Positions 1 through 64,000 of a DNA stretch of 64,000 nucleotides are shown one piece after another; position 1 is the stretch's first letter; every line of letters begins with the position of its first letter. The position numbers were made by a program, and so were the translations under genes. This DNA is from a bacterium (GTDB taxonomy: Bacteria; Armatimonadota; Zipacnadia; Zipacnadales; Zipacnadaceae). The notes beneath the pieces are model-generated. The model saw only the letters and a program-made list of their open reading frames with translations, was not told where the DNA came from and did no database searches. The stretch is from assembly GCA_030603495.1 (NCBI GenBank), contig JAUVXR010000003.1:1-64000 (forward strand). The letters are read 5' to 3'.

Positions 1-130
1 TGGCGCGCAGCCGCCCACCGAAGCCGGTAACGACAGTTAGCCGGTAGCGGCAGATAGCCGAATAGGTAACACCAGCGCCGCCTCGGGCAAGCACGCGGCA
101 ACGCCAGGATGTCTGGGCGCCTTTGCCGTC

Positions 131-958
131 GTGACGCTATACGAGCACGGCATCGTCTCGATGGGCGCGCTCACTGCGGCCATGATCGCGACCAGCGGCG
201 ACGAAGCTTTCGTGATGCTGGCTATGGTCCCCCGTAGCTTCACCGTGCTCAGTGGGATGCTAATAGCAGTTGCCATCGGCACTGGTGTTCTTCTGGATTG
301 GTGCCTGCGGCACTGCCGCCGAGAAACCCCGTTACCGGCTCATACCTACCCGGTCCACGACGACCCCTGCCAGTGCTATCCCCGGGGGCGAATCGTCCAG
401 CAATGGCGCGACTGTACGCTCGCCCGCGCAAGCCTGGCGGCCACAACCAGCCTCTTTCTGGCCGCGCTGCTTATCGGGGAGGTTGGCCAGGCGCAGTGGG
501 ACTGGGTGCGCGTGACTCTCTTGCTGACCTCAGCAATGAGCCTGTTCATAGTATCCACCGTGCCCGAGCACTTTCTGCAGGAACACCTGTGGCAGCATAC
601 CGTAAAACAGCACGTGCCCAGGATCTTCCTGTGGACCTTCGGCACTCTACTCGTCACCGCGATGGCCAATCAGCATCTGTATCTGGATCAATTGGTCCAG
701 GCCAGCCCGCTGATGGTGCTCTTAGTCGCTGGGCTGGTCGGGGTCATCCCGGAATCGGGTCCTCACCTGCTTTTCGTAACGCTGTATGCGCAGAGAACGA
801 TTCCCTTCAGCATACTGCTGACTAGTTCCATAGTCCAGGATGGCCACGGGATGTTGCCGCTGCTAGCTCACTCCCGCAAGGACTTCGTTGTGGTTAAAGC
901 AGTGAACCTGACCATCGGTTTGGCTATTGGTCTAGTGGTCCTCGCCGCGGGGCAGTGA
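131..958 (+). CDS. ArsP_2-type 10TM heavy-metal exporter family permease, N-terminus missing
   Basis: Polytopic membrane protein that I recognise as the putative 10TM heavy-metal exporter family (Pfam ArsP_2). The signature stretches are 'ATSGDEAFVML' near residue 20 and 'GVIPESGPHLLFVTL' followed by 'SSIVQDGHGMLPLL' in the second half. A cytoplasmic loop rich in Cys and His (residues 53-75) separates the two halves. The ORF opens with GTG at 131. The frame stays open upstream and still reads family-like sequence (PGCLGAFAVV just before the GTG), but it meets a TAG at 38-40 and has no credible start with a ribosome binding site. The first membrane segments expected in the family are therefore not encoded, so the gene may be frameshifted or 5'-truncated. 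The substrate is unknown. Confidence 0.6.
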   Translation: MTLYEHGIVSMGALTAAMIATSGDEAFVMLAMVPRSFTVLSGMLIAVAIGTGVLLDWCLRHCRRETPLPAHTYPVHDDPCQCYPRGRIVQQWRDCTLARASLAATTSLFLAALLIGEVGQAQWDWVRVTLLLTSAMSLFIVSTVPEHFLQEHLWQHTVKQHVPRIFLWTFGTLLVTAMANQHLYLDQLVQASPLMVLLVAGLVGVIPESGPHLLFVTLYAQRTIPFSILLTSSIVQDGHGMLPLLAHSRKDFVVVKAVNLTIGLAIGLVVLAAGQ

Positions 959-1275
959 GAGTTCAAGGTCTCTTGGCACCGGGTGTGAAGATGGTAGGCT
1001 GCTCTCGGACGAAGACAGGCAACTGACGGGAGGCGGGGGAGGAAGTGGTGTTGTAGGGCCCCACTCCCGCAGATCATCGCCTTGCAGGTCTGGCAATTAC
1101 TGCGCCTCCCCTGCATGCTCGCCGTCCCCAGGCGTTCCAGCACATCCACTGAAACAGCTTGGCACAAAGAGCGAGGCGCCGATGGGTCCCGATTTGGTCT
1201 CCCGCGGCTCGCAGTTGTAGACTATGCCGATGCTTGGATGGCCGGCTATTTGCACGGAGCGCAGGGCGTATTCCG
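959..1275. other. intergenic region between convergent genes, no feature recognised
   Basis: This stretch of 317 bases separates the permease stop from the stop of the Gfo/Idh gene. Overlapping ORFs on both strands have no recognisable domain or ribosome binding site. No T-tract terminator was seen. Confidence 0.4.
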
Positions 1276-2331
1276 CTATTCTATCTCTACTGCCCAGCCG
1301 GCGGCCGCCGAGGCGTAGATGCCATCGGTTATCTTGGCGATGACCAGGGAATTCACCAGGCTCGTCGCCGGCGGGCATCCTTCGCGGACGGCCCGGGCGA
1401 AGTCCGCTATCACTCCCCGCTTTGAGTTCCCCGACCTGTCGTCGCCCTGCCAGATAGTCCGGGAAACCACGCCCTCTTCCGCACTGGTATCATCGTGGAC
1501 GATATTATTGTCTTCCCGAGCCGTCATTGACAGCGTAAGCGACCCCTTGGTGCCGATAATCTGCCAGGCCTCCTCCGAGTGCGTGGGCATGAACTCGCCG
1601 CGCTCGATGGATAGCACGCAGCCATCCTCGCCGACGACGAAGGCAGCGAAGTACGAGTCAGCATCCGACTCGGGAGCGACGTGATGGCGGAACTGGGGGA
1701 CGCATGGCCAGGTCCGGGCCAGGACCGTCCGGGGCCGGAAAGACCAGCCGGCGATGCCCAGGATATAATCCATATCGTAGCAGCTCCAGTTGGTGAGAAT
1801 GCCGCCGGCGTTCATCGAAAACGACTGTCGCCAGGGCGGCGGAGCCTTGCCCGTTGGCGGCCCTGCAGCGGCAATGGCCCGGACATGCAGCAAGCGCAGC
1901 TCGCCCAGCGCGCCGCTGGCGATGAGCTCTGTGGCTGCCTCCGCTGAGGGGCGATGGCGATTGCGCGACGAGAAGCACGCGCCAATTAGACCGCCCTGGG
2001 CCGCGATCATCGTCTCGACCTCCGCCGCGTTCATCGCCACCGGCTTTTCGATGAGGACGTGCTTGCCCCGACTGAAGGCGTGTAGCGCCATTTCGGCCCG
2101 GCCGGCGGCGGGAAAGGCGAGTACTACCGCCTCTACATCCGGGTCTTCATCGAGCAGTTCGCGCCCGCCCTCATAGATGCGTGGTACGCCCTGTTCCCGA
2201 GCGTATTCGCGCGACTCCGGCCGCAGATCTGCCACCGCAACTACTTCAGTAAGATCGCTAGCTATGGCATCCGCCATATTCCGTCGGCCGATTACCCCAC
2301 ATCCGATAACTCCTATTTTGACTGGTTCCAT
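1276..2331 (-). CDS. Gfo/Idh/MocA family NAD(P)-dependent oxidoreductase
   Basis: Predicted cytoplasmic sugar or cyclitol dehydrogenase of 351 residues. An N-terminal Rossmann fold begins with the dinucleotide loop GVIGCGVIGRRN (residues 7-18). The family hallmark EKP is at residues 95-97 in HVLIEKPVA, followed by the C-terminal alpha/beta substrate domain. The length is normal for the family. The ATG at 2331 is preceded by AAGGAG with 9 nt spacing, so the start is well supported. A perfect CCGGCA-gt-TGCCGG palindrome at 2362-2375 lies just upstream and may be an operator or leader hairpin. The substrate cannot be read from the sequence. Confidence 0.9.
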   Translation of the reverse strand: MEPVKIGVIGCGVIGRRNMADAIASDLTEVVAVADLRPESREYAREQGVPRIYEGGRELLDEDPDVEAVVLAFPAAGRAEMALHAFSRGKHVLIEKPVAMNAAEVETMIAAQGGLIGACFSSRNRHRPSAEAATELIASGALGELRLLHVRAIAAAGPPTGKAPPPWRQSFSMNAGGILTNWSCYDMDYILGIAGWSFRPRTVLARTWPCVPQFRHHVAPESDADSYFAAFVVGEDGCVLSIERGEFMPTHSEEAWQIIGTKGSLTLSMTAREDNNIVHDDTSAEEGVVSRTIWQGDDRSGNSKRGVIADFARAVREGCPPATSLVNSLVIAKITDGIYASAAAGWAVEIE

Positions 2332-2605
2332 CTGTTGATTCTCCTTGTTTCAGAGCACTGACCGGCAGTTGCCGGCTGCATTCGCGCGGTTTGATTCCGT
2401 ATTCGCGACCATTTGACCTCCTGCCCCGTCGGACCCGAGGAGGACAGCCGCTCCCATCCACATGGCCCGGCTGAACCTCGTAGCTACAGCTCCCTAGGGT
2501 TTTCTCAGCCTCGCAGCAGCCCCCGGCCGACGCCGCTAGTCCAGCCACACTGTCTGCCCCTGGCGGGCAGCTTGCTGCTCGACTACGTCACCAAGGGCGG
2601 CGTGT

Positions 2606-3916
2606 CTAGCGGCTCAGCTTGCGGATTACGCAACCTACGAGCAGCGCTACCAGGATGATGCCCAGCGAGACCTCCACCATCGCAACCACCTGCCCCCACC
2701 CCTCGACCGGCTGCATGTCCCCATAGCCGAGCGACGTGAAGGTGGCGACGCTGAAGTAAACGGCTTTTGTCATCTGTGCGAGCAGGTCGGCCCAAGGGGG
2801 CATGGCAAATCCGGGTGATATGATGGGATCGCCATCGGTGCCGTCCACGCCAACGAGCGAATGGATGAAGGCGAACAGGACTATCACCAGCCCCATGACC
2901 TTGGCCAGCCGGGCGGGGTCCTCGCCGTGCCGGCAGATGTGGTAGGACACGCACCATAAGGCCCGCGTCGCCCCCCGGCTCAGCCAGTCCCATAGTGCTT
3001 TCAGCCGTCCCTCTGGGACCGGGCGGCGGAAGCGCAGCAGCGTTCGCTTGCATTCCATCTCGCGGATGAAGAACTGCCCGGCCCGGTGGTAGTCACCCGA
3101 ATATTGGTAGCTGAGCTTAATCTGCCGATACACCCCCTCATACTCGGCAAATGCCATCTTATAAAGCGGTTCCTTGGAGCGAGCTTCCCGTTCATCGCGC
3201 AACATCTTGCCCGCGGCAAGCCCCCACTCCACATTGTCCAGCTTTGCCTCCGGAGAGAGCTCGAAGCGCATGAGACGCGCATTGGTCAGGTCAGCTCCTC
3301 GCAAATCAACAGCACCAGTCAGGCGAGCTCCTTCCAGGTTTGCTCCCTGGAGCTTGGCACCCCCCAGGTCTGCTCCCTGGAGGTTGGCACGCCTCGGGTC
3401 TGCTCCCTGCAGGTTCGCGAACCACAGCTCTGCTTCCTGGAGGTTGGCATCGCTCAGCTCTGCTTCCTGGAGGTTCGCGCCCCCAAGGTCTGCTCTCTGG
3501 AGCTCGGCACCCCGCAGGTCTGCTCCCTGGAGCTCGGCGCCATCGAGGCTTGCTCCCTGAAGGTTGGCGTAACCCAGGTCTGCGTCCTGGAGGTTGGCGT
3601 CCTGCAGGCGTGCTTCCTGGAGGTTGGCTTCTGTGAGGTCTGCTTCCTGGAGGTTGGCGCGCCATAGGTGTGCTCGCTTAGCGACAGCGGCCTCCAGGGC
3701 AGACCGCAACTCCTCAGGGTCACGGTCTTCGCCTTCGTAGTGGAAGAGACAGCGGGGCTCTCCGCTTTCACTGCCGGCGTCGTAAGCGGGCAGCCCGCAG
3801 CGGGCTATCAGTCGTGCAGGCTGGAACTGACACCGCTTTTCATCGGGCGGGGGATCGCCCCACTCTTCCCACAGACCGTCCGGCCACTGTTCTTCGTTGT
3901 TGGTGTACTCTGCCAT
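2606..3916 (-). CDS. pentapeptide-repeat protein fused to a two-TM potassium channel domain
   Basis: Protein of 436 residues. A short N-terminal Cys/His motif (RCQF...RCGL...RCLFH, residues 28-59) precedes about 25 pentapeptide repeats of the A(N/D/E)LQX type (about 86-212), which should form a right-handed beta-helix. A linker (about 245-310) is followed by a membrane helix (about 340-356), a pore loop with the K+ selectivity filter TSLGYGD (394-400) and a last helix (about 407-430), matching Ion_trans_2. The ORF track starts at 4744, but the first 276 residues are a shadow of the divergent gene. AGGAGG lies 9 nt upstream of the ATG at 3916 and fixes the start. It is probably a ligand- or voltage-independent K+ channel with a repeat domain as cytoplasmic sensor (inference). 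Confidence 0.85.
3281..3661 (-). repeat. tandem 15/30-bp DNA repeat encoding the pentapeptide helix
   Basis: The DNA repeats with a 15-base step and a stronger 30-base period (plus strand: ctccctggaggttggc-like units, about 25 copies). It encodes the A-x-L-Q-x pentapeptides of the channel protein. It is a coding repeat and a likely site of copy-number change by slippage or recombination. Confidence 0.8.
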
Positions 3917-4238
3917 GGGAGCTGCCTCCTGTTGGCCGGCAGTTCTCTCGATACGGGGGCGCGAAGACACCCCGCTCTTGCCGCTAAAGCATCGGTTCCA
4001 CCCCAACCCCAACCGTACCTGCTCCGCATTTACGGTTTGACAGTGGAGATAAGAGAGCGGCAGGCCGAGGAATAGCGGCCTGGCGCGACGCTGGGGAACC
4101 ACCGCCTCGTCAATTTGCTGGATCGGGGGGCCAAGCGCCATGAACGTACTCGCGCAGAGGTCCACTGGCGTTGTTGGCGAACCTCCTACCACGGCGGCGT
4201 GTTCAATCTGCCACACTCTTCTGAGGAGCTGGTCAGCA
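3917..4238. other. divergent intergenic region, 322 bases
   Basis: Lies between the start of the pentapeptide channel gene (minus) and the zinc-finger protein (plus). It holds the ribosome binding sites of both genes (AGGAGG near 3926 on minus, GAGGAG at 4223-4228 on plus). A TTGACA on the plus strand near 4037 has no matching -10 at 15-19 bp. The minus frame stays open through the region, but its translation resembles nothing I know and I do not call it coding. Confidence 0.4.
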
Positions 4239-5063
4239 ATGCATTGCGCCTTCCACCCCGGAACCGAGGCGAGCGGATACTGCCCCAACTGCGACCGACC
4301 CCTGTGCAGAGAGTGCTTGCAGGCAGCCACGCGGGCGGGCACCTGCCCGGCCTGTGTGCCCCAACCAGCCAAGCCCCCACAGACTACCAAGAAAGGCCCG
4401 CCGCTGGGGCTAATCGTTGGTCTAGCCGTCGGCTGCGCGGTGCTGGTGCTGCTGCTCATAGGTTTAATCGTGGCGGGTGTGGTGTTTAGCAACTTGGAGG
4501 ACGAAGTGGCTATTGAGCAGCCCGGTGTGGCCCCCGAGGGTTTTGAGCTTGAACGAGAGGACATCGAAGTGGCGGAACCTGAAGAACCCGAGGAGGACGT
4601 AGCCGCCGGGCCTAGCGAAGTAGCCGCTTTGGCCTTTGCCGTCTCACGCAAGCCGGAATGGCCGGCCGCCGAGATCACCAGCCACTCGGAGGACTGGCGC
4701 ACCGCCGAAGTCGTTATTGGGCCCTCACCCGATGAGTATGGCATCCGGATGACCCTGGCCTGGAATGAAGACCTCGGCAGCTACGAGCTAAGCGACGAGG
4801 GCCCAATTGCCCAGGAGGAGCCTGAGTACGAAGAGGAGGTGCCTGACATCTACCAGCCCGGCGAGCAGACCGCGCTGGAAGCTGCGCTGATGGACACCCC
4901 CGACTGGGTCGGCAAAGTAGTGGAGCACTCGGCAGACTGGAAGAGCGTCACCGTCTGGATCGGCGAGCCCTACTCCGAATGGTCGGCGCAGGTCAAGCTG
5001 CGATGGAACGACGCCGGTGATTACTACGACCTAGTAGCTACTGAGGGAATCCCTTATCCCTGA
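4239..5063 (+). CDS. B-box-like zinc-finger, single-pass membrane protein with two C-terminal repeats
   Basis: Hypothetical protein of 274 residues. Residues 1-40 carry a CxxH...CxxC...CxxC...CxxC pattern like bacterial B-box zinc-finger proteins (CAFHPG...YCPNCDRPLCRECL...CPACV). One strong hydrophobic segment (about 55-83) follows, then an acidic linker. Two related modules of about 62 residues (about 128-190 and 211-272) share the pattern 'W...I..HS.DW...V.IG......MTLAW...LG.Y.L'. The expected topology is cytoplasmic zinc finger and exported repeats. The track starts at 4140, but the ATG at 4239 has GAGGAG 10 nt upstream and the upstream residues look like shadow. The function is unknown. 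It is divergent from the pentapeptide channel gene. Confidence 0.75.
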   Translation: MHCAFHPGTEASGYCPNCDRPLCRECLQAATRAGTCPACVPQPAKPPQTTKKGPPLGLIVGLAVGCAVLVLLLIGLIVAGVVFSNLEDEVAIEQPGVAPEGFELEREDIEVAEPEEPEEDVAAGPSEVAALAFAVSRKPEWPAAEITSHSEDWRTAEVVIGPSPDEYGIRMTLAWNEDLGSYELSDEGPIAQEEPEYEEEVPDIYQPGEQTALEAALMDTPDWVGKVVEHSADWKSVTVWIGEPYSEWSAQVKLRWNDAGDYYDLVATEGIPYP

Positions 5064-5079
5064 GGCCGGAGCACCGGCC
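5064..5079 (+). terminator. GC-rich hairpin directly after the zinc-finger gene
   Basis: GGCCGG-agca-CCGGCC starts at the base after the stop codon. No T-tract follows, so it may be a weak or Rho-assisted terminator or an mRNA 3'-end stabiliser. Confidence 0.35.
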
Positions 5080-5215
5080 CGAGGCCAGCAAAGGAATACC
5101 AGATGAGCGTCTTGTACATACTGGGAGCGGGCACGCCTACGCCCACTCCCACTCCGTGGAACTGATGATAGAGTTCGAGACTGGCTGAGACATGCATGGA
5201 AAGATTGACACCGAT

Positions 5216-5359
5216 ATGACCGGACGCGACAAGATCGAAGCGGCCTTTTCCGTGGACGGCACACCCCAGATCCCCGCCGTTATCTGTTGCGAGGACATAT
5301 ACATCCGTGATCACTGGGCCCGGCTTAGCCCCTCCAATCCCGCCTTGGCTGCCGCATAG
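5216..5359 (+). pseudogene. 5' remnant of a uroporphyrinogen decarboxylase-family gene
   Basis: An open frame of 47 codons, below the ORF-track cutoff, reads MTGRDKIEAAF...TPQIPAV followed by CCEDIYIRDHW. This matches, from memory, the N-terminus of URO-D/methyltransferase-like proteins, which begin with a 'M.GR.ri.aAl...gtpr.P' pattern and a 'YE.ifIRDHW' stretch. After about 36 residues the similarity stops and a TAG follows at 5357. The remaining ~300 residues are absent, because the amidohydrolase 3' end on the other strand starts at 5380. It is best read as a decayed gene. It is not a copy of the intact URO-D gene at 29.8 kb, whose N-terminus differs. Confidence 0.5.
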
Positions 5360-5379
5360 TCGGACCGGCCGACGCTGTC

Positions 5380-6624
5380 TTACGCCAGTCCAAGCTTGTA
5401 CAGCTCATTGGGGTTATCAAACAGCCACGCCCGGGCAATGCTGAGTGCTTCGTCTTCGTCAAAGTACCCGTCTTCGACCCGCGCCGCCAGGACCTTGGTA
5501 ATGTCCTCACGTGCCATCTCCAGATGCCCATAGACCTTTTCGACGGACTCGCGGTAGTCGCCGCCGAAACCGAGTATCTTGTTGTAGGGCACCAGGTCCA
5601 GCCACTCGTCCATCGCCGCAATCGCCATCTTCTGGCTGATGATATGCACCCAGCACAGGTTCAGCCAGACGTTGGGGTAGCTCTTGCCGATTATGCCGGT
5701 CTCCCGGATCCAGGGAATCCCAGCGTGGTATAGGTCAAACCTGGTGTTGCGGTGCGCCAGAATAACGGGGATCATATGCCGAGGATGGTCCACCGTGAAG
5801 TCATTCCAGTTGGTCCAGGCGATGCCGCAATGCACCGCCACGGGCAGGTCTATCTCGCCGCAGGCCTCAATGGTCTCGTGAATGAGGAAGGTGCCCAGGG
5901 CCGTGGTGTCCGGCTGCAGGTCGTCGCTGATCATTCGGTCAAAGAGCCCGCTGGCTGCCGCTCGATCGGCCTCTTCCAGCCGCCCGGCATGTATCTTAAA
6001 ACCGACTACACCCTTGGCCTTCAGCTCGGCGAGTCCGGCGCGAATTAGGTCGCAGTAGTCGTCGAGGGTGCTCACCTGCATGTTCAGTTCGGCCGCCAGT
6101 TCCGCAACCTGCTCGGCCCTGGATACGTCCGCCCAGCGCCGTAGCGGCAGCACCGGCCTGAGGATGTCCTGATTCTCTTCGACGAGCCGCCCGCACTGTG
6201 TCAGGCAACACTTGATGCCGCAGGCTTCCTTCAGCACACGATCGTAAAGCCCTGGGGTATTGTGCTCCTGGATACGCTCAGAAATCTCGACGTAGTTGTC
6301 GACGGTGATGTCGTCCGCGTCACAGAAGCGCTTCGCGGCAATCAGCGCCGCCCGACAGTATGAGGTATGCCGGGCTCGTTCCCACCACGGCTCAAAGAGC
6401 GCCCAGCGCTCGTCGAGGGGGACTTCCGGATCCTGCGTGCGGTCGCAGTCCTCCCGCGACATCCCGGCGGTGACCAGGTCGTTGTGGGTGTAGTGGGAGA
6501 AGAGCGTGAAGACGTCCACCGGCTGGCTGATGCGCCAACTCTCCTCCTGAAGGTGCTCGTGGGCATCAATAACCGGAATCTGGCGAATCTCTTCGAGCAG
6601 GCGATCATAGAGCGCGGTATTCAT
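5380..6624 (-). CDS. amidohydrolase-family metal-dependent hydrolase (Amidohydro_2 / uronate isomerase-like)
   Basis: A TIM-barrel hydrolase of 414 residues. The N-terminal metal motif is VIDAHEHLQ with HxH at residues 22 and 24. Other likely metal or catalytic sites are 'VAVHCGI', 'ILAHRNTRFDLYHAG' and the C-terminal 'ILGFGGDYRE'. The layout suits the amidohydrolase 2 superfamily, with uronate-isomerase-like spacing. The substrate is not evident. The track starts at 6708. I chose the ATG at 6624 because GAGG precedes it by 10 nt and the upstream codons are not family-like. Confidence 0.8.
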   Translation of the reverse strand: MNTALYDRLLEEIRQIPVIDAHEHLQEESWRISQPVDVFTLFSHYTHNDLVTAGMSREDCDRTQDPEVPLDERWALFEPWWERARHTSYCRAALIAAKRFCDADDITVDNYVEISERIQEHNTPGLYDRVLKEACGIKCCLTQCGRLVEENQDILRPVLPLRRWADVSRAEQVAELAAELNMQVSTLDDYCDLIRAGLAELKAKGVVGFKIHAGRLEEADRAAASGLFDRMISDDLQPDTTALGTFLIHETIEACGEIDLPVAVHCGIAWTNWNDFTVDHPRHMIPVILAHRNTRFDLYHAGIPWIRETGIIGKSYPNVWLNLCWVHIISQKMAIAAMDEWLDLVPYNKILGFGGDYRESVEKVYGHLEMAREDITKVLAARVEDGYFDEDEALSIARAWLFDNPNELYKLGLA

Positions 6625-6815
6625 CGGTACGAACCTCATTTGTGCAGGACTGGCGGCCTCATGCACTCTGTTTCCCCAGCAACTCAATTTCACCTCTGCT
6701 CCGAGCACATCTGCCCATCTATTGTAAACGTTGAAGGATTGCGCTGCCGGGGGAAGAATAGTATCAACCAGTGCAATACAGTAACCCGCTCCTTTAGAGA
6801 AGAGGCATCACAACT

Positions 6816-7145
6816 ATGGCCGCAGTACAATGCCCGAATCATGAGATCAATCTGCAGATGTGTCCGTGTACGGAAGCCTGCGACAGGCACGGGATATGCT
6901 GTGAGTGTGTCGCTTATCATCGCGGTAGCCGGCAGTGGCCTGTGACAGCGTGCATGCGGCAAGCCGCCCGGCCGGTCCAGACCCTGAGCTTGTGCGGTGT
7001 TGCCGAGGCATGTGACAACCAACTACGCAACGTGGAAGCCTGCCCCTGTGAGGCCGAGGAGTGCTCCCGGCGGGGCTGGTGCTGCGAGTGCGTACGCAAT
7101 CACTGGACGGAGGATGGGACGGGCCGCGTGGCCTGCATGAAGTAG
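6816..7145 (+). CDS. cysteine-rich protein with two DUF6485-like modules
   Basis: Small protein of 109 residues made of two copies of one Cys-rich module: 'CPCTEACDRHGICCECVAYH' (residues 16-35) and a second copy, 'CPCEAEECSRRGWCCECVRN' (residues 76-95). Each is followed about a dozen residues later by AC(M). The CxC...C....CCEC..H pattern is that of the small DUF6485 family, normally a single copy of about 60-70 residues. It probably binds zinc or another metal (inference). AGAAGAGG precedes the ATG. It stands alone between the divergent amidohydrolase gene and the defence-like operon. Confidence 0.75.
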   Translation: MAAVQCPNHEINLQMCPCTEACDRHGICCECVAYHRGSRQWPVTACMRQAARPVQTLSLCGVAEACDNQLRNVEACPCEAEECSRRGWCCECVRNHWTEDGTGRVACMK

Positions 7146-7272
7146 GGCCTGAGCCGCTCAGTTTCGCGCTTAGCTCAACCTCCCCCTCCCGTGCATCCCC
7201 CCAGATTGCCCCCCGGTGCGCACAGGCAGGCGGTGATTGTCTGAGCAGTAAGCTGGCTATTTGGGCATTATG

Positions 7273-7325
7273 CCATAATATTACTTGACATTTTGCGGGT
7301 TTTGTGCATAATAGCCCATAATATT
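7273..7325. repeat. direct repeat CCATAATATT flanking the promoter (candidate operator)
   Basis: Two identical 10-mers, CCATAATATT at 7273-7282 and 7316-7325, are 43 bp apart (about four helical turns) and bracket the -35 and -10 boxes. Each is preceded by a related GCATTATG / GCATAATAG sequence, giving an imperfect 20-bp direct repeat. This is a plausible site for a repressor controlling the operon (inference). Confidence 0.45.
7285..7312 (+). promoter_or_regulatory. sigma-70 promoter of the AAA-ATPase/RloB operon
   Basis: TTGACA (7285-7290), 16 bp spacer, CATAAT (7307-7312, 5 of 6 matches to TATAAT). The region is clearly AT-richer than its surroundings. Transcription would start near 7319, leaving a leader of about 60 nt before the GTG at 7381. 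Confidence 0.65.
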
Positions 7326-7380
7326 GTATTAAGGTGCAGTTCTGGCCCGCTCAAGATTGTCGGCTGAAGGGGAGAGATCA

Positions 7381-8670
7381 GTGCTACTCGAATTCAGTGT
7401 GGCCAACTATCGTTCAATCAAGAAGCGCGTTACTCTGAGCCTCGTGGCATCGAAGGACACGACGCATGCGGATAACACATTCCCCGCGGAGGGCACGTCA
7501 GGCCTCTCCTTGCTGAAAAGCGTTGCCATCTACGGCGCAAACGCCTCAGGGAAGTCGAACCTACTGAGAGCACTGTCGTTTATGAGGCCTTTTGTGCTGA
7601 CCTCTGCCAGCGAACGGCAGCGTGGAGAACCGATTCCGGTGGTGCCGTTTAAGCTCGACCCCGAGACGGCCACGCAACCTAGCGAGTTCGAGGTGGCATT
7701 CATCCTTGATGGTGAGCGATACGTCTACGGATTCACGGCTGACCGAGAAAAGGTACACGAGGAATGGCTAACAGCAGCACGGAAGAAGCCGAGAGTGCTG
7801 TTTCGTCGGTCCAGTGATGGTGACATCTATTTCGGTCCGTCCTGGCGAGGAGCACGGCGCAAACTGGAGGCTATCACACGTCCCAACGCATTGTTTCTGT
7901 CAGTGGCCGTACAATTTGACAACCCCATAGCGGTGCCAGTATTTGACTGGTTCAGAGACAGTCTCCGAGTGATTTCTGATCAACCGGAAACAGAATCAGA
8001 AATGCAGTTCACGATCGACGTGTTCGCCCAAGATGAGGAGTTCCCTAAGCATCTCGCGCGGTTTATGAAGGATGCAGACATCGGAATAGACCGGTTTGCC
8101 CTCGAACGCGTGCCGTTTACGGAGAAGCTTTTGGTTTTTCCTGAAGAAGTACGCAAGCAGATACTATCTGATCTGTCACAAGAACAGCGAGAAAAACTGC
8201 AAGATGCCTATGCTCAGGACGTCAAGTCCGTCCACACAAGTAGTGACGGTTCAGAGGTTGTCTTTGATCTCCTTAAAGACGAATCCGACGGCACGATCCG
8301 TTTGTTCGCACTGGCAGGGCCATTCCTTCACGTCTTGAACAAGGGATGTGTGCTCTTGGTTGATGAGATTGCCTCCAGACTACATCCTAAGCTTACCCGT
8401 TTCCTTATAGATGAGATTCATCGGGCGAATACAGGCTCGCAACTCGTCTTTGCGACGCATGATAGCAGCCTCCTGGACTCTGGACTTCTCCGCCGGGATC
8501 AGATTTGGTTCACCGAGAAAGATCCATCCGGGGCAACCGATCTCTACTCCCTTTGGGACTACAAGACCAAGACCCGCAAGGAAGAGAACTTTAGAACTGG
8601 GTACCTGCAGGGACGCTACGGCGCAATTCCTTTTGTAGGAGAGCTGGCATTTGCCGAAGCGGAGGAGTAG
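7381..8670 (+). CDS. AAA-family ATPase, RloA/AbiLi-like (COG1106)
   Basis: ATPase of 429 residues in the AAA_15/AAA_21 (ABC/SMC-like) group. The Walker A motif is GANASGKSN (52-60), directly after an 'F.V.NYRSI' N-terminus typical of COG1106 proteins. Walker B is VLLVDEIASRLHP (D328/E329) and the switch histidine is in VFATHDSSLLD. The track proposes TTG at 7357, but GTG at 7381 has AAGGGGAG upstream and gives the family N-terminus. It overlaps the RloB gene by 20 bases. Paired COG1106 ATPase and RloB proteins form the AbiL / RloAB arrangement, where the ATPase is thought to sense infection and control a nuclease partner. Base composition is more AT-rich than neighbours, suggesting transfer. 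Confidence 0.85.
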   Translation: MLLEFSVANYRSIKKRVTLSLVASKDTTHADNTFPAEGTSGLSLLKSVAIYGANASGKSNLLRALSFMRPFVLTSASERQRGEPIPVVPFKLDPETATQPSEFEVAFILDGERYVYGFTADREKVHEEWLTAARKKPRVLFRRSSDGDIYFGPSWRGARRKLEAITRPNALFLSVAVQFDNPIAVPVFDWFRDSLRVISDQPETESEMQFTIDVFAQDEEFPKHLARFMKDADIGIDRFALERVPFTEKLLVFPEEVRKQILSDLSQEQREKLQDAYAQDVKSVHTSSDGSEVVFDLLKDESDGTIRLFALAGPFLHVLNKGCVLLVDEIASRLHPKLTRFLIDEIHRANTGSQLVFATHDSSLLDSGLLRRDQIWFTEKDPSGATDLYSLWDYKTKTRKEENFRTGYLQGRYGAIPFVGELAFAEAEE

Positions 8671-9289
8671 CAAGCGGCACAAACGAGGCTGGAAATCGTT
8701 TCAAAGACGAAAGCCAAGTCGCGAGCTTCGGGCTCGCATACTGATCGTCTGCGAGGGGGAAAAGACAGAACCTATCTACTTTCGGGCCCTCCGCAAGGAC
8801 AAGCAGTTGAGTGCTGCTGAGGTTGAGGCGGGCCCGAGTCCATATGGCACAGACCCAAGAAGCGTCGTGGACTGTGCGGTCGACCGGAAGAAGGAGGCGT
8901 TCGATGATAACGAACCGTATGACAAAGTGTGGTGCGTTTTCGACCGTGATCAACACGAGCGATTCAAGGAGGCGCTGAATCGAGCCGAGGCCCACGACAT
9001 TGGCGTAGCATTCTCCAATCCTTCGTTTGAACTGTGGTTCCTTCAGCACTTCAGATACTCGACCGCTTACATACACCGTGACAACGCTGTGTCTGAGCTC
9101 GAGCAACACATCCCTCACTACGATAAGTCAACGGATGTGTATGATTACATCCTGCCCCAACAGGGGTGCGCTGTTGATAACGCGAGGAGACTAGCGCAGT
9201 ATCACGTAGGGGTTAATGAGCCAACAGCGAATCCTTCGACCACGGTACACGAGCTAGTGACGGCACTGAACAAACTTGCCCAGTCCTGA
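8651..9289 (+). CDS. RloB-like (AbiLii-type) protein, putative TOPRIM-fold effector
   Basis: Protein of 212 residues with a very basic N-terminus followed by 'RILIVCEGEKTEPIYFRAL', the RloB family signature. An acidic pair lies in 'VWCVFDRDQHE', then comes 'FSNPSFELWFLQHF'. The E and DxD positions fit a TOPRIM-like metal site, known in related effectors such as OLD and AriB. It starts with TTG at 8651. AGGAG at 8637-8641 (9 nt spacing) inside the upstream gene supports this start and tight translational coupling. It probably acts as the toxic or nuclease component of the two-gene system (inference). The operon ends convergently with the clp gene. Confidence 0.85.
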   Translation: MPKRRSSKRHKRGWKSFQRRKPSRELRARILIVCEGEKTEPIYFRALRKDKQLSAAEVEAGPSPYGTDPRSVVDCAVDRKKEAFDDNEPYDKVWCVFDRDQHERFKEALNRAEAHDIGVAFSNPSFELWFLQHFRYSTAYIHRDNAVSELEQHIPHYDKSTDVYDYILPQQGCAVDNARRLAQYHVGVNEPTANPSTTVHELVTALNKLAQS

Positions 9290-9343
9290 GGGAATACGCC
9301 GGTCAGGATGGCTCCGGCATTTCACTAATTCCTTCTGCCTGCC

Positions 9344-11785
9344 TCAAGCGGTCATGGATGGTGCCCGGGTCAGTACAACCTCCCCCTCCTCCGCATCCAC
9401 GACAATCGTATCGCCTTCTTTGAACTCCCCGCGGAGGATGGCGCTGGAGATGGGGTTCTCGACAAGCTTCTGGATGGTCCGGCGTAGGGGGCGCGCGCCG
9501 TACTGGGGGTCGAAGCCCCGCTCGGCCAGTAGCTCGCGGCCCGCGTCGGTCAGCTCGATCCGCATCTGCCGATCCTCGAGCGACTTGGCCAGCCGGCCGA
9601 TCATCAGGTCCACGATCTGGCGGATCTCCTCGCGGGTGAGCGAGTGGAAGACGATGATCTCGTCAATGCGGTTGAGCAGCTCGGGGCGGAATGCCGCCCG
9701 CAGCGATTCCATCACGCGCTCCTGCATCATCTCATACTGCTCCTGGCGCTCGTCGGCACTGGCATCGGGATCGGGCGCGGTGATATACTCGCTGCCGATG
9801 TTCGAGGTCATTATGACGACGCTGTTGCTGAAGTCCACCGTCCGCCCGGCGTTGTCGGTGAGCCGGCCATCTTCCAGGATTTGCAGGAGGATGTTGAAGA
9901 CATCGGGGTGCGCCTTTTCGATCTCGTCCAGCAGTATGACCCGGTAGGGCCGCCGCCGGACGGCCTCAGTAAGCTGCCCGCCCTCCTCGTAGCCGATATA
10001 GCCCGGTGGCGCGCCGATCAGCCGGGAGACCGAGTGCTTCTCCATATACTCGGACATATCAATGCGCACCATCGCCTCTTCCTCGTCGAAGAGGAACTCC
10101 GCCAGGGCGCGGGCGAGCTCAGTCTTCCCCACCCCCGTCGGCCCCAGAAAGATGAATGAGCCGATGGGCCGCCGGGCATCACTGAGCCCCGCTCGGGCGC
10201 GGCGGATCGCCTCGGAGACGGCCACGACCGCCTCATCCTGGCCCTTCACCCGCTGATGGAGACGCTCTTCCATCTCCAGGAGCTTGCGGGCTTCCTCCTC
10301 GAACATGCGCGTGACCGGGATGCCGGTCCAGTCGGCGATTATCTGAGCCACGTCGTCGGCGTCCACGGTGTCATCAAGCTGCTCGACACCAGTCCACTTC
10401 GTCTCTGCCGCGGGCAGCTTGGCGTCCAGCTCATCAATCTGCTGCTTGATCCGCTCGGCTTCCTCGTAGCGCTGGCTACGCACCGCCTCCTCGCCCTGCT
10501 CACTCAACTCGGCGATCTGCTTGCGCAGCGCGTCGGGTCGCGGCGGCATGTTGTAGGTGTCAATGCGCAGCTTGCTGGCTGCTTCGTCAATGACATCAAT
10601 CGCTTTGTCGGGCAGGAAGCGGTCGGAGATGTAGCGCTCCGACAGTTGGGCAGCGGCATCCAGGGCGTCGTCGGAGATCTTCACGCCGTGGTGCTCTTCG
10701 TAGCGGTCGCGCAGCCCGTGGAGGATCTCGATGGTGTCCTCCACGCTGGGCTCGTCCACGAAGACGGGCTGGAAGCGCCGCTCCAGGGCCGGGTCCTTCT
10801 CGATGTGCTCGCGATACTCGTCGAGGGTCGTCGCGCCGATCGTGCGCAACTCGCCGCGGGACAGGGCCGGCTTGAGCATGTTGGAGGCATCCATTGCGCC
10901 CTCGGCTGCGCCCGCCCCGACTACGGTGTGCAGCTCGTCAATGAAGACAATAATCTCGTCCCCCGCCGCCGTGATCTCGTCAATGACGCCCTTGAGACGC
11001 TCCTCGAACTCGCCGCGATACTTGCTGCCTGCGACCATCGCGGCCAGGTCGAGCTGCACCAGCCGCTTGCCGTGAAGCATCTCCGGCACCTCGCCGGTCA
11101 CGATCTCCTGCGCCAGGCCTTCGGCGATAGCGGTTTTACCCACGCCGGCATCCCCGATCAGCACCGGATTGTTCTTGGTGCGCCGCGACAGTACCTGGAT
11201 TACCCGCCGAATCTCCTGCTCCCGGCCGATGACCGGATCCAGCTTGCCCTCGCGGGCCATCTGGGTCAGGTCCCGGGAATAGCGCTCCAGTGCTTCGTAC
11301 TTGGCCTCGGCCGAGGCGTCGCTCACGGTGTGGGCACCGCGAATCTGCTGGAGGGCCTGGAGTGCATTCTCCGTGGTTAGCCCCTCCTGAAGCAGTACCT
11401 TCGCCGACTCGGTCTGGCCGTCCTCAAGAATTGCCAGCAGGATATGCTCAGCGGCGATGAAAGTGTCGCCCATCTTCTGCGCCTGCTGCCAGGCGACATC
11501 CAGTATCCGGTTGGCGTTGGGTGTGATATAGATCTGCTGCGTGTCTCCACCCCCGCCGACCTGCACCTGGGGCCGCTTGCCCAGCTCGCGCTCCAGCCTA
11601 TCCGTCACCCCGTCAGCAGCAACGCTGGCGGCTTGAAGCACGCGGGGCACCACACCCTCTTCCTGCTCCAGCAGCGCCAACAGGATATGCTCGGTATCAA
11701 GCTGATTGTGCTGATAGCGCTGGAGTATCTGCTGACTGTGCGCTATCGCTTCCTTGGTCTGATTAGTAAACCGTTCAAAGTCCAT
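9344..11785 (-). CDS. ClpB/ClpC-family AAA+ chaperone (Clp ATPase)
   Basis: HSP100 unfoldase of 813 residues. It has an N-terminal double Clp_N repeat (about 1-145), AAA module 1 with Walker A GDAGVGKT and sensor region DELHT, a short middle region with a UVR-like helix (about 415-450) instead of the ~120-residue ClpB coiled coil, and AAA module 2 with [17 protein letters not shown] and NRIDEI. The short M region is ClpC-like, but the D2 loop after TSNIGSEYI lacks the (I/V/L)GF tripeptide that docks ClpP, as in ClpB. It is the last gene of the dnaK operon, where actinobacteria carry clpB. Its partner is therefore uncertain. Confidence 0.9.
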
Positions 11786-11807
11786 AGCCTCACCGGCCTT
11801 GGAGTTG

Positions 11808-12620
11808 CTATTTCTCTACTCTGTGCAACTCCTTCTCTTTGTCTGACCGCAAGTCAGCCGCGTCGAAGTCCGCTTGCTCGGGCAAGACCATATAGAACGA
11901 GCGGGTGTAATCAATCTCGACTACAGCCTCGCGCACGCGGCATTCCAGCAGGTGCCCGCCCGAGGTGCGGTCTTCGTCGAGAAAGTGCAGGTGATACCCG
12001 GCCACATTCACGCCCTTCATATACTCCGGCATCCAGAAGCCGACCAGCGTCCCCCGGACGTTGCGGAACTCGAAGACCGATTGGTCTTTAATCGCCTCTA
12101 CCAGCTTGGGATAGGGGCGCTGCTGCGCTGGCACGCTGCGCGCCTTCACGTAGTCGAACTGCCCGGTAACCTTGATGGCATAGCAGATATTCGGCGTCGG
12201 TAGCGTCTTTTCAATCAACTGCTGGAGATCGTCGTAAGTCCGCACTCGATCAATGACGGCGCTCTGGTCGGTATCGAAAAAGGTGACCACGGCGAACGGC
12301 GTCTGCCATCTATCGGGCACACGATTGGCGACGCCCTGCGCGTTGATCTGGTAGAAATCACCGCCGAACCCAATCATCTCACCGTCGAGCCTATTGAAGG
12401 TTCCCAAGCCAAAATCGCCGTGCCGGTGCAGCTCCCCGAAGGTCACCGGCCCATCGTAGACCCCCTCCAGCAGCGCGCCGATGGTGGACACTTGGAACAG
12501 TACGTCCCGATCCTCCGTTGACTGTGCCTCCGCGGCGAAGGCCCAAGCTGTCGAAAGGACCGCCAATGCTATCGCAATTGCCACAGCTCGAAGTCTCACG
12601 GCATTACTCCTCGTCTGCAT
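11808..12620 (-). CDS. budA: alpha-acetolactate decarboxylase, predicted secreted
   Basis: Converts acetolactate to acetoin (EC 4.1.1.5). The mature part opens with the family signature FQVSTIGALLEGVYDG and HRHGDFGLGTFNRLDGEM. The zinc ligands are seen as HxH-x10-H in YHLHFLDEDRTSGGH. A signal peptide of about 33 residues (basic start, hydrophobic core, AFAAEA) suggests export, as in some Bacillus enzymes. The protein is 270 residues from the ATG at 12620, which has AGAGAGG upstream; the track start at 12659 is less likely. The gene overlaps the DUF2007 gene by 17 bases and lies inside the heat-shock operon, an unexpected place. Confidence 0.9.
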   Translation of the reverse strand: MQTRSNAVRLRAVAIAIALAVLSTAWAFAAEAQSTEDRDVLFQVSTIGALLEGVYDGPVTFGELHRHGDFGLGTFNRLDGEMIGFGGDFYQINAQGVANRVPDRWQTPFAVVTFFDTDQSAVIDRVRTYDDLQQLIEKTLPTPNICYAIKVTGQFDYVKARSVPAQQRPYPKLVEAIKDQSVFEFRNVRGTLVGFWMPEYMKGVNVAGYHLHFLDEDRTSGGHLLECRVREAVVEIDYTRSFYMVLPEQADFDAADLRSDKEKELHRVEK

Positions 12621-12870
12621 CAGTATCAACCTCTCTTTCGGCCAGTATCTCCCGGGCAAACTCTTCGTGATCGGGCGGGACGACTACATGGATGCGCTCT
12701 GCTGCGGGGATACGCGGTATCAGCCAGGAGGTCAATGCGCCGCTGGGAAAGCGCCGCGCCGGGATGCCGCTGCCCTGCAGCTTGGAGACCGCCAGATCCG
12801 CCGCCACTCCCATATCAATGGCCGTGAACTCAGCGACTACTACCCACTCTTGGCGCTCGTCGCTGCTCAT
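12604..12870 (-). CDS. DUF2007-family small protein (putative signal transducing protein)
   Basis: Protein of 88 residues. Its core 'WVVVAEFTAIDMGVAADLAVSKLQ...GIPAR...HVVVPPDHEEFAREIL' matches the DUF2007 fold, a short ferredoxin-like domain that often sits in larger operons. A possible role is as an adaptor or ligand sensor, but no function is established. It lies 18 bases after hspR and overlaps the decarboxylase gene by 17 bases, so the two are probably translationally coupled. Confidence 0.7.
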   Translation of the reverse strand: MSSDERQEWVVVAEFTAIDMGVAADLAVSKLQGSGIPARRFPSGALTSWLIPRIPAAERIHVVVPPDHEEFAREILAEREVDTDADEE

Positions 12871-12888
12871 TGGGCTCCTGCCTAACCC

Positions 12889-13263
12889 CTATCCCGCCTC
12901 AGTTTCTCCGCCGGTCACCTCTACCCGCGTTACCTCCGGCTGGCTGGCCGGCTTTAGTCGGCGGGGGCCATGCTCGATATGATGGCGCAGGCGCTCCACC
13001 TCTGCCTGGAGGTCTTCGATCTGTTCGAGCAGGTTCAAGATGACCTCCACCCCCGCCAGGTTTACGCCCATCTCCTGGGTGAGGCGCTTGATCTGGCGCA
13101 GTCGTTCGATGTCCTGGTCCGAATATAGTCGAACATTACTCTCCGCGCGGTGGGGCTCCAACAGACCCATTCGCTCGTAGGTGCGCAGCGTCTGGGGATG
13201 ACACTCCACCAGCCGTGCGGCAATGCTTATATGATACAAAGGTTCGTTGCGTGTTTGATCCAT
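12889..13263 (-). CDS. hspR: HspR, MerR-family heat-shock repressor
   Basis: DNA-binding protein of 124 residues. The N-terminal MerR helix-turn-helix reads YHISIAARLVECHPQTLRTY-ERMGLLEPHR, followed by 'LYSDQDIERLRQIKRLTQEMGVNLAGVEVIL', the HspR-type core, and a coiled-coil tail. In actinobacteria HspR represses the dnaK operon with DnaK as co-repressor. Position between dnaJ and the clp gene supports the same autoregulatory role here. The likely target is the palindrome at 16478-16500. Confidence 0.9.
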   Translation of the reverse strand: MDQTRNEPLYHISIAARLVECHPQTLRTYERMGLLEPHRAESNVRLYSDQDIERLRQIKRLTQEMGVNLAGVEVILNLLEQIEDLQAEVERLRHHIEHGPRRLKPASQPEVTRVEVTGGETEAG

Positions 13264-13290
13264 GTATCGCCACTCCTAGCTCGCGCCGTG

Positions 13291-14409
13291 CTACAGCCCT
13301 TGCGGCAGATCTGCGCGCGGGTCCTCCATCCGGGTCTGTGCCAGTTTGTCAACCAGCTCGCGCTGCTCGTGCGTCAGCTTCCTGGGGGTGGTGATGTATA
13401 CCTCGACATATTGATCGCCGCGCCCCTTACCGTCCAGCTTCGGCGCACCCTGTCCCCGCAGTCGGAATCTCTGCCCGCTGCGCGTGCCTGCCGGTATCTT
13501 CAGGCTTACCTGGCCGTTGACAGTGGGCACCCGAATGGTGGCGCCCTGCACCGCCTCAACAAACGTTATGGGCACTTTGATGCGGGTGTCGTCGCCGTCC
13601 CGCTTGAAGAAATCGTGCGCCTGGACCTCGATCTCCAGGATCAAGTCGCCGCTAGCGCCCCCGCGAAAGCCGCGTCCGCCTTCGCCGGCCAGCCGCAGCT
13701 TATGGCCCGACTGGACTCCGGGCGGGATCTTCACGTCAATCTTGCGGGTGCGGGAGACTTCGCCACCCCCCCGGCACTTGGCGCAGGTCGCGGTTATTAT
13801 CTCTCCCGACCCCTGGCACTGAGGACAAGTTGCCTGGAAGCTGAAGACACCGCCGCTCTGCTGACTGACTCCACTGCCGCCGCATGTTGGGCAGGTAGTT
13901 GCTTTGCCACCCAACCCATCACATTCCGGGCAGCGATCAGCCACGGTCAGTGTCAAAGTCTTCTGGATGCCCCGGACGGCATCGGCAAAGCTCACTGGCA
14001 GTTGGTAGTGAATGTCCTGACCCCGCTGGAGCTGCTGTGCAACACGGGTGCGGCGTCGCCCGGCGCTGACCCCAATGTTGCCGAACATGTCCCCGAAGAT
14101 GTCGGCGAAGCTGCCCGAGCCGAAATGCTCATAGACGAAGGTGCCGAAATCCTGCGCGCTGGCCTGCCCACTGGCCCGGGCCTGCTGGTAGGCGTGGCCG
14201 AACCGATCGTACTGCCCACGCTTCTCTTTGTTCGAGAGCACCTCGTACGCCTGGCTGATTTCTTTGTACTTCTGCTCGGCGGCCTCATCACCGGGATTGA
14301 CATCGGGATGATACTTGCGAGCCTGACGCCGGTAAGCCTTCTTGATATCCTTTTGCGAGGCGTTCCGGTCTGCTCCGAGCACCTCGTAGAAGTCAACATC
14401 TGATCTCAT
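13291..14409 (-). CDS. dnaJ: DnaJ co-chaperone
   Basis: Type I Hsp40 of 372 residues. The J domain (about 5-70) carries HPD at 34-36. It is followed by a Gly/Phe-rich stretch, four CxxCxGxG zinc-binding repeats ([32 protein letters not shown]) and the C-terminal substrate domain. It stimulates DnaK ATP hydrolysis. It starts with ATG at 14409, 94 bases after dnaK, behind a strong hairpin. Length and motifs are normal. Confidence 0.97.
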
Positions 14410-14472
14410 TTAGGCGCTGTTCCGTTCGGTGAGCTTATGGACATGCACTCGGCAGTATCACGGCTGAATCTG

Positions 14473-14497
14473 AGGGGGCCGGCTGGGCCGGCCCCCT
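14473..14497 (-). promoter_or_regulatory. strong hairpin between dnaK and dnaJ
   Basis: A perfect 11-bp stem, AGGGGGCCGGC-tgg-GCCGGCCCCCT, with a 3-base loop begins 7 bases after the dnaK stop. There is no T-tract on the minus strand. It could protect the dnaK 3' end or reduce read-through into dnaJ, hspR and clp. Confidence 0.6.
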
Positions 14498-14503
14498 GGT
14501 AGT

Positions 14504-16381
14504 TTACTCTTCGTCAGTCGCTTCGAACTCGGCGTCAATGACGTCGTCGTCGCCGCCGGCGGCACTGGCCGTAGGCTCGCCAGTCGTGCCTTCGGCCTCC
14601 TGGGCCGGTTGGGCCTCTTGTGCGGCGGCTTGCTCATACATTCGCTGGGAGACCGCGGAGAAGGCCTGATTGGCGTCGTCTATCGCGGCGCGCATGGCGG
14701 CAGCATCGTCGCCCTTAGCTACCTCGCGCAGGGCTTCGATCTTCTGCCGAATCGTCTGGGCCTCCTCTTCGGGCACCTTGTCGCCCAGATCATTAAGCGT
14801 CTTCTCAAGCTGGTAGGCGACCGAGTCGGCCTGGTTGCGGGCGTCGGCCAACTCGCGGAAGGCCTCGTCCTCGGACTCATGCTGCTTGGCATCTTCGACC
14901 ATCTCCGTGATCTGTTGATCATCAAGCTGCCCGGAGCCGGTAATCGTGATATCTTGCTCCTTGGCAGTGGCCTTGTCCTGCGCCGTGACGTGCAGAATGC
15001 CGTTGGCGTCAATATCGAAGCGCACTTCGATCTGCGGAATACCGCGCGGCGCGGGGGGGACACCAGTGAGATGGAACTTGCCCAGCGACTTGTTCTGGCT
15101 GGCCCGGGAGCGCTCGCCTTGCAGGACGTTGATCTCCACGCTGGTTTGCATGTCCGAGGCGGTCGAGTATATCCGCGATTCTTGAGTAGGGATATTGGTG
15201 TTACGCGAGATGACAACGTCCGCCACGTCGCCTAGCGTCTCGACACCCAGGCTCAGCGGGGTGACGTCCATCAGTACGATGTCCTGGGCCTCATCGGTGA
15301 GCACCGCCGCCTGGATCGCTGCGCCGCATGCCACCACCTCATCAGGGTTGATGTCCTTGCGCGGCTCCTTGCCGGTCAACTCGGTCACCAACGCCTGGAC
15401 TATCGGCATGCGCGTCGAGCCACCCACCAGAATGACTTCACCCAGTTCGCCTTTGCCAACGCCGGCCTCTTCCATCGCATCCTTGACTGCAACTTCGGTC
15501 TTGCGCACCAGGTCACCGATTAGCTCTTCCAGCTTGGCCCGGGTGATTGTCATCTCCAGGTGCTTGGGCCCTTCGCCTTCTACGGAGGTAATGAAGGGCA
15601 GACTGATATTGCTCTGGACCGTAGTGGATAGCTCGCACTTAGTCTTCTCGGCGGCTTCCTTCAGGCGCTGCAAGGCCTGGCGGTCCTGACGCAGATCAAT
15701 ACCGGTGTCCTTCTTAAACTCGTCGGCGATGTACTCCACCAGTCGCTCGTCGAAGTCGTCCCCACCGAGCTGGGTGTCGCCCGAGGTGCTCAGCACATGG
15801 TAGGCGTCGCGCTCGTCCCCGGCGGCGATCTCAACGTCGAGCACAGAGACGTCGAAGGTCCCGCCACCCAGATCATAGACCAGGATCGTTTTCTCGCCCT
15901 GGGCCATACCCCGGCCGTAGGCTAGTGCGGCCGCAGTAGGCTCATTGATGATGCGCAGCACATTCAGCCCCGCGATTTCGCCGGCCTGCTTGGTTGCAGT
16001 GCGTTGGTCATCGTTGAAATATGCCGGGACCGTGACCACCGCGTCTGTGACTTGCTCCCCCAGGTAGGCTTCTGCATCGCTCTTCAGCTTCTGCAGAACC
16101 ATCGCCGAGATCTGCTCGGGAGTGTAGTCCTTGCCGTCAATGGTATGGGGGTTGCGCGTGCCCATCTCCCGCTTGATCGAGGCCACGCTGCGCTCGGGGT
16201 TAAGCACCATCTGGCGCTTGGCTGACTGTCCCACCAGCCGCTCGCCGCTCTGGGAGAACCCCACCACCGAGGGGGTTACCCGGCCACCTTCGGGATTGAT
16301 GATGACCTTGGGCTCGCCTGCCTCCAGTACGGCTACGCAGGAATTAGTCGTGCCCAGGTCAATGCCAATAGCTTTTGCCAC
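14504..16381 (-). CDS. dnaK: DnaK (Hsp70) chaperone
   Basis: Hsp70 of 625 residues. The nucleotide-binding domain begins [17 protein letters not shown], with the Gln/Arg signatures [13 protein letters not shown] and [13 protein letters not shown]. The substrate domain and a C-terminal lid ending in the acidic [15 protein letters not shown] are present. The start is GTG at 16381 with AAGGTGG upstream. First gene of the heat-shock operon. No grpE is present between dnaK and dnaJ or elsewhere in the window. Confidence 0.98.
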
Positions 16382-16465
16382 TTCAGTTCACCACCTTGTT
16401 TAGTGTGTAACGTTAGGCTGGCTGAACGGTCTATCCATGTTCGCACAACTATTCTAATCATGGAT

Positions 16466-16494
16466 ATTATACATCTTTAGTCCTATATTGTCAA
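16466..16494 (-). promoter_or_regulatory. consensus sigma-70 promoter of the dnaK operon
   Basis: On the minus strand TTGACA (plus 16489-16494), 17 bp spacer, TATAAT (plus 16466-16471): both boxes are perfect. Transcription would start near 16459, giving a leader of about 78 nt. Such a strong promoter needs repression, consistent with the overlapping operator. Confidence 0.8.
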
Positions 16495-16500
16495 GGACTA
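16478..16500. promoter_or_regulatory. palindromic operator overlapping the dnaK -35 box (HspR candidate)
   Basis: TAGTCCT-N9-AGGACTA, perfect 7-bp arms, covers the -35 element and part of the spacer. It is neither CIRCE (TTAGCACTC-N9-GAGTGCTAA) nor the classical HAIR (CTTGAGT-N7-ACTCAAG), though it shares the 9-bp spacing with CIRCE. With hspR in the operon it is the likely HspR site (inference). Confidence 0.55.
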
Positions 16501-16696
16501 TTAGCTGTATGCGTTAAAGTTCTTTTCTTCTGACGTTCTCCGGTGGACATTGGTTCGCTTCAGTATGGCTGGAGAATAGAGAGAGGACACAGCAGGGGTG
16601 CGGCCTCCTTACGGAAATGAGCTCGGCCGTCGACGCCGCCTGTGGGCAACTGCGCGCCAGAGCACCTAGCACCTCCGTGCCCAGCAGAGCTACTCC

Positions 16697-18244
16697 TCAA
16701 AGCTCCTCCAGATACTCCTTCGGCACCATATTCCCCACGTTCAGGATGAGCTTGGGGTCGAGGGCCTGCTTGGCGCGGGCAATTTGCATAACCCCCTCCT
16801 TGCCGTACATTAGCTCCAGATAGGGCATGATATGCCCGTCCACGGTGATCATCTTCTTGCCCACGCCGTGTTCGCCGGAGATGGTTCCGCCGAAGGCAAT
16901 CGCCTGCTTAGCCAGGTCAGCGTAAAGCTGCTTTACAAAGCTCAGTTCGTCTTGACCGTGGCTCATGAACTCAACGTGCAAGTGGTAGTCGCCGATGTGG
17001 CCGAATACCAGGTAGTACATTCCCTCCCGCGGGAACTTCTCCCGAAAGGCAGCGCCTGCAGCGTGATAAGCCCCGAGCATCTCGGAAAACTTGTCGGCTG
17101 GGACGACAAAGTCGGTGATCCATGCCTGGCTGTCGTGACGGCGCAGGTAGCTGTGGACCTCATCGGGCAGTGAATGGCGGAAGTCCTTCTGCTCGCGCCT
17201 ATCCTGGTCCGTCTCGGCGAACCAGTCTTCGGCGCAATTGTTAGCGTCGAGTGCCGCCATAAGCGGGTCAATGTCATCTAGTGCACCGGCCACCTCGATG
17301 TAGGCAGCCGCTGCGAAGTCTTTGCCCGTGAGTGCTTCGTGTTCTATGAAATCAAGTGAATTGGCGTCGAAGTACTCAATGGACAGCACGGCTATGTCAC
17401 CACGCTGGCCGGCGCCCCGCACGTCTTCCACGAAACTCAAGGCGTCAGTCTCACTGTTGAAGAAGGCGATTTCGCCGACTATACTCTCTGGCCGCGCGGT
17501 GAGTTTCAGGTGTACCTCAGTTATCACGCCCAATATGCCGTCGCTGCCGATGAACAGGTCGAGTAGGTCCATTCCTGGGCCAGCGTAGAGGCCTGCGGCG
17601 TTCTTGACCTGAGGCATCTGGTAGGTAGGCACCGGCACAGTGTATTCGGCCCCGGATTCGCTGGTGAAGCGGAGCTGGTCGTCGGCAGCGGTTACCTCGC
17701 CGCGACTAACGCTCAGGGTATCGCCGGTCGGCAGCACTAGCCGCAGGCCCAGCACCCAGTTGCGGGTAGCACCGTAGTGGAAGGTACGTGCGCCGGACGC
17801 ATTGCAGGCGATGTTAGCACCGAGGAAGCCGGACTTCTCGGTAGGGTCGGGCGGATAGAGCAGGCCCTCGGGGAGCATCTCATCGAGTAGCTCCGTGGAG
17901 ACGCCCGCCGGGACGTAGGCCTCCTGGCGCTTCTCGTCAACGTAGATGGTGTACTGCTTACCGAGCTGGTCGGCATCAATGCGGGTCAGATCGCGGTTTC
18001 GGGCCGTACAAAGGTTCTCAGTAGCAACGACTATCCCGCCGTGAATGGGCACGCGGCCGCCACTGAGGCCGGTTCCGGCTCCCGATATGGTCACCAAGTC
18101 ACCGTTCTCATTGCTCTGCGTTAGCAGGCCAGCCAGTTCGGCCTCAGACTGGGGATAATGGACTGCTTCTATATTCTCTGCGTGGCAAATCCCGCTTTCG
18201 TCGGTAGCAAACTCCGCGAGGGTTGCCGCATCGGTTTGCTTCAT
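16697..18244 (-). CDS. FAD-binding oxidoreductase, GlcD / D-lactate dehydrogenase family
   Basis: Flavoprotein of 515 residues. The PCMH-type FAD domain (about 30-260) includes 'ISGAGTGLSGGRVPIHGG' and 'GANIACNASGARTFHYG'. The C-terminal FAD-oxidase domain ends with the conserved 'GGTISGEHGVGKK', and 'HIGDYHLHVEF' carries likely catalytic histidines. It should oxidise a 2-hydroxyacid such as glycolate or D-lactate. No glcE/glcF partners are adjacent, so it may work alone. Start at ATG 18244. The prepilin gene ends 11 bases upstream on the same strand. Confidence 0.9.
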   Translation of the reverse strand: MKQTDAATLAEFATDESGICHAENIEAVHYPQSEAELAGLLTQSNENGDLVTISGAGTGLSGGRVPIHGGIVVATENLCTARNRDLTRIDADQLGKQYTIYVDEKRQEAYVPAGVSTELLDEMLPEGLLYPPDPTEKSGFLGANIACNASGARTFHYGATRNWVLGLRLVLPTGDTLSVSRGEVTAADDQLRFTSESGAEYTVPVPTYQMPQVKNAAGLYAGPGMDLLDLFIGSDGILGVITEVHLKLTARPESIVGEIAFFNSETDALSFVEDVRGAGQRGDIAVLSIEYFDANSLDFIEHEALTGKDFAAAAYIEVAGALDDIDPLMAALDANNCAEDWFAETDQDRREQKDFRHSLPDEVHSYLRRHDSQAWITDFVVPADKFSEMLGAYHAAGAAFREKFPREGMYYLVFGHIGDYHLHVEFMSHGQDELSFVKQLYADLAKQAIAFGGTISGEHGVGKKMITVDGHIMPYLELMYGKEGVMQIARAKQALDPKLILNVGNMVPKEYLEEL

Positions 18245-18255
18245 AGTAACTGTAC

Positions 18256-18978
18256 CTACCTAAGAGTGGTCATCGCTGCATCGCTGTTGGGTCCTACCAT
18301 AGCCTGAGGCCCGGGATGATAGTCGAGTTCCCACTTGAGCACTGCTCCGTGGTAGACGCCGCTGTAATCGCCCCCGTAGCCCCGGCCGCTGCCGCTGGTG
18401 ATAGTAGCTGGTATCCATGTGGCGTGCGAGTCGACGAAAACGAAATTCGCCGCCAGGGTGTGAAGGGTGGGAGCATGGTGCACCGAAGCCTGCCAAAGAT
18501 ATGTATCATCCTCGAGTATACCTTCACCCGACCAGGTCGAGGCGCTATCGGCCAGTATCGCCAATGAGGAGGGGTGAATCATCATCTTTCGACAGTCTAT
18601 CTGTTCGCTCGGAATCAGGTACTGGTTAATGCCGTAGCTGATATCGAAGCCCGCATCGGGCAGTTCGCCGTGGTCGTAACGGCCGAGACTTGAGCTTGGG
18701 CAGCGGAAGATCTCCTCACTATGGATATACGGCTGCAGAGTTACCGCCCAGTGCTGCAGGTTGGCGTCGCCCCCGACAGGACAGTAGGGACCACCACTGT
18801 GGTCTTCGACGTATTGCCCCAGAGCTATCCCGATTTGCCTGAGATTGTTGAGACACTTCACTTGACCAGCTTTCTGCTTTGCCCGGGAGAACACCGGAAA
18901 AAGGATCGCTGCCACTACCGCGATTATCGCCATTACTACCAGCAGCTCAATTAACGTGAATCCCCTATCTCGCTTCAT
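18256..18978 (-). CDS. type IV prepilin-like protein (DUF1559/H-X9-DG type pseudopilin)
   Basis: Protein of 240 residues. The class III leader is MKRDRG followed by FTLIELLVVMAIIAVVAAIL, with peptidase cleavage after Gly and Glu at position 5 of the mature protein. The exported domain has 'CLNNLRQIGIALGQYVEDH' and a late 'ANFVFVDSHATWIPA', as in the prepilin-like proteins multiplied in Armatimonadota and Planctomycetes. GAGGAG lies 8 nt before the ATG at 18978, so the upstream ATG at 18987 in the track (2 nt from the site) is rejected. No assembly genes are nearby. Confidence 0.85.
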   Translation of the reverse strand: MKRDRGFTLIELLVVMAIIAVVAAILFPVFSRAKQKAGQVKCLNNLRQIGIALGQYVEDHSGGPYCPVGGDANLQHWAVTLQPYIHSEEIFRCPSSSLGRYDHGELPDAGFDISYGINQYLIPSEQIDCRKMMIHPSSLAILADSASTWSGEGILEDDTYLWQASVHHAPTLHTLAANFVFVDSHATWIPATITSGSGRGYGGDYSGVYHGAVLKWELDYHPGPQAMVGPNSDAAMTTLR

Positions 18979-19510
18979 GACCATCACTCCTCATAGTCCG
19001 GTCCGCCGGGTTTGTGAGTCTAGAGATGCCGGCTTCTTGAGCTTGGCCAGAGATAACTTCCGCTGATTTCGCCGATAGACCTTCCCTGTGCCCCCGAAAG
19101 CTCACCTGGGCGGTTGCGAGACCCGTGTGCCCGTGGCGTCGGGCACAGTTATTGACAACAAGTTGCGCTGAAGCTGCTGAGTGAAGACCGGCTTTGGCGA
19201 TAGTCGGAATTGGGTACGAGCACGTGCCCCGTTTGCGTTTATTGGGGGCTATCTGAGGGGGATTTTGCGAGCACAGCAGCGCTTTAGGTTGTTTTTTGAC
19301 GCGAATATGGGGTATAATACCAGTCAATAGAATATTGAGCTGTAGATTGGCTGCCCACTCTAACAATCGCAGCAATCGCCGAAGTATGCCAATGATACAG
19401 TAATCTATCGCAGACAGGCAGCAGGAGCGAGCCGGCGATAGGCCGGAGCGGCCTGCTTCCTAAGGTACGAAGAACCAGCAGAAAAAGCCGCACAAAAGGA
19501 GGCAGCAGTT
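18979..19510. other. divergent intergenic region with hairpin and promoter-like sequence
   Basis: 532 bases between the prepilin (minus) and beta-barrel (plus) genes. A perfect 8-bp hairpin TGTGCCCG-tggcgt-CGGGCACA is at 19126-19147. A perfect TATAAT at 19313-19318 (plus), preceded by TTGTTT 18 bp upstream, could drive the barrel gene and leave a leader of about 185 nt, which contains a GC-rich palindromic stretch around 19425-19455. No known riboswitch consensus was recognised. The long minus ORF here looks like noise. Confidence 0.4.
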
Positions 19511-20530
19511 ATGCAGCCAAGACTAGGCGTATTTGTACTGGCGACCTTTGCCCTGTTGGTCGCCAGTAGCCCCGCTTTTGCCCCACCTCCCCCACCCGGA
19601 GCAACGCTTAGTGCCTACGCCGCACCTCACTTGTTCGCCTTACCTGGCGCTACTACTACGCGCTTGTTCGGTATGGGTGGATTTGTGACCTGTGTGAAGG
19701 ACGCCGGCTTCGCTAACCCCGCCTATGCTGGCACGCTGGCAACCCACTATGGCGTTGGTCGCCATTCGCTTACAGATTTCGGCGGCGGGCTGGACCTTGA
19801 GGGTATGCAGTTGTCGTTAGCTTGGCCGCTACGCCCCGATGAGACTGGCCTTCAGGTCACCTACTTCGATCTGGATAGTAAGCGCGGTTCGATCAATTTC
19901 GGCGGACAGTCTCTGCTAGCGACATTCAAAGAGCAGGATGTGGCCCTACATTACGGCCATCGGCTCAGTGAGATGTGGATAGTGGGCCTGGGTGTGGGGC
20001 CGAAGATGGACACCGAAAGCGACATTTACAATCCGCTGCCTTTGGTCCCCTTGCTTCATCTAGAGAGCAAGGCCGACATTGGCTTCCGCCTGGGCACTTT
20101 GTATCAGATGGCCGAAACCGGCTGGGTCGGCTTCGTTTACGACCGCTACGATGAGGACGTAAGCGGCTCCGGCTCGCTGTTGGGTGGTTCAGCATCTGGC
20201 TCGTTCAAATCCGAGGAGATCGCCCTCGGTGTATCTCGGCAGGTGTCGGATAAGGTGCTAGCCGCCATTGAATGGCAACAGATGACTACCGAGGGCATGG
20301 GGCAGAAGATCGGTGAGTCCGGGTTCCGCTTCGGCGCCGAAGTCCAGATGGCTGAAGACTGGACATTGCGGGGCGGCTGGAACGACGGTGCCTTGTCGCT
20401 CGGTGCCGGTTGGGTCGGGGAGAAATGGTCGTTACAGTACGCATATGTCAACGACTGGAACGACGATGCGATAGGCGCCAGCCTGGGCGGATCCAACACG
20501 CACCAGCTTGGCCTCAGATGTCAGTGGTAG
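19511..20530 (+). CDS. secreted beta-barrel (outer-membrane-like) protein
   Basis: Protein of 339 residues with a clear signal peptide of 24 residues ending SSPAFA, followed by a proline run. The mature part is rich in alternating Gly/aromatic beta strands (e.g. 'LQVTYFDLDSKRG', 'WSLQYAYVNDWND') and ends 'HQLGLRCQW', with the aromatic C-terminus usual in outer-membrane barrels. It may be an OmpP1/FadL-like or general porin-like barrel; the exact family is not recognised. AAAGGAGG precedes the ATG. It supports an outer membrane in this organism. Confidence 0.65.
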   Translation: MQPRLGVFVLATFALLVASSPAFAPPPPPGATLSAYAAPHLFALPGATTTRLFGMGGFVTCVKDAGFANPAYAGTLATHYGVGRHSLTDFGGGLDLEGMQLSLAWPLRPDETGLQVTYFDLDSKRGSINFGGQSLLATFKEQDVALHYGHRLSEMWIVGLGVGPKMDTESDIYNPLPLVPLLHLESKADIGFRLGTLYQMAETGWVGFVYDRYDEDVSGSGSLLGGSASGSFKSEEIALGVSRQVSDKVLAAIEWQQMTTEGMGQKIGESGFRFGAEVQMAEDWTLRGGWNDGALSLGAGWVGEKWSLQYAYVNDWNDDAIGASLGGSNTHQLGLRCQW

Positions 20531-20609
20531 TTAATGGTTACAGCCCGTTCGTCTGCTTGCGACGACGGGACACCAGTCTGTTTTCACTCACTTGAGAGGC
20601 GAGTGCGAT

Positions 20610-21881
20610 ATGGCTTGGTTACCCGACAACCCTCGTCGGAGGGTTGTTATTACGGGGCTGGGTGTTGTCGCTCCGAATGGCATCGGTAAGGACTCCTGGT
20701 GGCAGGCCATTGTCGAGGGCCGGTCTGGTATAGACTGGATAACCTCCTTCGACACTTCGGGTCTGTACTGCCGCATAGCTGGCCAGGTCAAGGATTTCGT
20801 TGCTGAGGATTTTATGAGCAAGCGCAGCGCGCGGATGGCCGGCCGTTTTGCGCACTTTGCGGTGGCCGCCAGTCGCTTGGCTACAGAGGATGCTGGTCTG
20901 GAACTGAACGGAATTGATCCGTTCCGGACGGGGGCAGCTTTCGGGACCAGCCTGGCCGGGGTAGGTAACATTTCCGATGATATGTACCATCGGTTCGAAA
21001 CCGAGGGGGCCGACGGATTGGTGCCCTCGATGGCCACGGAGATGGCAGCGCATGCGGCCACCAGTCGTGTCTTCATTGAGCTGGGTCTGAAGGGGCCTAA
21101 CGCCACCTCGGGGACTGGCTGCGTGGCCAGCCTTGACTCGATTGCCGTTGGCTGCGACGCGCTGCGTTCGGGCCAAGCGGAGGTGATGATCGCCGGCGGC
21201 ACGGAGGCATGTATCAGCAAGGGAGTTATGACGCTGTTGTGCAAACAAAGGGTCTTGACTCACCACAACAGCCATCCGGCGCAGGCCTCGCGCCCCTTCG
21301 ACTATACGCGCGACGGACTGGTACTCAGTGAAGGGAGCGGTGCAGTAGTGCTGGAGACGCTGGAGCATGCCCGGGAGCGCGGCGCGAACATCTATGCTGA
21401 GGTCCGGGGATATGGCTCTACGACGGAGGCCAAGCGCATGATTGCTGCACAGGCATCTGGCGAGGAGCTAGCCCGCGCCTTTGAGGCAGCTCTGCTTTGC
21501 GGCAAGGTCGGACCCGAGCAGATAGACTACATCTGCGCTCATGGTATCGGTACCCGCGAGTACGACATCGCTGATACCAATGCCATCAAGAAGGTATTGG
21601 GCCAGAGGGCCTACAACGTGCCGGTCAGCTCAATAAAGTCCAGTACCGGTCAGGCCTTCGCCGCCGGGGGAGCGTTCCAGGTCGTCAGCGCGTGCATGAC
21701 GCTGGCTACGGGTATGATTCCGCCGACGATAAACTACCGGGTCCCTGATCCGGCCTGCGACCTCGATTACGTCCCCAATCAGGCGCGGCGGGCCCGGGTT
21801 GATATGGTAATGACTAATTCGCACAGTTTCGGGGGCAGCCACGCCGCGTTGATACTGGGTAGATGCACAAACGGAATCTGA
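20610..21881 (+). CDS. beta-ketoacyl-ACP synthase (FabF-like) with His-to-Gln change in the active site
   Basis: Thiolase-fold condensing enzyme of 423 residues. The nucleophile is C171 in SGTGCVASLD and the first catalytic histidine is H311 in ICAHGIGT. The position of the second FabF histidine is Q348 in IKSSTGQAFAAGG. The spacings 171-311-348 (140 and 37) equal E. coli FabF 163-303-340, and the conserved lysine is kept at 343. A Cys-His-Gln site is unusual; KAS III enzymes use Cys-His-Asn. The ATG at 20610 has GAGAGG 10 nt upstream and replaces the track TTG at 20592. It is followed after 22 bases by a kinase gene, so it is probably co-transcribed with signalling genes and not with fatty-acid genes. 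Confidence 0.85.
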   Translation: MAWLPDNPRRRVVITGLGVVAPNGIGKDSWWQAIVEGRSGIDWITSFDTSGLYCRIAGQVKDFVAEDFMSKRSARMAGRFAHFAVAASRLATEDAGLELNGIDPFRTGAAFGTSLAGVGNISDDMYHRFETEGADGLVPSMATEMAAHAATSRVFIELGLKGPNATSGTGCVASLDSIAVGCDALRSGQAEVMIAGGTEACISKGVMTLLCKQRVLTHHNSHPAQASRPFDYTRDGLVLSEGSGAVVLETLEHARERGANIYAEVRGYGSTTEAKRMIAAQASGEELARAFEAALLCGKVGPEQIDYICAHGIGTREYDIADTNAIKKVLGQRAYNVPVSSIKSSTGQAFAAGGAFQVVSACMTLATGMIPPTINYRVPDPACDLDYVPNQARRARVDMVMTNSHSFGGSHAALILGRCTNGI

Positions 21882-21903
21882 TTGCTCGGAGGCAGTAGCC
21901 TAA

Positions 21904-24384
21904 GTGGACCGTGTGGTTCTGCTCATAATATCGGTTCTTCCGTTGGGCCTGGGTCTGGTTGTGTACCGGCGCACGCCTGACCGGGTCTGGAACAAGCTGT
22001 ATGCGGTTCATGCTGTTGCGGTCAGCATCTGGATCTTCGTCAACTATATGATTCAGTCAGCCGATTCGGTGGCAGCCGCCGAGTTCTGGGTCCGATTTGC
22101 CCACATTCCCGCGGCGGTCGTAATCTCCATGTGCATTGACTTTGCCTGGGCTTTCCCCGAGCGCATTGATTTCGCTCCCCGGCCGCGGCGGGTCGTCTTA
22201 TATACTGTCGGACTGCTCTTCTCTATGGTTGGCTTTAGCCCCGATCTGTATTCGAGCATCGAGCTGATCCGGGGCACAGTAATAGTCCACTTCGGTTGGC
22301 CCTATGTAGCCTTCGGTGCTTTCACTGTTTTTGGCTTGGTAGGTGCTGACTTAATTCTGCTGCGCAAGAGGACCGAGCTAACCGGTCTGCAGCGCATGCA
22401 GGTTGACTACGTCCTGCTTGGGTGGCTGGCCACACAGGGCCTCGCAATCCTCACCATGGTCCTCTTGCCGGTGATGTGGAAGAATAGTGACTTCATGAGG
22501 TGGGGTTCCGCCTCGTACGTCTTTGTCATCCTGGCGATGGCCTATGCCGTCGGTGTGGAGCGCATCCTCGACTTGCGTGTGGTGGCCCGGCGGAGCTTTG
22601 CCTATCTGCTGGTTGCAGCGATGGGGGCCTGGGTCGTCTTGTTCCTGCTGGCGCTAGCCAATCGGCTTCTGGGGATCGAGGTGCCGATGGACTTTGCCCT
22701 GCTGTGCTTGGTGACCGGAATAGGGGTGGGCATTCTGGTCGTGCCCCTGCACCGTTCAGCCAGCACGGCAATGGAACGGACCTTCTCCAGCGAAGAGCAC
22801 CTGCAGCTTCTTTACGACAGGAACTGTGCGGCGATTCTGCGGACTCTAGACACCGATGGGTTGCTGGAGCTTTCCGCCGATTCGATATTCGATATGCTGC
22901 GCTCCACCAGTGTGAGTGTCTTCGTGCGTGCGGAAGCCACGGGTAACTATGTATATAGAGCCGGCCGGTTGGCCGAGGGGCAGCAAAGCGCACCCGATGA
23001 CGGCCCCACGCTCTCGAAGGATCACATTGTGGTTCAGGGCGTAGCTGAGACACCGGATATAGTTATTCGCGACGACGTATTCCGCTTTCGCTCCTTGCAG
23101 CAAGCGAAGCCGCTGGCTGAAGCTATGTCCAGTTTGGATTGCGAGATGATCGCCCCTCTGAGATGGGAAGATGAGCTGGTCGGTTTTATCTGCATCGGCC
23201 CCAAGCTGTCTGGAGAGATGTACCAGCCGGAAGAGATCAAGCTCTTGCACAGCATGATGCCCTTGATATCCCTCGCTTTGCGGAATGCCAACCTGTACGC
23301 GGAGATGGTCGGTATGAAAGAGTACAGTGAGGCTATCCTGCGAGAGATGGAGAGCGGCGTGATCGTAGTTGACGCCGATGAGCGTATCTTCCTGTACAAC
23401 TCAGCGGCAGAGCGGATCATTGGCCTGAAGCGCCTCGAAGTACTCGGCAAAGGGTTGGAGATATTGCCACCAGGTATTGCCCAGTGCCTGCGGCAAGCGG
23501 TCGAGCACGGCGAAGTCCGCACCGGAGATAGGCTCGCGCTGCGCCGCTCGGGGCAGGAGCCTGTCTCGGTGGCCTGTAGCACTTCAGCCCTGACCAGCGC
23601 ACCGGGGCAAGGCGGCGGAGCCGTGGCGGTGATCAATGATCTCACGGTAATTGAGCAGCTAGAACATGAGCGTCAGGAGGCCGAACGGCTGGGGCTTATA
23701 CGCGTTCTCACCGCCGGTATGGCGCATGAAATTCGCAATCCACTGGTGGCGATCCGTACGTTTGCCGAGCTGCTGCCGACCCGGTTGGATGACGAGGAGT
23801 TCTGCTCCACGTTCCAGGCCACTGCTACCGAGGAGATCGAGCGGATTGATCAACTGGTTGGACAACTCCTGATGCTCTCTAAGCCGGCGAGCGCCGTCGC
23901 CGAAGCGATTGATGTCAACAATGTCTGCCAGGCGGTGGTGCGTTCGGCCTCGGCTCAGGCAGAGTCACGGCAAGTGACACTAAGCGCGCAACCGGGGGAC
24001 ATCTCGCAGCAGCCAACTGGCGACGAAGGGCGTCTGCACCAGGCGGTCGTCAATCTGGTCAACAATGCCCTCGAGGCCGAGCCGCAGGGCGGTCGCGTCG
24101 AAGTAATCACCGAGGAAGTCCCAGATGTGGGTGGTAATGGCCGGGTTCTGATCCGGATTTACAATTCTAGCAGTCACATTCCTTCGGAAAAAGTTGACGA
24201 AATCTTCAAACCGTTCTATACTGAGAAGGCGCAGGGCACCGGATTGGGGCTGGCTATATGCCAGACCATTATCGAGGAGCACGGCGGGACGATATCGGTC
24301 CGGTCTGAACCGGGTCAGGGGACGGAGTTCATTGTCGAACTGCCCGTACAGACCAGTGGCCGGTTGGTCAAGGTAAAAGCGTGA
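21904..24384 (+). CDS. membrane histidine kinase (multi-TM, GAF, PAS, HisKA, HATPase)
   Basis: Sensor kinase of 826 residues. About nine N-terminal membrane helices (1-285, 7TM-kinase-like) are followed by a GAF-like domain (about 300-465), a PAS domain (about 475-585), a HisKA domain with the phospho-acceptor H608 in GMAHEIRNPL, and an HATPase with N box VVNLVNNALEA and lid GTGLGLAICQTI. The usual DxGxG G1 box is degenerate ('IYNSSSHIPSEK'). It starts with GTG at 21904 behind GGAGG. Together with the next two genes it forms a kinase cluster. Confidence 0.88.
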   Translation: MDRVVLLIISVLPLGLGLVVYRRTPDRVWNKLYAVHAVAVSIWIFVNYMIQSADSVAAAEFWVRFAHIPAAVVISMCIDFAWAFPERIDFAPRPRRVVLYTVGLLFSMVGFSPDLYSSIELIRGTVIVHFGWPYVAFGAFTVFGLVGADLILLRKRTELTGLQRMQVDYVLLGWLATQGLAILTMVLLPVMWKNSDFMRWGSASYVFVILAMAYAVGVERILDLRVVARRSFAYLLVAAMGAWVVLFLLALANRLLGIEVPMDFALLCLVTGIGVGILVVPLHRSASTAMERTFSSEEHLQLLYDRNCAAILRTLDTDGLLELSADSIFDMLRSTSVSVFVRAEATGNYVYRAGRLAEGQQSAPDDGPTLSKDHIVVQGVAETPDIVIRDDVFRFRSLQQAKPLAEAMSSLDCEMIAPLRWEDELVGFICIGPKLSGEMYQPEEIKLLHSMMPLISLALRNANLYAEMVGMKEYSEAILREMESGVIVVDADERIFLYNSAAERIIGLKRLEVLGKGLEILPPGIAQCLRQAVEHGEVRTGDRLALRRSGQEPVSVACSTSALTSAPGQGGGAVAVINDLTVIEQLEHERQEAERLGLIRVLTAGMAHEIRNPLVAIRTFAELLPTRLDDEEFCSTFQATATEEIERIDQLVGQLLMLSKPASAVAEAIDVNNVCQAVVRSASAQAESRQVTLSAQPGDISQQPTGDEGRLHQAVVNLVNNALEAEPQGGRVEVITEEVPDVGGNGRVLIRIYNSSSHIPSEKVDEIFKPFYTEKAQGTGLGLAICQTIIEEHGGTISVRSEPGQGTEFIVELPVQTSGRLVKVKA

Positions 24385-24388
24385 TAAG

Positions 24389-26383
24389 ATGATCGTTGCG
24401 CTGGCTGCTAATCTGAGCCAATACTGGGAAGAACAGGTCCGGGTTTACTTGGCGGATCAGGCGGTAATGCTCAGCCCGGAGGCTGGTGACCTGTCTGAGT
24501 TTGTCCGCGCGGTTCGGGTTTCGCTGATTGTCTTTGGGATGGAAGCGCTGACCGAGCAAGCAGTAGAGCAGCACCGGCAACTCCGACAAGAGGCACCGCG
24601 GGCTGTTTTTGTCTGCCTGGCTCCCCGCCGAGTCATCGAGCAGATTCGCACCGAGAATCTACTTGTCCCCGACTTTTGGTTGCGGCCCGAGGACGGCCCA
24701 GCGGACCTCGCCGAGGTACTGCGGCGGGCAGTTACCCAGGCTGAGCTGGCGGCCAGGGTCGCTCCGGCCCCTGTCGTGGGGCCGAGTCGTTCCCCGTCTA
24801 CTACAATATCCGCGCCGGAAGATTCTGTGCCGGCCAGCAAGGCCTTCGAGCGGCTTATGGCCGGGCTCACCGGCGGACTCAGCGAGCAGCGGCTGCTGAG
24901 CACGTACCTCGATGCTGTCGCCGAGTTTGTGCGCTCTGGTAGCTATTGCCTGCTGTGGTGGGAGGAGGGTGAGGACCGCTATGCAGTCTACCAGGCTCAC
25001 GGGCTGCGTCCTGAGATAGTATCGGACGGGCGGTTGCAGGGAACCGACGCCCTACCCACCTGGTACCGGCGCAACCGCCGGGTCCTGACCCGGGAGGAAC
25101 TGGCGGGATGGTCCGATGTGCAGACCGCCAGCGAACTGGCTCGGGAAATGGAGTTCTTCTCCGGCGACGTAGTTGTGCCTCTGATGGTGCACGGCCAGCT
25201 CGCCGGGCTGTTGATACTTGGTGAGCAGGTGATTGGCAGCCCGTACTCGCCGGCCCAACTGGAGACGCTGTTCTTGCTGTCTAACTATGTGGTGTTGGCT
25301 CTCGAAGAACTCGAACTCACCCAGCAGTTGCGCCGGAGCAAGGCCTATATCGAGCGGATTGTGCTCAATATGAGCACTGGCGTTATCACCATTGGTGTAG
25401 ACCAGCGTATTAGCGTCTGTAATCCGTATGCCGCTGAGGTACTGGGGATCGAGCGGTCCCAGATCGAGGGTGCCGACCTGCGGGCGCTACCCTCGCCTCT
25501 GGGCGACTATCTATACGCCGCGCTGACCGTGCCCGAAGAGGCGATCACCGGCCAGGAAGTCACGATATGGCAGGGCAAGCTGACGTTGCGGGTAAGCACT
25601 TCGGCTCTGGTGGATGACGATGGTACACCGCTCGGCGCCGTGCTGCTGATGGAGGACCTGACCGCTGAAGTAAACCTGGCCAAGGAGCGGCATCGGGGAG
25701 AGCGGCTGAAGATCCTCACTGGCCTCGTCGGCCACCTGGTGCACGAGATCAGAACCCCGCTCACCGCTATCCGCACCTACGCCGAGCTAATGGGTGATGC
25801 TGAGAGCGACGGCGATCTGGCTGAATTCTGGAAGAACACTGTTACCCCCGAGATTCAGAGACTTGACGAGCTGGCCCGTGATCTGGTGCGTGTCGTCCAG
25901 CAGCCGGAACCTGAGTTTGAGGTCGCGCAGATTGACAAGCTGGTGGGCGAGGCCCTGGACAAGCTGCGCGGGACCCGCGACATTCACGAATCGCTCGTCA
26001 AGCTGGGCGTAGGCGAAGCCATCCCGCGTGTGGTCGTGGAGCCCCAGACGATGGTGGACGCCATCTTCTACCTCCTCCGCTACCTATATGGTCCCGGGGG
26101 AATGCCCGTAGATATTGATATCGCTGCCTCGCCGACTGATGACGGCGAGAGTGTCTTGGTAAAGATGTCACGAGCTATCGGCTCGGAGAAGGGACTGTCC
26201 CCTGAAGATCTGTTTGATCCCGTCGCTGCCCTGCAGCGCCAGCAAGCTGACCTCGGGCCGGCTATCAGCCGCAAGATCATCGAAAACCAGCAGGGCCGGG
26301 TCGAGGCCCACTGCGAGGACGACAAACTCGAAATACGGGTCGTCCTGCCGGCGGCCGCAATTCATCGAACTGTGGCACCGTAG
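24389..26383 (+). CDS. GAF/PAS histidine kinase-like protein with degenerate ATPase domain
   Basis: Cytoplasmic protein of 664 residues. The N-terminal region of about 120 residues may be a degenerate receiver-like fold. A GAF domain (about 160-305) and a PAS domain (about 315-420) follow, then a HisKA helix pair with H452 in GHLVHEIRTPL. The C-terminal third aligns in place with HATPase but lacks a recognisable N box (YLLRYLYGPGG where NxxxNA is expected) and the DxGxG and GxGxGL boxes, so it may not bind ATP. It could be a phosphotransfer or scaffold partner of the neighbouring kinases. It starts 4 bases after the previous stop. Confidence 0.8.
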   Translation: MIVALAANLSQYWEEQVRVYLADQAVMLSPEAGDLSEFVRAVRVSLIVFGMEALTEQAVEQHRQLRQEAPRAVFVCLAPRRVIEQIRTENLLVPDFWLRPEDGPADLAEVLRRAVTQAELAARVAPAPVVGPSRSPSTTISAPEDSVPASKAFERLMAGLTGGLSEQRLLSTYLDAVAEFVRSGSYCLLWWEEGEDRYAVYQAHGLRPEIVSDGRLQGTDALPTWYRRNRRVLTREELAGWSDVQTASELAREMEFFSGDVVVPLMVHGQLAGLLILGEQVIGSPYSPAQLETLFLLSNYVVLALEELELTQQLRRSKAYIERIVLNMSTGVITIGVDQRISVCNPYAAEVLGIERSQIEGADLRALPSPLGDYLYAALTVPEEAITGQEVTIWQGKLTLRVSTSALVDDDGTPLGAVLLMEDLTAEVNLAKERHRGERLKILTGLVGHLVHEIRTPLTAIRTYAELMGDAESDGDLAEFWKNTVTPEIQRLDELARDLVRVVQQPEPEFEVAQIDKLVGEALDKLRGTRDIHESLVKLGVGEAIPRVVVEPQTMVDAIFYLLRYLYGPGGMPVDIDIAASPTDDGESVLVKMSRAIGSEKGLSPEDLFDPVAALQRQQADLGPAISRKIIENQQGRVEAHCEDDKLEIRVVLPAAAIHRTVAP

Positions 26384-26395
26384 GAGGTAACGCAG

Positions 26396-28036
26396 ATGGC
26401 TGTCGCTGATATCGTGGTAATTGATGACGAATCGGGACCACGCGATTCCCTGCGGATGATCCTCAAAGATCATCACGAGGTCCGCACTGCTGCCAGCGGG
26501 CCGGAGGGCCTGGAGCAAATTCGTGAGCACGCGCCCGACCTGGTCTTCCTCGACATTAGGATGCCGGGCATGGACGGCGTCGAAGTGATGCGGCACATCA
26601 AGAACCTGGACGCGGACATCGAGGTGGCGATAATCACTGCATATGCTGCAGTCGAGAGTGCCCAGGAAGCGGTGCGCTATGGTGCGCTGGATTATCTGAC
26701 CAAGCCCTTTGGTGTCAAGGACGTAGAAGATGTCGTGGCGCGCGCCCTCCAGCGCCGACAGGAGCGCGTCGAGCAGGAGGCGATGCTGGCGGAGCTTCGG
26801 CAGATTAGTGAAATGTTGTCGGGCAGACTCGGCGAGTTGGCTCAGCAGCCGCCAGACGCCGATCAGACCACACTATCGCAGCAGTTGACCTCGGCCCATA
26901 CCTCCATAGAAGACCAACTAAGCAATGTTGGCCGACTCAGTGCAATTGGCGAAATAGCCGCGGAGGTAGCGCACGACGTCAACAACTTCCTCTCGGCTAT
27001 GCTGCTAAGGATTGAAGTATTGTTGATGAAGACGCAGGATCACGATCAGGTATCGGCTGAGGACATAGTCGAGGCACTGCGCGACATGGAACGGGCCACT
27101 CGGGACAGTGTGCAGACGGTGGAACGCATCGCCAGCTTTGCCAAGTCTGATCCGTTCGAGCCCAACGAGCAGGTGGGGGTAAATGAAATCCTGAGAACTG
27201 CGGCAGGTCTCAGCCTCGGCCGCGCGCGAGGGCACAGTGATCAGCAGATCGTCTGGGAGCTACAAGATGTGCCTGATGTCGTCGGCAATGCCACGGCCCT
27301 CCGCACGGTCTTCGTCAACCTGTTTATCAACGCCTGGCACGCGATGGAGGGTACCGGCGAGATCCGGGTACGCACCCGTTACGATAGCCTCAGCGCAGTA
27401 GTCGTCGAGTTGAGCGATACTGGCTTAGGCATCCCCCCTGAGATTATGGATAGTATTACCCAGCCTTTCTTTACCACCAAGGAAGAAGGCACTGGGCTGG
27501 GCTTAAGCATTGCCAAGAGGGTCATTGAGCGCCACGGCGGCAGTGTACTCCTCGAAAGCGCACTCGGTGCGGGCACCACTGTCACTGTGTCTCTGCCGGT
27601 GGAGGGGCTGGCGCCAGCGCCGGACGATTCACGGGTGGGTCCCGACATCCTGCTGATTGACGATGACGAAGCGGTCATCCACTCACTGCGCAGCTTCTTC
27701 CAGGCCCACGGCTGGGCCGTCAGCGCGGCGACATCTGGGGTGGCTGGACTTGGCCAGTTCGAGGAAAGCTTGAAGACGCACCAGCGCCCCCCCCAGGTCG
27801 TGGTAATTGATCTGCGCATGTCCGACCTGAGTGGGACGGAGCTGGCCCAGCGCATCAAGCAGCTTGCGCCCGACACGCATACCGTACTGCTAAGTGGCTA
27901 CCTGGACGATGAGCCGGAAGCGGTCATCTCTCCGGATTTCGACGCCGTAATGAGCAAGCCCGTCGATCCGGATAAGCTGCTCGCGCACATAGCCAAGGTA
28001 GCGACCCCCGACCGTTCTGTCTCTTCCTTGGCCTGA
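26396..28036 (+). CDS. hybrid REC-HisKA-HATPase-REC histidine kinase
   Basis: Protein of 546 residues. Receiver 1 has phospho-acceptor D53 in LVFLDIRMPG and K in YLTKPFG. A coiled-coil linker leads to a HisKA domain with H193 in VAHDVNNFL and a complete HATPase (NLFINAWHAME, DTGLGIP, GTGLGLSIAKR). A second receiver has the acceptor in VVVIDLRMSD. No DNA-binding or enzymatic output domain exists. The gene starts 12 bases after the previous one with GGAGG upstream. It probably relays signals from the two upstream proteins. Convergent with the radical SAM gene, only 8 bases apart. Confidence 0.9.
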   Translation: MAVADIVVIDDESGPRDSLRMILKDHHEVRTAASGPEGLEQIREHAPDLVFLDIRMPGMDGVEVMRHIKNLDADIEVAIITAYAAVESAQEAVRYGALDYLTKPFGVKDVEDVVARALQRRQERVEQEAMLAELRQISEMLSGRLGELAQQPPDADQTTLSQQLTSAHTSIEDQLSNVGRLSAIGEIAAEVAHDVNNFLSAMLLRIEVLLMKTQDHDQVSAEDIVEALRDMERATRDSVQTVERIASFAKSDPFEPNEQVGVNEILRTAAGLSLGRARGHSDQQIVWELQDVPDVVGNATALRTVFVNLFINAWHAMEGTGEIRVRTRYDSLSAVVVELSDTGLGIPPEIMDSITQPFFTTKEEGTGLGLSIAKRVIERHGGSVLLESALGAGTTVTVSLPVEGLAPAPDDSRVGPDILLIDDDEAVIHSLRSFFQAHGWAVSAATSGVAGLGQFEESLKTHQRPPQVVVIDLRMSDLSGTELAQRIKQLAPDTHTVLLSGYLDDEPEAVISPDFDAVMSKPVDPDKLLAHIAKVATPDRSVSSLA

Positions 28037-28044
28037 CGGCTTGC

Positions 28045-29697
28045 CTATGCGGTGCGGGGGGGCTTGACTATCGTATCGTTGGCCTGGATAACCATCTCGG
28101 CCATCGCCTCACTGTCGCCGGTAAGAGACCAGAGCCGGGCTAGGTCGCGGAACTGGCGCGGCGTTATCTGGGCACAGTTGGCGATCAAGGCCATGTCGTC
28201 AGGCACATTAGTCAACAGTCCCGCCGCTTCGAGCTCGGCTGCGAACTTCGTCGTTAGTGCTGTGAACTCCCCGAAGGCCATGCCGTTGACCTTATAGGGG
28301 AGCGGGTCCCAAAACTGCGGCGGAAATAGCAGTTTTATCTTATAGTCAAGACCCTCTATCAGCGCCTTCTGCTTGTCAACCTCGAAGTTATATCTGTGTG
28401 GTTCCTCTATCCACGACGTCCCGGGTAGCAGGCCAGGGAATTGCACGGGCACCGAATCTGGCTGTAGGTCAATGATGAAGTCACGGCTCTGCTGGATCGT
28501 CTCTGGGGTGTCGAAGGGCAACGGTACAATCATGCTTGTTGCCACAAACACTCCGGCTTCCTGAGCTGCCTGCACCGTCTCCTTCACCTGCACCAGGTCT
28601 AGCCCCTTGCGCACCGCCTTGTCCAGTATCTCCTGGCAGCCTGACTCGATGCCGAAGAAAATGGCGTGTAGGCCGGAGCGAGACATAACGTCGAAGTGCT
28701 GAGGCTCGGCGCTGGCAAAGTGCCCAAAGCAGGCGTACTGGACCTGTAGGCCCCGCTGCAGGATCTCTTGAGCTATCTCATACATCAGGCGGCCTGGTGT
28801 GGATGAGCCCGCGAAGCGAAAGACTGAAATACCGTGCTGATTGACCATCTGCGCCATCCGGTCAACCAACAGCTTCGCTGAGGCGGTGCGCAGGCGGGGG
28901 CCGCTTTCGACCGGATGTGTGCAGAAGCCACACCGGAAAGGACAACCCCGGCTGTCGTCAAGCACGATTATCTTGATCTTTTCCTCACCGGCCATAGCCG
29001 GGTAGATATCGGAGTCGTAGACTGGAATAGGTAGTGTGTTCAAGTCTAGCCATTCGGTACGGGGTACCTCGCGGACCTCTCCGCCCTCGTGGTAGATAAT
29101 CCCAGGAATCTGCGCCAGGCTCTGCTGGCCGACGGCGTGCTGCGCTAGCTCCACAATCGTCGCTTCGGCCTCGCCGACGGCGATCGCCTCAAAGACATCG
29201 GTGCGCTGGTAGATCACGTCTTTGAACCAGGAGGCCTGAGGGCCGCCGGCGTAGATGTGCAGGGCAGGGAACTCCGCCCGCAGCATCTGGGCCAGGACCA
29301 CGCTTCCCGAGAAGCCGTCACCGTTCCATAGTTTGAAACCGACCAAGTCCGGCTGAAACCGGCGGACTTCCTCTGCCAGTTCCTGGCCAATTCGACGCAG
29401 CTCGGCCTCCTGGTGCGCCGCCAGTTGGGCCTGTAACTGCTGGAGTTGCGCTATTTGGTCAGGCTGGGGCGGCCCCCCCCCGCCGCGCAGCAACTCCAGG
29501 GCGATGGGCTTGAGCAGTGCGGATAGCGGCTGGGGAAACAGCCGACGCATCGTCGCGACGGTGCCATAGTCCAGGATCTTCGCTTCGTGCCCGGCCTCCA
29601 GCAGGGCGCCCGCCAGGTTGGCTAGACCGTTGTCAGGGGTGAGGCTGCTAGGCGTGTAAGGGTATCCAGCGTAGCTGACCAATAGGCCGCGGGCCAT
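28045..29697 (-). CDS. B12-binding-domain radical SAM protein
   Basis: Protein of 550 residues. The N-terminal region resembles a cobalamin-binding Rossmann domain ('DNGLANLAGALLEAGHEAKILDYG', 'PDLVGFKLWNGD', 'HIYAGGPQASWF') as in the BchE/P-methylase group. The radical SAM core has the 4Fe-4S motif CPFRCGFC near residue 300. A C-terminal domain of about 110 residues follows. A Pro/Gln-rich insert lies around residues 75-105. The substrate is unknown. AAAGGAGG stands 9 nt before the ATG at 29697, so the track start at 29721 is rejected. Confidence 0.85.
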   Translation of the reverse strand: MARGLLVSYAGYPYTPSSLTPDNGLANLAGALLEAGHEAKILDYGTVATMRRLFPQPLSALLKPIALELLRGGGGPPQPDQIAQLQQLQAQLAAHQEAELRRIGQELAEEVRRFQPDLVGFKLWNGDGFSGSVVLAQMLRAEFPALHIYAGGPQASWFKDVIYQRTDVFEAIAVGEAEATIVELAQHAVGQQSLAQIPGIIYHEGGEVREVPRTEWLDLNTLPIPVYDSDIYPAMAGEEKIKIIVLDDSRGCPFRCGFCTHPVESGPRLRTASAKLLVDRMAQMVNQHGISVFRFAGSSTPGRLMYEIAQEILQRGLQVQYACFGHFASAEPQHFDVMSRSGLHAIFFGIESGCQEILDKAVRKGLDLVQVKETVQAAQEAGVFVATSMIVPLPFDTPETIQQSRDFIIDLQPDSVPVQFPGLLPGTSWIEEPHRYNFEVDKQKALIEGLDYKIKLLFPPQFWDPLPYKVNGMAFGEFTALTTKFAAELEAAGLLTNVPDDMALIANCAQITPRQFRDLARLWSLTGDSEAMAEMVIQANDTIVKPPRTA

Positions 29698-29845
29698 ACT
29701 AAGAGATCCTCCTTTCACCACTAGGTTCGCCGTCCGCTTCCGTCATTCCTTGTGAGTCTGAATTGGGGACTGAGCAGGCAGGAGACACACTGCCCAACGA
29801 AGAATTGCCTGGTGAACGCTAAGCACCAAGAGAGGTGTAGTGCAA

Positions 29846-30907
29846 ATGTCCGAAGATCAAATGACCCCCAAGGAGCGATGGCTGGCGGTACTCAATCGCC
29901 AGCCGGTTGACCGTGTGCCCACTGACTACTGGGCCACCGAGGAGGCCTCGGCCAAGCTGCGCGAGTATCTGGGCTGCGCGACTATGGACGAGGTCTACAA
30001 GCAGTTGCACATTGACATGGTCGTGAAGGTGGGTGGCCAGTATGTTGGCCCGGAACTGGCCGAGAACGAAGATGTATTCGGCTGCCGCTTCAGGAATATT
30101 GACTATGGCACCGGTGTCTATCGCGAGTCTATTCACTATCCTCTGGCCGAGTTCAACTCCGTCGCAGAGATCGAGCGTAACTACCAGTGGCCGCAACCCG
30201 ACTGGTGGGACTATTCGCAGGTGCCTGGGCAGATTGCCGGTAAGGAGGACTATCCGATCCAGGGAGGGGGCTCCGAGCCGTTTCTCAAATACTGCGGGTT
30301 ACGGGGCCTGGAGCAAGGTTTTATGGACCTGGTTGTCAATCCCGATATGGTTCACTATTGCCTGGATATTCTCTTCGAGCTGGCCTATGAGAACACCCGC
30401 CGCATCTACGAGGCCATCCCCGGACAGGTGATGATCTCTTATGTGGCCGAGGATATGGGTTCACAGGAAGGCCTGCTGTTTTCAGTACCACACATCCGCG
30501 AGTTTCTCATCCTCCGGATGAAGCGGATGATGGACCTGGCCCACGAAAACGGCACCTATGTCTTTCATCACAGTGATGGTGCAATTAGGCCTGTAATCCC
30601 CGACATGATCGAGACGGGCATTGACGTGCTCAATCCCGTCCAGTGGCGCTGCCAGGGGATGGAACGCGAGGGCCTCAAGCGCGATTTCGGCGACCAGATC
30701 ATCTTCCACGGGGCGATGGACAATCAGTATACGCTGCCCTTCGGCACGACTGAGGAGGTGCGGCAGGAGGTTTTGGATAATCTGCGCATCCTGGGCGCAG
30801 ACGGGGGATACATCCTGGCCCCGTGTCACAATATCCAGGCAGTCAGCCCGCCGGAGAACATTGTCACTATGTATGAGACCGCTTACGAGTTCAGCCAGAC
30901 CGGTTGA
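29846..30907 (+). CDS. uroporphyrinogen decarboxylase-family protein (methyltransferase-like)
   Basis: TIM-barrel protein of 353 residues. It begins MSEDQMTPKERWLAVLNRQP, typical for the MtaA/CmuA-like side of the URO-D family. Likely zinc or substrate sites are 'FHHSDGAIRPVIPDMIETGIDVLNP' and 'LAPCHNIQAVSPPENI'. Such proteins often transfer methyl groups or act on unknown small molecules, and are numerous in Armatimonadota-like genomes. The true haem enzyme is unlikely because the N-terminal arginine motif of HemE is absent. Start at the ATG with AGAGAGG upstream. Confidence 0.88.
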   Translation: MSEDQMTPKERWLAVLNRQPVDRVPTDYWATEEASAKLREYLGCATMDEVYKQLHIDMVVKVGGQYVGPELAENEDVFGCRFRNIDYGTGVYRESIHYPLAEFNSVAEIERNYQWPQPDWWDYSQVPGQIAGKEDYPIQGGGSEPFLKYCGLRGLEQGFMDLVVNPDMVHYCLDILFELAYENTRRIYEAIPGQVMISYVAEDMGSQEGLLFSVPHIREFLILRMKRMMDLAHENGTYVFHHSDGAIRPVIPDMIETGIDVLNPVQWRCQGMEREGLKRDFGDQIIFHGAMDNQYTLPFGTTEEVRQEVLDNLRILGADGGYILAPCHNIQAVSPPENIVTMYETAYEFSQTG

Positions 30908-30976
30908 GATGCCAGAACTTATCGAGTAACCTCTTAGCAATGATGAGATTCATAATGACTCGGTTAGCATATGACT

Positions 30977-31005
30977 CAGCCCCGACAAAGCTTCCCCCGG
31001 GGCTG
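30977..31005. terminator. hairpin between convergent genes (possible bidirectional terminator)
   Basis: CAGCCCCG-N13-CGGGGCTG, a perfect 8-bp stem between the URO-D gene (ends 30907) and the helicase gene (ends 31053). No long T-tract on either side, so the strength is uncertain. Confidence 0.45.
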
Positions 31006-31052
31006 CATACCGAAGCCTGCTCGGCGTATCAGCTGCCTATCCTCGGCCCCAG

Positions 31053-33338
31053 TTACTCCTCTACCCAAAACTGGGCTAGGCAGGCGGCGCCGGCCTTGTC
31101 CATCGGCTGGTTGTTATCGCCGCAGCTCGGCGACTGCACGCACGCCGGACAGCCCGCGCCACAGGGACAGCTCGTGATGCGCTCGTAGACCGCCCCGAGC
31201 ACCTCCTCGGCCCGGTAAAAGGCCTCCTCGCAGATGCCAACGCCGCCCGGGTAGCCGTCGTAGACGAATATCCCGCCTGTGCCTATATCCGGGTGGTCAG
31301 AATACGTGACACCCCCGATGTCGTGCGGATCGCACAGCGCAAAGAGCGGCAGCAGGGCGATAATCGCATGCTCCAGTCCGTGCATACTGCCCATCAGGTG
31401 GTGGGCGTCCTCAGCCAGCATCGTCGCCTCGGGCTCGGCGACGGCAAACCACACGCCCATCGTCTCGAAGTCCTGCGCCGGCAAATTCAACTTCTCGACG
31501 CCGCACTGCTGGCCGGTTTCAAGATGGAACTTGCGATACCCGACCACCTGGTTGTGGACATTGACCTCGCCGAGGCTTATCTGACCGCAGCCAGCCAGCT
31601 CTCGTCCGTCATAAGCCGCAATGACGGCCACGTCCGACACCTCCAGAGTGCGAGTGTAGTACTCAACATCAGTCGGCTCCACGGTGACGCAGCAGCTTTC
31701 CGGATCCAGGCCGGTGACCAGGTAGTTCTCACCCTGATGCCGGTAGACTGCCCCCGGGTAAGTTATCCAGTAGACTGAAGTTTGGTCGATTGTGCCCAGC
31801 AACTCATCGCAACTGGTATCAATAATCTCATAGTCAGCGCCACCGGTGCTGCGGATATTGACCTCGGCCGGCGGATAGATATTTACATCCCCGGCCCAGT
31901 GCCAGCGCCGGCGCTTGCGCAGGTAGCTGTGTTCTTCCAGAGCCTGCAGAATCGCGCTCATCTGAGGGCCAAAGAAATCTTCGTCATCTTCGGCCAGCGG
32001 CAGTTCGTAAGCCGCGCACAGCAGATGCTCGCCCAGGATAAAGCGGTTCTCAGGATTGATCAGCACTCGCTCCTGGTCAGCGTCCAGCAGATATCCAGGA
32101 TGTTCGACGACATACTGGTCAACGCCGCCGGGCAACGCCACCAGTACGGCCAGGGCATCCTGCTGCCCCCGGCCTCCCCGACCGACCTGCTGCCAGACCG
32201 AGGAGATACTTCCCGGATAACCGGTCATCACCACTGCATCCAGTCCGCCGATGTCCACACCCAACTCCAGAGCGCTGGTCGCCGCCACCGCTAGCAGGTC
32301 ACCGGAAAAGAGCTGCTGCTCGATCTCCCGACGCTGCTCGGGCAGGTAGCCGCCCCGGTAGGCCATAAGCTGCTTGCGGAGCTGCGCGTCGTCTGCCAGC
32401 CGGCGCATATGCTGGAGAATCAGCTCGGCCTGCTGCCGCGCCTGGGTGAAGGTGATAGTACGGATACCCTCCCGGGCCAGGCGGACGGTGAGCTCAGCCG
32501 CCTCCATATTGCCGCTGCGCCGCTGGCCCAGGTCCTTATCCACCAACGGTGGATTCCAGAAGACGAAGAAGCGTCTTCCCTGCGCGGAGGTGTCCTCCTG
32601 GACAACCTCGAAATCCAGGCCCACTAGCCGCTCGCAGTGCTCCTGGGGGTTGCCGATGGTCGCGGACGTGCAGATGAACTGCGGGTCAGCGCCGTGATGG
32701 CGGGCAATGCGCCGCAGCCGCCGCAGCACATTGGCGGTGTGCGAGCCGAACACGCCGCGGTAAGTGTGCACCTCGTCGAGCACGACGTACCGCAGATGCC
32801 GGAAGAAGTCGGCCCAGGACTCGTGATACGGGCAGATAGCCACGTGCAGCATATCGGGATTGGTCAGGATGACCTGGGCATGCTGGCGGATGCGCCGCCG
32901 CTGGTTCTGGGGAGTGTCACCATCGTAGGTATGAGCGGTGAAGACAGTGCCGGCGCCGAAGGCGCCCAGCTTCCCGAGCTGGTCCTGGGCAAGAGCCTTG
33001 GTCGGGTAGGTCAGGATCGCACGGGTGGTCGGATCGTCGTGAATAGCCTGGGCTAGCGGCAGTGTGTAGCAGAGGGTCTTACCGCTGGCGGTGCCGGCGG
33101 CGATGACCACGTTCTTGCCGGCAAGCACCGCCTCGATGGCCTGCACCTGGTGGCGATAGAGCTTCTTGAGCCCCAGATCATCCAGGACCTGCCGGACATC
33201 TTCGCTGAGCTCGCTTTTCAGCTCACCGTAGCGGGCCTGGCGCGCGGGAATGACCTCAATGTGTTCGATCTGGCCCTGGTAGTCCTCGGCAGCAGTAAGC
33301 TGTTCCAGAAAAGCCTCAATCCGCGACTCGCCACTCAC
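31053..33338 (-). CDS. mrfA: MrfA/Hrq1-like DEAD/DEAH helicase with C-terminal DUF1998
   Basis: Superfamily 2 helicase of 761 residues. Motif I is AAGTASGKTLCY, motif II is LDEVHTY (DEVH), motif III is CTSAT, and motif VI is QQVGRGGRGQ. The C-terminal DUF1998-like zinc site has four cysteines, CPCGAGCPACVQSPSCG. This layout is that of MrfA (mitomycin repair factor, a 3'-5' helicase) and yeast Hrq1, so repair of DNA cross-links is the likely role. No mrfB-type exonuclease is adjacent. It starts with GTG and overlaps the tatC stop by 4 bases (GTGA), suggesting translational coupling. Confidence 0.9.
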   Translation of the reverse strand: MSGESRIEAFLEQLTAAEDYQGQIEHIEVIPARQARYGELKSELSEDVRQVLDDLGLKKLYRHQVQAIEAVLAGKNVVIAAGTASGKTLCYTLPLAQAIHDDPTTRAILTYPTKALAQDQLGKLGAFGAGTVFTAHTYDGDTPQNQRRRIRQHAQVILTNPDMLHVAICPYHESWADFFRHLRYVVLDEVHTYRGVFGSHTANVLRRLRRIARHHGADPQFICTSATIGNPQEHCERLVGLDFEVVQEDTSAQGRRFFVFWNPPLVDKDLGQRRSGNMEAAELTVRLAREGIRTITFTQARQQAELILQHMRRLADDAQLRKQLMAYRGGYLPEQRREIEQQLFSGDLLAVAATSALELGVDIGGLDAVVMTGYPGSISSVWQQVGRGGRGQQDALAVLVALPGGVDQYVVEHPGYLLDADQERVLINPENRFILGEHLLCAAYELPLAEDDEDFFGPQMSAILQALEEHSYLRKRRRWHWAGDVNIYPPAEVNIRSTGGADYEIIDTSCDELLGTIDQTSVYWITYPGAVYRHQGENYLVTGLDPESCCVTVEPTDVEYYTRTLEVSDVAVIAAYDGRELAGCGQISLGEVNVHNQVVGYRKFHLETGQQCGVEKLNLPAQDFETMGVWFAVAEPEATMLAEDAHHLMGSMHGLEHAIIALLPLFALCDPHDIGGVTYSDHPDIGTGGIFVYDGYPGGVGICEEAFYRAEEVLGAVYERITSCPCGAGCPACVQSPSCGDNNQPMDKAGAACLAQFWVEE

Positions 33339-34180
33339 TGCTCGCCACCTTCGGGATCGGCAGATTCGTCACCGGCGACCAGCTTATCGTACGGCGGCGG
33401 ATAGTACGCCTCGTCGTCTTCCGGTTCAGCGTCGGTGGGGCGCTTCTGTACCAATCGCACCAGGCCGATGCTGATCGCGTACAACACCACAAGTGGGCCG
33501 GCCATAAACAACATCGTCACCGGATCAGTGGTGGGCGTGGCGATAGCTGCGGCGATGAATATGATCACCACCGCATAGCGCCAGAAGACCACCAATTGGG
33601 CGGCACGCACTATCCCCACCGCCCCCAGGAACATCAGCACCAGCGGCAGCTCAAAGGCCAGCCCGAAGACCAGCAGCATCCGCAGCAGGAAATAGAGGTA
33701 GGGCTGCAGGGTCAACTCCACCTCCACGCCCATGCTCTGGTTGATGTTGAAGAAGAAGGCGAAGGCACGCGGGGATATAAAGTAGCAGAAAATGACACCA
33801 CCCATGAACAGCACTGTTGCCGCGGGCAGCAGCCAGATGACGAAGCGTTTCTCGCGGGGTTCCAGCGCCGGCTTGATAAACAACCACAACTCCATGAGAA
33901 TCAGCGGGGAGGCGATGATGACCCCCGCCACCAACGCTATCTGCATCATCAGCACGAAGCCAGCGGCCGGTTCGAAGATGCGGAAGGGCAGCTCTTCGAG
34001 CCCCGCCTGCTGCGCACCTATGTGGGCCGGTTCCTGCAACAGAGCCAGCAGGGGCGCGCGCGCCGTCCACGCCAGCGCCATGCCCGCCGCAGTGTAGATC
34101 ATCATCCGCAGCAGCCGCATGCGCAGCTCCTCGAGGTGCTCGAAGAACGAGACCTCTTTTTTGCCGCGCTCCGAATTCAC
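33335..34180 (-). CDS. tatC: TatC, twin-arginine translocase subunit
   Basis: Integral membrane protein of 281 residues with six helices. The family N-terminus SFFEHLEELRMRLLR and the 'FIKPALEPREKR' loop are present, with conserved FELPLVLMFL in helix 4 and a charged C-terminal tail. It recognises twin-arginine signal peptides of folded exported proteins. No tatA/tatB gene is adjacent in the window. The start is GTG at 34180 with only a weak GGGA upstream. It overlaps the helicase gene. Confidence 0.93.
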   Translation of the reverse strand: MNSERGKKEVSFFEHLEELRMRLLRMMIYTAAGMALAWTARAPLLALLQEPAHIGAQQAGLEELPFRIFEPAAGFVLMMQIALVAGVIIASPLILMELWLFIKPALEPREKRFVIWLLPAATVLFMGGVIFCYFISPRAFAFFFNINQSMGVEVELTLQPYLYFLLRMLLVFGLAFELPLVLMFLGAVGIVRAAQLVVFWRYAVVIIFIAAAIATPTTDPVTMLFMAGPLVVLYAISIGLVRLVQKRPTDAEPEDDEAYYPPPYDKLVAGDESADPEGGEQ

Positions 34181-34327
34181 TGGGCCATTTCCCGAGTCAT
34201 TGTGCGATTGCGCAGTCCGGTCACTCTCTCTTATTCGCCACGGAAGGAATCTACCCCTCGCCCACGGAACTTGGGTGGGGCTGCCCCTACGCCCATAAGT
34301 TTAATGCTCTTTGAAGGAGGAGACAAG

Positions 34328-34693
34328 GTGGTAACTGAATCCAGTTCAGCTAGCGACATACTGGGCAAGCTGCGGCGGGATAACCCCGATGTTACCGCAG
34401 CCGTCGTGGTTACCCCCGATGGCTTTGCCGTCGCCGCGGATACTAGCCCCGAGGTATCAGCCGACGCGCTCGCCGCACTGGCCGCTGATCTGTTAGTGCG
34501 GGCCTCGCGCAGCGCCCGGGAGTTTGGTCAAGGCACCATCGAGGAGCTATTCGCCCGCGCCGAGACCGGCTACGTCATCGTCACCTCGGCCGGCCCCGAG
34601 CAGATTCTGGCCTGTTTGGCCAATCCGGAGGTAACCCTGGGCCTACTGCTAGCAGACGTACGCCAGACCGCCGCGGTGCTGGCCGAGGAGTAA
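34328..34693 (+). CDS. roadblock/LC7 domain protein (MglB-like)
   Basis: Small protein of 121 residues. 'DILGKLRRDNPDVTAAVVVTPDGFAVAAD' and 'GYVIVTSAGPEQILACLANPEVTLGLLLADVRQ' match the roadblock/LC7 fold, which in bacteria forms dimers acting as GTPase-activating proteins for Ras-like GTPases such as MglA. No small GTPase lies next to it. The ORF track starts at 33596, but that part is the antisense of tatC. GTG at 34328 has AAGGAGGAG 5 nt upstream and fixes the start. Confidence 0.8.
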   Translation: MVTESSSASDILGKLRRDNPDVTAAVVVTPDGFAVAADTSPEVSADALAALAADLLVRASRSAREFGQGTIEELFARAETGYVIVTSAGPEQILACLANPEVTLGLLLADVRQTAAVLAEE

Positions 34694-34892
34694 CGGGCGG
34701 TGTGCAAGACCTAGGGATATAGGGCAAATGCGCGTCTACCCGAGCAGTGCGCGCCGGGCGAGCCGGGCGAGCCGCGCCGCCATTGATTTGATCGTCACGC
34801 GGCCAACTAGGCCGTCGGAGGGGCCGTGTTGAACGCAGCGAGTCCGGCATCAAACGTACAAGCGATATTGCGCTCATTTGGACAACTAAGCA

Positions 34893-35906
34893 CTATCGCC
34901 GGTCCCGGTACCAGCTCGCAAAGTACTCACGACTACGGGCCAGGCTGCGTTCCAGCCAGTCCTGATGGTCGGCCAGCCAGCGCACGGTCTGCCGCAGTCC
35001 CCCTTCCCACTCGACTTCCGGCTCCCAACCTAGCGTTGCGATCTTATCCCCACTCATCGCGTAACGAACGTCGTGCCCAGGCCGGTCCGCCACATGCTTG
35101 ATGAGGCTGTCGGGCTTGCCAAGTTCATCCAGAATTACCTTGATGGTCGCCAGGTTTTCGCGCTCGTTCCCCGCGGGGATGTTGTAGACCTGCCCCGGCT
35201 CCCCGTTTTCCAGCAGGACGTACATCGCCCGGCAGTGATCCGCCACATGTAGCCAGTCACGCCGCTGCCGACCATCTCCGTAGACTGGTAGCGGCTCGTC
35301 GCGCAGCGCCCTATAGACAAACAGCGGGACGAGCTTCTCAGGATACTGGTAGGGGCCGTAGTTATTGCAGGGACGGGAGACTATCACGGGCAGCCCGTAA
35401 GTCACACAATAGGCGCGTGCCAGGTGATCGGCTCCTGCCTTGCTGGCCGAATAGGGATTGCGCGGGTTCAGCGGTGCCTCCTCATCGCACTCGCCCGTCT
35501 CAAGCGATCCGTATACTTCATCGGTCGAGACGTGCAGGAAACGCTGGGTGGTGAGCCTGTCGAGCCAGGCTTCGCGCGCGGCTTCGAGGAGCACGAAGGT
35601 GCCGAAGAAGTTAGTCTGCATCGCCGGCTGCGGGCCCATAATACTGCGGTCCACGTGCGATTCGGCCGCCAGGTGGACGACGGTCTCCACACCGGCCATC
35701 GCCTCCCGCACCGTGGCGACATCGCAGATGTCCCCCTCAATAAAGGTGACCCTGGGGTTATCGGCGACATCAGCTAGGTTCTCCCAGCTGCCGGCGTAGG
35801 TCAGCTTATCGAGCACCCGCACCTGTGCATCCGGAATATGCTCAAGCAGATACCGGACAAAACTACAACCAATAAATCCCGCGCCGCCGGTGATAAGGAT
35901 GTTCAT
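34893..35906 (-). CDS. rfbB: dTDP-glucose 4,6-dehydratase
   Basis: Extended short-chain dehydrogenase of 337 residues (EC 4.2.1.46). The NAD loop is ITGGAGFIG (5-13). The catalytic acid pair is in VSTDEVYG, and the Tyr/Lys pair is in NPYSASKAGAD. Typical RfbB features 'DRPGHDVRYAM' and 'NNYGPYQYPEKLVPLF' are present. It makes dTDP-4-keto-6-deoxyglucose for surface sugars. The rest of the rhamnose pathway (rfbA, C, D) is not in the window. The start overlaps the stop of the DUF5677-like gene by 4 bases (ATGA). Confidence 0.95.
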   Translation of the reverse strand: MNILITGGAGFIGCSFVRYLLEHIPDAQVRVLDKLTYAGSWENLADVADNPRVTFIEGDICDVATVREAMAGVETVVHLAAESHVDRSIMGPQPAMQTNFFGTFVLLEAAREAWLDRLTTQRFLHVSTDEVYGSLETGECDEEAPLNPRNPYSASKAGADHLARAYCVTYGLPVIVSRPCNNYGPYQYPEKLVPLFVYRALRDEPLPVYGDGRQRRDWLHVADHCRAMYVLLENGEPGQVYNIPAGNERENLATIKVILDELGKPDSLIKHVADRPGHDVRYAMSGDKIATLGWEPEVEWEGGLRQTVRWLADHQDWLERSLARSREYFASWYRDRR

Positions 35907-36718
35907 GGCAAATCGTCACACCCCTGTGGTCCGGCGTCGATTCCATCTGTGATGTTTCGCACCTGTTCCGGCAGTGTAATCTCCAGTAGTGACTCGATGT
36001 GCTTCAACTCCGACAGCAATGCAATTGCGGACTGATCACGGACCAAGCCATCGAGGAGTCCCGGAGCCAGGCTATCGGGCAACTTCAGCCCACTGCGGAA
36101 TGCGTATGTCGCGGAGTACGTGCCGGCGTGGGCGAGCTGTGAGAGTTGCGCGTACACCAGGTCGTACTGGGCGCTATGGCATGCCTCGCGGAAAGTGGTT
36201 GCGATGCTTAGGCCATTCCAGGTGCTTTCGTTCTCGTACTTGGCTCGCCCTTTGGAGCGCTTACCGGACCACAGACGCTCGCGAAGGCATAGAAACTCCT
36301 GTTCTCGCTTCTTCAGTTCACACACCGAAGACTCCGACTCGTACTGGCTCGTTTTTCCACCACTCTGGAAGCGCTTCCTTGCATGCAGGCGCTCGATAAT
36401 ATCGCTCTTCAGATAGAGCTCCGCGAAGGCTTCCGCTTGGTGTCCCTTGCGCCATATGTAGCCCAACACCGCACCACCCTCGCACAGCGACCTCAGGAGA
36501 ATGCCAGCAGCCTCTGGTAGATCGTTGTCGAGCAGCAGGCGAATAGCCTTGGCCAGACTTGAGGAGCGCGTGAATACCAAGAGTACCACTTTCCAACGGT
36601 GCAGGGCCTCTTGCGGGATCGCGCCACTGTGCACCCGGTCACAGATCTGGTCCGCGACATTCGAGTGCCAAGAGATCACCGACTGCAAGTCAGGGAGGCT
36701 CTGGTGTGCGCCCGTCAT
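35903..36718 (-). CDS. DUF5677-like protein
   Basis: Soluble protein of 271 residues, all-helical by appearance. The 'RSSSLAKAIRLLLDNDLPEAAGILLRSLCEGGAVLGYIWRKG' stretch and the later 'YAQLSQLAHAGTYSATYAF' resemble the DUF5677 family, whose function is unknown; it is often found with defence or accessory genes. The track starts at 36865, but the first 49 residues belong to purN's other strand frames. GGAGG lies 9 nt before the ATG at 36718. The coding sequence is less GC-rich than rfbB and purN on either side. Confidence 0.6.
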   Translation of the reverse strand: MTGAHQSLPDLQSVISWHSNVADQICDRVHSGAIPQEALHRWKVVLLVFTRSSSLAKAIRLLLDNDLPEAAGILLRSLCEGGAVLGYIWRKGHQAEAFAELYLKSDIIERLHARKRFQSGGKTSQYESESSVCELKKREQEFLCLRERLWSGKRSKGRAKYENESTWNGLSIATTFREACHSAQYDLVYAQLSQLAHAGTYSATYAFRSGLKLPDSLAPGLLDGLVRDQSAIALLSELKHIESLLEITLPEQVRNITDGIDAGPQGCDDLP

Positions 36719-36756
36719 GTAGTTCACCTCCACAACATATGGTCGTAGGCAAAGCG

Positions 36757-37425
36757 TCAGATCTCCAATCCCGGGCTTATTATTGCCTCCAGAATAGTCG
36801 GTGGCGGGGCATTGTCCACGATCACCCGCCGGTCCTGGATATGCAGGCGGTCCTGGGCGTACCACTGGATCGCCTGGGGGTAGATCTTGTGCTCCTGGGC
36901 GAGGATGCGGGCAGCCAGGCTGTCACCGTCGTCGTCGGGCAGCACCGGCACCGCCGCCTGGATAATAATCGGCCCAGTATCGAACTCCGACCAGGCAAAA
37001 TGCACCGTGCACCCGGCGACCTTTACACCGTAGTCGGCGGCATCGTCCTGCCCATGCGTCCCCGGAAACGAGGGCAGCAGCGCCGGGTGGATGTTGAGAA
37101 TCGCCTCGGCGTAGGTCGTCATAACCTCCGGCCCGATCAGGCGCATATAGCCCGCCAGGCAGACCAGGTCCACATCATACTCGGCCAGCAGTTGCACATG
37201 CCACTGATCCGCCGCGGCATACTCGGGGCTTTCATTCCTGCCCACTGGCACGTGTACCGCCGAGATGTCGTGCTGGCGGGCCCGCTCCAGGCCATAGGCA
37301 TCTTCCTTGTCGCTGATGACCAGCACCACAGTTGCATCAATCTTGTCCGCCTCGCTGGCATCAATTATCGCTTGCAGGTTAGTGCCGCCACCGGAGACGA
37401 ATACCCCCAGGTTGATATGGGCCAT
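36757..37425 (-). CDS. purN: phosphoribosylglycinamide formyltransferase (PurN)
   Basis: GAR transformylase of 222 residues (EC 2.1.2.2), third step of purine synthesis. The N-terminus is NLGVFVSGGGTNLQAIID, the catalytic Asn/His is in NIHPALLPSFPG, and the catalytic Asp is in WSEFDTGPIIIQ. The track ORF begins at 37836 inside pyrG; the family N-terminus places the start at the ATG at 37425, although its ribosome binding site is weak. It follows pyrG after 107 bases. Confidence 0.95.
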   Translation of the reverse strand: MAHINLGVFVSGGGTNLQAIIDASEADKIDATVVLVISDKEDAYGLERARQHDISAVHVPVGRNESPEYAAADQWHVQLLAEYDVDLVCLAGYMRLIGPEVMTTYAEAILNIHPALLPSFPGTHGQDDAADYGVKVAGCTVHFAWSEFDTGPIIIQAAVPVLPDDDGDSLAARILAQEHKIYPQAIQWYAQDRLHIQDRRVIVDNAPPPTILEAIISPGLEI

Positions 37426-37532
37426 CTTGAAGTCCCATTGCTCAGTATTGGACGCTAACAACTCAGTGAGCTGCTCGACAAGCGCTACCGGACTCCTGCC
37501 CGCGCCGCTACAGCAGCGCTCCCGCCCGACGG

Positions 37533-39498
<1,966 letters not shown>

Positions 39499-40890
39499 TC
39501 ACGGGATCTGCGCGGTCTTCGTCACCAGGGGCACCCTCGCCACCTCACCAATCGGCGCGTCTCGCTCACTCACCAGGCGGAGCCTGACCGCCACTGCTCC
39601 AGGAACGGGTGGTACTGTCTTATCCACGATCACCGCCTGCGTTGGGTCGACGGCAAGAGTGGTGACTTCGCTCAGTGGTTGGCCAGCGTCGTCTATCAGG
39701 TCAATCTCAATCTTCCCAGGCGCAAAAACGCCCAGCTCTCCAGTGAGCCGCAGGCCCGCCTCCACACTCTCCACTTGCAGCGGCTCCCGGATGGCGGCGA
39801 CCTCGCTGGTATCGCGGATCGGCCCCGCCAGGCTGGTGGCGTACCATTCCTGCGTAGCCGAAATCGGCTCATTGGGCTGCAGCGTATACAACGGACTGAG
39901 CACCTCTATCTCCATATAGGAGTCTTCTCCAGAAGTCCAGACCTCGATCGTAGCACCATCATCGGGATAATCGTCTAGCTCGCTGACCGTGAAGCGCTGC
40001 ACGAAGGCGTACTCGTGAATACCGTCAACGTAGGCAATCCAGCCCCCCATAGAATCAGCCCCGATCTTGGCTTTTTCCCCACGGTAGGAGACCTCCATCA
40101 ACTGGCCATCACCAGTCGGCTCGAACTGCTCGGACTGCCTCTCCGACAGATACCAGAACCCCTCGGGTTTGCGGCTGCTGGGATTGAGCGGGAAGTAGAT
40201 GCGGGCCTGCTCACTGAACTTGTCCTGGGGGGTCAGTGAGCCCGGCACTTGAGCAACACCCCAGATGCTCCAGGTAATCGGCTTGTCACTTACATTCTCG
40301 AAGGTTTCGGTCACCCGGACGCGGGTAGTATTGGCAAACATCAGGATACCACGGGTAATCTGCAAGCCGGTGACCTCGTCGTCCGGAGGGCTGACTATCT
40401 CAATTTCCCCGACTGGCCCGCCCGAACTGACGATCTCGCTGGTCCACTCGCCGCCATCGAGTTCCGAGCCGAGCGGGTCAGGCGGCCCGCCCCACTGCTC
40501 CTGCGGCGCGGGCCAGGCCTTGTATCCCCCGAAGTTATGCCACTGGCGCTGCTCTTCTGAAGTCACCGGCTCGTACATCTTGCCGAACTCATCAGGATTA
40601 ACCCATAGGAAGGGGTGATCACCTAGCTTGTACTCCATTATCCGCCCGCCCAAAGCTGGCACCGCCACAACGGTGACTAGCCCGTTCTCCATCCGCAACG
40701 CCTGCCAACCCTTATAACTAATCTCCTCCACGGTGACCCGCCCGGTCGCCTGCAGTGCCTGCGGGAAGCTGCTGCCCGAGATGGCAGGTTGGCGGTGACT
40801 GCTGCTCTTCGAGGGACTCAGCCCACCGCCACACCCAGCCGCCAGGGCTGCGGCCAGGACAAACAGAACCATCTTACCCCATCGCATCAC
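39499..40890 (-). CDS. lipoprotein, DUF4380-like (mutarotase-type beta fold)
   Basis: Protein of 463 residues with a lipoprotein signal peptide: basic start, hydrophobic core and lipobox LAAGC (Cys20). The next region 'ALRMENGLVTVVAVPALGGRIMEYKLGDHPFLWVNP' is typical of DUF4380, a beta-sandwich relative of aldose epimerases. 'RQWHNFGGYKAWPAPQEQWGG' is also typical. The C-terminal 90 residues form an extra beta domain. It may bind carbohydrate at the outer face of a membrane (inference). Confidence 0.7.
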   Translation of the reverse strand: MMRWGKMVLFVLAAALAAGCGGGLSPSKSSSHRQPAISGSSFPQALQATGRVTVEEISYKGWQALRMENGLVTVVAVPALGGRIMEYKLGDHPFLWVNPDEFGKMYEPVTSEEQRQWHNFGGYKAWPAPQEQWGGPPDPLGSELDGGEWTSEIVSSGGPVGEIEIVSPPDDEVTGLQITRGILMFANTTRVRVTETFENVSDKPITWSIWGVAQVPGSLTPQDKFSEQARIYFPLNPSSRKPEGFWYLSERQSEQFEPTGDGQLMEVSYRGEKAKIGADSMGGWIAYVDGIHEYAFVQRFTVSELDDYPDDGATIEVWTSGEDSYMEIEVLSPLYTLQPNEPISATQEWYATSLAGPIRDTSEVAAIREPLQVESVEAGLRLTGELGVFAPGKIEIDLIDDAGQPLSEVTTLAVDPTQAVIVDKTVPPVPGAVAVRLRLVSERDAPIGEVARVPLVTKTAQIP

Positions 40891-40999
40891 TCTAACACCC
40901 TCCTCCGATAACTGATAACCTCACCCCCATTTTCGCAGACTACGCTGAGGCTGTCAAGCAGGCGCCTCACACTGCCCAAGATTCCGTTGCACGGACAGT

Positions 41000-41770
41000 T
41001 CAGCAGCGAGTTAACCCCAGCCGGTCCTGGCGCGAAAGCTCGTCGGGCCGGGTGGCGATGCGCTCAACCTGTTGGTCAGTCAAGAAATGCGGGCCGCCCC
41101 AAGCATAGGTCCCTATCAGGATGCGCGCTACTTTCACTGACATTGCGGTGACGGTCTGTACTCCTTGGGCAGTGGCACCCAGCGCAATCAGCCCGTGATT
41201 CTGCATCCAGATAGCTTTGGGGCATTCCCCATAAGTCTCCTTATAATCGCTCACCGCCTGCGCCACCCGCTGGGCCAGCGGCACACCTGGATCAGTGAAG
41301 GGCACCCACGCCGGCGCGATTCCGCAACAGACGACCTCGTCAGGAAATAGGCGCCCACTTATCGCCTCCTCAGCCCGCTGCGAGCAGACAATAGCGTTGA
41401 CGGCAACGGGATGGGTGTGCCCGACGAAATTGACGCCCGGCTCCTGGAGGAGCAACGCATGCATCAGCGCCTCGATGGAAGGACGGGGCGTGCCTTCTTC
41501 TACACACGCGTCAGTCAGCACCCGCTTCACTGCCTCATCAGAAATTTCGTCCGCCCCCAGCAGACCCAACACGACATCAAATCGAAGGAGGACAAAGCCT
41601 TCCGCCGTGATATTGGGCAGCTCAAAGCCACTCGCTTTCACCCAGAAGGTCTCTTTGTCCATACGGGCGGAGGTGTTGCCCTCACCCAGAATGACGTAAT
41701 CCCGGGCCGGATTACCGAGATGCAAGGACGTCTCCACCAATTGTTGAAGAACTTCGTCGTGGTCTGGCAT
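41000..41770 (-). CDS. class II aldolase/adducin-family protein
   Basis: Zinc aldolase-like protein of 256 residues. 'ILGEGNTSARMD' is the phosphate loop, 'GHTHPVAVNAI' the zinc HxH, and 'IWMQNHGLIALG' the third zinc ligand. This group includes fuculose-1-phosphate aldolase, ribulose-5-phosphate 4-epimerase and related enzymes, and the substrate is not clear. AGGAGGA lies 8 nt before the ATG. It follows atpC by 65 bases and may be transcribed from the atp operon. Confidence 0.88.
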   Translation of the reverse strand: MPDHDEVLQQLVETSLHLGNPARDYVILGEGNTSARMDKETFWVKASGFELPNITAEGFVLLRFDVVLGLLGADEISDEAVKRVLTDACVEEGTPRPSIEALMHALLLQEPGVNFVGHTHPVAVNAIVCSQRAEEAISGRLFPDEVVCCGIAPAWVPFTDPGVPLAQRVAQAVSDYKETYGECPKAIWMQNHGLIALGATAQGVQTVTAMSVKVARILIGTYAWGGPHFLTDQQVERIATRPDELSRQDRLGLTRC

Positions 41771-41835
41771 CTACAGTTCCTCCTACTTTGAGATGCAATT
41801 TATCGCAACTGGGACAATGGCAGATGCAAAGCCGG

Positions 41836-42258
41836 CTAACGCCGATGTTTGGCGACGCGCAAGCGATTAACGGCCCGGGCCAGGGCTATCTGGACGCGGG
41901 TAATGTCCACCCGTTCTTCCTCACTCTCGCCCTTGAGGCGAGCGCGGGCCCGTTCGGCAGCACCTTCGGCGCGGGTTACGTCAATATCTTCGGCTCTCTC
42001 GCCAATGTCAGCCAGAATAACCATTTCGTTATCACGCACCTCTGCCACTCCCCCACTGACCGCGAAATAGTACCCCTGCCCGTCGGGCATAGTGACGGCG
42101 AGTTCGCCGATGCCCAGCGTAGCGACCAGTGGGGCATGATTGGCCTTGACTCCGAAGTAGCCGTCCGCCCCGGGGATAATGGCACCGACTATCTCACCGC
42201 TGAAAAGCTCACCGGCTCGGGTTACTATTCTGGTTGGGAATGTCCGCGTTTCTGGCAT
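41836..42258 (-). CDS. atpC: ATP synthase F1 subunit epsilon
   Basis: Protein of 140 residues. The N-terminal beta-sandwich includes 'IVTRAGELFSGEIVGAIIPGADGYFGVKANHAPLVATLGIGEL'. The C-terminal helical hairpin (about 85-135) can inhibit the motor. Last gene of the operon, 30 bases after atpD. Confidence 0.95.
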   Translation of the reverse strand: MPETRTFPTRIVTRAGELFSGEIVGAIIPGADGYFGVKANHAPLVATLGIGELAVTMPDGQGYYFAVSGGVAEVRDNEMVILADIGERAEDIDVTRAEGAAERARARLKGESEEERVDITRVQIALARAVNRLRVAKHRR

Positions 42259-42288
42259 CTGTTCAGGGGCTGGCGGCCTCTGTTCCGG

Positions 42289-43719
<1,431 letters not shown>

Positions 43720-44580
43720 CTAAGATTGCAAGGCGCGGGCACCGCTGACCACGTCGAGAAGTTCTGCAGTAATCTCCTCCTGGCGGGCGCGGTTGAGGTG
43801 ACGGGTCAACTCAACTATCATGTCTTCGGCGTTATCCGTGGCGGCACTCATCGCCATCATCCGCGCGGCCTGAGCCGATGCCTGGGTGCCCAACAGGATC
43901 TGGGCAATCTCGGCTTCCACTGCGCGGGGCAACAGCTCTCTCAACAGCTCCGGGGCGGCCGGTTCGAAGATATACTCAACATACTGCTCCGCGCGCTCGC
44001 CCAGAGCCTCGGGCGTCAGGGGCAGAAGCTGCTCGCTGACCATAGGGTGGCGCATAATGGTTTCAAACCGGGCATAGATCGCCTGGACCAAGTCCACATG
44101 GCCGCTTTCGTACCATGCGCGCACCTGCTCAACAATCTGGGCGATGCGCCCATCGTCGGGGCGTTCCACCCCCTCATAGCTCCCCACGATCTCCAATCCG
44201 GAGCGCTCAGCATAGCGCAGTATACGATTGCCCACGGTGATGACCTCGACCGGCACCGGCTGGCTCCCGACAAACTCCAGCGCACTCTCCATCAGTTGCC
44301 GATTGAAAGCCCCGCACAGCCCGCGGTCGCCCCCAACAATGATAACGCCGGCTCTGCTCAGGTCCCGGGTCTGTAGGTACGGATGCTCAACATCGGTGGC
44401 CGCGGCGGCCACATGGGCCAGCAAGCGCTGCAGCTCCTCCTGGAAGCGGCGGCCGTTCTGCACAATCTGCTGGATGCGCTGCAGCTTGGCCGTAGCGACC
44501 ATCTTCATCGCCCGCGTAATCTGGCGAATGTGCTGCACGGTCTGGACTTTTCGGCGCAACTCACGCAGGTTGGCACCCAT
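43720..44580 (-). CDS. atpG: ATP synthase F1 subunit gamma
   Basis: Rotor shaft of 286 residues. The N-terminal helix 'LRELRRKVQTVQHIRQITRAMKMVATAKLQR', the central 'GDRGLCGAFNRQL' and the C-terminal helix 'MMAMSAATDNAEDMI' are family signatures. It begins 208 bases after atpA, the longest gap in the operon, behind a large stem-loop. Confidence 0.96.
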   Translation of the reverse strand: MGANLRELRRKVQTVQHIRQITRAMKMVATAKLQRIQQIVQNGRRFQEELQRLLAHVAAAATDVEHPYLQTRDLSRAGVIIVGGDRGLCGAFNRQLMESALEFVGSQPVPVEVITVGNRILRYAERSGLEIVGSYEGVERPDDGRIAQIVEQVRAWYESGHVDLVQAIYARFETIMRHPMVSEQLLPLTPEALGERAEQYVEYIFEPAAPELLRELLPRAVEAEIAQILLGTQASAQAARMMAMSAATDNAEDMIVELTRHLNRARQEEITAELLDVVSGARALQS

Positions 44581-44593
44581 CGTTTAGCCTAAC

Positions 44594-44666
44594 TCGGAAA
44601 AACCCAGGAACGGACTGCCCAGAAAACCCGCTTTTTGCAAAAAGCCGGTTTTCCGCACCTTTCCGA
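44594..44666 (-). promoter_or_regulatory. two-tier stem-loop in the atpA-atpG gap
   Basis: Inner arms GAAAACCCGCTTTTT (44622-44636) and AAAAAGCCGGTTTTC (44639-44653) pair with one mismatch. Outer arms TCGGAAA (44594-44600) and TTTCCGA (44660-44666) pair perfectly. It lies in the only long gap of the atp operon and could set the ratio of upstream to downstream subunits through processing or partial termination (inference). Confidence 0.6.
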
Positions 44667-44788
44667 CAAAAACTTTCAAAATTGAGTGGCGTACGCAACA
44701 CTTGCATGGTGGTGTTCGGCCCCTTGGCAGGCTCACGACGAACATTTCAACCGCCTTGAGGTGCCTCTGCTCTCAGGAACCATAAATG

Positions 44789-46342
44789 CTAACTGCGTAC
44801 TGGACGATAAACCCCTTCTTCGTCTTTGGCAATGTTCGGGTTGGTCTCCTTGAACTGCGCTATGGCCTCGGCCAGCGCTGCCGCCGTCTCCTCGTCAAGC
44901 TCCTGGCCCTGGCGGAGCTTCTCGACAATCTCAGGGTGCTCTCTGTGCATGAACTCGATCAACTCGGCTTCAAGCTGCTGGATCAGGTCGAGCCCTACAT
45001 CGTCCCAGTGCCCGCGGATGCCCGCGAAAATGGCAATGACCTGGTCTTCGATGGCGCGCGGTTCGTACTGGGGCTGCTTGAGCACCTCGACCATGCGGGC
45101 GCCGCTGGCCAATATTCGCCGGGTATGCTCGTCGAGGTCCTCGGCGAACTGGGTAAAGGCTTCCGACTCGCGATAGGCAGCGAGATCGCCGCGAAGCTGG
45201 CCGGCCACCTGTCGCATCATCTTGGTCTGTGCTGCCCCACCCACTCGGGAGACGCTCAGGCCGACGTTGATCGCCGGCCGCACCCCCTGGTGGAACAGGT
45301 CGGGCTGGAGATAGATCTGACCATCGGTTATCGAGATGACATTAGTAGGAATATACGCCGAGTAGTCCCCTTCCTGAGTCTCGACGAGGGGCAGCGCAGT
45401 CAGGGAACCGCCGCCCAGGTCATCGTTCATCTTGGCAGCTCGCTCCAGCAGCCGCGAATGCAGGTTGAAGATATCGCCGGGATATGCTTCGCGGCCCGGC
45501 GGGCGCCCCAGCAGCAGGGATACCTCGCGGTAGGCAGTGGCGTGCTTGGAGAGGTCGTCGTAGATGATTAGCGCATGCCGGCCATTATCGCGCTCGTACT
45601 CGCCGATAGTGCAGCCAGCATAGGGCGCAATGTAGTTAACCGCCGCCGGGTCACTGGCGCAGGCAGCGACGATGCAGGTGTATTCCATGGCACCGTATTC
45701 TTCCAGGATCGCGACAATCCGCCGCACAGTAGAAAGCTTCTGGCCGATGGCTACATAGATACATTTGACGCCGGCCTCGCGCTGGTTGATGATCGTATCC
45801 AGAGCGATTGCCGTCTTGCCGGTCTGGCGGTCACCGATGATCAACTCGCGCTGGCCGCGGCCAATGGGGGTGAGGGCGTCAATCGCCTTGATCCCGGTGT
45901 AGAGTGGCTCGCGCACCGGTTGGCGGAGAATAACACCGGGAGCCTTGACCTCCAGCGGGCGGGTGGCTTCCGTCTCAATGGGCCGGTCCGCGTCGTCGAG
46001 CGGCTCACCCAGGGGGTTTATCACCCGGCCCCAGACGCCTTCGCCGACCTTCGTTTCAGCAATACGGCCGGTCCGCCGGACCTTGTCGCCTTCGACGATA
46101 TCCGCATCTGAGCCCAGCAGAATGCAGCCGACGGTGTGCTCCTCCAGATTGAAGGCGATGCCCATCACCCCTCCGGGAAACTCCACCAGCTCCTGGGCCA
46201 TTACCTGCTGCAAGCCGTAGACACGGGCGATGCCGTCGCCCACCGCCACCACGAGGCCGGTCTCGTCCACCGCCAATTCGCTCTCGTACCCGGCGATTTG
46301 CTCTTTGAGCACCGAAGTTATTGTATCCGCGTCTACTCGCAC
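44789..46342 (-). CDS. atpA: ATP synthase F1 subunit alpha
   Basis: Non-catalytic nucleotide-binding subunit of 517 residues. Walker A is [13 protein letters not shown], with 'GERERD'-type residues replaced by the usual alpha pattern. '[22 protein letters not shown]' is typical. The track start (46387) lies inside atpH; GTG at 46342 with GAGGTGAGG upstream gives the N-terminus [20 protein letters not shown]. Confidence 0.97.
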
Positions 46343-46373
46343 GCACCTCACCTCATCAGTCAACAGCTGCGGC

Positions 46374-46934
46374 CTACTCAGCCGCAACCGGTGCTTGCTG
46401 GATGCTATCGCGCATCTGCTGCAGTCGGCCCTTCAGGCTGGCATCAATCTGAGCATCACCTATGGAAATGCGCACCCCGCTGCCGATCTCCGAATTGAGT
46501 CGCTCTTCAATGACCACTCTGCCCTCGATCAGCACCTCCAGCGCCGCGCGCAGGCGCTCTTGTTGTTCGCTGCTCAGAGGAAGCACAGTTTCGACGTAGG
46601 CCCGCCCCACACCCTGGAGCTCATCGTAAAGCTGCTTATACAGATCGGCGGCTTGCTGCAGGATCCCGGCCCGTTCATCGCGGATGAGCAGATCCAGAAA
46701 GCCGCTGACTGGTGTCGGGATCCGCTCGCCCAGCGCCTGGATGAGCAACTCCCTCTTCTGCTCGTCGCTCAGGCCGGGATGGCTGAGTGTCGCCAGCAGC
46801 TCGGGGACCTCGGCCAATACCTCTTGCAACCGACGCAAAGCATCGCCGACCGGGGTCACCTGCTCCTGTTCTTGGGCGATCTCCAGCAAGGCCAGGACAT
46901 ATTTCCGCGCGGCACCATCGGCGATCGGCGACAT
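46374..46934 (-). CDS. atpH: ATP synthase F1 subunit delta
   Basis: Peripheral-stalk subunit (OSCP type) of 186 residues. The N-terminal helical domain has '[15 protein letters not shown]', and the C-terminal motif '[23 protein letters not shown]' is characteristic. I prefer the ATG at 46934 to the TTG at 46943. Confidence 0.93.
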
Positions 46935-46943
46935 CCTCAACAC

Positions 46944-47474
46944 CTACCTGGTCTGGCCTCGCGCCAGCTCTTCTACATCTCTAAGCGCGGCTTCCAGCAG
47001 AGCTTGCTGACGCTCCTCGTCAAGGCTTTCCCGTAGGACCCGTTCAGCCATCTCAACCGAAAGCGCGGCCACCTCGGCACGCGCCTGGGCCAAGGCCTGA
47101 GCCTGTTGCTCCCGGACCTGCGCCTCGGCTTGCTGCTGGCGCTCCAGTGCCTGCTGGCGGGCTTGATTGACTACCTCATCTGCCTGGAGGTCCGCCTCCT
47201 GCCGGGCTTGGTTGGCTTCCTGCTGAGCCTCGGCCATCATCTGCTCCTGCCGACCCCGGATGCTGGTCAGCTCCTCTTCCGCCTGCTGCCGATCCGTTTC
47301 GGCTTGGTCTACGGTATCGGCCACGTCCTGGCGGCGCTGGGCCATAAACTGGCCTATCGGCCCAAAAAAGAACCTGCGCATCAGAGCAAGCAGGATGAGA
47401 AAGCCGATAATATTGACGAGTATTACCGCCGGGTCAATATGTAGCTCATGCAACAGCTCACGCAGGAATTCCAT
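46944..47474 (-). CDS. atpF: ATP synthase Fo subunit b
   Basis: Peripheral-stalk subunit of 176 residues. One N-terminal membrane helix (about 14-34, 'ILVNIIGFLILLALMRRFFF') is followed by a long Gln/Glu/Arg-rich coiled coil that binds delta. Starts ATG at 47474. Confidence 0.94.
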   Translation of the reverse strand: MEFLRELLHELHIDPAVILVNIIGFLILLALMRRFFFGPIGQFMAQRRQDVADTVDQAETDRQQAEEELTSIRGRQEQMMAEAQQEANQARQEADLQADEVVNQARQQALERQQQAEAQVREQQAQALAQARAEVAALSVEMAERVLRESLDEERQQALLEAALRDVEELARGQTR

Positions 47475-47508
47475 TTCCCACTACCCTCTGCCCGAGCGGC
47501 ATTGCCCC

Positions 47509-47769
47509 TTACAACTGCCCGAGTCTCTCGATCAAAGTGGGAATGTTACCAAACAGCATGAAGAAGGTGAGCAGCGCATAGATCACCAGCGCCTCAATCA
47601 GGGCCAGAGTGATGATCAGGTTGCGCCCGATGTCGCCAGCGGCCTCCGGCTGACGAGCGATGCCCTCCATCGCCGCCGCGCCGACCTTGCCCTGGGCGGT
47701 AGCAGCGAACGCGGCTGCTATAGGTACAGCTAGTCCAAGTACGGCTGCAAAGACAGCAGCAAACGACAT
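47509..47769 (-). CDS. atpE: ATP synthase Fo subunit c
   Basis: Proteolipid of 86 residues with two membrane helices joined by the polar loop ARQPEAAGDI. The ion-binding carboxylate is E59 in LALIEALVIY. Helix 1 carries Q26, 14 residues before RQPE like the Na+-ligand Gln of sodium c-rings. The residue after E59 is Ala where sodium types have Ser or Thr, so proton coupling is likelier. AGGAGG 8 nt upstream supports the ATG at 47769 over the track start at 47832. Confidence 0.95.
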   Translation of the reverse strand: MSFAAVFAAVLGLAVPIAAAFAATAQGKVGAAAMEGIARQPEAAGDIGRNLIITLALIEALVIYALLTFFMLFGNIPTLIERLGQL

Positions 47770-47832
47770 AGTCTTAGACCTCCTGTTGTGATCCGTCGGT
47801 CTTGCTACATTCGGCTGATCGCCAATTGGCAC

Positions 47833-48597
47833 CTAATGGCTCTCGGCATGGGTTTCGACCGCCCCCTGGATATAGGCGGCAGTCAGCATCACGAATACCA
47901 CGGCCTGAATCAGACTGACCAGCAATCCCAAGAGCAGCAAGGGAATGTGTAGGAATAACGTGCCACCGAGCACCATCGGCCCGCGCAGCAGCAAACTCAA
48001 CTGGTGCATAGCGACAATGCTTCCCAGAAACACCAGCACCTGCCCAATGACCATCTCCTTGGCGAAGATATTGCCGAAGAGACGAAAGCTCAGCGACAGG
48101 ACCCGGGCAAGCTCACCGATAAGATGGATAAGCGCCATAAGCGGCCATAGTGGCAGTGGTCCATCCACGAAATGCTCCAGGTAACGCCACCCCTTGGCCC
48201 GGGCCCCACAGATTCCGGCGCCGACCACCGCGACAAGTGCCAGGGCCAGCGTCATATTCAATCCCGCAGTAGGCGAGGCAAAGCCCGGCACCAGGCCGGT
48301 CAGGTTCATGATCAGGATATAAGCGAACAGCGTACCAATCAGCGGCGCGTAGCGCTCCCCACCCGGGCCGATAATCTGCCGGCAGAAGTTGATGCATAAG
48401 TTATAAGCCCACTCGCCCAGCGTCTGCCAGCCCGATGTAGGAACTCGCTGCATCCGGCGTGTACCCAACCACGCCATCAACACCACCATGAGCAGAACGA
48501 GCCAGGCGGTCACCACACCCAGAGGCAAGTAACGCTGGAGCCACTCCGGCTCCAGGTTGACCAATAAGTTTATCCAACTGCCCGCGTGCTCTTCCAC
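47833..48597 (-). CDS. atpB: ATP synthase Fo subunit a
   Basis: Membrane stator subunit of 254 residues with about five or six helices. The essential arginine is in 'HLIGELARVLSLSFRLFGNIFAKE', and 'LIQAVVFVMLTAAYI' is in the last helix. It starts with GTG at 48597. Confidence 0.95.
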   Translation of the reverse strand: MEEHAGSWINLLVNLEPEWLQRYLPLGVVTAWLVLLMVVLMAWLGTRRMQRVPTSGWQTLGEWAYNLCINFCRQIIGPGGERYAPLIGTLFAYILIMNLTGLVPGFASPTAGLNMTLALALVAVVGAGICGARAKGWRYLEHFVDGPLPLWPLMALIHLIGELARVLSLSFRLFGNIFAKEMVIGQVLVFLGSIVAMHQLSLLLRGPMVLGGTLFLHIPLLLLGLLVSLIQAVVFVMLTAAYIQGAVETHAESH

Positions 48598-48625
48598 GTT
48601 ATGCGATCAAGTTCTCTCTTCGAAC

Positions 48626-49036
48626 TCAGTAATCCTTTGGGGCCCGCTTATGCGCTCTGGACACCATCGCACCCATAATGGCCATTACTGCCAGCGGTAT
48701 ACTGTAACCGGCCGCGATGCCCGGGGCGCTAGTCTCGGTCATCACTACCAGAACATACAACGCGCCGATGCCGACCACGTACTTGGCGATCTGGACAACC
48801 ACCAGGCCCTTCATAGAGTGACCAGTTTCGCCTTGTGGCTGGGCCCGACTGACTAGCGCACTGCCCAGCACAACGGTACCGTGGATCATGACCAGCCCAA
48901 TCAGCGCTCCCGCGACAAGCCCCAGGGCAAAATCCCCCAGCCCGGCAACCACCAGCCCCCCCGTCGCTAGGCCGACGACTATGCCAGCAAAGAGGTAGGC
49001 GCGGGTGAAGAACTTTAGTTGCGAGCGATCACTCAT
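48626..49036 (-). CDS. atpI: ATP synthase subunit I (AtpI-like)
   Basis: Small membrane protein of 136 residues with four predicted helices, next to atpB as usual. The family is variable; AtpI-type proteins help c-ring assembly. It overlaps the upstream AtpZ-like gene by 8 bases. Confidence 0.75.
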   Translation of the reverse strand: MSDRSQLKFFTRAYLFAGIVVGLATGGLVVAGLGDFALGLVAGALIGLVMIHGTVVLGSALVSRAQPQGETGHSMKGLVVVQIAKYVVGIGALYVLVVMTETSAPGIAAGYSIPLAVMAIMGAMVSRAHKRAPKDY

Positions 49037-49253
49037 CAGAGTCGGAGGGCCGGTTGACCTCGCGTACTAGCTCGTAGAATCCGGCGGCGCTGCCCAGGAC
49101 CAAGCCCACAACGGTCAGCCAGGGACCGGTGCCCAAGTAGCCATCTAGCCACCAACCGCCCAGTGCGCCTATCGCCACAGATATCGCCAGAGTCAGACCG
49201 ATGCTGGAAAGACGCAACTGCTCCCCCCATTTTCTTCCGAGGCCAGGTCTCAT
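49029..49253 (-). CDS. atpZ: AtpZ/AtpI-family F1Fo assembly protein
   Basis: Protein of 74 residues with two membrane helices. 'SSIGLTLAISVAIGALGGWWLDGYLGTGPWLTVVGLVLGSAAGFYELVR' is the F0F1-ATPase gene 1/AtpZ pattern. It is the first gene of the operon. I prefer the ATG at 49253 (GGAGG, 8 nt) to the GTG at 49256. Confidence 0.85.
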   Translation of the reverse strand: MRPGLGRKWGEQLRLSSIGLTLAISVAIGALGGWWLDGYLGTGPWLTVVGLVLGSAAGFYELVREVNRPSDSDE

Positions 49254-49272
49254 CACAAGCGCCTCCAGACAG

Positions 49273-49302
49273 AAGATACTGTTTCTAGCGGCAAGATGTC
49301 AA
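49273..49302 (-). promoter_or_regulatory. candidate promoter of the atp operon
   Basis: On the minus strand TTGACA (plus 49297-49302), 18 bp spacer, TATCTT (plus 49273-49278, 4 of 6). It lies just upstream of atpZ, with GGAGG before the start codon. Confidence 0.5.
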
Positions 49303-49318
49303 GGTCAATCGCCCCAGG

Positions 49319-50551
49319 CTAATGATCACGACGGACCAGCATCCGCCACGCCAGAAGCTGAGCCGCTGCGGCTAGCAGCATAACCGCCGCCCCCAAGACA
49401 AAAGCGGCGTGGATGTCACCGGCCCAATCGGCCACCAGTCCCCCTAAGATCGGGCCTATCACGAACCCCGCGCCTACCGTCGCTTCGTGGTGGCCCATAC
49501 TCGCGGCCCGGTGCTCAGGCGGCCCCTGCAGACCGTAGAATTGACTGGCCAGATACCCCACCCCTCCGCTGAGCCCTACCAGGAAGAAGCCGGTTAGAAA
49601 CTGCGCGGGAGTCTGCGCGCAGGCAGCAATGACCATACCCGCGACACCAGCCGGCATCGCCATCCACAGCTTCGCAGGGCGGTAGTGCCAGCGCGTAGTG
49701 GTGCGAGAGGCGGCGAAGACCAGCATTGCACACAGATAGGGAGCGCCTACCGCCCACCCAACCAACTGATTCGAATAGCCTAGTTCGGCGCCCAGCTTAG
49801 GGAAGAGAGTCCGAATTATGCCAAAAACAAAGAAGCCGGCAAAGGTGGCGATGCGCCCAGCGACGAGCAAGCGCTGCCTATTGGGGTGTGGCGTTTCGCG
49901 GTCCGGCCAGACGGTCTGCGCCGGTCGTGCGCCGCTGGTAGCCCGGCCCCCGGGCGTCAGTTGCAGCAAGAGCAGGACTACGATCACGCCACCGGCTGAA
50001 TAATAGAAGGAACTACCGGGCATCCAGTCCCACAGCGCGCCCGCGGCGACCGCACCCGCCAGCAGGCCCGCGGTCCACGATATATTGAACAAGCCCAGGG
50101 CGCGCCCCAGCCCCCGGGCCTGACCGGAGGTCAAGCTTGCAAACCAGACCATCACCGGGGGCCAGAAGAAAGCCATCAGCGCGCCGTTGGCCACCACCAG
50201 CCCCAGCAAGGGGCCGATGCTCCCCACGCGGGCCATCATCAGCCAGACCACGATCAGCAGCAGGGTGGCCGCACGAGCAGTGTAGCGCGGTCCCACACGG
50301 TTGACCAACCGGCTGTTGAGCAGGCACATTAGCGTATAGGTGCCGCCGCCTAGCCCCCCGAGCAGGCCCAGCACACCGGGCCCCGCTCCCAGCGCTACCC
50401 CCACAAACTGTACCGACAGGCCAATCGCGCCCATTGCCATATCCATGAGGAAGGCGCAGCCCACCAGCCGCTGAGGCGGGGCGGTCACCCGCCGCCACCT
50501 GCCCACGGCGGAGGCCGATCGAAGAGTTGTGGGGAGTTGTTGCCCGAGCAT
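49319..50551 (-). CDS. MFS transporter
   Basis: Major facilitator of about 410 residues with roughly 12 helices in two halves joined by a polar loop (about 190-220). Conserved loop 2-3 motif A appears as 'SRLVNRVGPRYTAR'. A second-half 'YLASQFYGLQGPPEHRAASMGHHEATVGAGFVIGPILGG' resembles drug or sugar exporters. The substrate is unknown. The start is uncertain: the track uses 50620, and I take the ATG at 50551. It is the third gene behind two small membrane proteins. Confidence 0.82.
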   Translation of the reverse strand: MLGQQLPTTLRSASAVGRWRRVTAPPQRLVGCAFLMDMAMGAIGLSVQFVGVALGAGPGVLGLLGGLGGGTYTLMCLLNSRLVNRVGPRYTARAATLLLIVVWLMMARVGSIGPLLGLVVANGALMAFFWPPVMVWFASLTSGQARGLGRALGLFNISWTAGLLAGAVAAGALWDWMPGSSFYYSAGGVIVVLLLLQLTPGGRATSGARPAQTVWPDRETPHPNRQRLLVAGRIATFAGFFVFGIIRTLFPKLGAELGYSNQLVGWAVGAPYLCAMLVFAASRTTTRWHYRPAKLWMAMPAGVAGMVIAACAQTPAQFLTGFFLVGLSGGVGYLASQFYGLQGPPEHRAASMGHHEATVGAGFVIGPILGGLVADWAGDIHAAFVLGAAVMLLAAAAQLLAWRMLVRRDH

Positions 50552-50668
50552 AATGGTGCCCGTCGGTGGTAGTCGGCCTGGATTACTCAACACGCGCAAA
50601 TGAGCCGCAGCTTGCTCCACGGCTCATTTGTTGCTCAAGCAGCCTCGGAACGGGCGCGCGCCGCGACC

Positions 50669-51346
50669 CTAGATCCTGCGCGGCCGATTACGAATCACCT
50701 GGGCGGTGTAGTGCACTACTTGGAAGGCGATGAACCCAACGACATAGACCAGGAACAGCAGATAGCCCCAGCGCACGCGCCGGGAGGTGGCCGCTAGCGT
50801 GTACTGGTCCGCATCGCCGCTCAGTTCCCAGGTGACTGTACCTCCCCGGGCTTTCCCATTGGTGCTCACTGTGTCCGGAAGCACACGGCCGGGCATCTTC
50901 AGCTCGTAGTCGAGCAAGGCTATCTCCTCGCCGAAGGTCTCTACCTCCGTCGCTGTATCGCGATAGATCTCTAGCTCCTCCGACCACCGGTAATGAGTGA
51001 AAATGCTCAGCGGCTTCTGAACTATCCCGGAAAGATGCAGCGAGCTACCGGGAACCTCTCCAGCGAGATTGGCTGGCCGCCAATCCCGGGTAATGGTAAG
51101 CACAGGACCCTTCTCCTGCCAGCGCTCCTGGTCGAAGTCTCTCGACCTTTCGACCAGGCGGCTGCCAACCTCGTCCTTGCGGTCTTTTAGACACGAAACA
51201 GCATATTGCCGCAGCCCGGAGCCATCCCAGTTAACCACGGTAGTCAACCTGACATCTTGCGAGGCCGACAGCAGCAGGTAGGGCACAGCGGCCAGCATGC
51301 TGATCGCAGATATCTGCCGACAACCTATTTGCCTGTAATTGGGCAC
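50669..51346 (-). CDS. membrane-anchored protein of unknown function (LppM/DUF3153-like)
   Basis: Protein of 225 residues with an N-terminal signal or anchor helix (about 12-29) and a C-terminal helix (about 192-214, 'YLLFLVYVVGFIAFQVVHY'). Between them is a beta-rich exported domain beginning 'VRLTTVVNWDGSGLRQYAV', reminiscent of the LppM (DUF3153) fold, but the match is from memory and weak. GTG at 51346 has AGGAGG 8 nt upstream. It lies 11 bases after the LapA-like gene. Confidence 0.55.
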   Translation of the reverse strand: MPNYRQIGCRQISAISMLAAVPYLLLSASQDVRLTTVVNWDGSGLRQYAVSCLKDRKDEVGSRLVERSRDFDQERWQEKGPVLTITRDWRPANLAGEVPGSSLHLSGIVQKPLSIFTHYRWSEELEIYRDTATEVETFGEEIALLDYELKMPGRVLPDTVSTNGKARGGTVTWELSGDADQYTLAATSRRVRWGYLLFLVYVVGFIAFQVVHYTAQVIRNRPRRI

Positions 51347-51357
51347 GCTTACGCCTC

Positions 51358-51789
51358 CTATCCGGGCTGCTCATCTTCCCGCAGTGCCTCGGTCTCGGCG
51401 GGCTGCCGCTGGCGATATATGTCCCAGGCCCGCATCAGTCCGGCGCCCAGCAGCACGCAGGCAACGATGACTATGGACTTGGGGATATCAAAGCGCCAGA
51501 GAATGAGGTCGAGCCGGACATCCACCCAGTTGCGGCCGGTAAGGATCAAGACGAGAAGAACGGCCAGACCATAGAGAAAGTTGCGCCAGTTCCACTGGGG
51601 CAGGTCAATCCGCGAGATTCGTACGGCTAGCTTATTGCCCATCCGTGCCAGCCAGCCGGGTCGCCGTGCGGATACTGCCCTAGCCGGCGGGTGTTCTGCT
51701 TGCCTCTCGTTCAACGGATCGGGCGCAATCAGCTCATCGCTTTCCTCTTCGGCCTCATGCCCGATCTGGCTATCAAGTTCGTCAGCCAT
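51358..51789 (-). CDS. LapA-like (DUF1049) membrane protein
   Basis: Protein of 143 residues. An acidic, Pro-rich N-terminal half precedes two membrane helices (about 70-85 and 103-120). 'LVLILTGRNWVDVRLDLILWRFDIPKSIVIVACVLLGAGLMRAW' fits the lipopolysaccharide assembly protein A-like domain. AAGGAGG precedes the ATG and a consensus promoter lies upstream, so this is the first gene of a three-gene unit. Confidence 0.65.
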   Translation of the reverse strand: MADELDSQIGHEAEEESDELIAPDPLNERQAEHPPARAVSARRPGWLARMGNKLAVRISRIDLPQWNWRNFLYGLAVLLVLILTGRNWVDVRLDLILWRFDIPKSIVIVACVLLGAGLMRAWDIYRQRQPAETEALREDEQPG

Positions 51790-51846
51790 CTATCCAGCCT
51801 CCTTGTGACCCAACCGACCAGCCTAGCGATACGAATTACCAGAGTA

Positions 51847-51875
51847 ATTATAGGTGAAATCGAGTGCCTGGTCAA
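51847..51875 (-). promoter_or_regulatory. sigma-70 promoter of the LapA-like/MFS gene unit
   Basis: On the minus strand TTGACC (plus 51870-51875), 17 bp spacer, TATAAT (plus 51847-51852). Transcription would start near 51840, about 50 bases before the ATG at 51789. Confidence 0.7.
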
Positions 51876-52133
51876 GCAGAACTGGCAAGTATGCCTCGCC
51901 GGGCCAACGCTGCAATGCTATAGTCTAAGACAGCTATGGGCGACGGTAGAGTTTGAAACAAGTGCCGACAGCCTATACTAAAGATATATGAAGTGGCAGG
52001 TCAGGTTTCGCTCAAGGCAAGTGCCAATTCAGTGGGCATAACCAAGCATCTGTTCCCTTCTGCTAGTAGCAATGGCTGCTGGGCCTGCTGAGTTGAACTG
52101 TGGTACCGAGCAAACAGCTAAGGGGCCAGACCC
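51876..52133. other. divergent intergenic region
   Basis: Upstream of the histidine kinase gene. A TATACT near 51974 on the plus strand is preceded by TTGAAA at only 15 bp, a poor promoter. AAGGGG lies before the kinase ATG. Nothing else was recognised. Confidence 0.35.
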
Positions 52134-53828
52134 ATGATGAACCACACAATGCAGCAGACGCCCAACGAAGCACAAGCCCCCGTCCCGCTCCGCTCAGAGC
52201 CGCAAGCTCGGCAGGACGAAACCGCAGTCTACCTGTCGCGGCTGAGCTACGAAACCCGGCTGATCTTGCTGGCGGCAGCCCTGTATGCCAGCCTTATCCT
52301 GAGCCACGTAATGCCCGATGTTTCCTATCTCATCGTCGTTACGCTAGGGGCAATTGTGCTATTGGGGCTGGGTTTTGTCCTGGAGACCCGCCAAAGCAGC
52401 GTCCTAGTCGGCAACGCCGTTGCCTTAATGCACGTGGCATGGATCACTTTTGCGCTGTATTTTACCGGCGCCCTTAACAGCCCCCTGCTCCCCTTGCTCT
52501 ATGTAATCGTGATCATCTACACCATTCAACGAGACACCTCTCAGACCGGGCTAGTGCTGGGCGGAGCCCTGGTGGCACTGTTCGTACAGTTGTTAGCCCT
52601 CGAGGCCGGGAACATCGAGGTGCTGCTGACCGTGGGCGGCCATGGTGTGTTGCTAACCGCGACTAGTTGGGCAGTGAGCAAGTATATGGGCCCACTTTAC
52701 GAAGCCCAGGATACCGCCGCCAGCGAGGCCGCCGAGTACGAGTTCAAGTACCAGTTGGCAGCGGAATCATCCGAAGATGCGCTGTTGGTCGTGGATCCGG
52801 AGTGGAAGGTTCAGGAGCTCAACGCTGCGGCCAAGACAATGCTCAGGAACGGACACGAGGCGGAGTTCAAAGGCAAGAACATGCTCGACCTGCTGCAGGC
52901 ACGGAACCCCGAAGGACTGGCTCCCCACCAAGAGCAGGTCCTGGCCGGGGAGGTAGTTTCTCATCTGCCTTTGACCATTGTCGGCCCCAATGACCAGGAA
53001 CACGCAGTACTGTTCAGCGCATTGCCAATCTTTGAAGACGACCAGATAACAGCGATCCGCGTCTCCCTCCGGGACGTCACCCAGCTTAAGGAGTTCCGCC
53101 AGGAGATCAAACATCTGGAGAAATTCGCCGCCGTCCGTCACGTACTGGGCGGCGTGGCCCACTCGCTGAACAACCCTCTGGCCATCATCCGTCTGGACGT
53201 TCAGGTCGCCCAGGCACTGGATCGGAAGCCGGATGGCGAGGAGCTCGTCCGCCAAGTTGACCGCTGCATGACGGCGCTTCGAGGTCTGGAGATCTACACC
53301 GCAGGTCGCCACAATAGCACCTTCGTGACCGACCTCAACGAAGTGCTGGAGCAGGCGATAGTGCTGACGGGTTCGCAATTGATGATGACCGGTGTGCAAC
53401 TCAATGTGGACATTCCGCCCCACCTGCCATTGGTCCATGCTGATACCCACAGCATCCAACGCAGCTTTGTCAATATCATCACCAACGCATGGGAGGCCAT
53501 GGAAGACTGGCCCGGCTCGCGCAAGTTGGCCATCACGGCGCGCCGATTAGCCGAAGGGGTTGAAGTTTCTTTCCGTGATACGGGGCCGGGCGTCAATCCC
53601 GAAGAGATACCCCACCTCTTCGAGGCCTCCTACACGACCAAAGAAGGCGCGATGGGGCTGGGCTTGTCTATAGTTTACGAGACAGTGCACCAGACTGGGG
53701 GCCAGGTCATCGTAAGCCCGAACCGGCGGGAGGGCGGGACGCTGGTCAGGGTAATCTTGCGGTTGGCCAGCGAAGAAAGCGTCCAGCAGTACAGAGGCAT
53801 TTCCAGCGGGAGAGTGAGACACGCATGA
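52134..53828 (+). CDS. membrane histidine kinase (5-6 TM, PAS, HisKA, HATPase)
   Basis: Sensor kinase of 564 residues. Five or six membrane helices (about 40-185) are followed by a PAS domain (about 205-320), HisKA with H343 in GGVAHSLNNPLAII, and a full HATPase with NIITNAWEAM, DTGPGV and MGLGLSIVYE. Its stop overlaps the start of the response regulator gene by 4 bases (ATGA), so the two form a coupled pair. Confidence 0.9.
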   Translation: MMNHTMQQTPNEAQAPVPLRSEPQARQDETAVYLSRLSYETRLILLAAALYASLILSHVMPDVSYLIVVTLGAIVLLGLGFVLETRQSSVLVGNAVALMHVAWITFALYFTGALNSPLLPLLYVIVIIYTIQRDTSQTGLVLGGALVALFVQLLALEAGNIEVLLTVGGHGVLLTATSWAVSKYMGPLYEAQDTAASEAAEYEFKYQLAAESSEDALLVVDPEWKVQELNAAAKTMLRNGHEAEFKGKNMLDLLQARNPEGLAPHQEQVLAGEVVSHLPLTIVGPNDQEHAVLFSALPIFEDDQITAIRVSLRDVTQLKEFRQEIKHLEKFAAVRHVLGGVAHSLNNPLAIIRLDVQVAQALDRKPDGEELVRQVDRCMTALRGLEIYTAGRHNSTFVTDLNEVLEQAIVLTGSQLMMTGVQLNVDIPPHLPLVHADTHSIQRSFVNIITNAWEAMEDWPGSRKLAITARRLAEGVEVSFRDTGPGVNPEEIPHLFEASYTTKEGAMGLGLSIVYETVHQTGGQVIVSPNRREGGTLVRVILRLASEESVQQYRGISSGRVRHA

Positions 53829-54211
53829 GCAACGAGCGGCAACGCATACTCATCGTAGACGACGAAGACAGCCTGGCACGCTTAATGAAGATGCTCCTGG
53901 AGCACCTGGGCTACTCCGTGGACTGGGCCGCCAACGGCCAGTTGGCCCTGGAGCTGGGGGCCCAGCATAGCTACGCAGCCATAATCTGCGACCTGTTGAT
54001 GCCCTACGTCAACGGCATGGAGCTCTTCGAAATATGGCGGGCTGAATCGCCGGAGTTGGCCGAGCGGGTGATCTTCGTAACCGGAGATAATCTGGGCACA
54101 CGGACTAACCGATTCCTGGGGCTGTGCGGCCAGCCCTGTCTGTACAAGCCCTTCGATATCAAGGAGCTGACGCAGACCCTTGAAGATGTCACCGCGTCCT
54201 ACGCCAGTTGA
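53825..54211 (+). CDS. single-domain response regulator (REC only)
   Basis: CheY-like receiver of 128 residues. Acidic pocket D12/D13/E14 in VDDED, phospho-acceptor D56 in IICDLLMPY, Thr in FVTGDN and Lys in LYKPFD. There is no output domain, so it would act by protein contact or phosphorelay. Partner of the upstream kinase. Convergent with hisD. Confidence 0.93.
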   Translation: MSNERQRILIVDDEDSLARLMKMLLEHLGYSVDWAANGQLALELGAQHSYAAIICDLLMPYVNGMELFEIWRAESPELAERVIFVTGDNLGTRTNRFLGLCGQPCLYKPFDIKELTQTLEDVTASYAS

Positions 54212-54278
54212 GAGTAGTGTGTCTTGCCCCAGGCGATCACGGGCGGCGGTTAGACCACTACTGACGTTGAGCCGATTC

Positions 54279-55595
54279 CTACTCTTGGTCGCCACAGCCC
54301 GATGTCCGCCGCCGCACGGCCTCGGCGTGCCCGGGCAATCCTTCGGCTTCGGCCAGCTGGATCACGTCCCCGGCGAGCCGACTGAGACCGCGCGGTGTGG
54401 CGGCGATGAGCGAAGACTTCTTGACGAAGTCATCCACCGACAGACCTGAGGCGAAGCGGGCCGTGCCGTTGGTGGGCAAGACGTGACTGGGGCCAGCAGC
54501 GTAGTCACCCAGCGACACCGGCGTAAACGCCCCCAGGAAGACACATCCGGCGTTATGGATTTCGCCGAGCAACCCCAGAGGATTCTCCGTCATGATCTGC
54601 AAGTGTTCGGGAGCGATCTCGTTAGCGAGCTGAGCCGCCTGATGCAGGTCGCGCACCAAGACGATGGCACCGCAATCTGCAAGTGACTGGCCCACCATCC
54701 CCGGCCGCGCCGCTGCCGCTGCCTCCTGCTCCAGTTGCTCGGCCACACCCTGCGCCACAGCCTCATTATCCGTGATCAGCACCACCATATTGTCGCCGGT
54801 ATGCTCAGCCTGAGCCAGCAGGTCTGCCACCACCACACCCGGGTCTGCCGTCTCGTCGGCGATTATCAGCACCTCACTGGGCCCAGCCAGGGAATCAATA
54901 CCCACGATCCCGTAGACGTACTTCTTCGCCATTGTCACCCACGGATTGCCCGGGCCAACGATCTTGGAGACCGACGCAACGGTCTCCGTCCCGAAGGCCA
55001 GAGCAGCTACGGCCTGGGCGCCGCCTAAACGGTAGATCTCATCCACACCGCATTCCGCCGCCGCCACCAGCGTGAGCGGGTCGAGTGAGCCATCCTTACG
55101 CGGCGGCGAGCACATGGCAATCCGTGCCACTCCCGCCACCTGCGCCGGCATGGCACACATATAGGCTGTCGAGGGCAGCGGGGCGCTCTTGGCCGGAACG
55201 TAGATGCCCGCTGCGGCGACGGGGGTAATCCGTTGGCCCAGCCACATACCCTCGAAGTTGTCCAGCCACGAGCGCGGCCGGGTACGCAGGTGGAACTCGT
55301 AGACGTTCTGCTTGGCCCGCCGCAGCGCGCCTAGCTGCGCATCGGGCACCTGGGCGTAAGCGGCCTCGACCTCCTCAGAACTGACCAGGAGCTGCTCACG
55401 GGTCAGGTTCGGACAGTCGAACTGCCGCTCGTATTCGACCAGCGCCTCATCACCACGGCAACGAACGTCCTCAACGATGCGCCGGACATCCCGCTCAATG
55501 TGTTCGGGGAGGTCCGCTACCGAGCGCTGGCGCAATCTCTCTAGGGCCCCACCACCATCGCGGCGCGCGTCAATTATGTCAATGACTCCAGCCAT
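54279..55595 (-). CDS. hisD: histidinol dehydrogenase
   Basis: Zinc enzyme of 438 residues (EC 1.1.1.23), last two steps of histidine synthesis. Signatures include 'YVPAKSAPLPSTAYMCAMPAQVAGV', 'GGAQAVAALAFGTETV', the NAD/zinc region 'GPGNPWVTMAKKYVYG', 'DSLAGPSEVLIIADE' and 'SVDDFVKKSSLI'. No other his gene is in the window. It begins 37 bases after dnaE with AAGGTGG before the ATG. Confidence 0.96.
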   Translation of the reverse strand: MAGVIDIIDARRDGGGALERLRQRSVADLPEHIERDVRRIVEDVRCRGDEALVEYERQFDCPNLTREQLLVSSEEVEAAYAQVPDAQLGALRRAKQNVYEFHLRTRPRSWLDNFEGMWLGQRITPVAAAGIYVPAKSAPLPSTAYMCAMPAQVAGVARIAMCSPPRKDGSLDPLTLVAAAECGVDEIYRLGGAQAVAALAFGTETVASVSKIVGPGNPWVTMAKKYVYGIVGIDSLAGPSEVLIIADETADPGVVVADLLAQAEHTGDNMVVLITDNEAVAQGVAEQLEQEAAAAARPGMVGQSLADCGAIVLVRDLHQAAQLANEIAPEHLQIMTENPLGLLGEIHNAGCVFLGAFTPVSLGDYAAGPSHVLPTNGTARFASGLSVDDFVKKSSLIAATPRGLSRLAGDVIQLAEAEGLPGHAEAVRRRTSGCGDQE

Positions 55596-55632
55596 TGTCC
55601 AGCCACCTTCCCGGCCTGATCTGCCCCGGCCC

Positions 55633-58600
55633 TTACCTACCGGTTTCTTCCTCCCAGAGCGTTATTACTCCAGGGCACTGCCGCACCTTGACGGGAAAAT
55701 CATCGGCGCAGTTGACCGTATAGCCCGGCCCCAGGGCCACGCGCCGGGTACCGTTGCGGCCAGATATCTGCAAGATGACCTGCTGCTGGCCAGGGCTCTG
55801 GCCGATGACTTCCTTAAGCCGAAGCAGGCAATCCTCAGCGTCTCTAGCGGGATCCAGTTCGACGGTCACGGTCGCCGCTGGCGCCACCTGCGTCGCCGTA
55901 GCTGGGCAGTCCGGCGCCACACGGCTCACCCGCCCCGCTTCAGTCTGCTCGCGCTGTTTCCTGGCGACCCGGGCCGCCCCGGCTAGCGGCTTGATCCAGT
56001 CGCACAGCAGCTTCGCCTGACCGCCGTTGTCACCGCGTGAGTTCCTGCGGTCAACCCTGCCCTTGACGACGACAATGTTCCCCGCGGCAAGCTGGTCACC
56101 ACACTTCTCGTACACCTTCGGGAATACGACCGTCTCCACGTGCTGGTCCAGGCCCTCCAGCGTCATAAACATCATCGGGCTGCCGTTCTGAGTGATGTGG
56201 CGCTTGGTCTGGCCGACGATGCCAGCCACTACCACGCTGGCGCCGTCGGCAAATTGATCCAGCTCGGCGAGCCCAGCAGTTGTACAGGCCGCCAGTTTCT
56301 CCTCATTCTCGATCAGCGGATGACTGGAGACGTACAGGCCCAGGAGCTGCTTCTCCAGGCGGAGGCGTTCCGGTTGGGGCATCTCCGGCACGTCAGGCAG
56401 CCGCTCCGTTACGACCGCTGAGGAGACCTCGGCCCCCTCGCCGAACAACGAGTTCTGGCCCGTAGCTTGATCCTCCTGGTACTTCTGGCCAGCGGCATGG
56501 AGACCGTCCAGAGCGGCCAGCAGCGCGTTGCGCTCACCCGACTCGTCAAAAGCGCCGGCTTCGATGAGCAGTTTCACCGCCGTCTTGGGAGCTTTGCTCG
56601 AAGCCAGCCGCCGACAGAAATCACCCAGGCCCTGGTAGGGCCCGTTCGCCTCGCGCTCGGCGACGATAGCCTCGGCAGTGGGCAGACCGAAGTTCTTGAT
56701 CGCCGCCAGCCCGAAGATAACCTCGCCGTCACACGCCGCAAAGTGCGCCAGGCCGCGGTTGACCGACGGGGCCCGCACCTTCAAGCCTATCCGTCGGCAT
56801 TCGCTCATATACTTGCCGACCTGCTCGCTATCGTCCATGATTGTGGAGAGGTGAGCCGCCATATACTCGCCCGGATAGTTGGTCTTCAGATAAGCAGTCC
56901 AGTAGGCGACGAGGGCATACGGGGTCGAATGTGACTTGTTAAAGCCGTAGGAGGAGAATGTCTCCATCCGTGCGTAGATCTGCTGGGCAGCGCGCTCAGA
57001 TACGCCGTTATTGACACAGCCCTGGATAAACAGCGGCTTCATCTGCTGCATCTTTTCGAGCTGCTTCTTGGCCATAGCGCGCATAATGATTTCCGCTTGC
57101 GGCATCGAGAAACCGGCCAGCTTCGCCGCGATCTGCATCACCTGCTCCTGGTAGGTAATAACACCGTAGGTCTCCTCGAGCAGCGGTTCCAGATCAGGAT
57201 GCAGATAGTTGACCGACGCGCCGTGCCGGCCAGCGCAGAACTCGTCGAGATGCTGCATCGGACCCGGCCGATATAGCGCCACCGCCGCGATGAGCTGCTC
57301 GAAGCGGTCGGGCTGCAACTTGCGCAGCAGCCCGCGCATACCCTCGCTTTCCAACTGGAATACGCCGCCGGTATCACCCCGGCAAAGCAGCTCAAAAGTC
57401 TTAACGTCGTCGCGGGGCACCCCTATCAGGTCAATCTGGGTCCCGTGGTTGCGCCGGATGGACTCGGTGGCGCGGGCAATAGCCGTCAGCGTCTTCAGGC
57501 CCAGAAAGTCAATCTTCACCAGGCCCACTTCCTCCACCGGCCCCATCGGATACTGGGTGGTGACGGCGCCATCCTTTTCGCCACGCAGGGGCACATAGTT
57601 GGTGAGGGGATCGTCAGTAATGACTACGGCGGCCGCGTGTACCGAGGCATGGCGAGCTATTCCCTCCAGTCGCCCGGCGATATCCAGTACCCGGGCAATA
57701 TCTGGGTCGTTGCTCCGGGCTTCGGCCAATTCCGGAACAAGCTCGATAGCTTCCTGAAGGCTGGTCCCGGGCGGGACGGCCTTGGCGAAGGTGTCAACCT
57801 TGTCCAGAGCAACGTTCATCACGCGCCCGACATCGCGAATTGCCGCTCGCGCCCCCATAGTATTGAAGGTGACCACCTGAGCCACGCGGTCACGTCCGTA
57901 CTTGTCCTTAATGTATTCGATCATCTCTTCGCGGCGGTCGTCGGGGAAGTCCAGGTCAAAATCGGGGGGACTGACGCGCTCGGGATTGAGCATCCGCTCG
58001 AAGATCAACCCATATCGCAGCGGATCAACATCGGTGATCCCCACCAGATAAGCGGCGATACTACCGGCCGCCGAACCCCGGCCCGGCCCGACCAGCATGC
58101 CGCGGTTTTTGGCCTCGCGGATGCAATCGCCCACGATCAGGAAGTAGCCCGAGTAATTAGCCTTGTCAATGATGTCCAACTCGTAGTCCAGCCGCTCCCG
58201 GACGTCGGCGCGGTCCTCACCGTAGCACCTGACAATGTTCTTCTCGCACAGGTGGCGCAGATAGCTGGTCAGCTCGTAACCCTCAGGTACCTCAAAACGC
58301 GGCAGGCGGATGTCGCCGAGTTCTAGCTCGATGTTGCAGCGTTCCGCTATTGCCAACGTATTGGCAGCCGCCTCGGGGATGGCGGCAAACAACTCGTGCA
58401 TTTCCTGGGCGGACTTGACGTAGAACTCGTCGGCCTCGAAGCGCAGCCGGTTAGGATCATTCAGGCTCGACTGGGTCTGGATGCACAGCAGTACATCGTG
58501 GGCTTCGGCATCCTCCCGGCGCACGTAATGCGCATCGTTAGTCACCACCAGCGGGATGCCCAACTCAGCAGAAAGCTGCCGCTTACCGGCGATGATCTCG

Positions 58601-59154
58601 TCCTGGCCAGGCAGGCCGTGGTCCATAAGCTCGAGATAGAAATTGTCCGGGCCAAACAGATCGCGGAGCGTCGCGGCTTGCTGCCGCGCGCCGGCGTAAC
58701 TGCCCGCCAGGATTTCCTGGGCGACCCCCCCTCCCTTGCACGCGCTGAGCACGATCAGGCCCTCGGCGTTGCGGCTGAGCAGGTCCAGGTCCGCGCGGGG
58801 GTAGTAGTAGAAGCCCTCCAGGTGAGCTTGGCTAACAATGTTAAGCAGGTTCCGGTAGCCGGTAAGGTTCTCAGCCAGCACCGTCAGATGGTGGACAGCA
58901 CGGTCCTGGGGTCCCGAGCGATCGAAGCGGCTACCGGGGGTGACGTAAAGCTCGCAGCCAATAATCGGCTGGACACCAACAGCGTGGCAGGCCTGATAGA
59001 AGTCAATCGCGCCGTACATCACGCCGTGGTCGGTCATCGCCACAGCCGGCATGTCCAGTTCCGCGACGCGCTCGGCGAGGTCGACAAGCCGGCAGGCCCC
59101 GTCGAGCAGGCTATATTCGGTATGAACGTGCAGATGAACGAACTGCTGGGCCAT
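55633..59154 (-). CDS. dnaE: DNA polymerase III subunit alpha
   Basis: Replicative polymerase of 1173 residues, DnaE1 type. The N-terminal PHP domain has 'HLHVHTEYSLLDG', with metal-binding histidines largely kept. The palm motif is PDFDLDFPDDRRE and the glycine loop GPGRGSAAGSI is in place. A helix-hairpin-helix and an OB domain ('ASVVVAGIVGQTKRHITQNG') follow near the C-terminus. Full length with no sign of inteins. The ribosome binding site is weak (GGTG). Confidence 0.97.
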   Translation of the reverse strand: MAQQFVHLHVHTEYSLLDGACRLVDLAERVAELDMPAVAMTDHGVMYGAIDFYQACHAVGVQPIIGCELYVTPGSRFDRSGPQDRAVHHLTVLAENLTGYRNLLNIVSQAHLEGFYYYPRADLDLLSRNAEGLIVLSACKGGGVAQEILAGSYAGARQQAATLRDLFGPDNFYLELMDHGLPGQDEIIAGKRQLSAELGIPLVVTNDAHYVRREDAEAHDVLLCIQTQSSLNDPNRLRFEADEFYVKSAQEMHELFAAIPEAAANTLAIAERCNIELELGDIRLPRFEVPEGYELTSYLRHLCEKNIVRCYGEDRADVRERLDYELDIIDKANYSGYFLIVGDCIREAKNRGMLVGPGRGSAAGSIAAYLVGITDVDPLRYGLIFERMLNPERVSPPDFDLDFPDDRREEMIEYIKDKYGRDRVAQVVTFNTMGARAAIRDVGRVMNVALDKVDTFAKAVPPGTSLQEAIELVPELAEARSNDPDIARVLDIAGRLEGIARHASVHAAAVVITDDPLTNYVPLRGEKDGAVTTQYPMGPVEEVGLVKIDFLGLKTLTAIARATESIRRNHGTQIDLIGVPRDDVKTFELLCRGDTGGVFQLESEGMRGLLRKLQPDRFEQLIAAVALYRPGPMQHLDEFCAGRHGASVNYLHPDLEPLLEETYGVITYQEQVMQIAAKLAGFSMPQAEIIMRAMAKKQLEKMQQMKPLFIQGCVNNGVSERAAQQIYARMETFSSYGFNKSHSTPYALVAYWTAYLKTNYPGEYMAAHLSTIMDDSEQVGKYMSECRRIGLKVRAPSVNRGLAHFAACDGEVIFGLAAIKNFGLPTAEAIVAEREANGPYQGLGDFCRRLASSKAPKTAVKLLIEAGAFDESGERNALLAALDGLHAAGQKYQEDQATGQNSLFGEGAEVSSAVVTERLPDVPEMPQPERLRLEKQLLGLYVSSHPLIENEEKLAACTTAGLAELDQFADGASVVVAGIVGQTKRHITQNGSPMMFMTLEGLDQHVETVVFPKVYEKCGDQLAAGNIVVVKGRVDRRNSRGDNGGQAKLLCDWIKPLAGAARVARKQREQTEAGRVSRVAPDCPATATQVAPAATVTVELDPARDAEDCLLRLKEVIGQSPGQQQVILQISGRNGTRRVALGPGYTVNCADDFPVKVRQCPGVITLWEEETGR

Positions 59155-59307
59155 CGGCTGCTTTCACCCGTTTACTGCGTGGTCTGCTGTATCTCCTGGC
59201 ACGGTCGGCATCCCGCCTGTCGCGGCCCTGCCGGCACAGGACTCAAGCTCCTGCCCTTCGGGCCCGTGCACACCGGCTGGTCAGCCAGCGCCATCGAAAA
59301 GCTCCGC

Positions 59308-60204
59308 CTACTGCGTAGCCGCCGATTCCTCGGGCTCGGCTGACTCAACTGCCTCGGCTGCCCCCGCTTCCTCCAGCTCGGTTGCTTCTTCAGCCTCGAT
59401 CTCTTCTTCTGTTTCTTCAGTCACCGTCGTCACCCCGCCAACCTTCTCCTGAAGCTGGCTAAGCGCGGCGTCGAGCTGATCCAGTTCCGCCGTGACCACC
59501 AGCCAGGCCTGACGGCTGAGAGCTTCCTCGGCGCCCTGGACGCCGGCGAGCGTACGGTCGAGGCTCCCCACGGTGCCATCGTCCTGCAGCTTGCCCAGGA
59601 TCTCCAGTATCTGGCCCGCCGCCTTCTCCAGTTGGTTGGCGTCAACACTGCTCTTGGCGCGCTCGACCGCCTTGACCACCTCCGGCACCAACGGCGCCGG
59701 GGCCTGCATCGCCGTGTCAATCGCCGCCAGCAGAGAGCCCGACGCCACGTTGACGGCTTCCTGGGCCAGCAGACTGCTTATCGCCACCAGCGCACGCTCC
59801 AGGTGCTGGGCGATAGCGGCCGCCGGGATTTCACTGCGCAGCGCGGTCAACGTTGGGCCCAAGCGCCGCAGAGCAGCAGCGGTCTTCTCGCCTTGCTTAC
59901 TGGTAGCCGCACTGCGGGCCGCGGCCACAAGCGCTTTGGCCACGCGTAGGTCATCATCAATGGCCCCCACGCCGCGCGGCGCTTGCTCGAGGGCCTCACG
60001 CCGGCGGGTCTCCTCCGCTAGTTGTTCCACCGTGCTGCCAGTATCTCTGGTATACTGAAGGATCTCTTCGAGCAGCCCTTGCTGTTCGCTGGACACCTGC
60101 GGCGGCGGCGGTTCGGGGGCGACAGCGGCGCGCCGCTCGGGCCGGCAGCCACAAATCATCAGGACAGATACAACTACGACCAACACGGAGCCGACAGTAC
60201 GCAT
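59308..60204 (-). CDS. lipoprotein with helical/coiled-coil domain and acidic tail
   Basis: Protein of 298 residues. Lipoprotein signal peptide with lipobox ICGC (Cys20), a short proline linker, then a predicted all-helical region rich in Ala/Leu/Glu with coiled-coil character (about 40-250) and a Glu/Ala-rich tail. No family recognised. GTG at 60213 touches the ribosome binding site; the ATG at 60204 has AGGAGG 9 nt upstream and is preferred. It lies 154 bases upstream of dnaE on the same strand. Confidence 0.65.
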   Translation of the reverse strand: MRTVGSVLVVVVSVLMICGCRPERRAAVAPEPPPPQVSSEQQGLLEEILQYTRDTGSTVEQLAEETRRREALEQAPRGVGAIDDDLRVAKALVAAARSAATSKQGEKTAAALRRLGPTLTALRSEIPAAAIAQHLERALVAISSLLAQEAVNVASGSLLAAIDTAMQAPAPLVPEVVKAVERAKSSVDANQLEKAAGQILEILGKLQDDGTVGSLDRTLAGVQGAEEALSRQAWLVVTAELDQLDAALSQLQEKVGGVTTVTEETEEEIEAEEATELEEAGAAEAVESAEPEESAATQ

Positions 60205-60252
60205 AATCAACACCCTCCTGTTGAGGTGATCGTTGTCCGAGGTGTAGTCCTA

Positions 60253-60281
60253 ATAATACCAGTCTCGGGGACGCTTGGCAA
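60253..60281 (-). promoter_or_regulatory. sigma-70 promoter of the lipoprotein-dnaE-hisD unit
   Basis: On the minus strand TTGCCA (plus 60276-60281), 17 bp spacer, TATTAT (plus 60253-60258); each box has 5 of 6 consensus bases. It lies about 45 bases from the lipoprotein start. Confidence 0.55.
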
Positions 60282-60309
60282 GGGGGATTCAGAAGCTTAA
60301 GTCCCGGAC

Positions 60310-60526
60310 TTAGCCTACCAATAACTCGACCGTATCTGCGATGGCGGTCGGCTCCGGGACGAACTCACCGGACTCCCGCAGGCCCTTCAATGTGAAACTT
60401 GATAGCTTCGCGAATCTGTTGCTCCGCCTCCTCACGAGTTCCATCAGTGGCAACACAGCCAGGGAGATCAGGTACGGACGCCGAATATCCGGTACTCGTG
60501 GGTTCGTAGATAACTAAGTACTTCAT
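60310..60526 (-). pseudogene. hicB: solitary HicB-family antitoxin, frameshifted
   Basis: From the ATG at 60526 the frame reads MKYLVIYEPTSTGYSASVPD and then LPGCVATDGTREEAEQQIRE, the HicB-like antitoxin fold. It then runs 'FHIEGPAGVR' to a TGA at 60365. Removing one C in the GGGCC run at 60381-60385 (GGGCCTGCGG to GGGCTGCGG) restores 'GLRESGEFVPEPTAIADTVE' and a stop at 60310-60312, giving the usual ~71 residues. It is therefore a one-base insertion or an assembly error. No hicA toxin gene is adjacent. A promoter and AGGA site are intact. Confidence 0.75.
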
Positions 60527-60556
60527 GAGCGTCCTGCGCCGCGGAGACACACAAGC

Positions 60557-60585
60557 ATTATACGAGTTCGTGGATGCGTTCGCAA
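60557..60585 (-). promoter_or_regulatory. promoter of the hicB gene
   Basis: On the minus strand TTGCGA (plus 60580-60585, 4 of 6), 17 bp spacer, perfect TATAAT (plus 60557-60562). The transcript would begin about 25 bases before the ATG. Confidence 0.55.
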
Positions 60586-60614
60586 GGAGCCAACCCCCAC
60601 AGCGATACTGTTCA

Positions 60615-60643
60615 TTGACACTCCTCGCTAGCTATGTTATACT
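60615..60643 (+). promoter_or_regulatory. sigma-70 promoter of the repeat-protein gene
   Basis: Perfect TTGACA (60615-60620), 17 bp spacer, TATACT (60638-60643, 5 of 6). It faces away from the hicB promoter. The leader to the GTG at 60742 is about 90 nt. Confidence 0.7.
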
Positions 60644-60676
60644 GAAAATGTCCTAGATGAGGGAGGGGTTAGGGAG

Positions 60677-60697
60677 CCTGCCTGAGGCTGGGGCAGG
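60677..60697 (+). promoter_or_regulatory. small leader hairpin, possible attenuator
   Basis: CCTGCC-N9-GGCAGG is followed by a pyrimidine-rich run (ttcttgcttcc). It lies between the promoter and the start of the repeat-protein gene. Confidence 0.3.
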
Positions 60698-60741
60698 TTC
60701 TTGCTTCCTGGGTATGATAGTTGCTGACAGGATGCGAGCAA

Positions 60742-61143
60742 GTGGCGCGACGACGCTGGACGCCCGAGCAAGTAGTCGAGGAGATAAGAGACCTGCACGC
60801 CGCCGGCGAGGCGCTGACGGTGGCCAATATGCGCCGGCTGGGTTACGGCGGGATGGTGGCGGCCGCATACCGTGAGCCGCGCCTGGGTAGTTGGCGGGCA
60901 GCAGTAGCAGCCGCCGGAGTGTCCTACCCGCAGGCTGCGCCGCGACGGCGCAAGTGGACCCGGGAGCGCATCATCGCCGAGATCCAGCAGCTTCACGGGC
61001 AGTCCCAAGACCTGTCCTATAGCCATATCAAGCGCCGCCACCAGTACCTTCTGGTCGCTGCCCGCGACCCGCGCAACTTCGGAGGTTGGCAGGCAGCGCT
61101 GGAGGCAGCCGGGCTTGACTACCAGGTCATCTCGCACAGATAG
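60742..61143 (+). CDS. small protein with two W-rich helical repeats (DNA-binding-like)
   Basis: Basic protein of 133 residues made of two repeats of about 60 residues. The first has 'RRWTPEQVVEEIRDLHAAGEAL' and ends 'LGSWRAAVAAAGVSY'; the second has 'RKWTRERIIAEIQQLHGQSQDL' and ends 'FGGWQAALEAAGLDY'. The W-T-x5-I-x2-I/L pattern with an FG(S)WxxALxAAG end is seen in repeats associated with homing endonucleases and small DNA-binding proteins (from memory). I prefer GTG at 60742 (AGGA upstream, MARRRWT) to the track TTG at 60721. Function unknown. Confidence 0.7.
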   Translation: MARRRWTPEQVVEEIRDLHAAGEALTVANMRRLGYGGMVAAAYREPRLGSWRAAVAAAGVSYPQAAPRRRKWTRERIIAEIQQLHGQSQDLSYSHIKRRHQYLLVAARDPRNFGGWQAALEAAGLDYQVISHR

Positions 61144-61224
61144 CAGCGCAGGCAGGATTGAGCTTTGCACAAGGCGAACTAAGCATTGCCCGGAGACAAG
61201 CCCGGTGTAAGGCAGGGGTCCACC

Positions 61225-61749
61225 ATGGCAGTCGAAATGTATGTCCATCGAGTTCTCATTGACTTCCAGGGCAATGCACTGATAGTGCTGGCCGATGAGG
61301 AGGCTGAGCGGCGACTGCAGATCTGGATCGGAATGTTCGAGGCTCAAGCGATTGCCCGAGTGCTCAAGAGCGAGGAGCCCCCGCGCCCGCTGACCCACGA
61401 TCTATGTTCCTCGGTGATCGCTATCCTCGGTTATGAGCTCCGGGGGGTAATGATTACCAAGCTGGAGGAGAATACCTTCTTCGCCTTACTCACCCTGGTT
61501 GACTCGGACCGGACGATAGATATTGATGCCCGCCCCAGTGACGCCATTGCCCTGGCGCTGCGCAGCGGCGCACCAATACTCGTAGACGAAGAGGTCCTCG
61601 CCCAAGCAGCCCAGTCTGATTCGCAGATTTACAAGGAGACCGAGGAGATCAAGAAGTTCCGGGACCTGATCAGCGAGATAGACGTCCCGGATTCAGACTC
61701 ATTCAGAGTTCCACCCCATGACAGTGAAGAAGACACGGAGGACGAATAG
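61225..61749 (+). CDS. bifunctional nuclease (BFN/DUF151) domain protein
   Basis: Protein of 174 residues. 'LQIWIGMFEAQAIARVLKSEEPPRPLTHDL' and 'IDARPSDAIALALRSGAPILVDEEVL' are the signature of DUF151, a domain shown in plants to have nuclease activity and widespread in bacteria with unclear function. Its C-terminal 30 residues form a short acidic tail; no UVR motif follows. Starts ATG at 61225 after GCAGGGG. The stop overlaps the start of the UPF0182 gene (TAGTG). Confidence 0.88.
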   Translation: MAVEMYVHRVLIDFQGNALIVLADEEAERRLQIWIGMFEAQAIARVLKSEEPPRPLTHDLCSSVIAILGYELRGVMITKLEENTFFALLTLVDSDRTIDIDARPSDAIALALRSGAPILVDEEVLAQAAQSDSQIYKETEEIKKFRDLISEIDVPDSDSFRVPPHDSEEDTEDE

Positions 61750-64000
61750 TGAATCAGCAACAGTCGTCGAAGTGGTTCAAGATCTTGTTGGCTATTATTG
61801 TTGGCCTTATCTTGGTCGGGTGGCTCTCCCAGATCTACACCGACTACCTGTGGATGCAGTCGGTGGAGCAGGCCCCGGTCTTTGTGAAGATCATCGGCAC
61901 GAAGATAGTGCTGGCGATAATCGCCGGCGCAATCTGTTTCGGCTGGCTCTATTTCAACCTTCGTATTGCTCGTCGGCCGCTGCCTGCGGACGTGACCTTC
62001 GTGGGACGACGGTTGCTGCCCGACGAGGAGCGTAAGGAGATCGAGAAGCATGCCGACCGGGCGCTTCTGATCTTCGCACTGGTGGCCGCACTGATGGCCG
62101 CACTGGTGGCCAGTGGCAGGTGGCGCGACTACCTGTTATGGGCCAACGGGGGCGGCTTCGGCGTTAGTGATCCGGCACTGGGCTTGGACGTTGGCTTTTA
62201 CGTTTTCAAGCTAACCTTCATCCAGTACGTTTGGCGTTCACTGCTTTACGGGGTGATTATCGCCTTCGTGCTCAGCACACTGGTCCATATCTACCAGGAG
62301 ACCATCCGTATCGTCGGCAACACGGTCCACGCTATGCCCCGGGCGCGCCAGCATCTCTTCTCGCTGCTGGCCCTAGCCTTGTTTGTCAAGATTTACGACT
62401 ATCGGCTGATGCAGTTCAACCTGATGTATTCCACCCGCAGCCAGAGCTTCTTTGGCGCTTCCTACGCTGACTTCCACGCCAAGTTCCCGATACTCTACAT
62501 CATGATGGCGGTCGCAGCGATAGCCGGTGCCCTGCTGCTGGTCAGCATCCGCCAACGTGGCTTCAAGTTGCCAGGCTGGACCCTGGGCGTGCTGCTGGCG
62601 GTGTCACTGCTGGCAGGCACAGCCTATCCGGCACTAATCCATCAGCTAATCGTTAAACCCAATGAACTCGCCGTGGAAACGAAGTACATAGAACACAACA
62701 TCCGCGCAACCAACGATGCATACGGGCTGAGCGATGCCACAATGGACAGATTCCCTGAAGAGCAGCCGTTGACTGCACAGATCATCGCCAACAACCAGGA
62801 GACAGTCAAGAGCATCCGGCTGTGGGACCACCGGCCTCTGGAAACTACCTACGACCAGAAACAAGGGCTGCGTCCCTACTACAAGTTCGCGGACGTGGAC
62901 GTGGACCGTTACACCGTCAACGGCGAATACCGGCAGGTGATGCTCTCAGCTCGCCAGCTCAATTACGCGGGCTTGCCCGAAAAGAGCCAGACATGGGTAA
63001 ATAGGTACTTAACCTACACGCACGGCTATGGCCTGTGCATGTCGCCGGTCCATGAGTCGGCTGACGGCGGGCTGCCCCGGCTGTGGATCAAAGATCTCCC
63101 CCCAAAGCCAGAAAGAGGCTACGAGGCGCTGAAGGTCGACCGCGCGGGCCTGTACTATATGGTCAAGCACCGCCCGCGCCTGATCGAGCTTATCGCCCCG
63201 CCCGAGCACCGGCCACCTCCGCCCGATGTCAACCAGCCCGGTGGTCCAGAAGAAGGGATGGGGTATCAGGAGCCGCCACCCTCAATCGGCGCCCGTACGG
63301 TGCGCGTTGAGCAGACGCCTTACGCCATCGTCAACACCAATAATCGAGAGCTGGATTATCCCCGGACCGGCCAAGCCGGCCAAAACGTCACCACCCACTA
63401 TGCCGGGACGGGTGGTGTGACCATCAGCGGTCTGCTCCGGCGCCTGGTCTTTGCCCTGCGCTTCAAGGACAAAAACATCTTGCTCACCCCCGCGCTTAAG
63501 CCGGAAAGCAAGATCCACATGAATCGCTATGTCCCCGACCGGCTTTACGCTATCACGCCCTTCCCCGTAATGGTCTACGACCCCGATCCCTATCTGGTCC
63601 TCGTCGGCGGCCAGCTCAAGTGGGTCTGCGATGCCTACACGATCTCGCGCATGTATCCATATTCGACCCGGATGCCGCCGGAGCTCGGGTCACTTAACTA
63701 CATACGCAATTCGGTCAAGGTGGTCGTGGATGCCTACAACGGCAAGCCCACCTTTTACGTCTTTGACGAAACCGACCCCGTTCTGCAGTGCTACCGCAAG
63801 ATCTTTCCGACGCTGTTCACCGACGCCGCGCAGATGCCTGCGGAAATACGCGAGCACATCCGCTATCCCCAGCTTCTGTTCCGGGTGCAGGCGGAAACCT
63901 ATGGCCGCTATCACATGAAAGACGTGGGCACCTTCTACAACAACGAAGACGAGTGGGCGATCCCGCCCGAGTTGTACGCTGGGTATCAACGGTCCATGGA
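61749..64000 (+). CDS. UPF0182 family membrane protein (COG1615), runs off the window edge
   Basis: This frame is open for 750 codons to the last base and is absent from the ORF track because its stop lies outside. It starts with GTG at 61749, with GGAGG 7 nt upstream. The N-terminal ~300 residues hold seven or so membrane helices ('WFKILLAIIVGLILVGWLSQIY', 'GFGVSDPALGLDVGFYVFKL'). The remainder is the large exported domain with 'NIRATNDAYGL', 'RLWDHRPLETTYDQKQGLRPYYKFADVDVDRY' and 'YGLCMSPVHE', all typical of UPF0182. The function is unknown. The 3' end is missing here. Confidence 0.93.
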   Translation, partial: MNQQQSSKWFKILLAIIVGLILVGWLSQIYTDYLWMQSVEQAPVFVKIIGTKIVLAIIAGAICFGWLYFNLRIARRPLPADVTFVGRRLLPDEERKEIEKHADRALLIFALVAALMAALVASGRWRDYLLWANGGGFGVSDPALGLDVGFYVFKLTFIQYVWRSLLYGVIIAFVLSTLVHIYQETIRIVGNTVHAMPRARQHLFSLLALALFVKIYDYRLMQFNLMYSTRSQSFFGASYADFHAKFPILYIMMAVAAIAGALLLVSIRQRGFKLPGWTLGVLLAVSLLAGTAYPALIHQLIVKPNELAVETKYIEHNIRATNDAYGLSDATMDRFPEEQPLTAQIIANNQETVKSIRLWDHRPLETTYDQKQGLRPYYKFADVDVDRYTVNGEYRQVMLSARQLNYAGLPEKSQTWVNRYLTYTHGYGLCMSPVHESADGGLPRLWIKDLPPKPERGYEALKVDRAGLYYMVKHRPRLIELIAPPEHRPPPPDVNQPGGPEEGMGYQEPPPSIGARTVRVEQTPYAIVNTNNRELDYPRTGQAGQNVTTHYAGTGGVTISGLLRRLVFALRFKDKNILLTPALKPESKIHMNRYVPDRLYAITPFPVMVYDPDPYLVLVGGQLKWVCDAYTISRMYPYSTRMPPELGSLNYIRNSVKVVVDAYNGKPTFYVFDETDPVLQCYRKIFPTLFTDAAQMPAEIREHIRYPQLLFRVQAETYGRYHMKDVGTFYNNEDEWAIPPELYAGYQRSM

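Follow-up and report, generated by a model that had tools for sequence, protein, structure and literature searches.

Six neighbouring genes, encoding a FabF-like ketosynthase (KS), a predicted FadL-type barrel, a radical-SAM enzyme and three kinase-type proteins (HK1, HK2 and the hybrid HYB), are inherited as one block across a bacterial order, as judged from gene order and co-occurrence in related genomes, and together they resemble a hitherto undescribed system for producing a lipid-like molecule and responding to it. We tentatively propose, at somewhat less than even confidence, that they form a co-inherited lipid-signalling module in which the product of the KS is sensed by the kinases. 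The block was analyzed in a 64,000-nucleotide stretch of DNA (hereafter, the window), and its features are listed in Table 1 together with related features from other loci.

Table 1. Position, strand and characteristics of the genes of the block and of related genes discussed in the text. Positions without a locus prefix are those of the window.
Feature	Position	Strand	Characteristics
P0001 barrel	19511-20530	+	FadL-like fold (AlphaFold2 model); directly 5' of KS across the order
KS	20610-21881	+	ATG start; alternative in-frame TTG at 20592
HK1	21904-24384	+	Pfam: HisKA_7TM, GAF, PAS, HisKA, HATPase
HK2	24389-26383	+	Pfam: GAF, PAS, HisKA; no HATPase match
HYB	26396-28036	+	Pfam: Response_reg x2, weak HisKA, HATPase
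B12-binding radical-SAM enzyme	28045-29721	-	Convergent neighbour of HYB; CxxxCxxC motif conserved
f37 receiver-HD-GYP	L129:12652-13863	+	Intact HHExxDGxGYP; receiver matches REC1 of HYB
f37 receiver-HD-GYP	L130:1445-2614	+	Intact HHExxDGxGYP; receiver matches REC1 of HYB
f37 SAM methyltransferase, UbiE-like	L131:7036-7773	-	Between KS and HK1; also adjoins KS in L129
Orphan NtrC-type regulator (G000:C9)	L134:2159-3523	-	Own genome; no adjacent kinase

Composition and conservation of the block

The KS, HK1, HK2 and HYB genes all lie on the plus strand with 22, 4 and 12 bases between them, the same values as in the original prediction. Its description of the products, as a ketosynthase followed by a nine-segment membrane kinase with GAF and PAS domains, a GAF/PAS kinase-like protein and a REC-kinase-REC hybrid, agrees with Pfam and hydropathy: the KS matches the ketoacyl-synt N- and C-terminal domains, and 9 membrane segments are predicted in HK1. 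A single transcript is supported by a 4-base overlap of HK1 with HK2 in most relatives and by the short or negative gaps between HK2 and HYB. Scans for promoters and terminators gave results at chance level only and are uninformative.

Sixty related genomes were searched with HK2, and the DNA around the matches was then read. The order barrel-KS-HK1-HK2-HYB, with a convergent radical-SAM gene outside the operon, recurs in the window's genus, family and order, and the conserved unit is wider than the four genes first noted. The original prediction had staked itself on the KS being conserved beside the kinases, in a four-gene order shared among relatives. Indeed, the KS is directly upstream of HK1 in all loci of the order not cut by a contig end, including those in which a simple ORF picker took an antisense frame; its apparent absence from L057, L059, L069 and L072 proved to be an artefact of ORF picking. 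The adjacency still holds in L163 and L174, where HK2 is hidden by contig ends. In genus g4 (G009), HYB is found ~9 kb away from the KS on the same contig. A contig scan with HYB as the query returned seven matches (23-34% identity), and no KS was near any of them.

Genomes were scored as system-positive if HK2 or an order-type KS was found, and by this measure the system was present in 38 of 61. An ortholog of the radical-SAM enzyme occurred in 33 of the 38 system-positive genomes vs. none of the 23 system-negative ones, and the barrel in 34/38 vs. 2/23 (Fisher p = 3e-12 and 2e-10, respectively; these values ignore shared ancestry). Four of the five system genomes without a radical-SAM gene have a completeness of 67-86%. 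In a distant genome, G046, the radical-SAM gene is likewise close to the system and the barrel was not found; in G060 neither gene was found.

The ketosynthase, the barrel and the radical-SAM enzyme

The KS shares with FabF its fold family, catalytic Cys (Cys171), first His (His311) and Lys (Lys343), but differs from it at several positions. When the KS was read against the Cys-His-His triad and Lys of FabF, the second His was found to be replaced: the position of FabF His340 is occupied by Gln348 in all members from the order, by Gln in family f37 and by Asn in lineage f11. The f37 KS also has Arg at the position of the catalytic Lys. The HGTST motif, a pantetheine contact, is changed to HGIGN, HGIGT or similar, and two His residues that are invariant in the KS of the order, His405 and His411, take the positions of FabF F398 and N404, the latter of which pairs with D265 in FabF gating (PMC7138838). 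In ordinary FabF copies of the phylum, the second His is kept wherever the motif was read. The KS scored 412.5 bits against the NCBIfam equivalog for FabF (TIGR03150), below the cut-off of 493.75, and 395.7 bits against the broader subfamily NF005589, above the cut-off of 387. In a tree with FabF-type outgroups only, the kinase-linked KS of the order, f11 and f37 formed one clade (support 99/99), apart from the FabF of the phylum and of the PDB, with f37 on a long branch. One row (fabF_L168) was read in the wrong frame in both trees and sits on a long branch of its own; the KS clade is intact.

The genome from which the window comes has a separate fatty-acid-synthesis locus with an ACP and another FabF, so the KS of the block is probably not needed for housekeeping. 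At that locus (L133; G000:C26), FabH-like, FabD-like, FabG-like, ACP and FabF genes are intermixed with genes for acyl-CoA dehydrogenase and electron-transfer flavoprotein. The block itself contains no further conserved gene of fatty-acid synthesis, as would be expected of a dedicated signal enzyme.

An AlphaFold2 model of P0001 (pLDDT 87.8) folds like an outer-membrane beta-barrel of the FadL kind, i.e., a channel type for hydrophobic compounds. Its best PDB matches by Foldseek were TbuX, CymD, FadL and TodX (E 1e-13 to 1e-11), with a TM-score to FadL-type structures of ~0.6 on the query. Among sequence profiles, Pfam gave no match to P0001 and PorV_fam gave 25.2 bits (cut-off 90), and a profile search of the PDB returned only CymD (E 0.26). 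The FadL of Sinorhizobium fredii functions in uptake of long-chain AHLs (PMC9938287). In genus g3 (L044:14464-14895, minus strand; L061), a lone CheY-like receiver adjoins the radical-SAM gene and could accept phosphate from the relay; such a receiver is no general feature among the loci examined.

Kinases, receivers and output

Of the three kinase-type proteins counted earlier, HK1 and HYB carry kinase motifs, and HK2 is a pseudokinase. In HK1, the H (His608), N, F and G2 boxes are intact, and the Asp of the G1 box is changed to Asn754, a residue that is Asn throughout the order and f11 and Asp in f37. The cytosolic HK2 comprises a receiver-like fold (~2-124), GAF and PAS domains, a DHp with His452 and an ATP-binding domain; in its model, residues 2-124 form the alternating strands and helices of a receiver, and the remainder resembles sensor kinases. 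The N, G1 and G2 boxes of HK2 are lost in every ortholog that covers the region, f37 included, and by this degenerate ATP site HK2 is, on sequence, a pseudokinase wherever the region could be checked. Neither the receiver-like fold nor the degenerate site figured in the earlier account. Most HK2 orthologs retain the His, but those of L065, L066, L072 and L073 do not, which means that HK2 need not accept phosphate everywhere. HYB is laid out as REC1 (Asp53), DHp (His193), HATPase and REC2 (Asp472), and its receiver motifs, His193 and N, G1 and G2 boxes are conserved in nearly all orthologs. The best matches to HK1 outside the system are 7TM-GAF-PAS kinases of the same phylum (G048:C60, G050:C14 and G053:C154), which are similar in length and domains. 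Unlike HK1, these kinases adjoin an NtrC-type regulator, and locus searches found no KS in G050 and G053 (L074 and L075).

Pfam detected no DNA-binding or enzymatic output domain in KS, HK1, HK2 or HYB, and to this extent the original description of a system without output is correct for the window; it does not extend to family f37, where a receiver-HD-GYP protein comes after HK2. The f37 locus, pieced together from L129, L130 and L131, reads KS, SAM methyltransferase, HK1, HK2 and receiver-HD-GYP. Its RpfG-like output is probably c-di-GMP turnover, and the methyltransferase is a possible tailoring enzyme. One f37 genome has an extra GAF-kinase-REC hybrid directly 5' of the KS (L129:4007-6388, plus strand). 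Lineage f11 encodes the receiver separately, in a gene ~54% identical to REC1 that is followed by further kinases. REC1 is thus the constant receiver, and the downstream part varies by lineage.

Candidates for an output were also sought in the window's own genome, which has 27 receiver matches. A receiver-HD-GYP protein was rejected, as neither of two HD_5 matches coincides with a receiver match. The orphan NtrC-type regulator carries a receiver and is the genome's only strong match to a sigma-54 activator; it was discarded as an obligate output since it is undetected at E 1e-80 in many system genomes. The window contains another receiver-domain ORF at 53846-54181 on the plus strand (210 aa open frame).

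A candidate signalling system and its alternatives

No description of a KS and kinases in such composition was found among the open-access papers searched, in line with the earlier statement that none was known. RpfF, of the DSF system, has a crotonase fold and belongs to an enzyme family other than the KS. The RpfF-RpfC-RpfG system of Xanthomonas combines a fatty-acid-derived signal (DSF), a sensor kinase and a receiver-HD-GYP regulator (PMC13220807). The f37 locus, with its KS, HK1, HK2 and receiver-HD-GYP, is similar, whereas the block of the window has no receiver-HD-GYP and carries the kinase and REC2 of HYB in place of the HD-GYP. PhcBSRQ of Ralstonia has a signal enzyme that adjoins the sensor kinase PhcS and PhcR, a receiver-kinase without a DNA-binding domain (PMC8578825). 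The window likewise combines a signal-enzyme candidate, a sensor kinase and a receiver-kinase without a DNA-binding domain (HYB, REC-HisKA-HATPase-REC), and in f37 a SAM methyltransferase adjoins the KS. However, PhcB is a methyltransferase while the candidate synthase of the window is a KS, and a PhcB-type SAM methyltransferase is not among the conserved genes of the window block. A pseudokinase, a FadL-type barrel and a radical-SAM gene are not among the parts described for PhcBSRQ in that account (PMC8578825). HYB also differs from PhcR in having a second receiver; the likeness is one of layout. The known layout is that of a signal enzyme, a sensor kinase and a regulator that does not bind DNA, with a synthase of another kind here.

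In the proposed module, the KS would receive an acyl group from the fatty-acid pathway on Cys171 and give rise to a small acyl-derived molecule, which the B12/radical-SAM enzyme, or in f37 the SAM methyltransferase instead, may tailor and which, being hydrophobic, would pass the outer membrane through the FadL-type barrel. HK1, paired with the pseudokinase HK2, would detect the molecule through membrane, GAF and PAS regions and phosphorylate REC1 of HYB; HYB's own kinase would thereby be switched, and phosphate would travel via REC2 to an output encoded elsewhere. The corresponding receiver of f37 would directly drive the HD-GYP c-di-GMP phosphodiesterase. We infer the KS product, its activity and sensing, the flow of phosphate and any quorum role from the composition of the block; the sensing of an acyl product, first suggested from the four genes, fits the evidence as a link, with that product as the kinases' presumed ligand. 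The methyltransferase and receiver-HD-GYP of f37, the FadL-like fold and the existence of signal-making ketosynthases (PpyS; PMC4578411) favour a signal module, as do the stable gene order, the co-occurrence counts, the single clade of kinase-linked KS with Gln or Asn at His340 and the lack of other conserved fatty-acid-synthesis genes. Less in keeping with it are the replacement of His340 itself, the convergent radical-SAM gene outside the operon and the parts missing from G060 and G046. We regard as doubtful a more specific version, i.e., a new signal class in which a hydrophobic autoinducer comes from a Cys-His-Gln KS acting with a B12/radical-SAM enzyme and is served by a FadL-type channel, an active-kinase/pseudokinase reader and a receiver whose downstream module has been swapped in evolution (HD-GYP phosphodiesterase vs. 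kinase-REC relay).

The main rivals are an envelope-lipid control module and an acylation-sensing KS. In the first, which is unlikely but deserves serious weight, a membrane lipid would be produced or altered by the KS and radical-SAM enzyme and trafficked by the barrel, and the kinases would watch the state of the membrane rather than a secreted signal. The membrane-rich HK1, the FadL-like barrel and weak profile matches of the radical-SAM enzyme, which include hopanoid- and ladderane-associated types, agree with such a role, but the block lacks any further conserved gene of lipid biosynthesis, and the coupling of the set to HD-GYP and a methyltransferase in f37 is a layout seen in diffusible-signal systems.

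Loss of His340 could mean that condensation has been lost in the KS. It might then be a sensor subunit, acylated on Cys171 without condensation and read by HK2/HK1 as an internal report of fatty-acid flux. We consider this rather improbable, although several features would fit: all members retain the Cys and first His but have another residue in place of His340, HGTST is altered, the receiver-like, GAF and PAS regions of HK2 could bind a partner, and housekeeping synthesis has its own ACP and FabF. A conserved FadL-type channel and radical-SAM enzyme would be needless for an internal flux sensor. In addition, the ketosynthase PpyS of the Photorhabdus PpyS-PluR system makes a signal with a Cys-His-Asn triad and is active, so Gln or Asn at His340 is no proof of inactivity (PMC4578411). 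PpyS differs from the KS in deriving from a FabH-type enzyme, and its receptor is LuxR-like, not a histidine kinase (PMC4578411).

It is very unlikely that external fatty acids or hydrocarbons are sensed and imported, with the KS processing nutrients: in the PDB the barrel is indeed closest to FadL and monoaromatic-hydrocarbon channels, but the block has no conserved gene for beta-oxidation or degradation and a condensing enzyme would be odd for catabolism. A chance neighbourhood of KS and kinases with separate functions is extremely unlikely given their adjacency across the order and two other deep lineages and the single clade, with a shared active-site change, that the linked KS form.

If the signalling module is real, it would represent a class of ketosynthase-made, kinase-sensed signals in a deep lineage, a natural condensing enzyme with its second catalytic His replaced, and a single receiver whose output modules have been exchanged. 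Were no signal involved, a KS clade with a diagnostic substitution would still be tied to a phosphorelay, and mutants of its genes would be predicted to share phenotypes.
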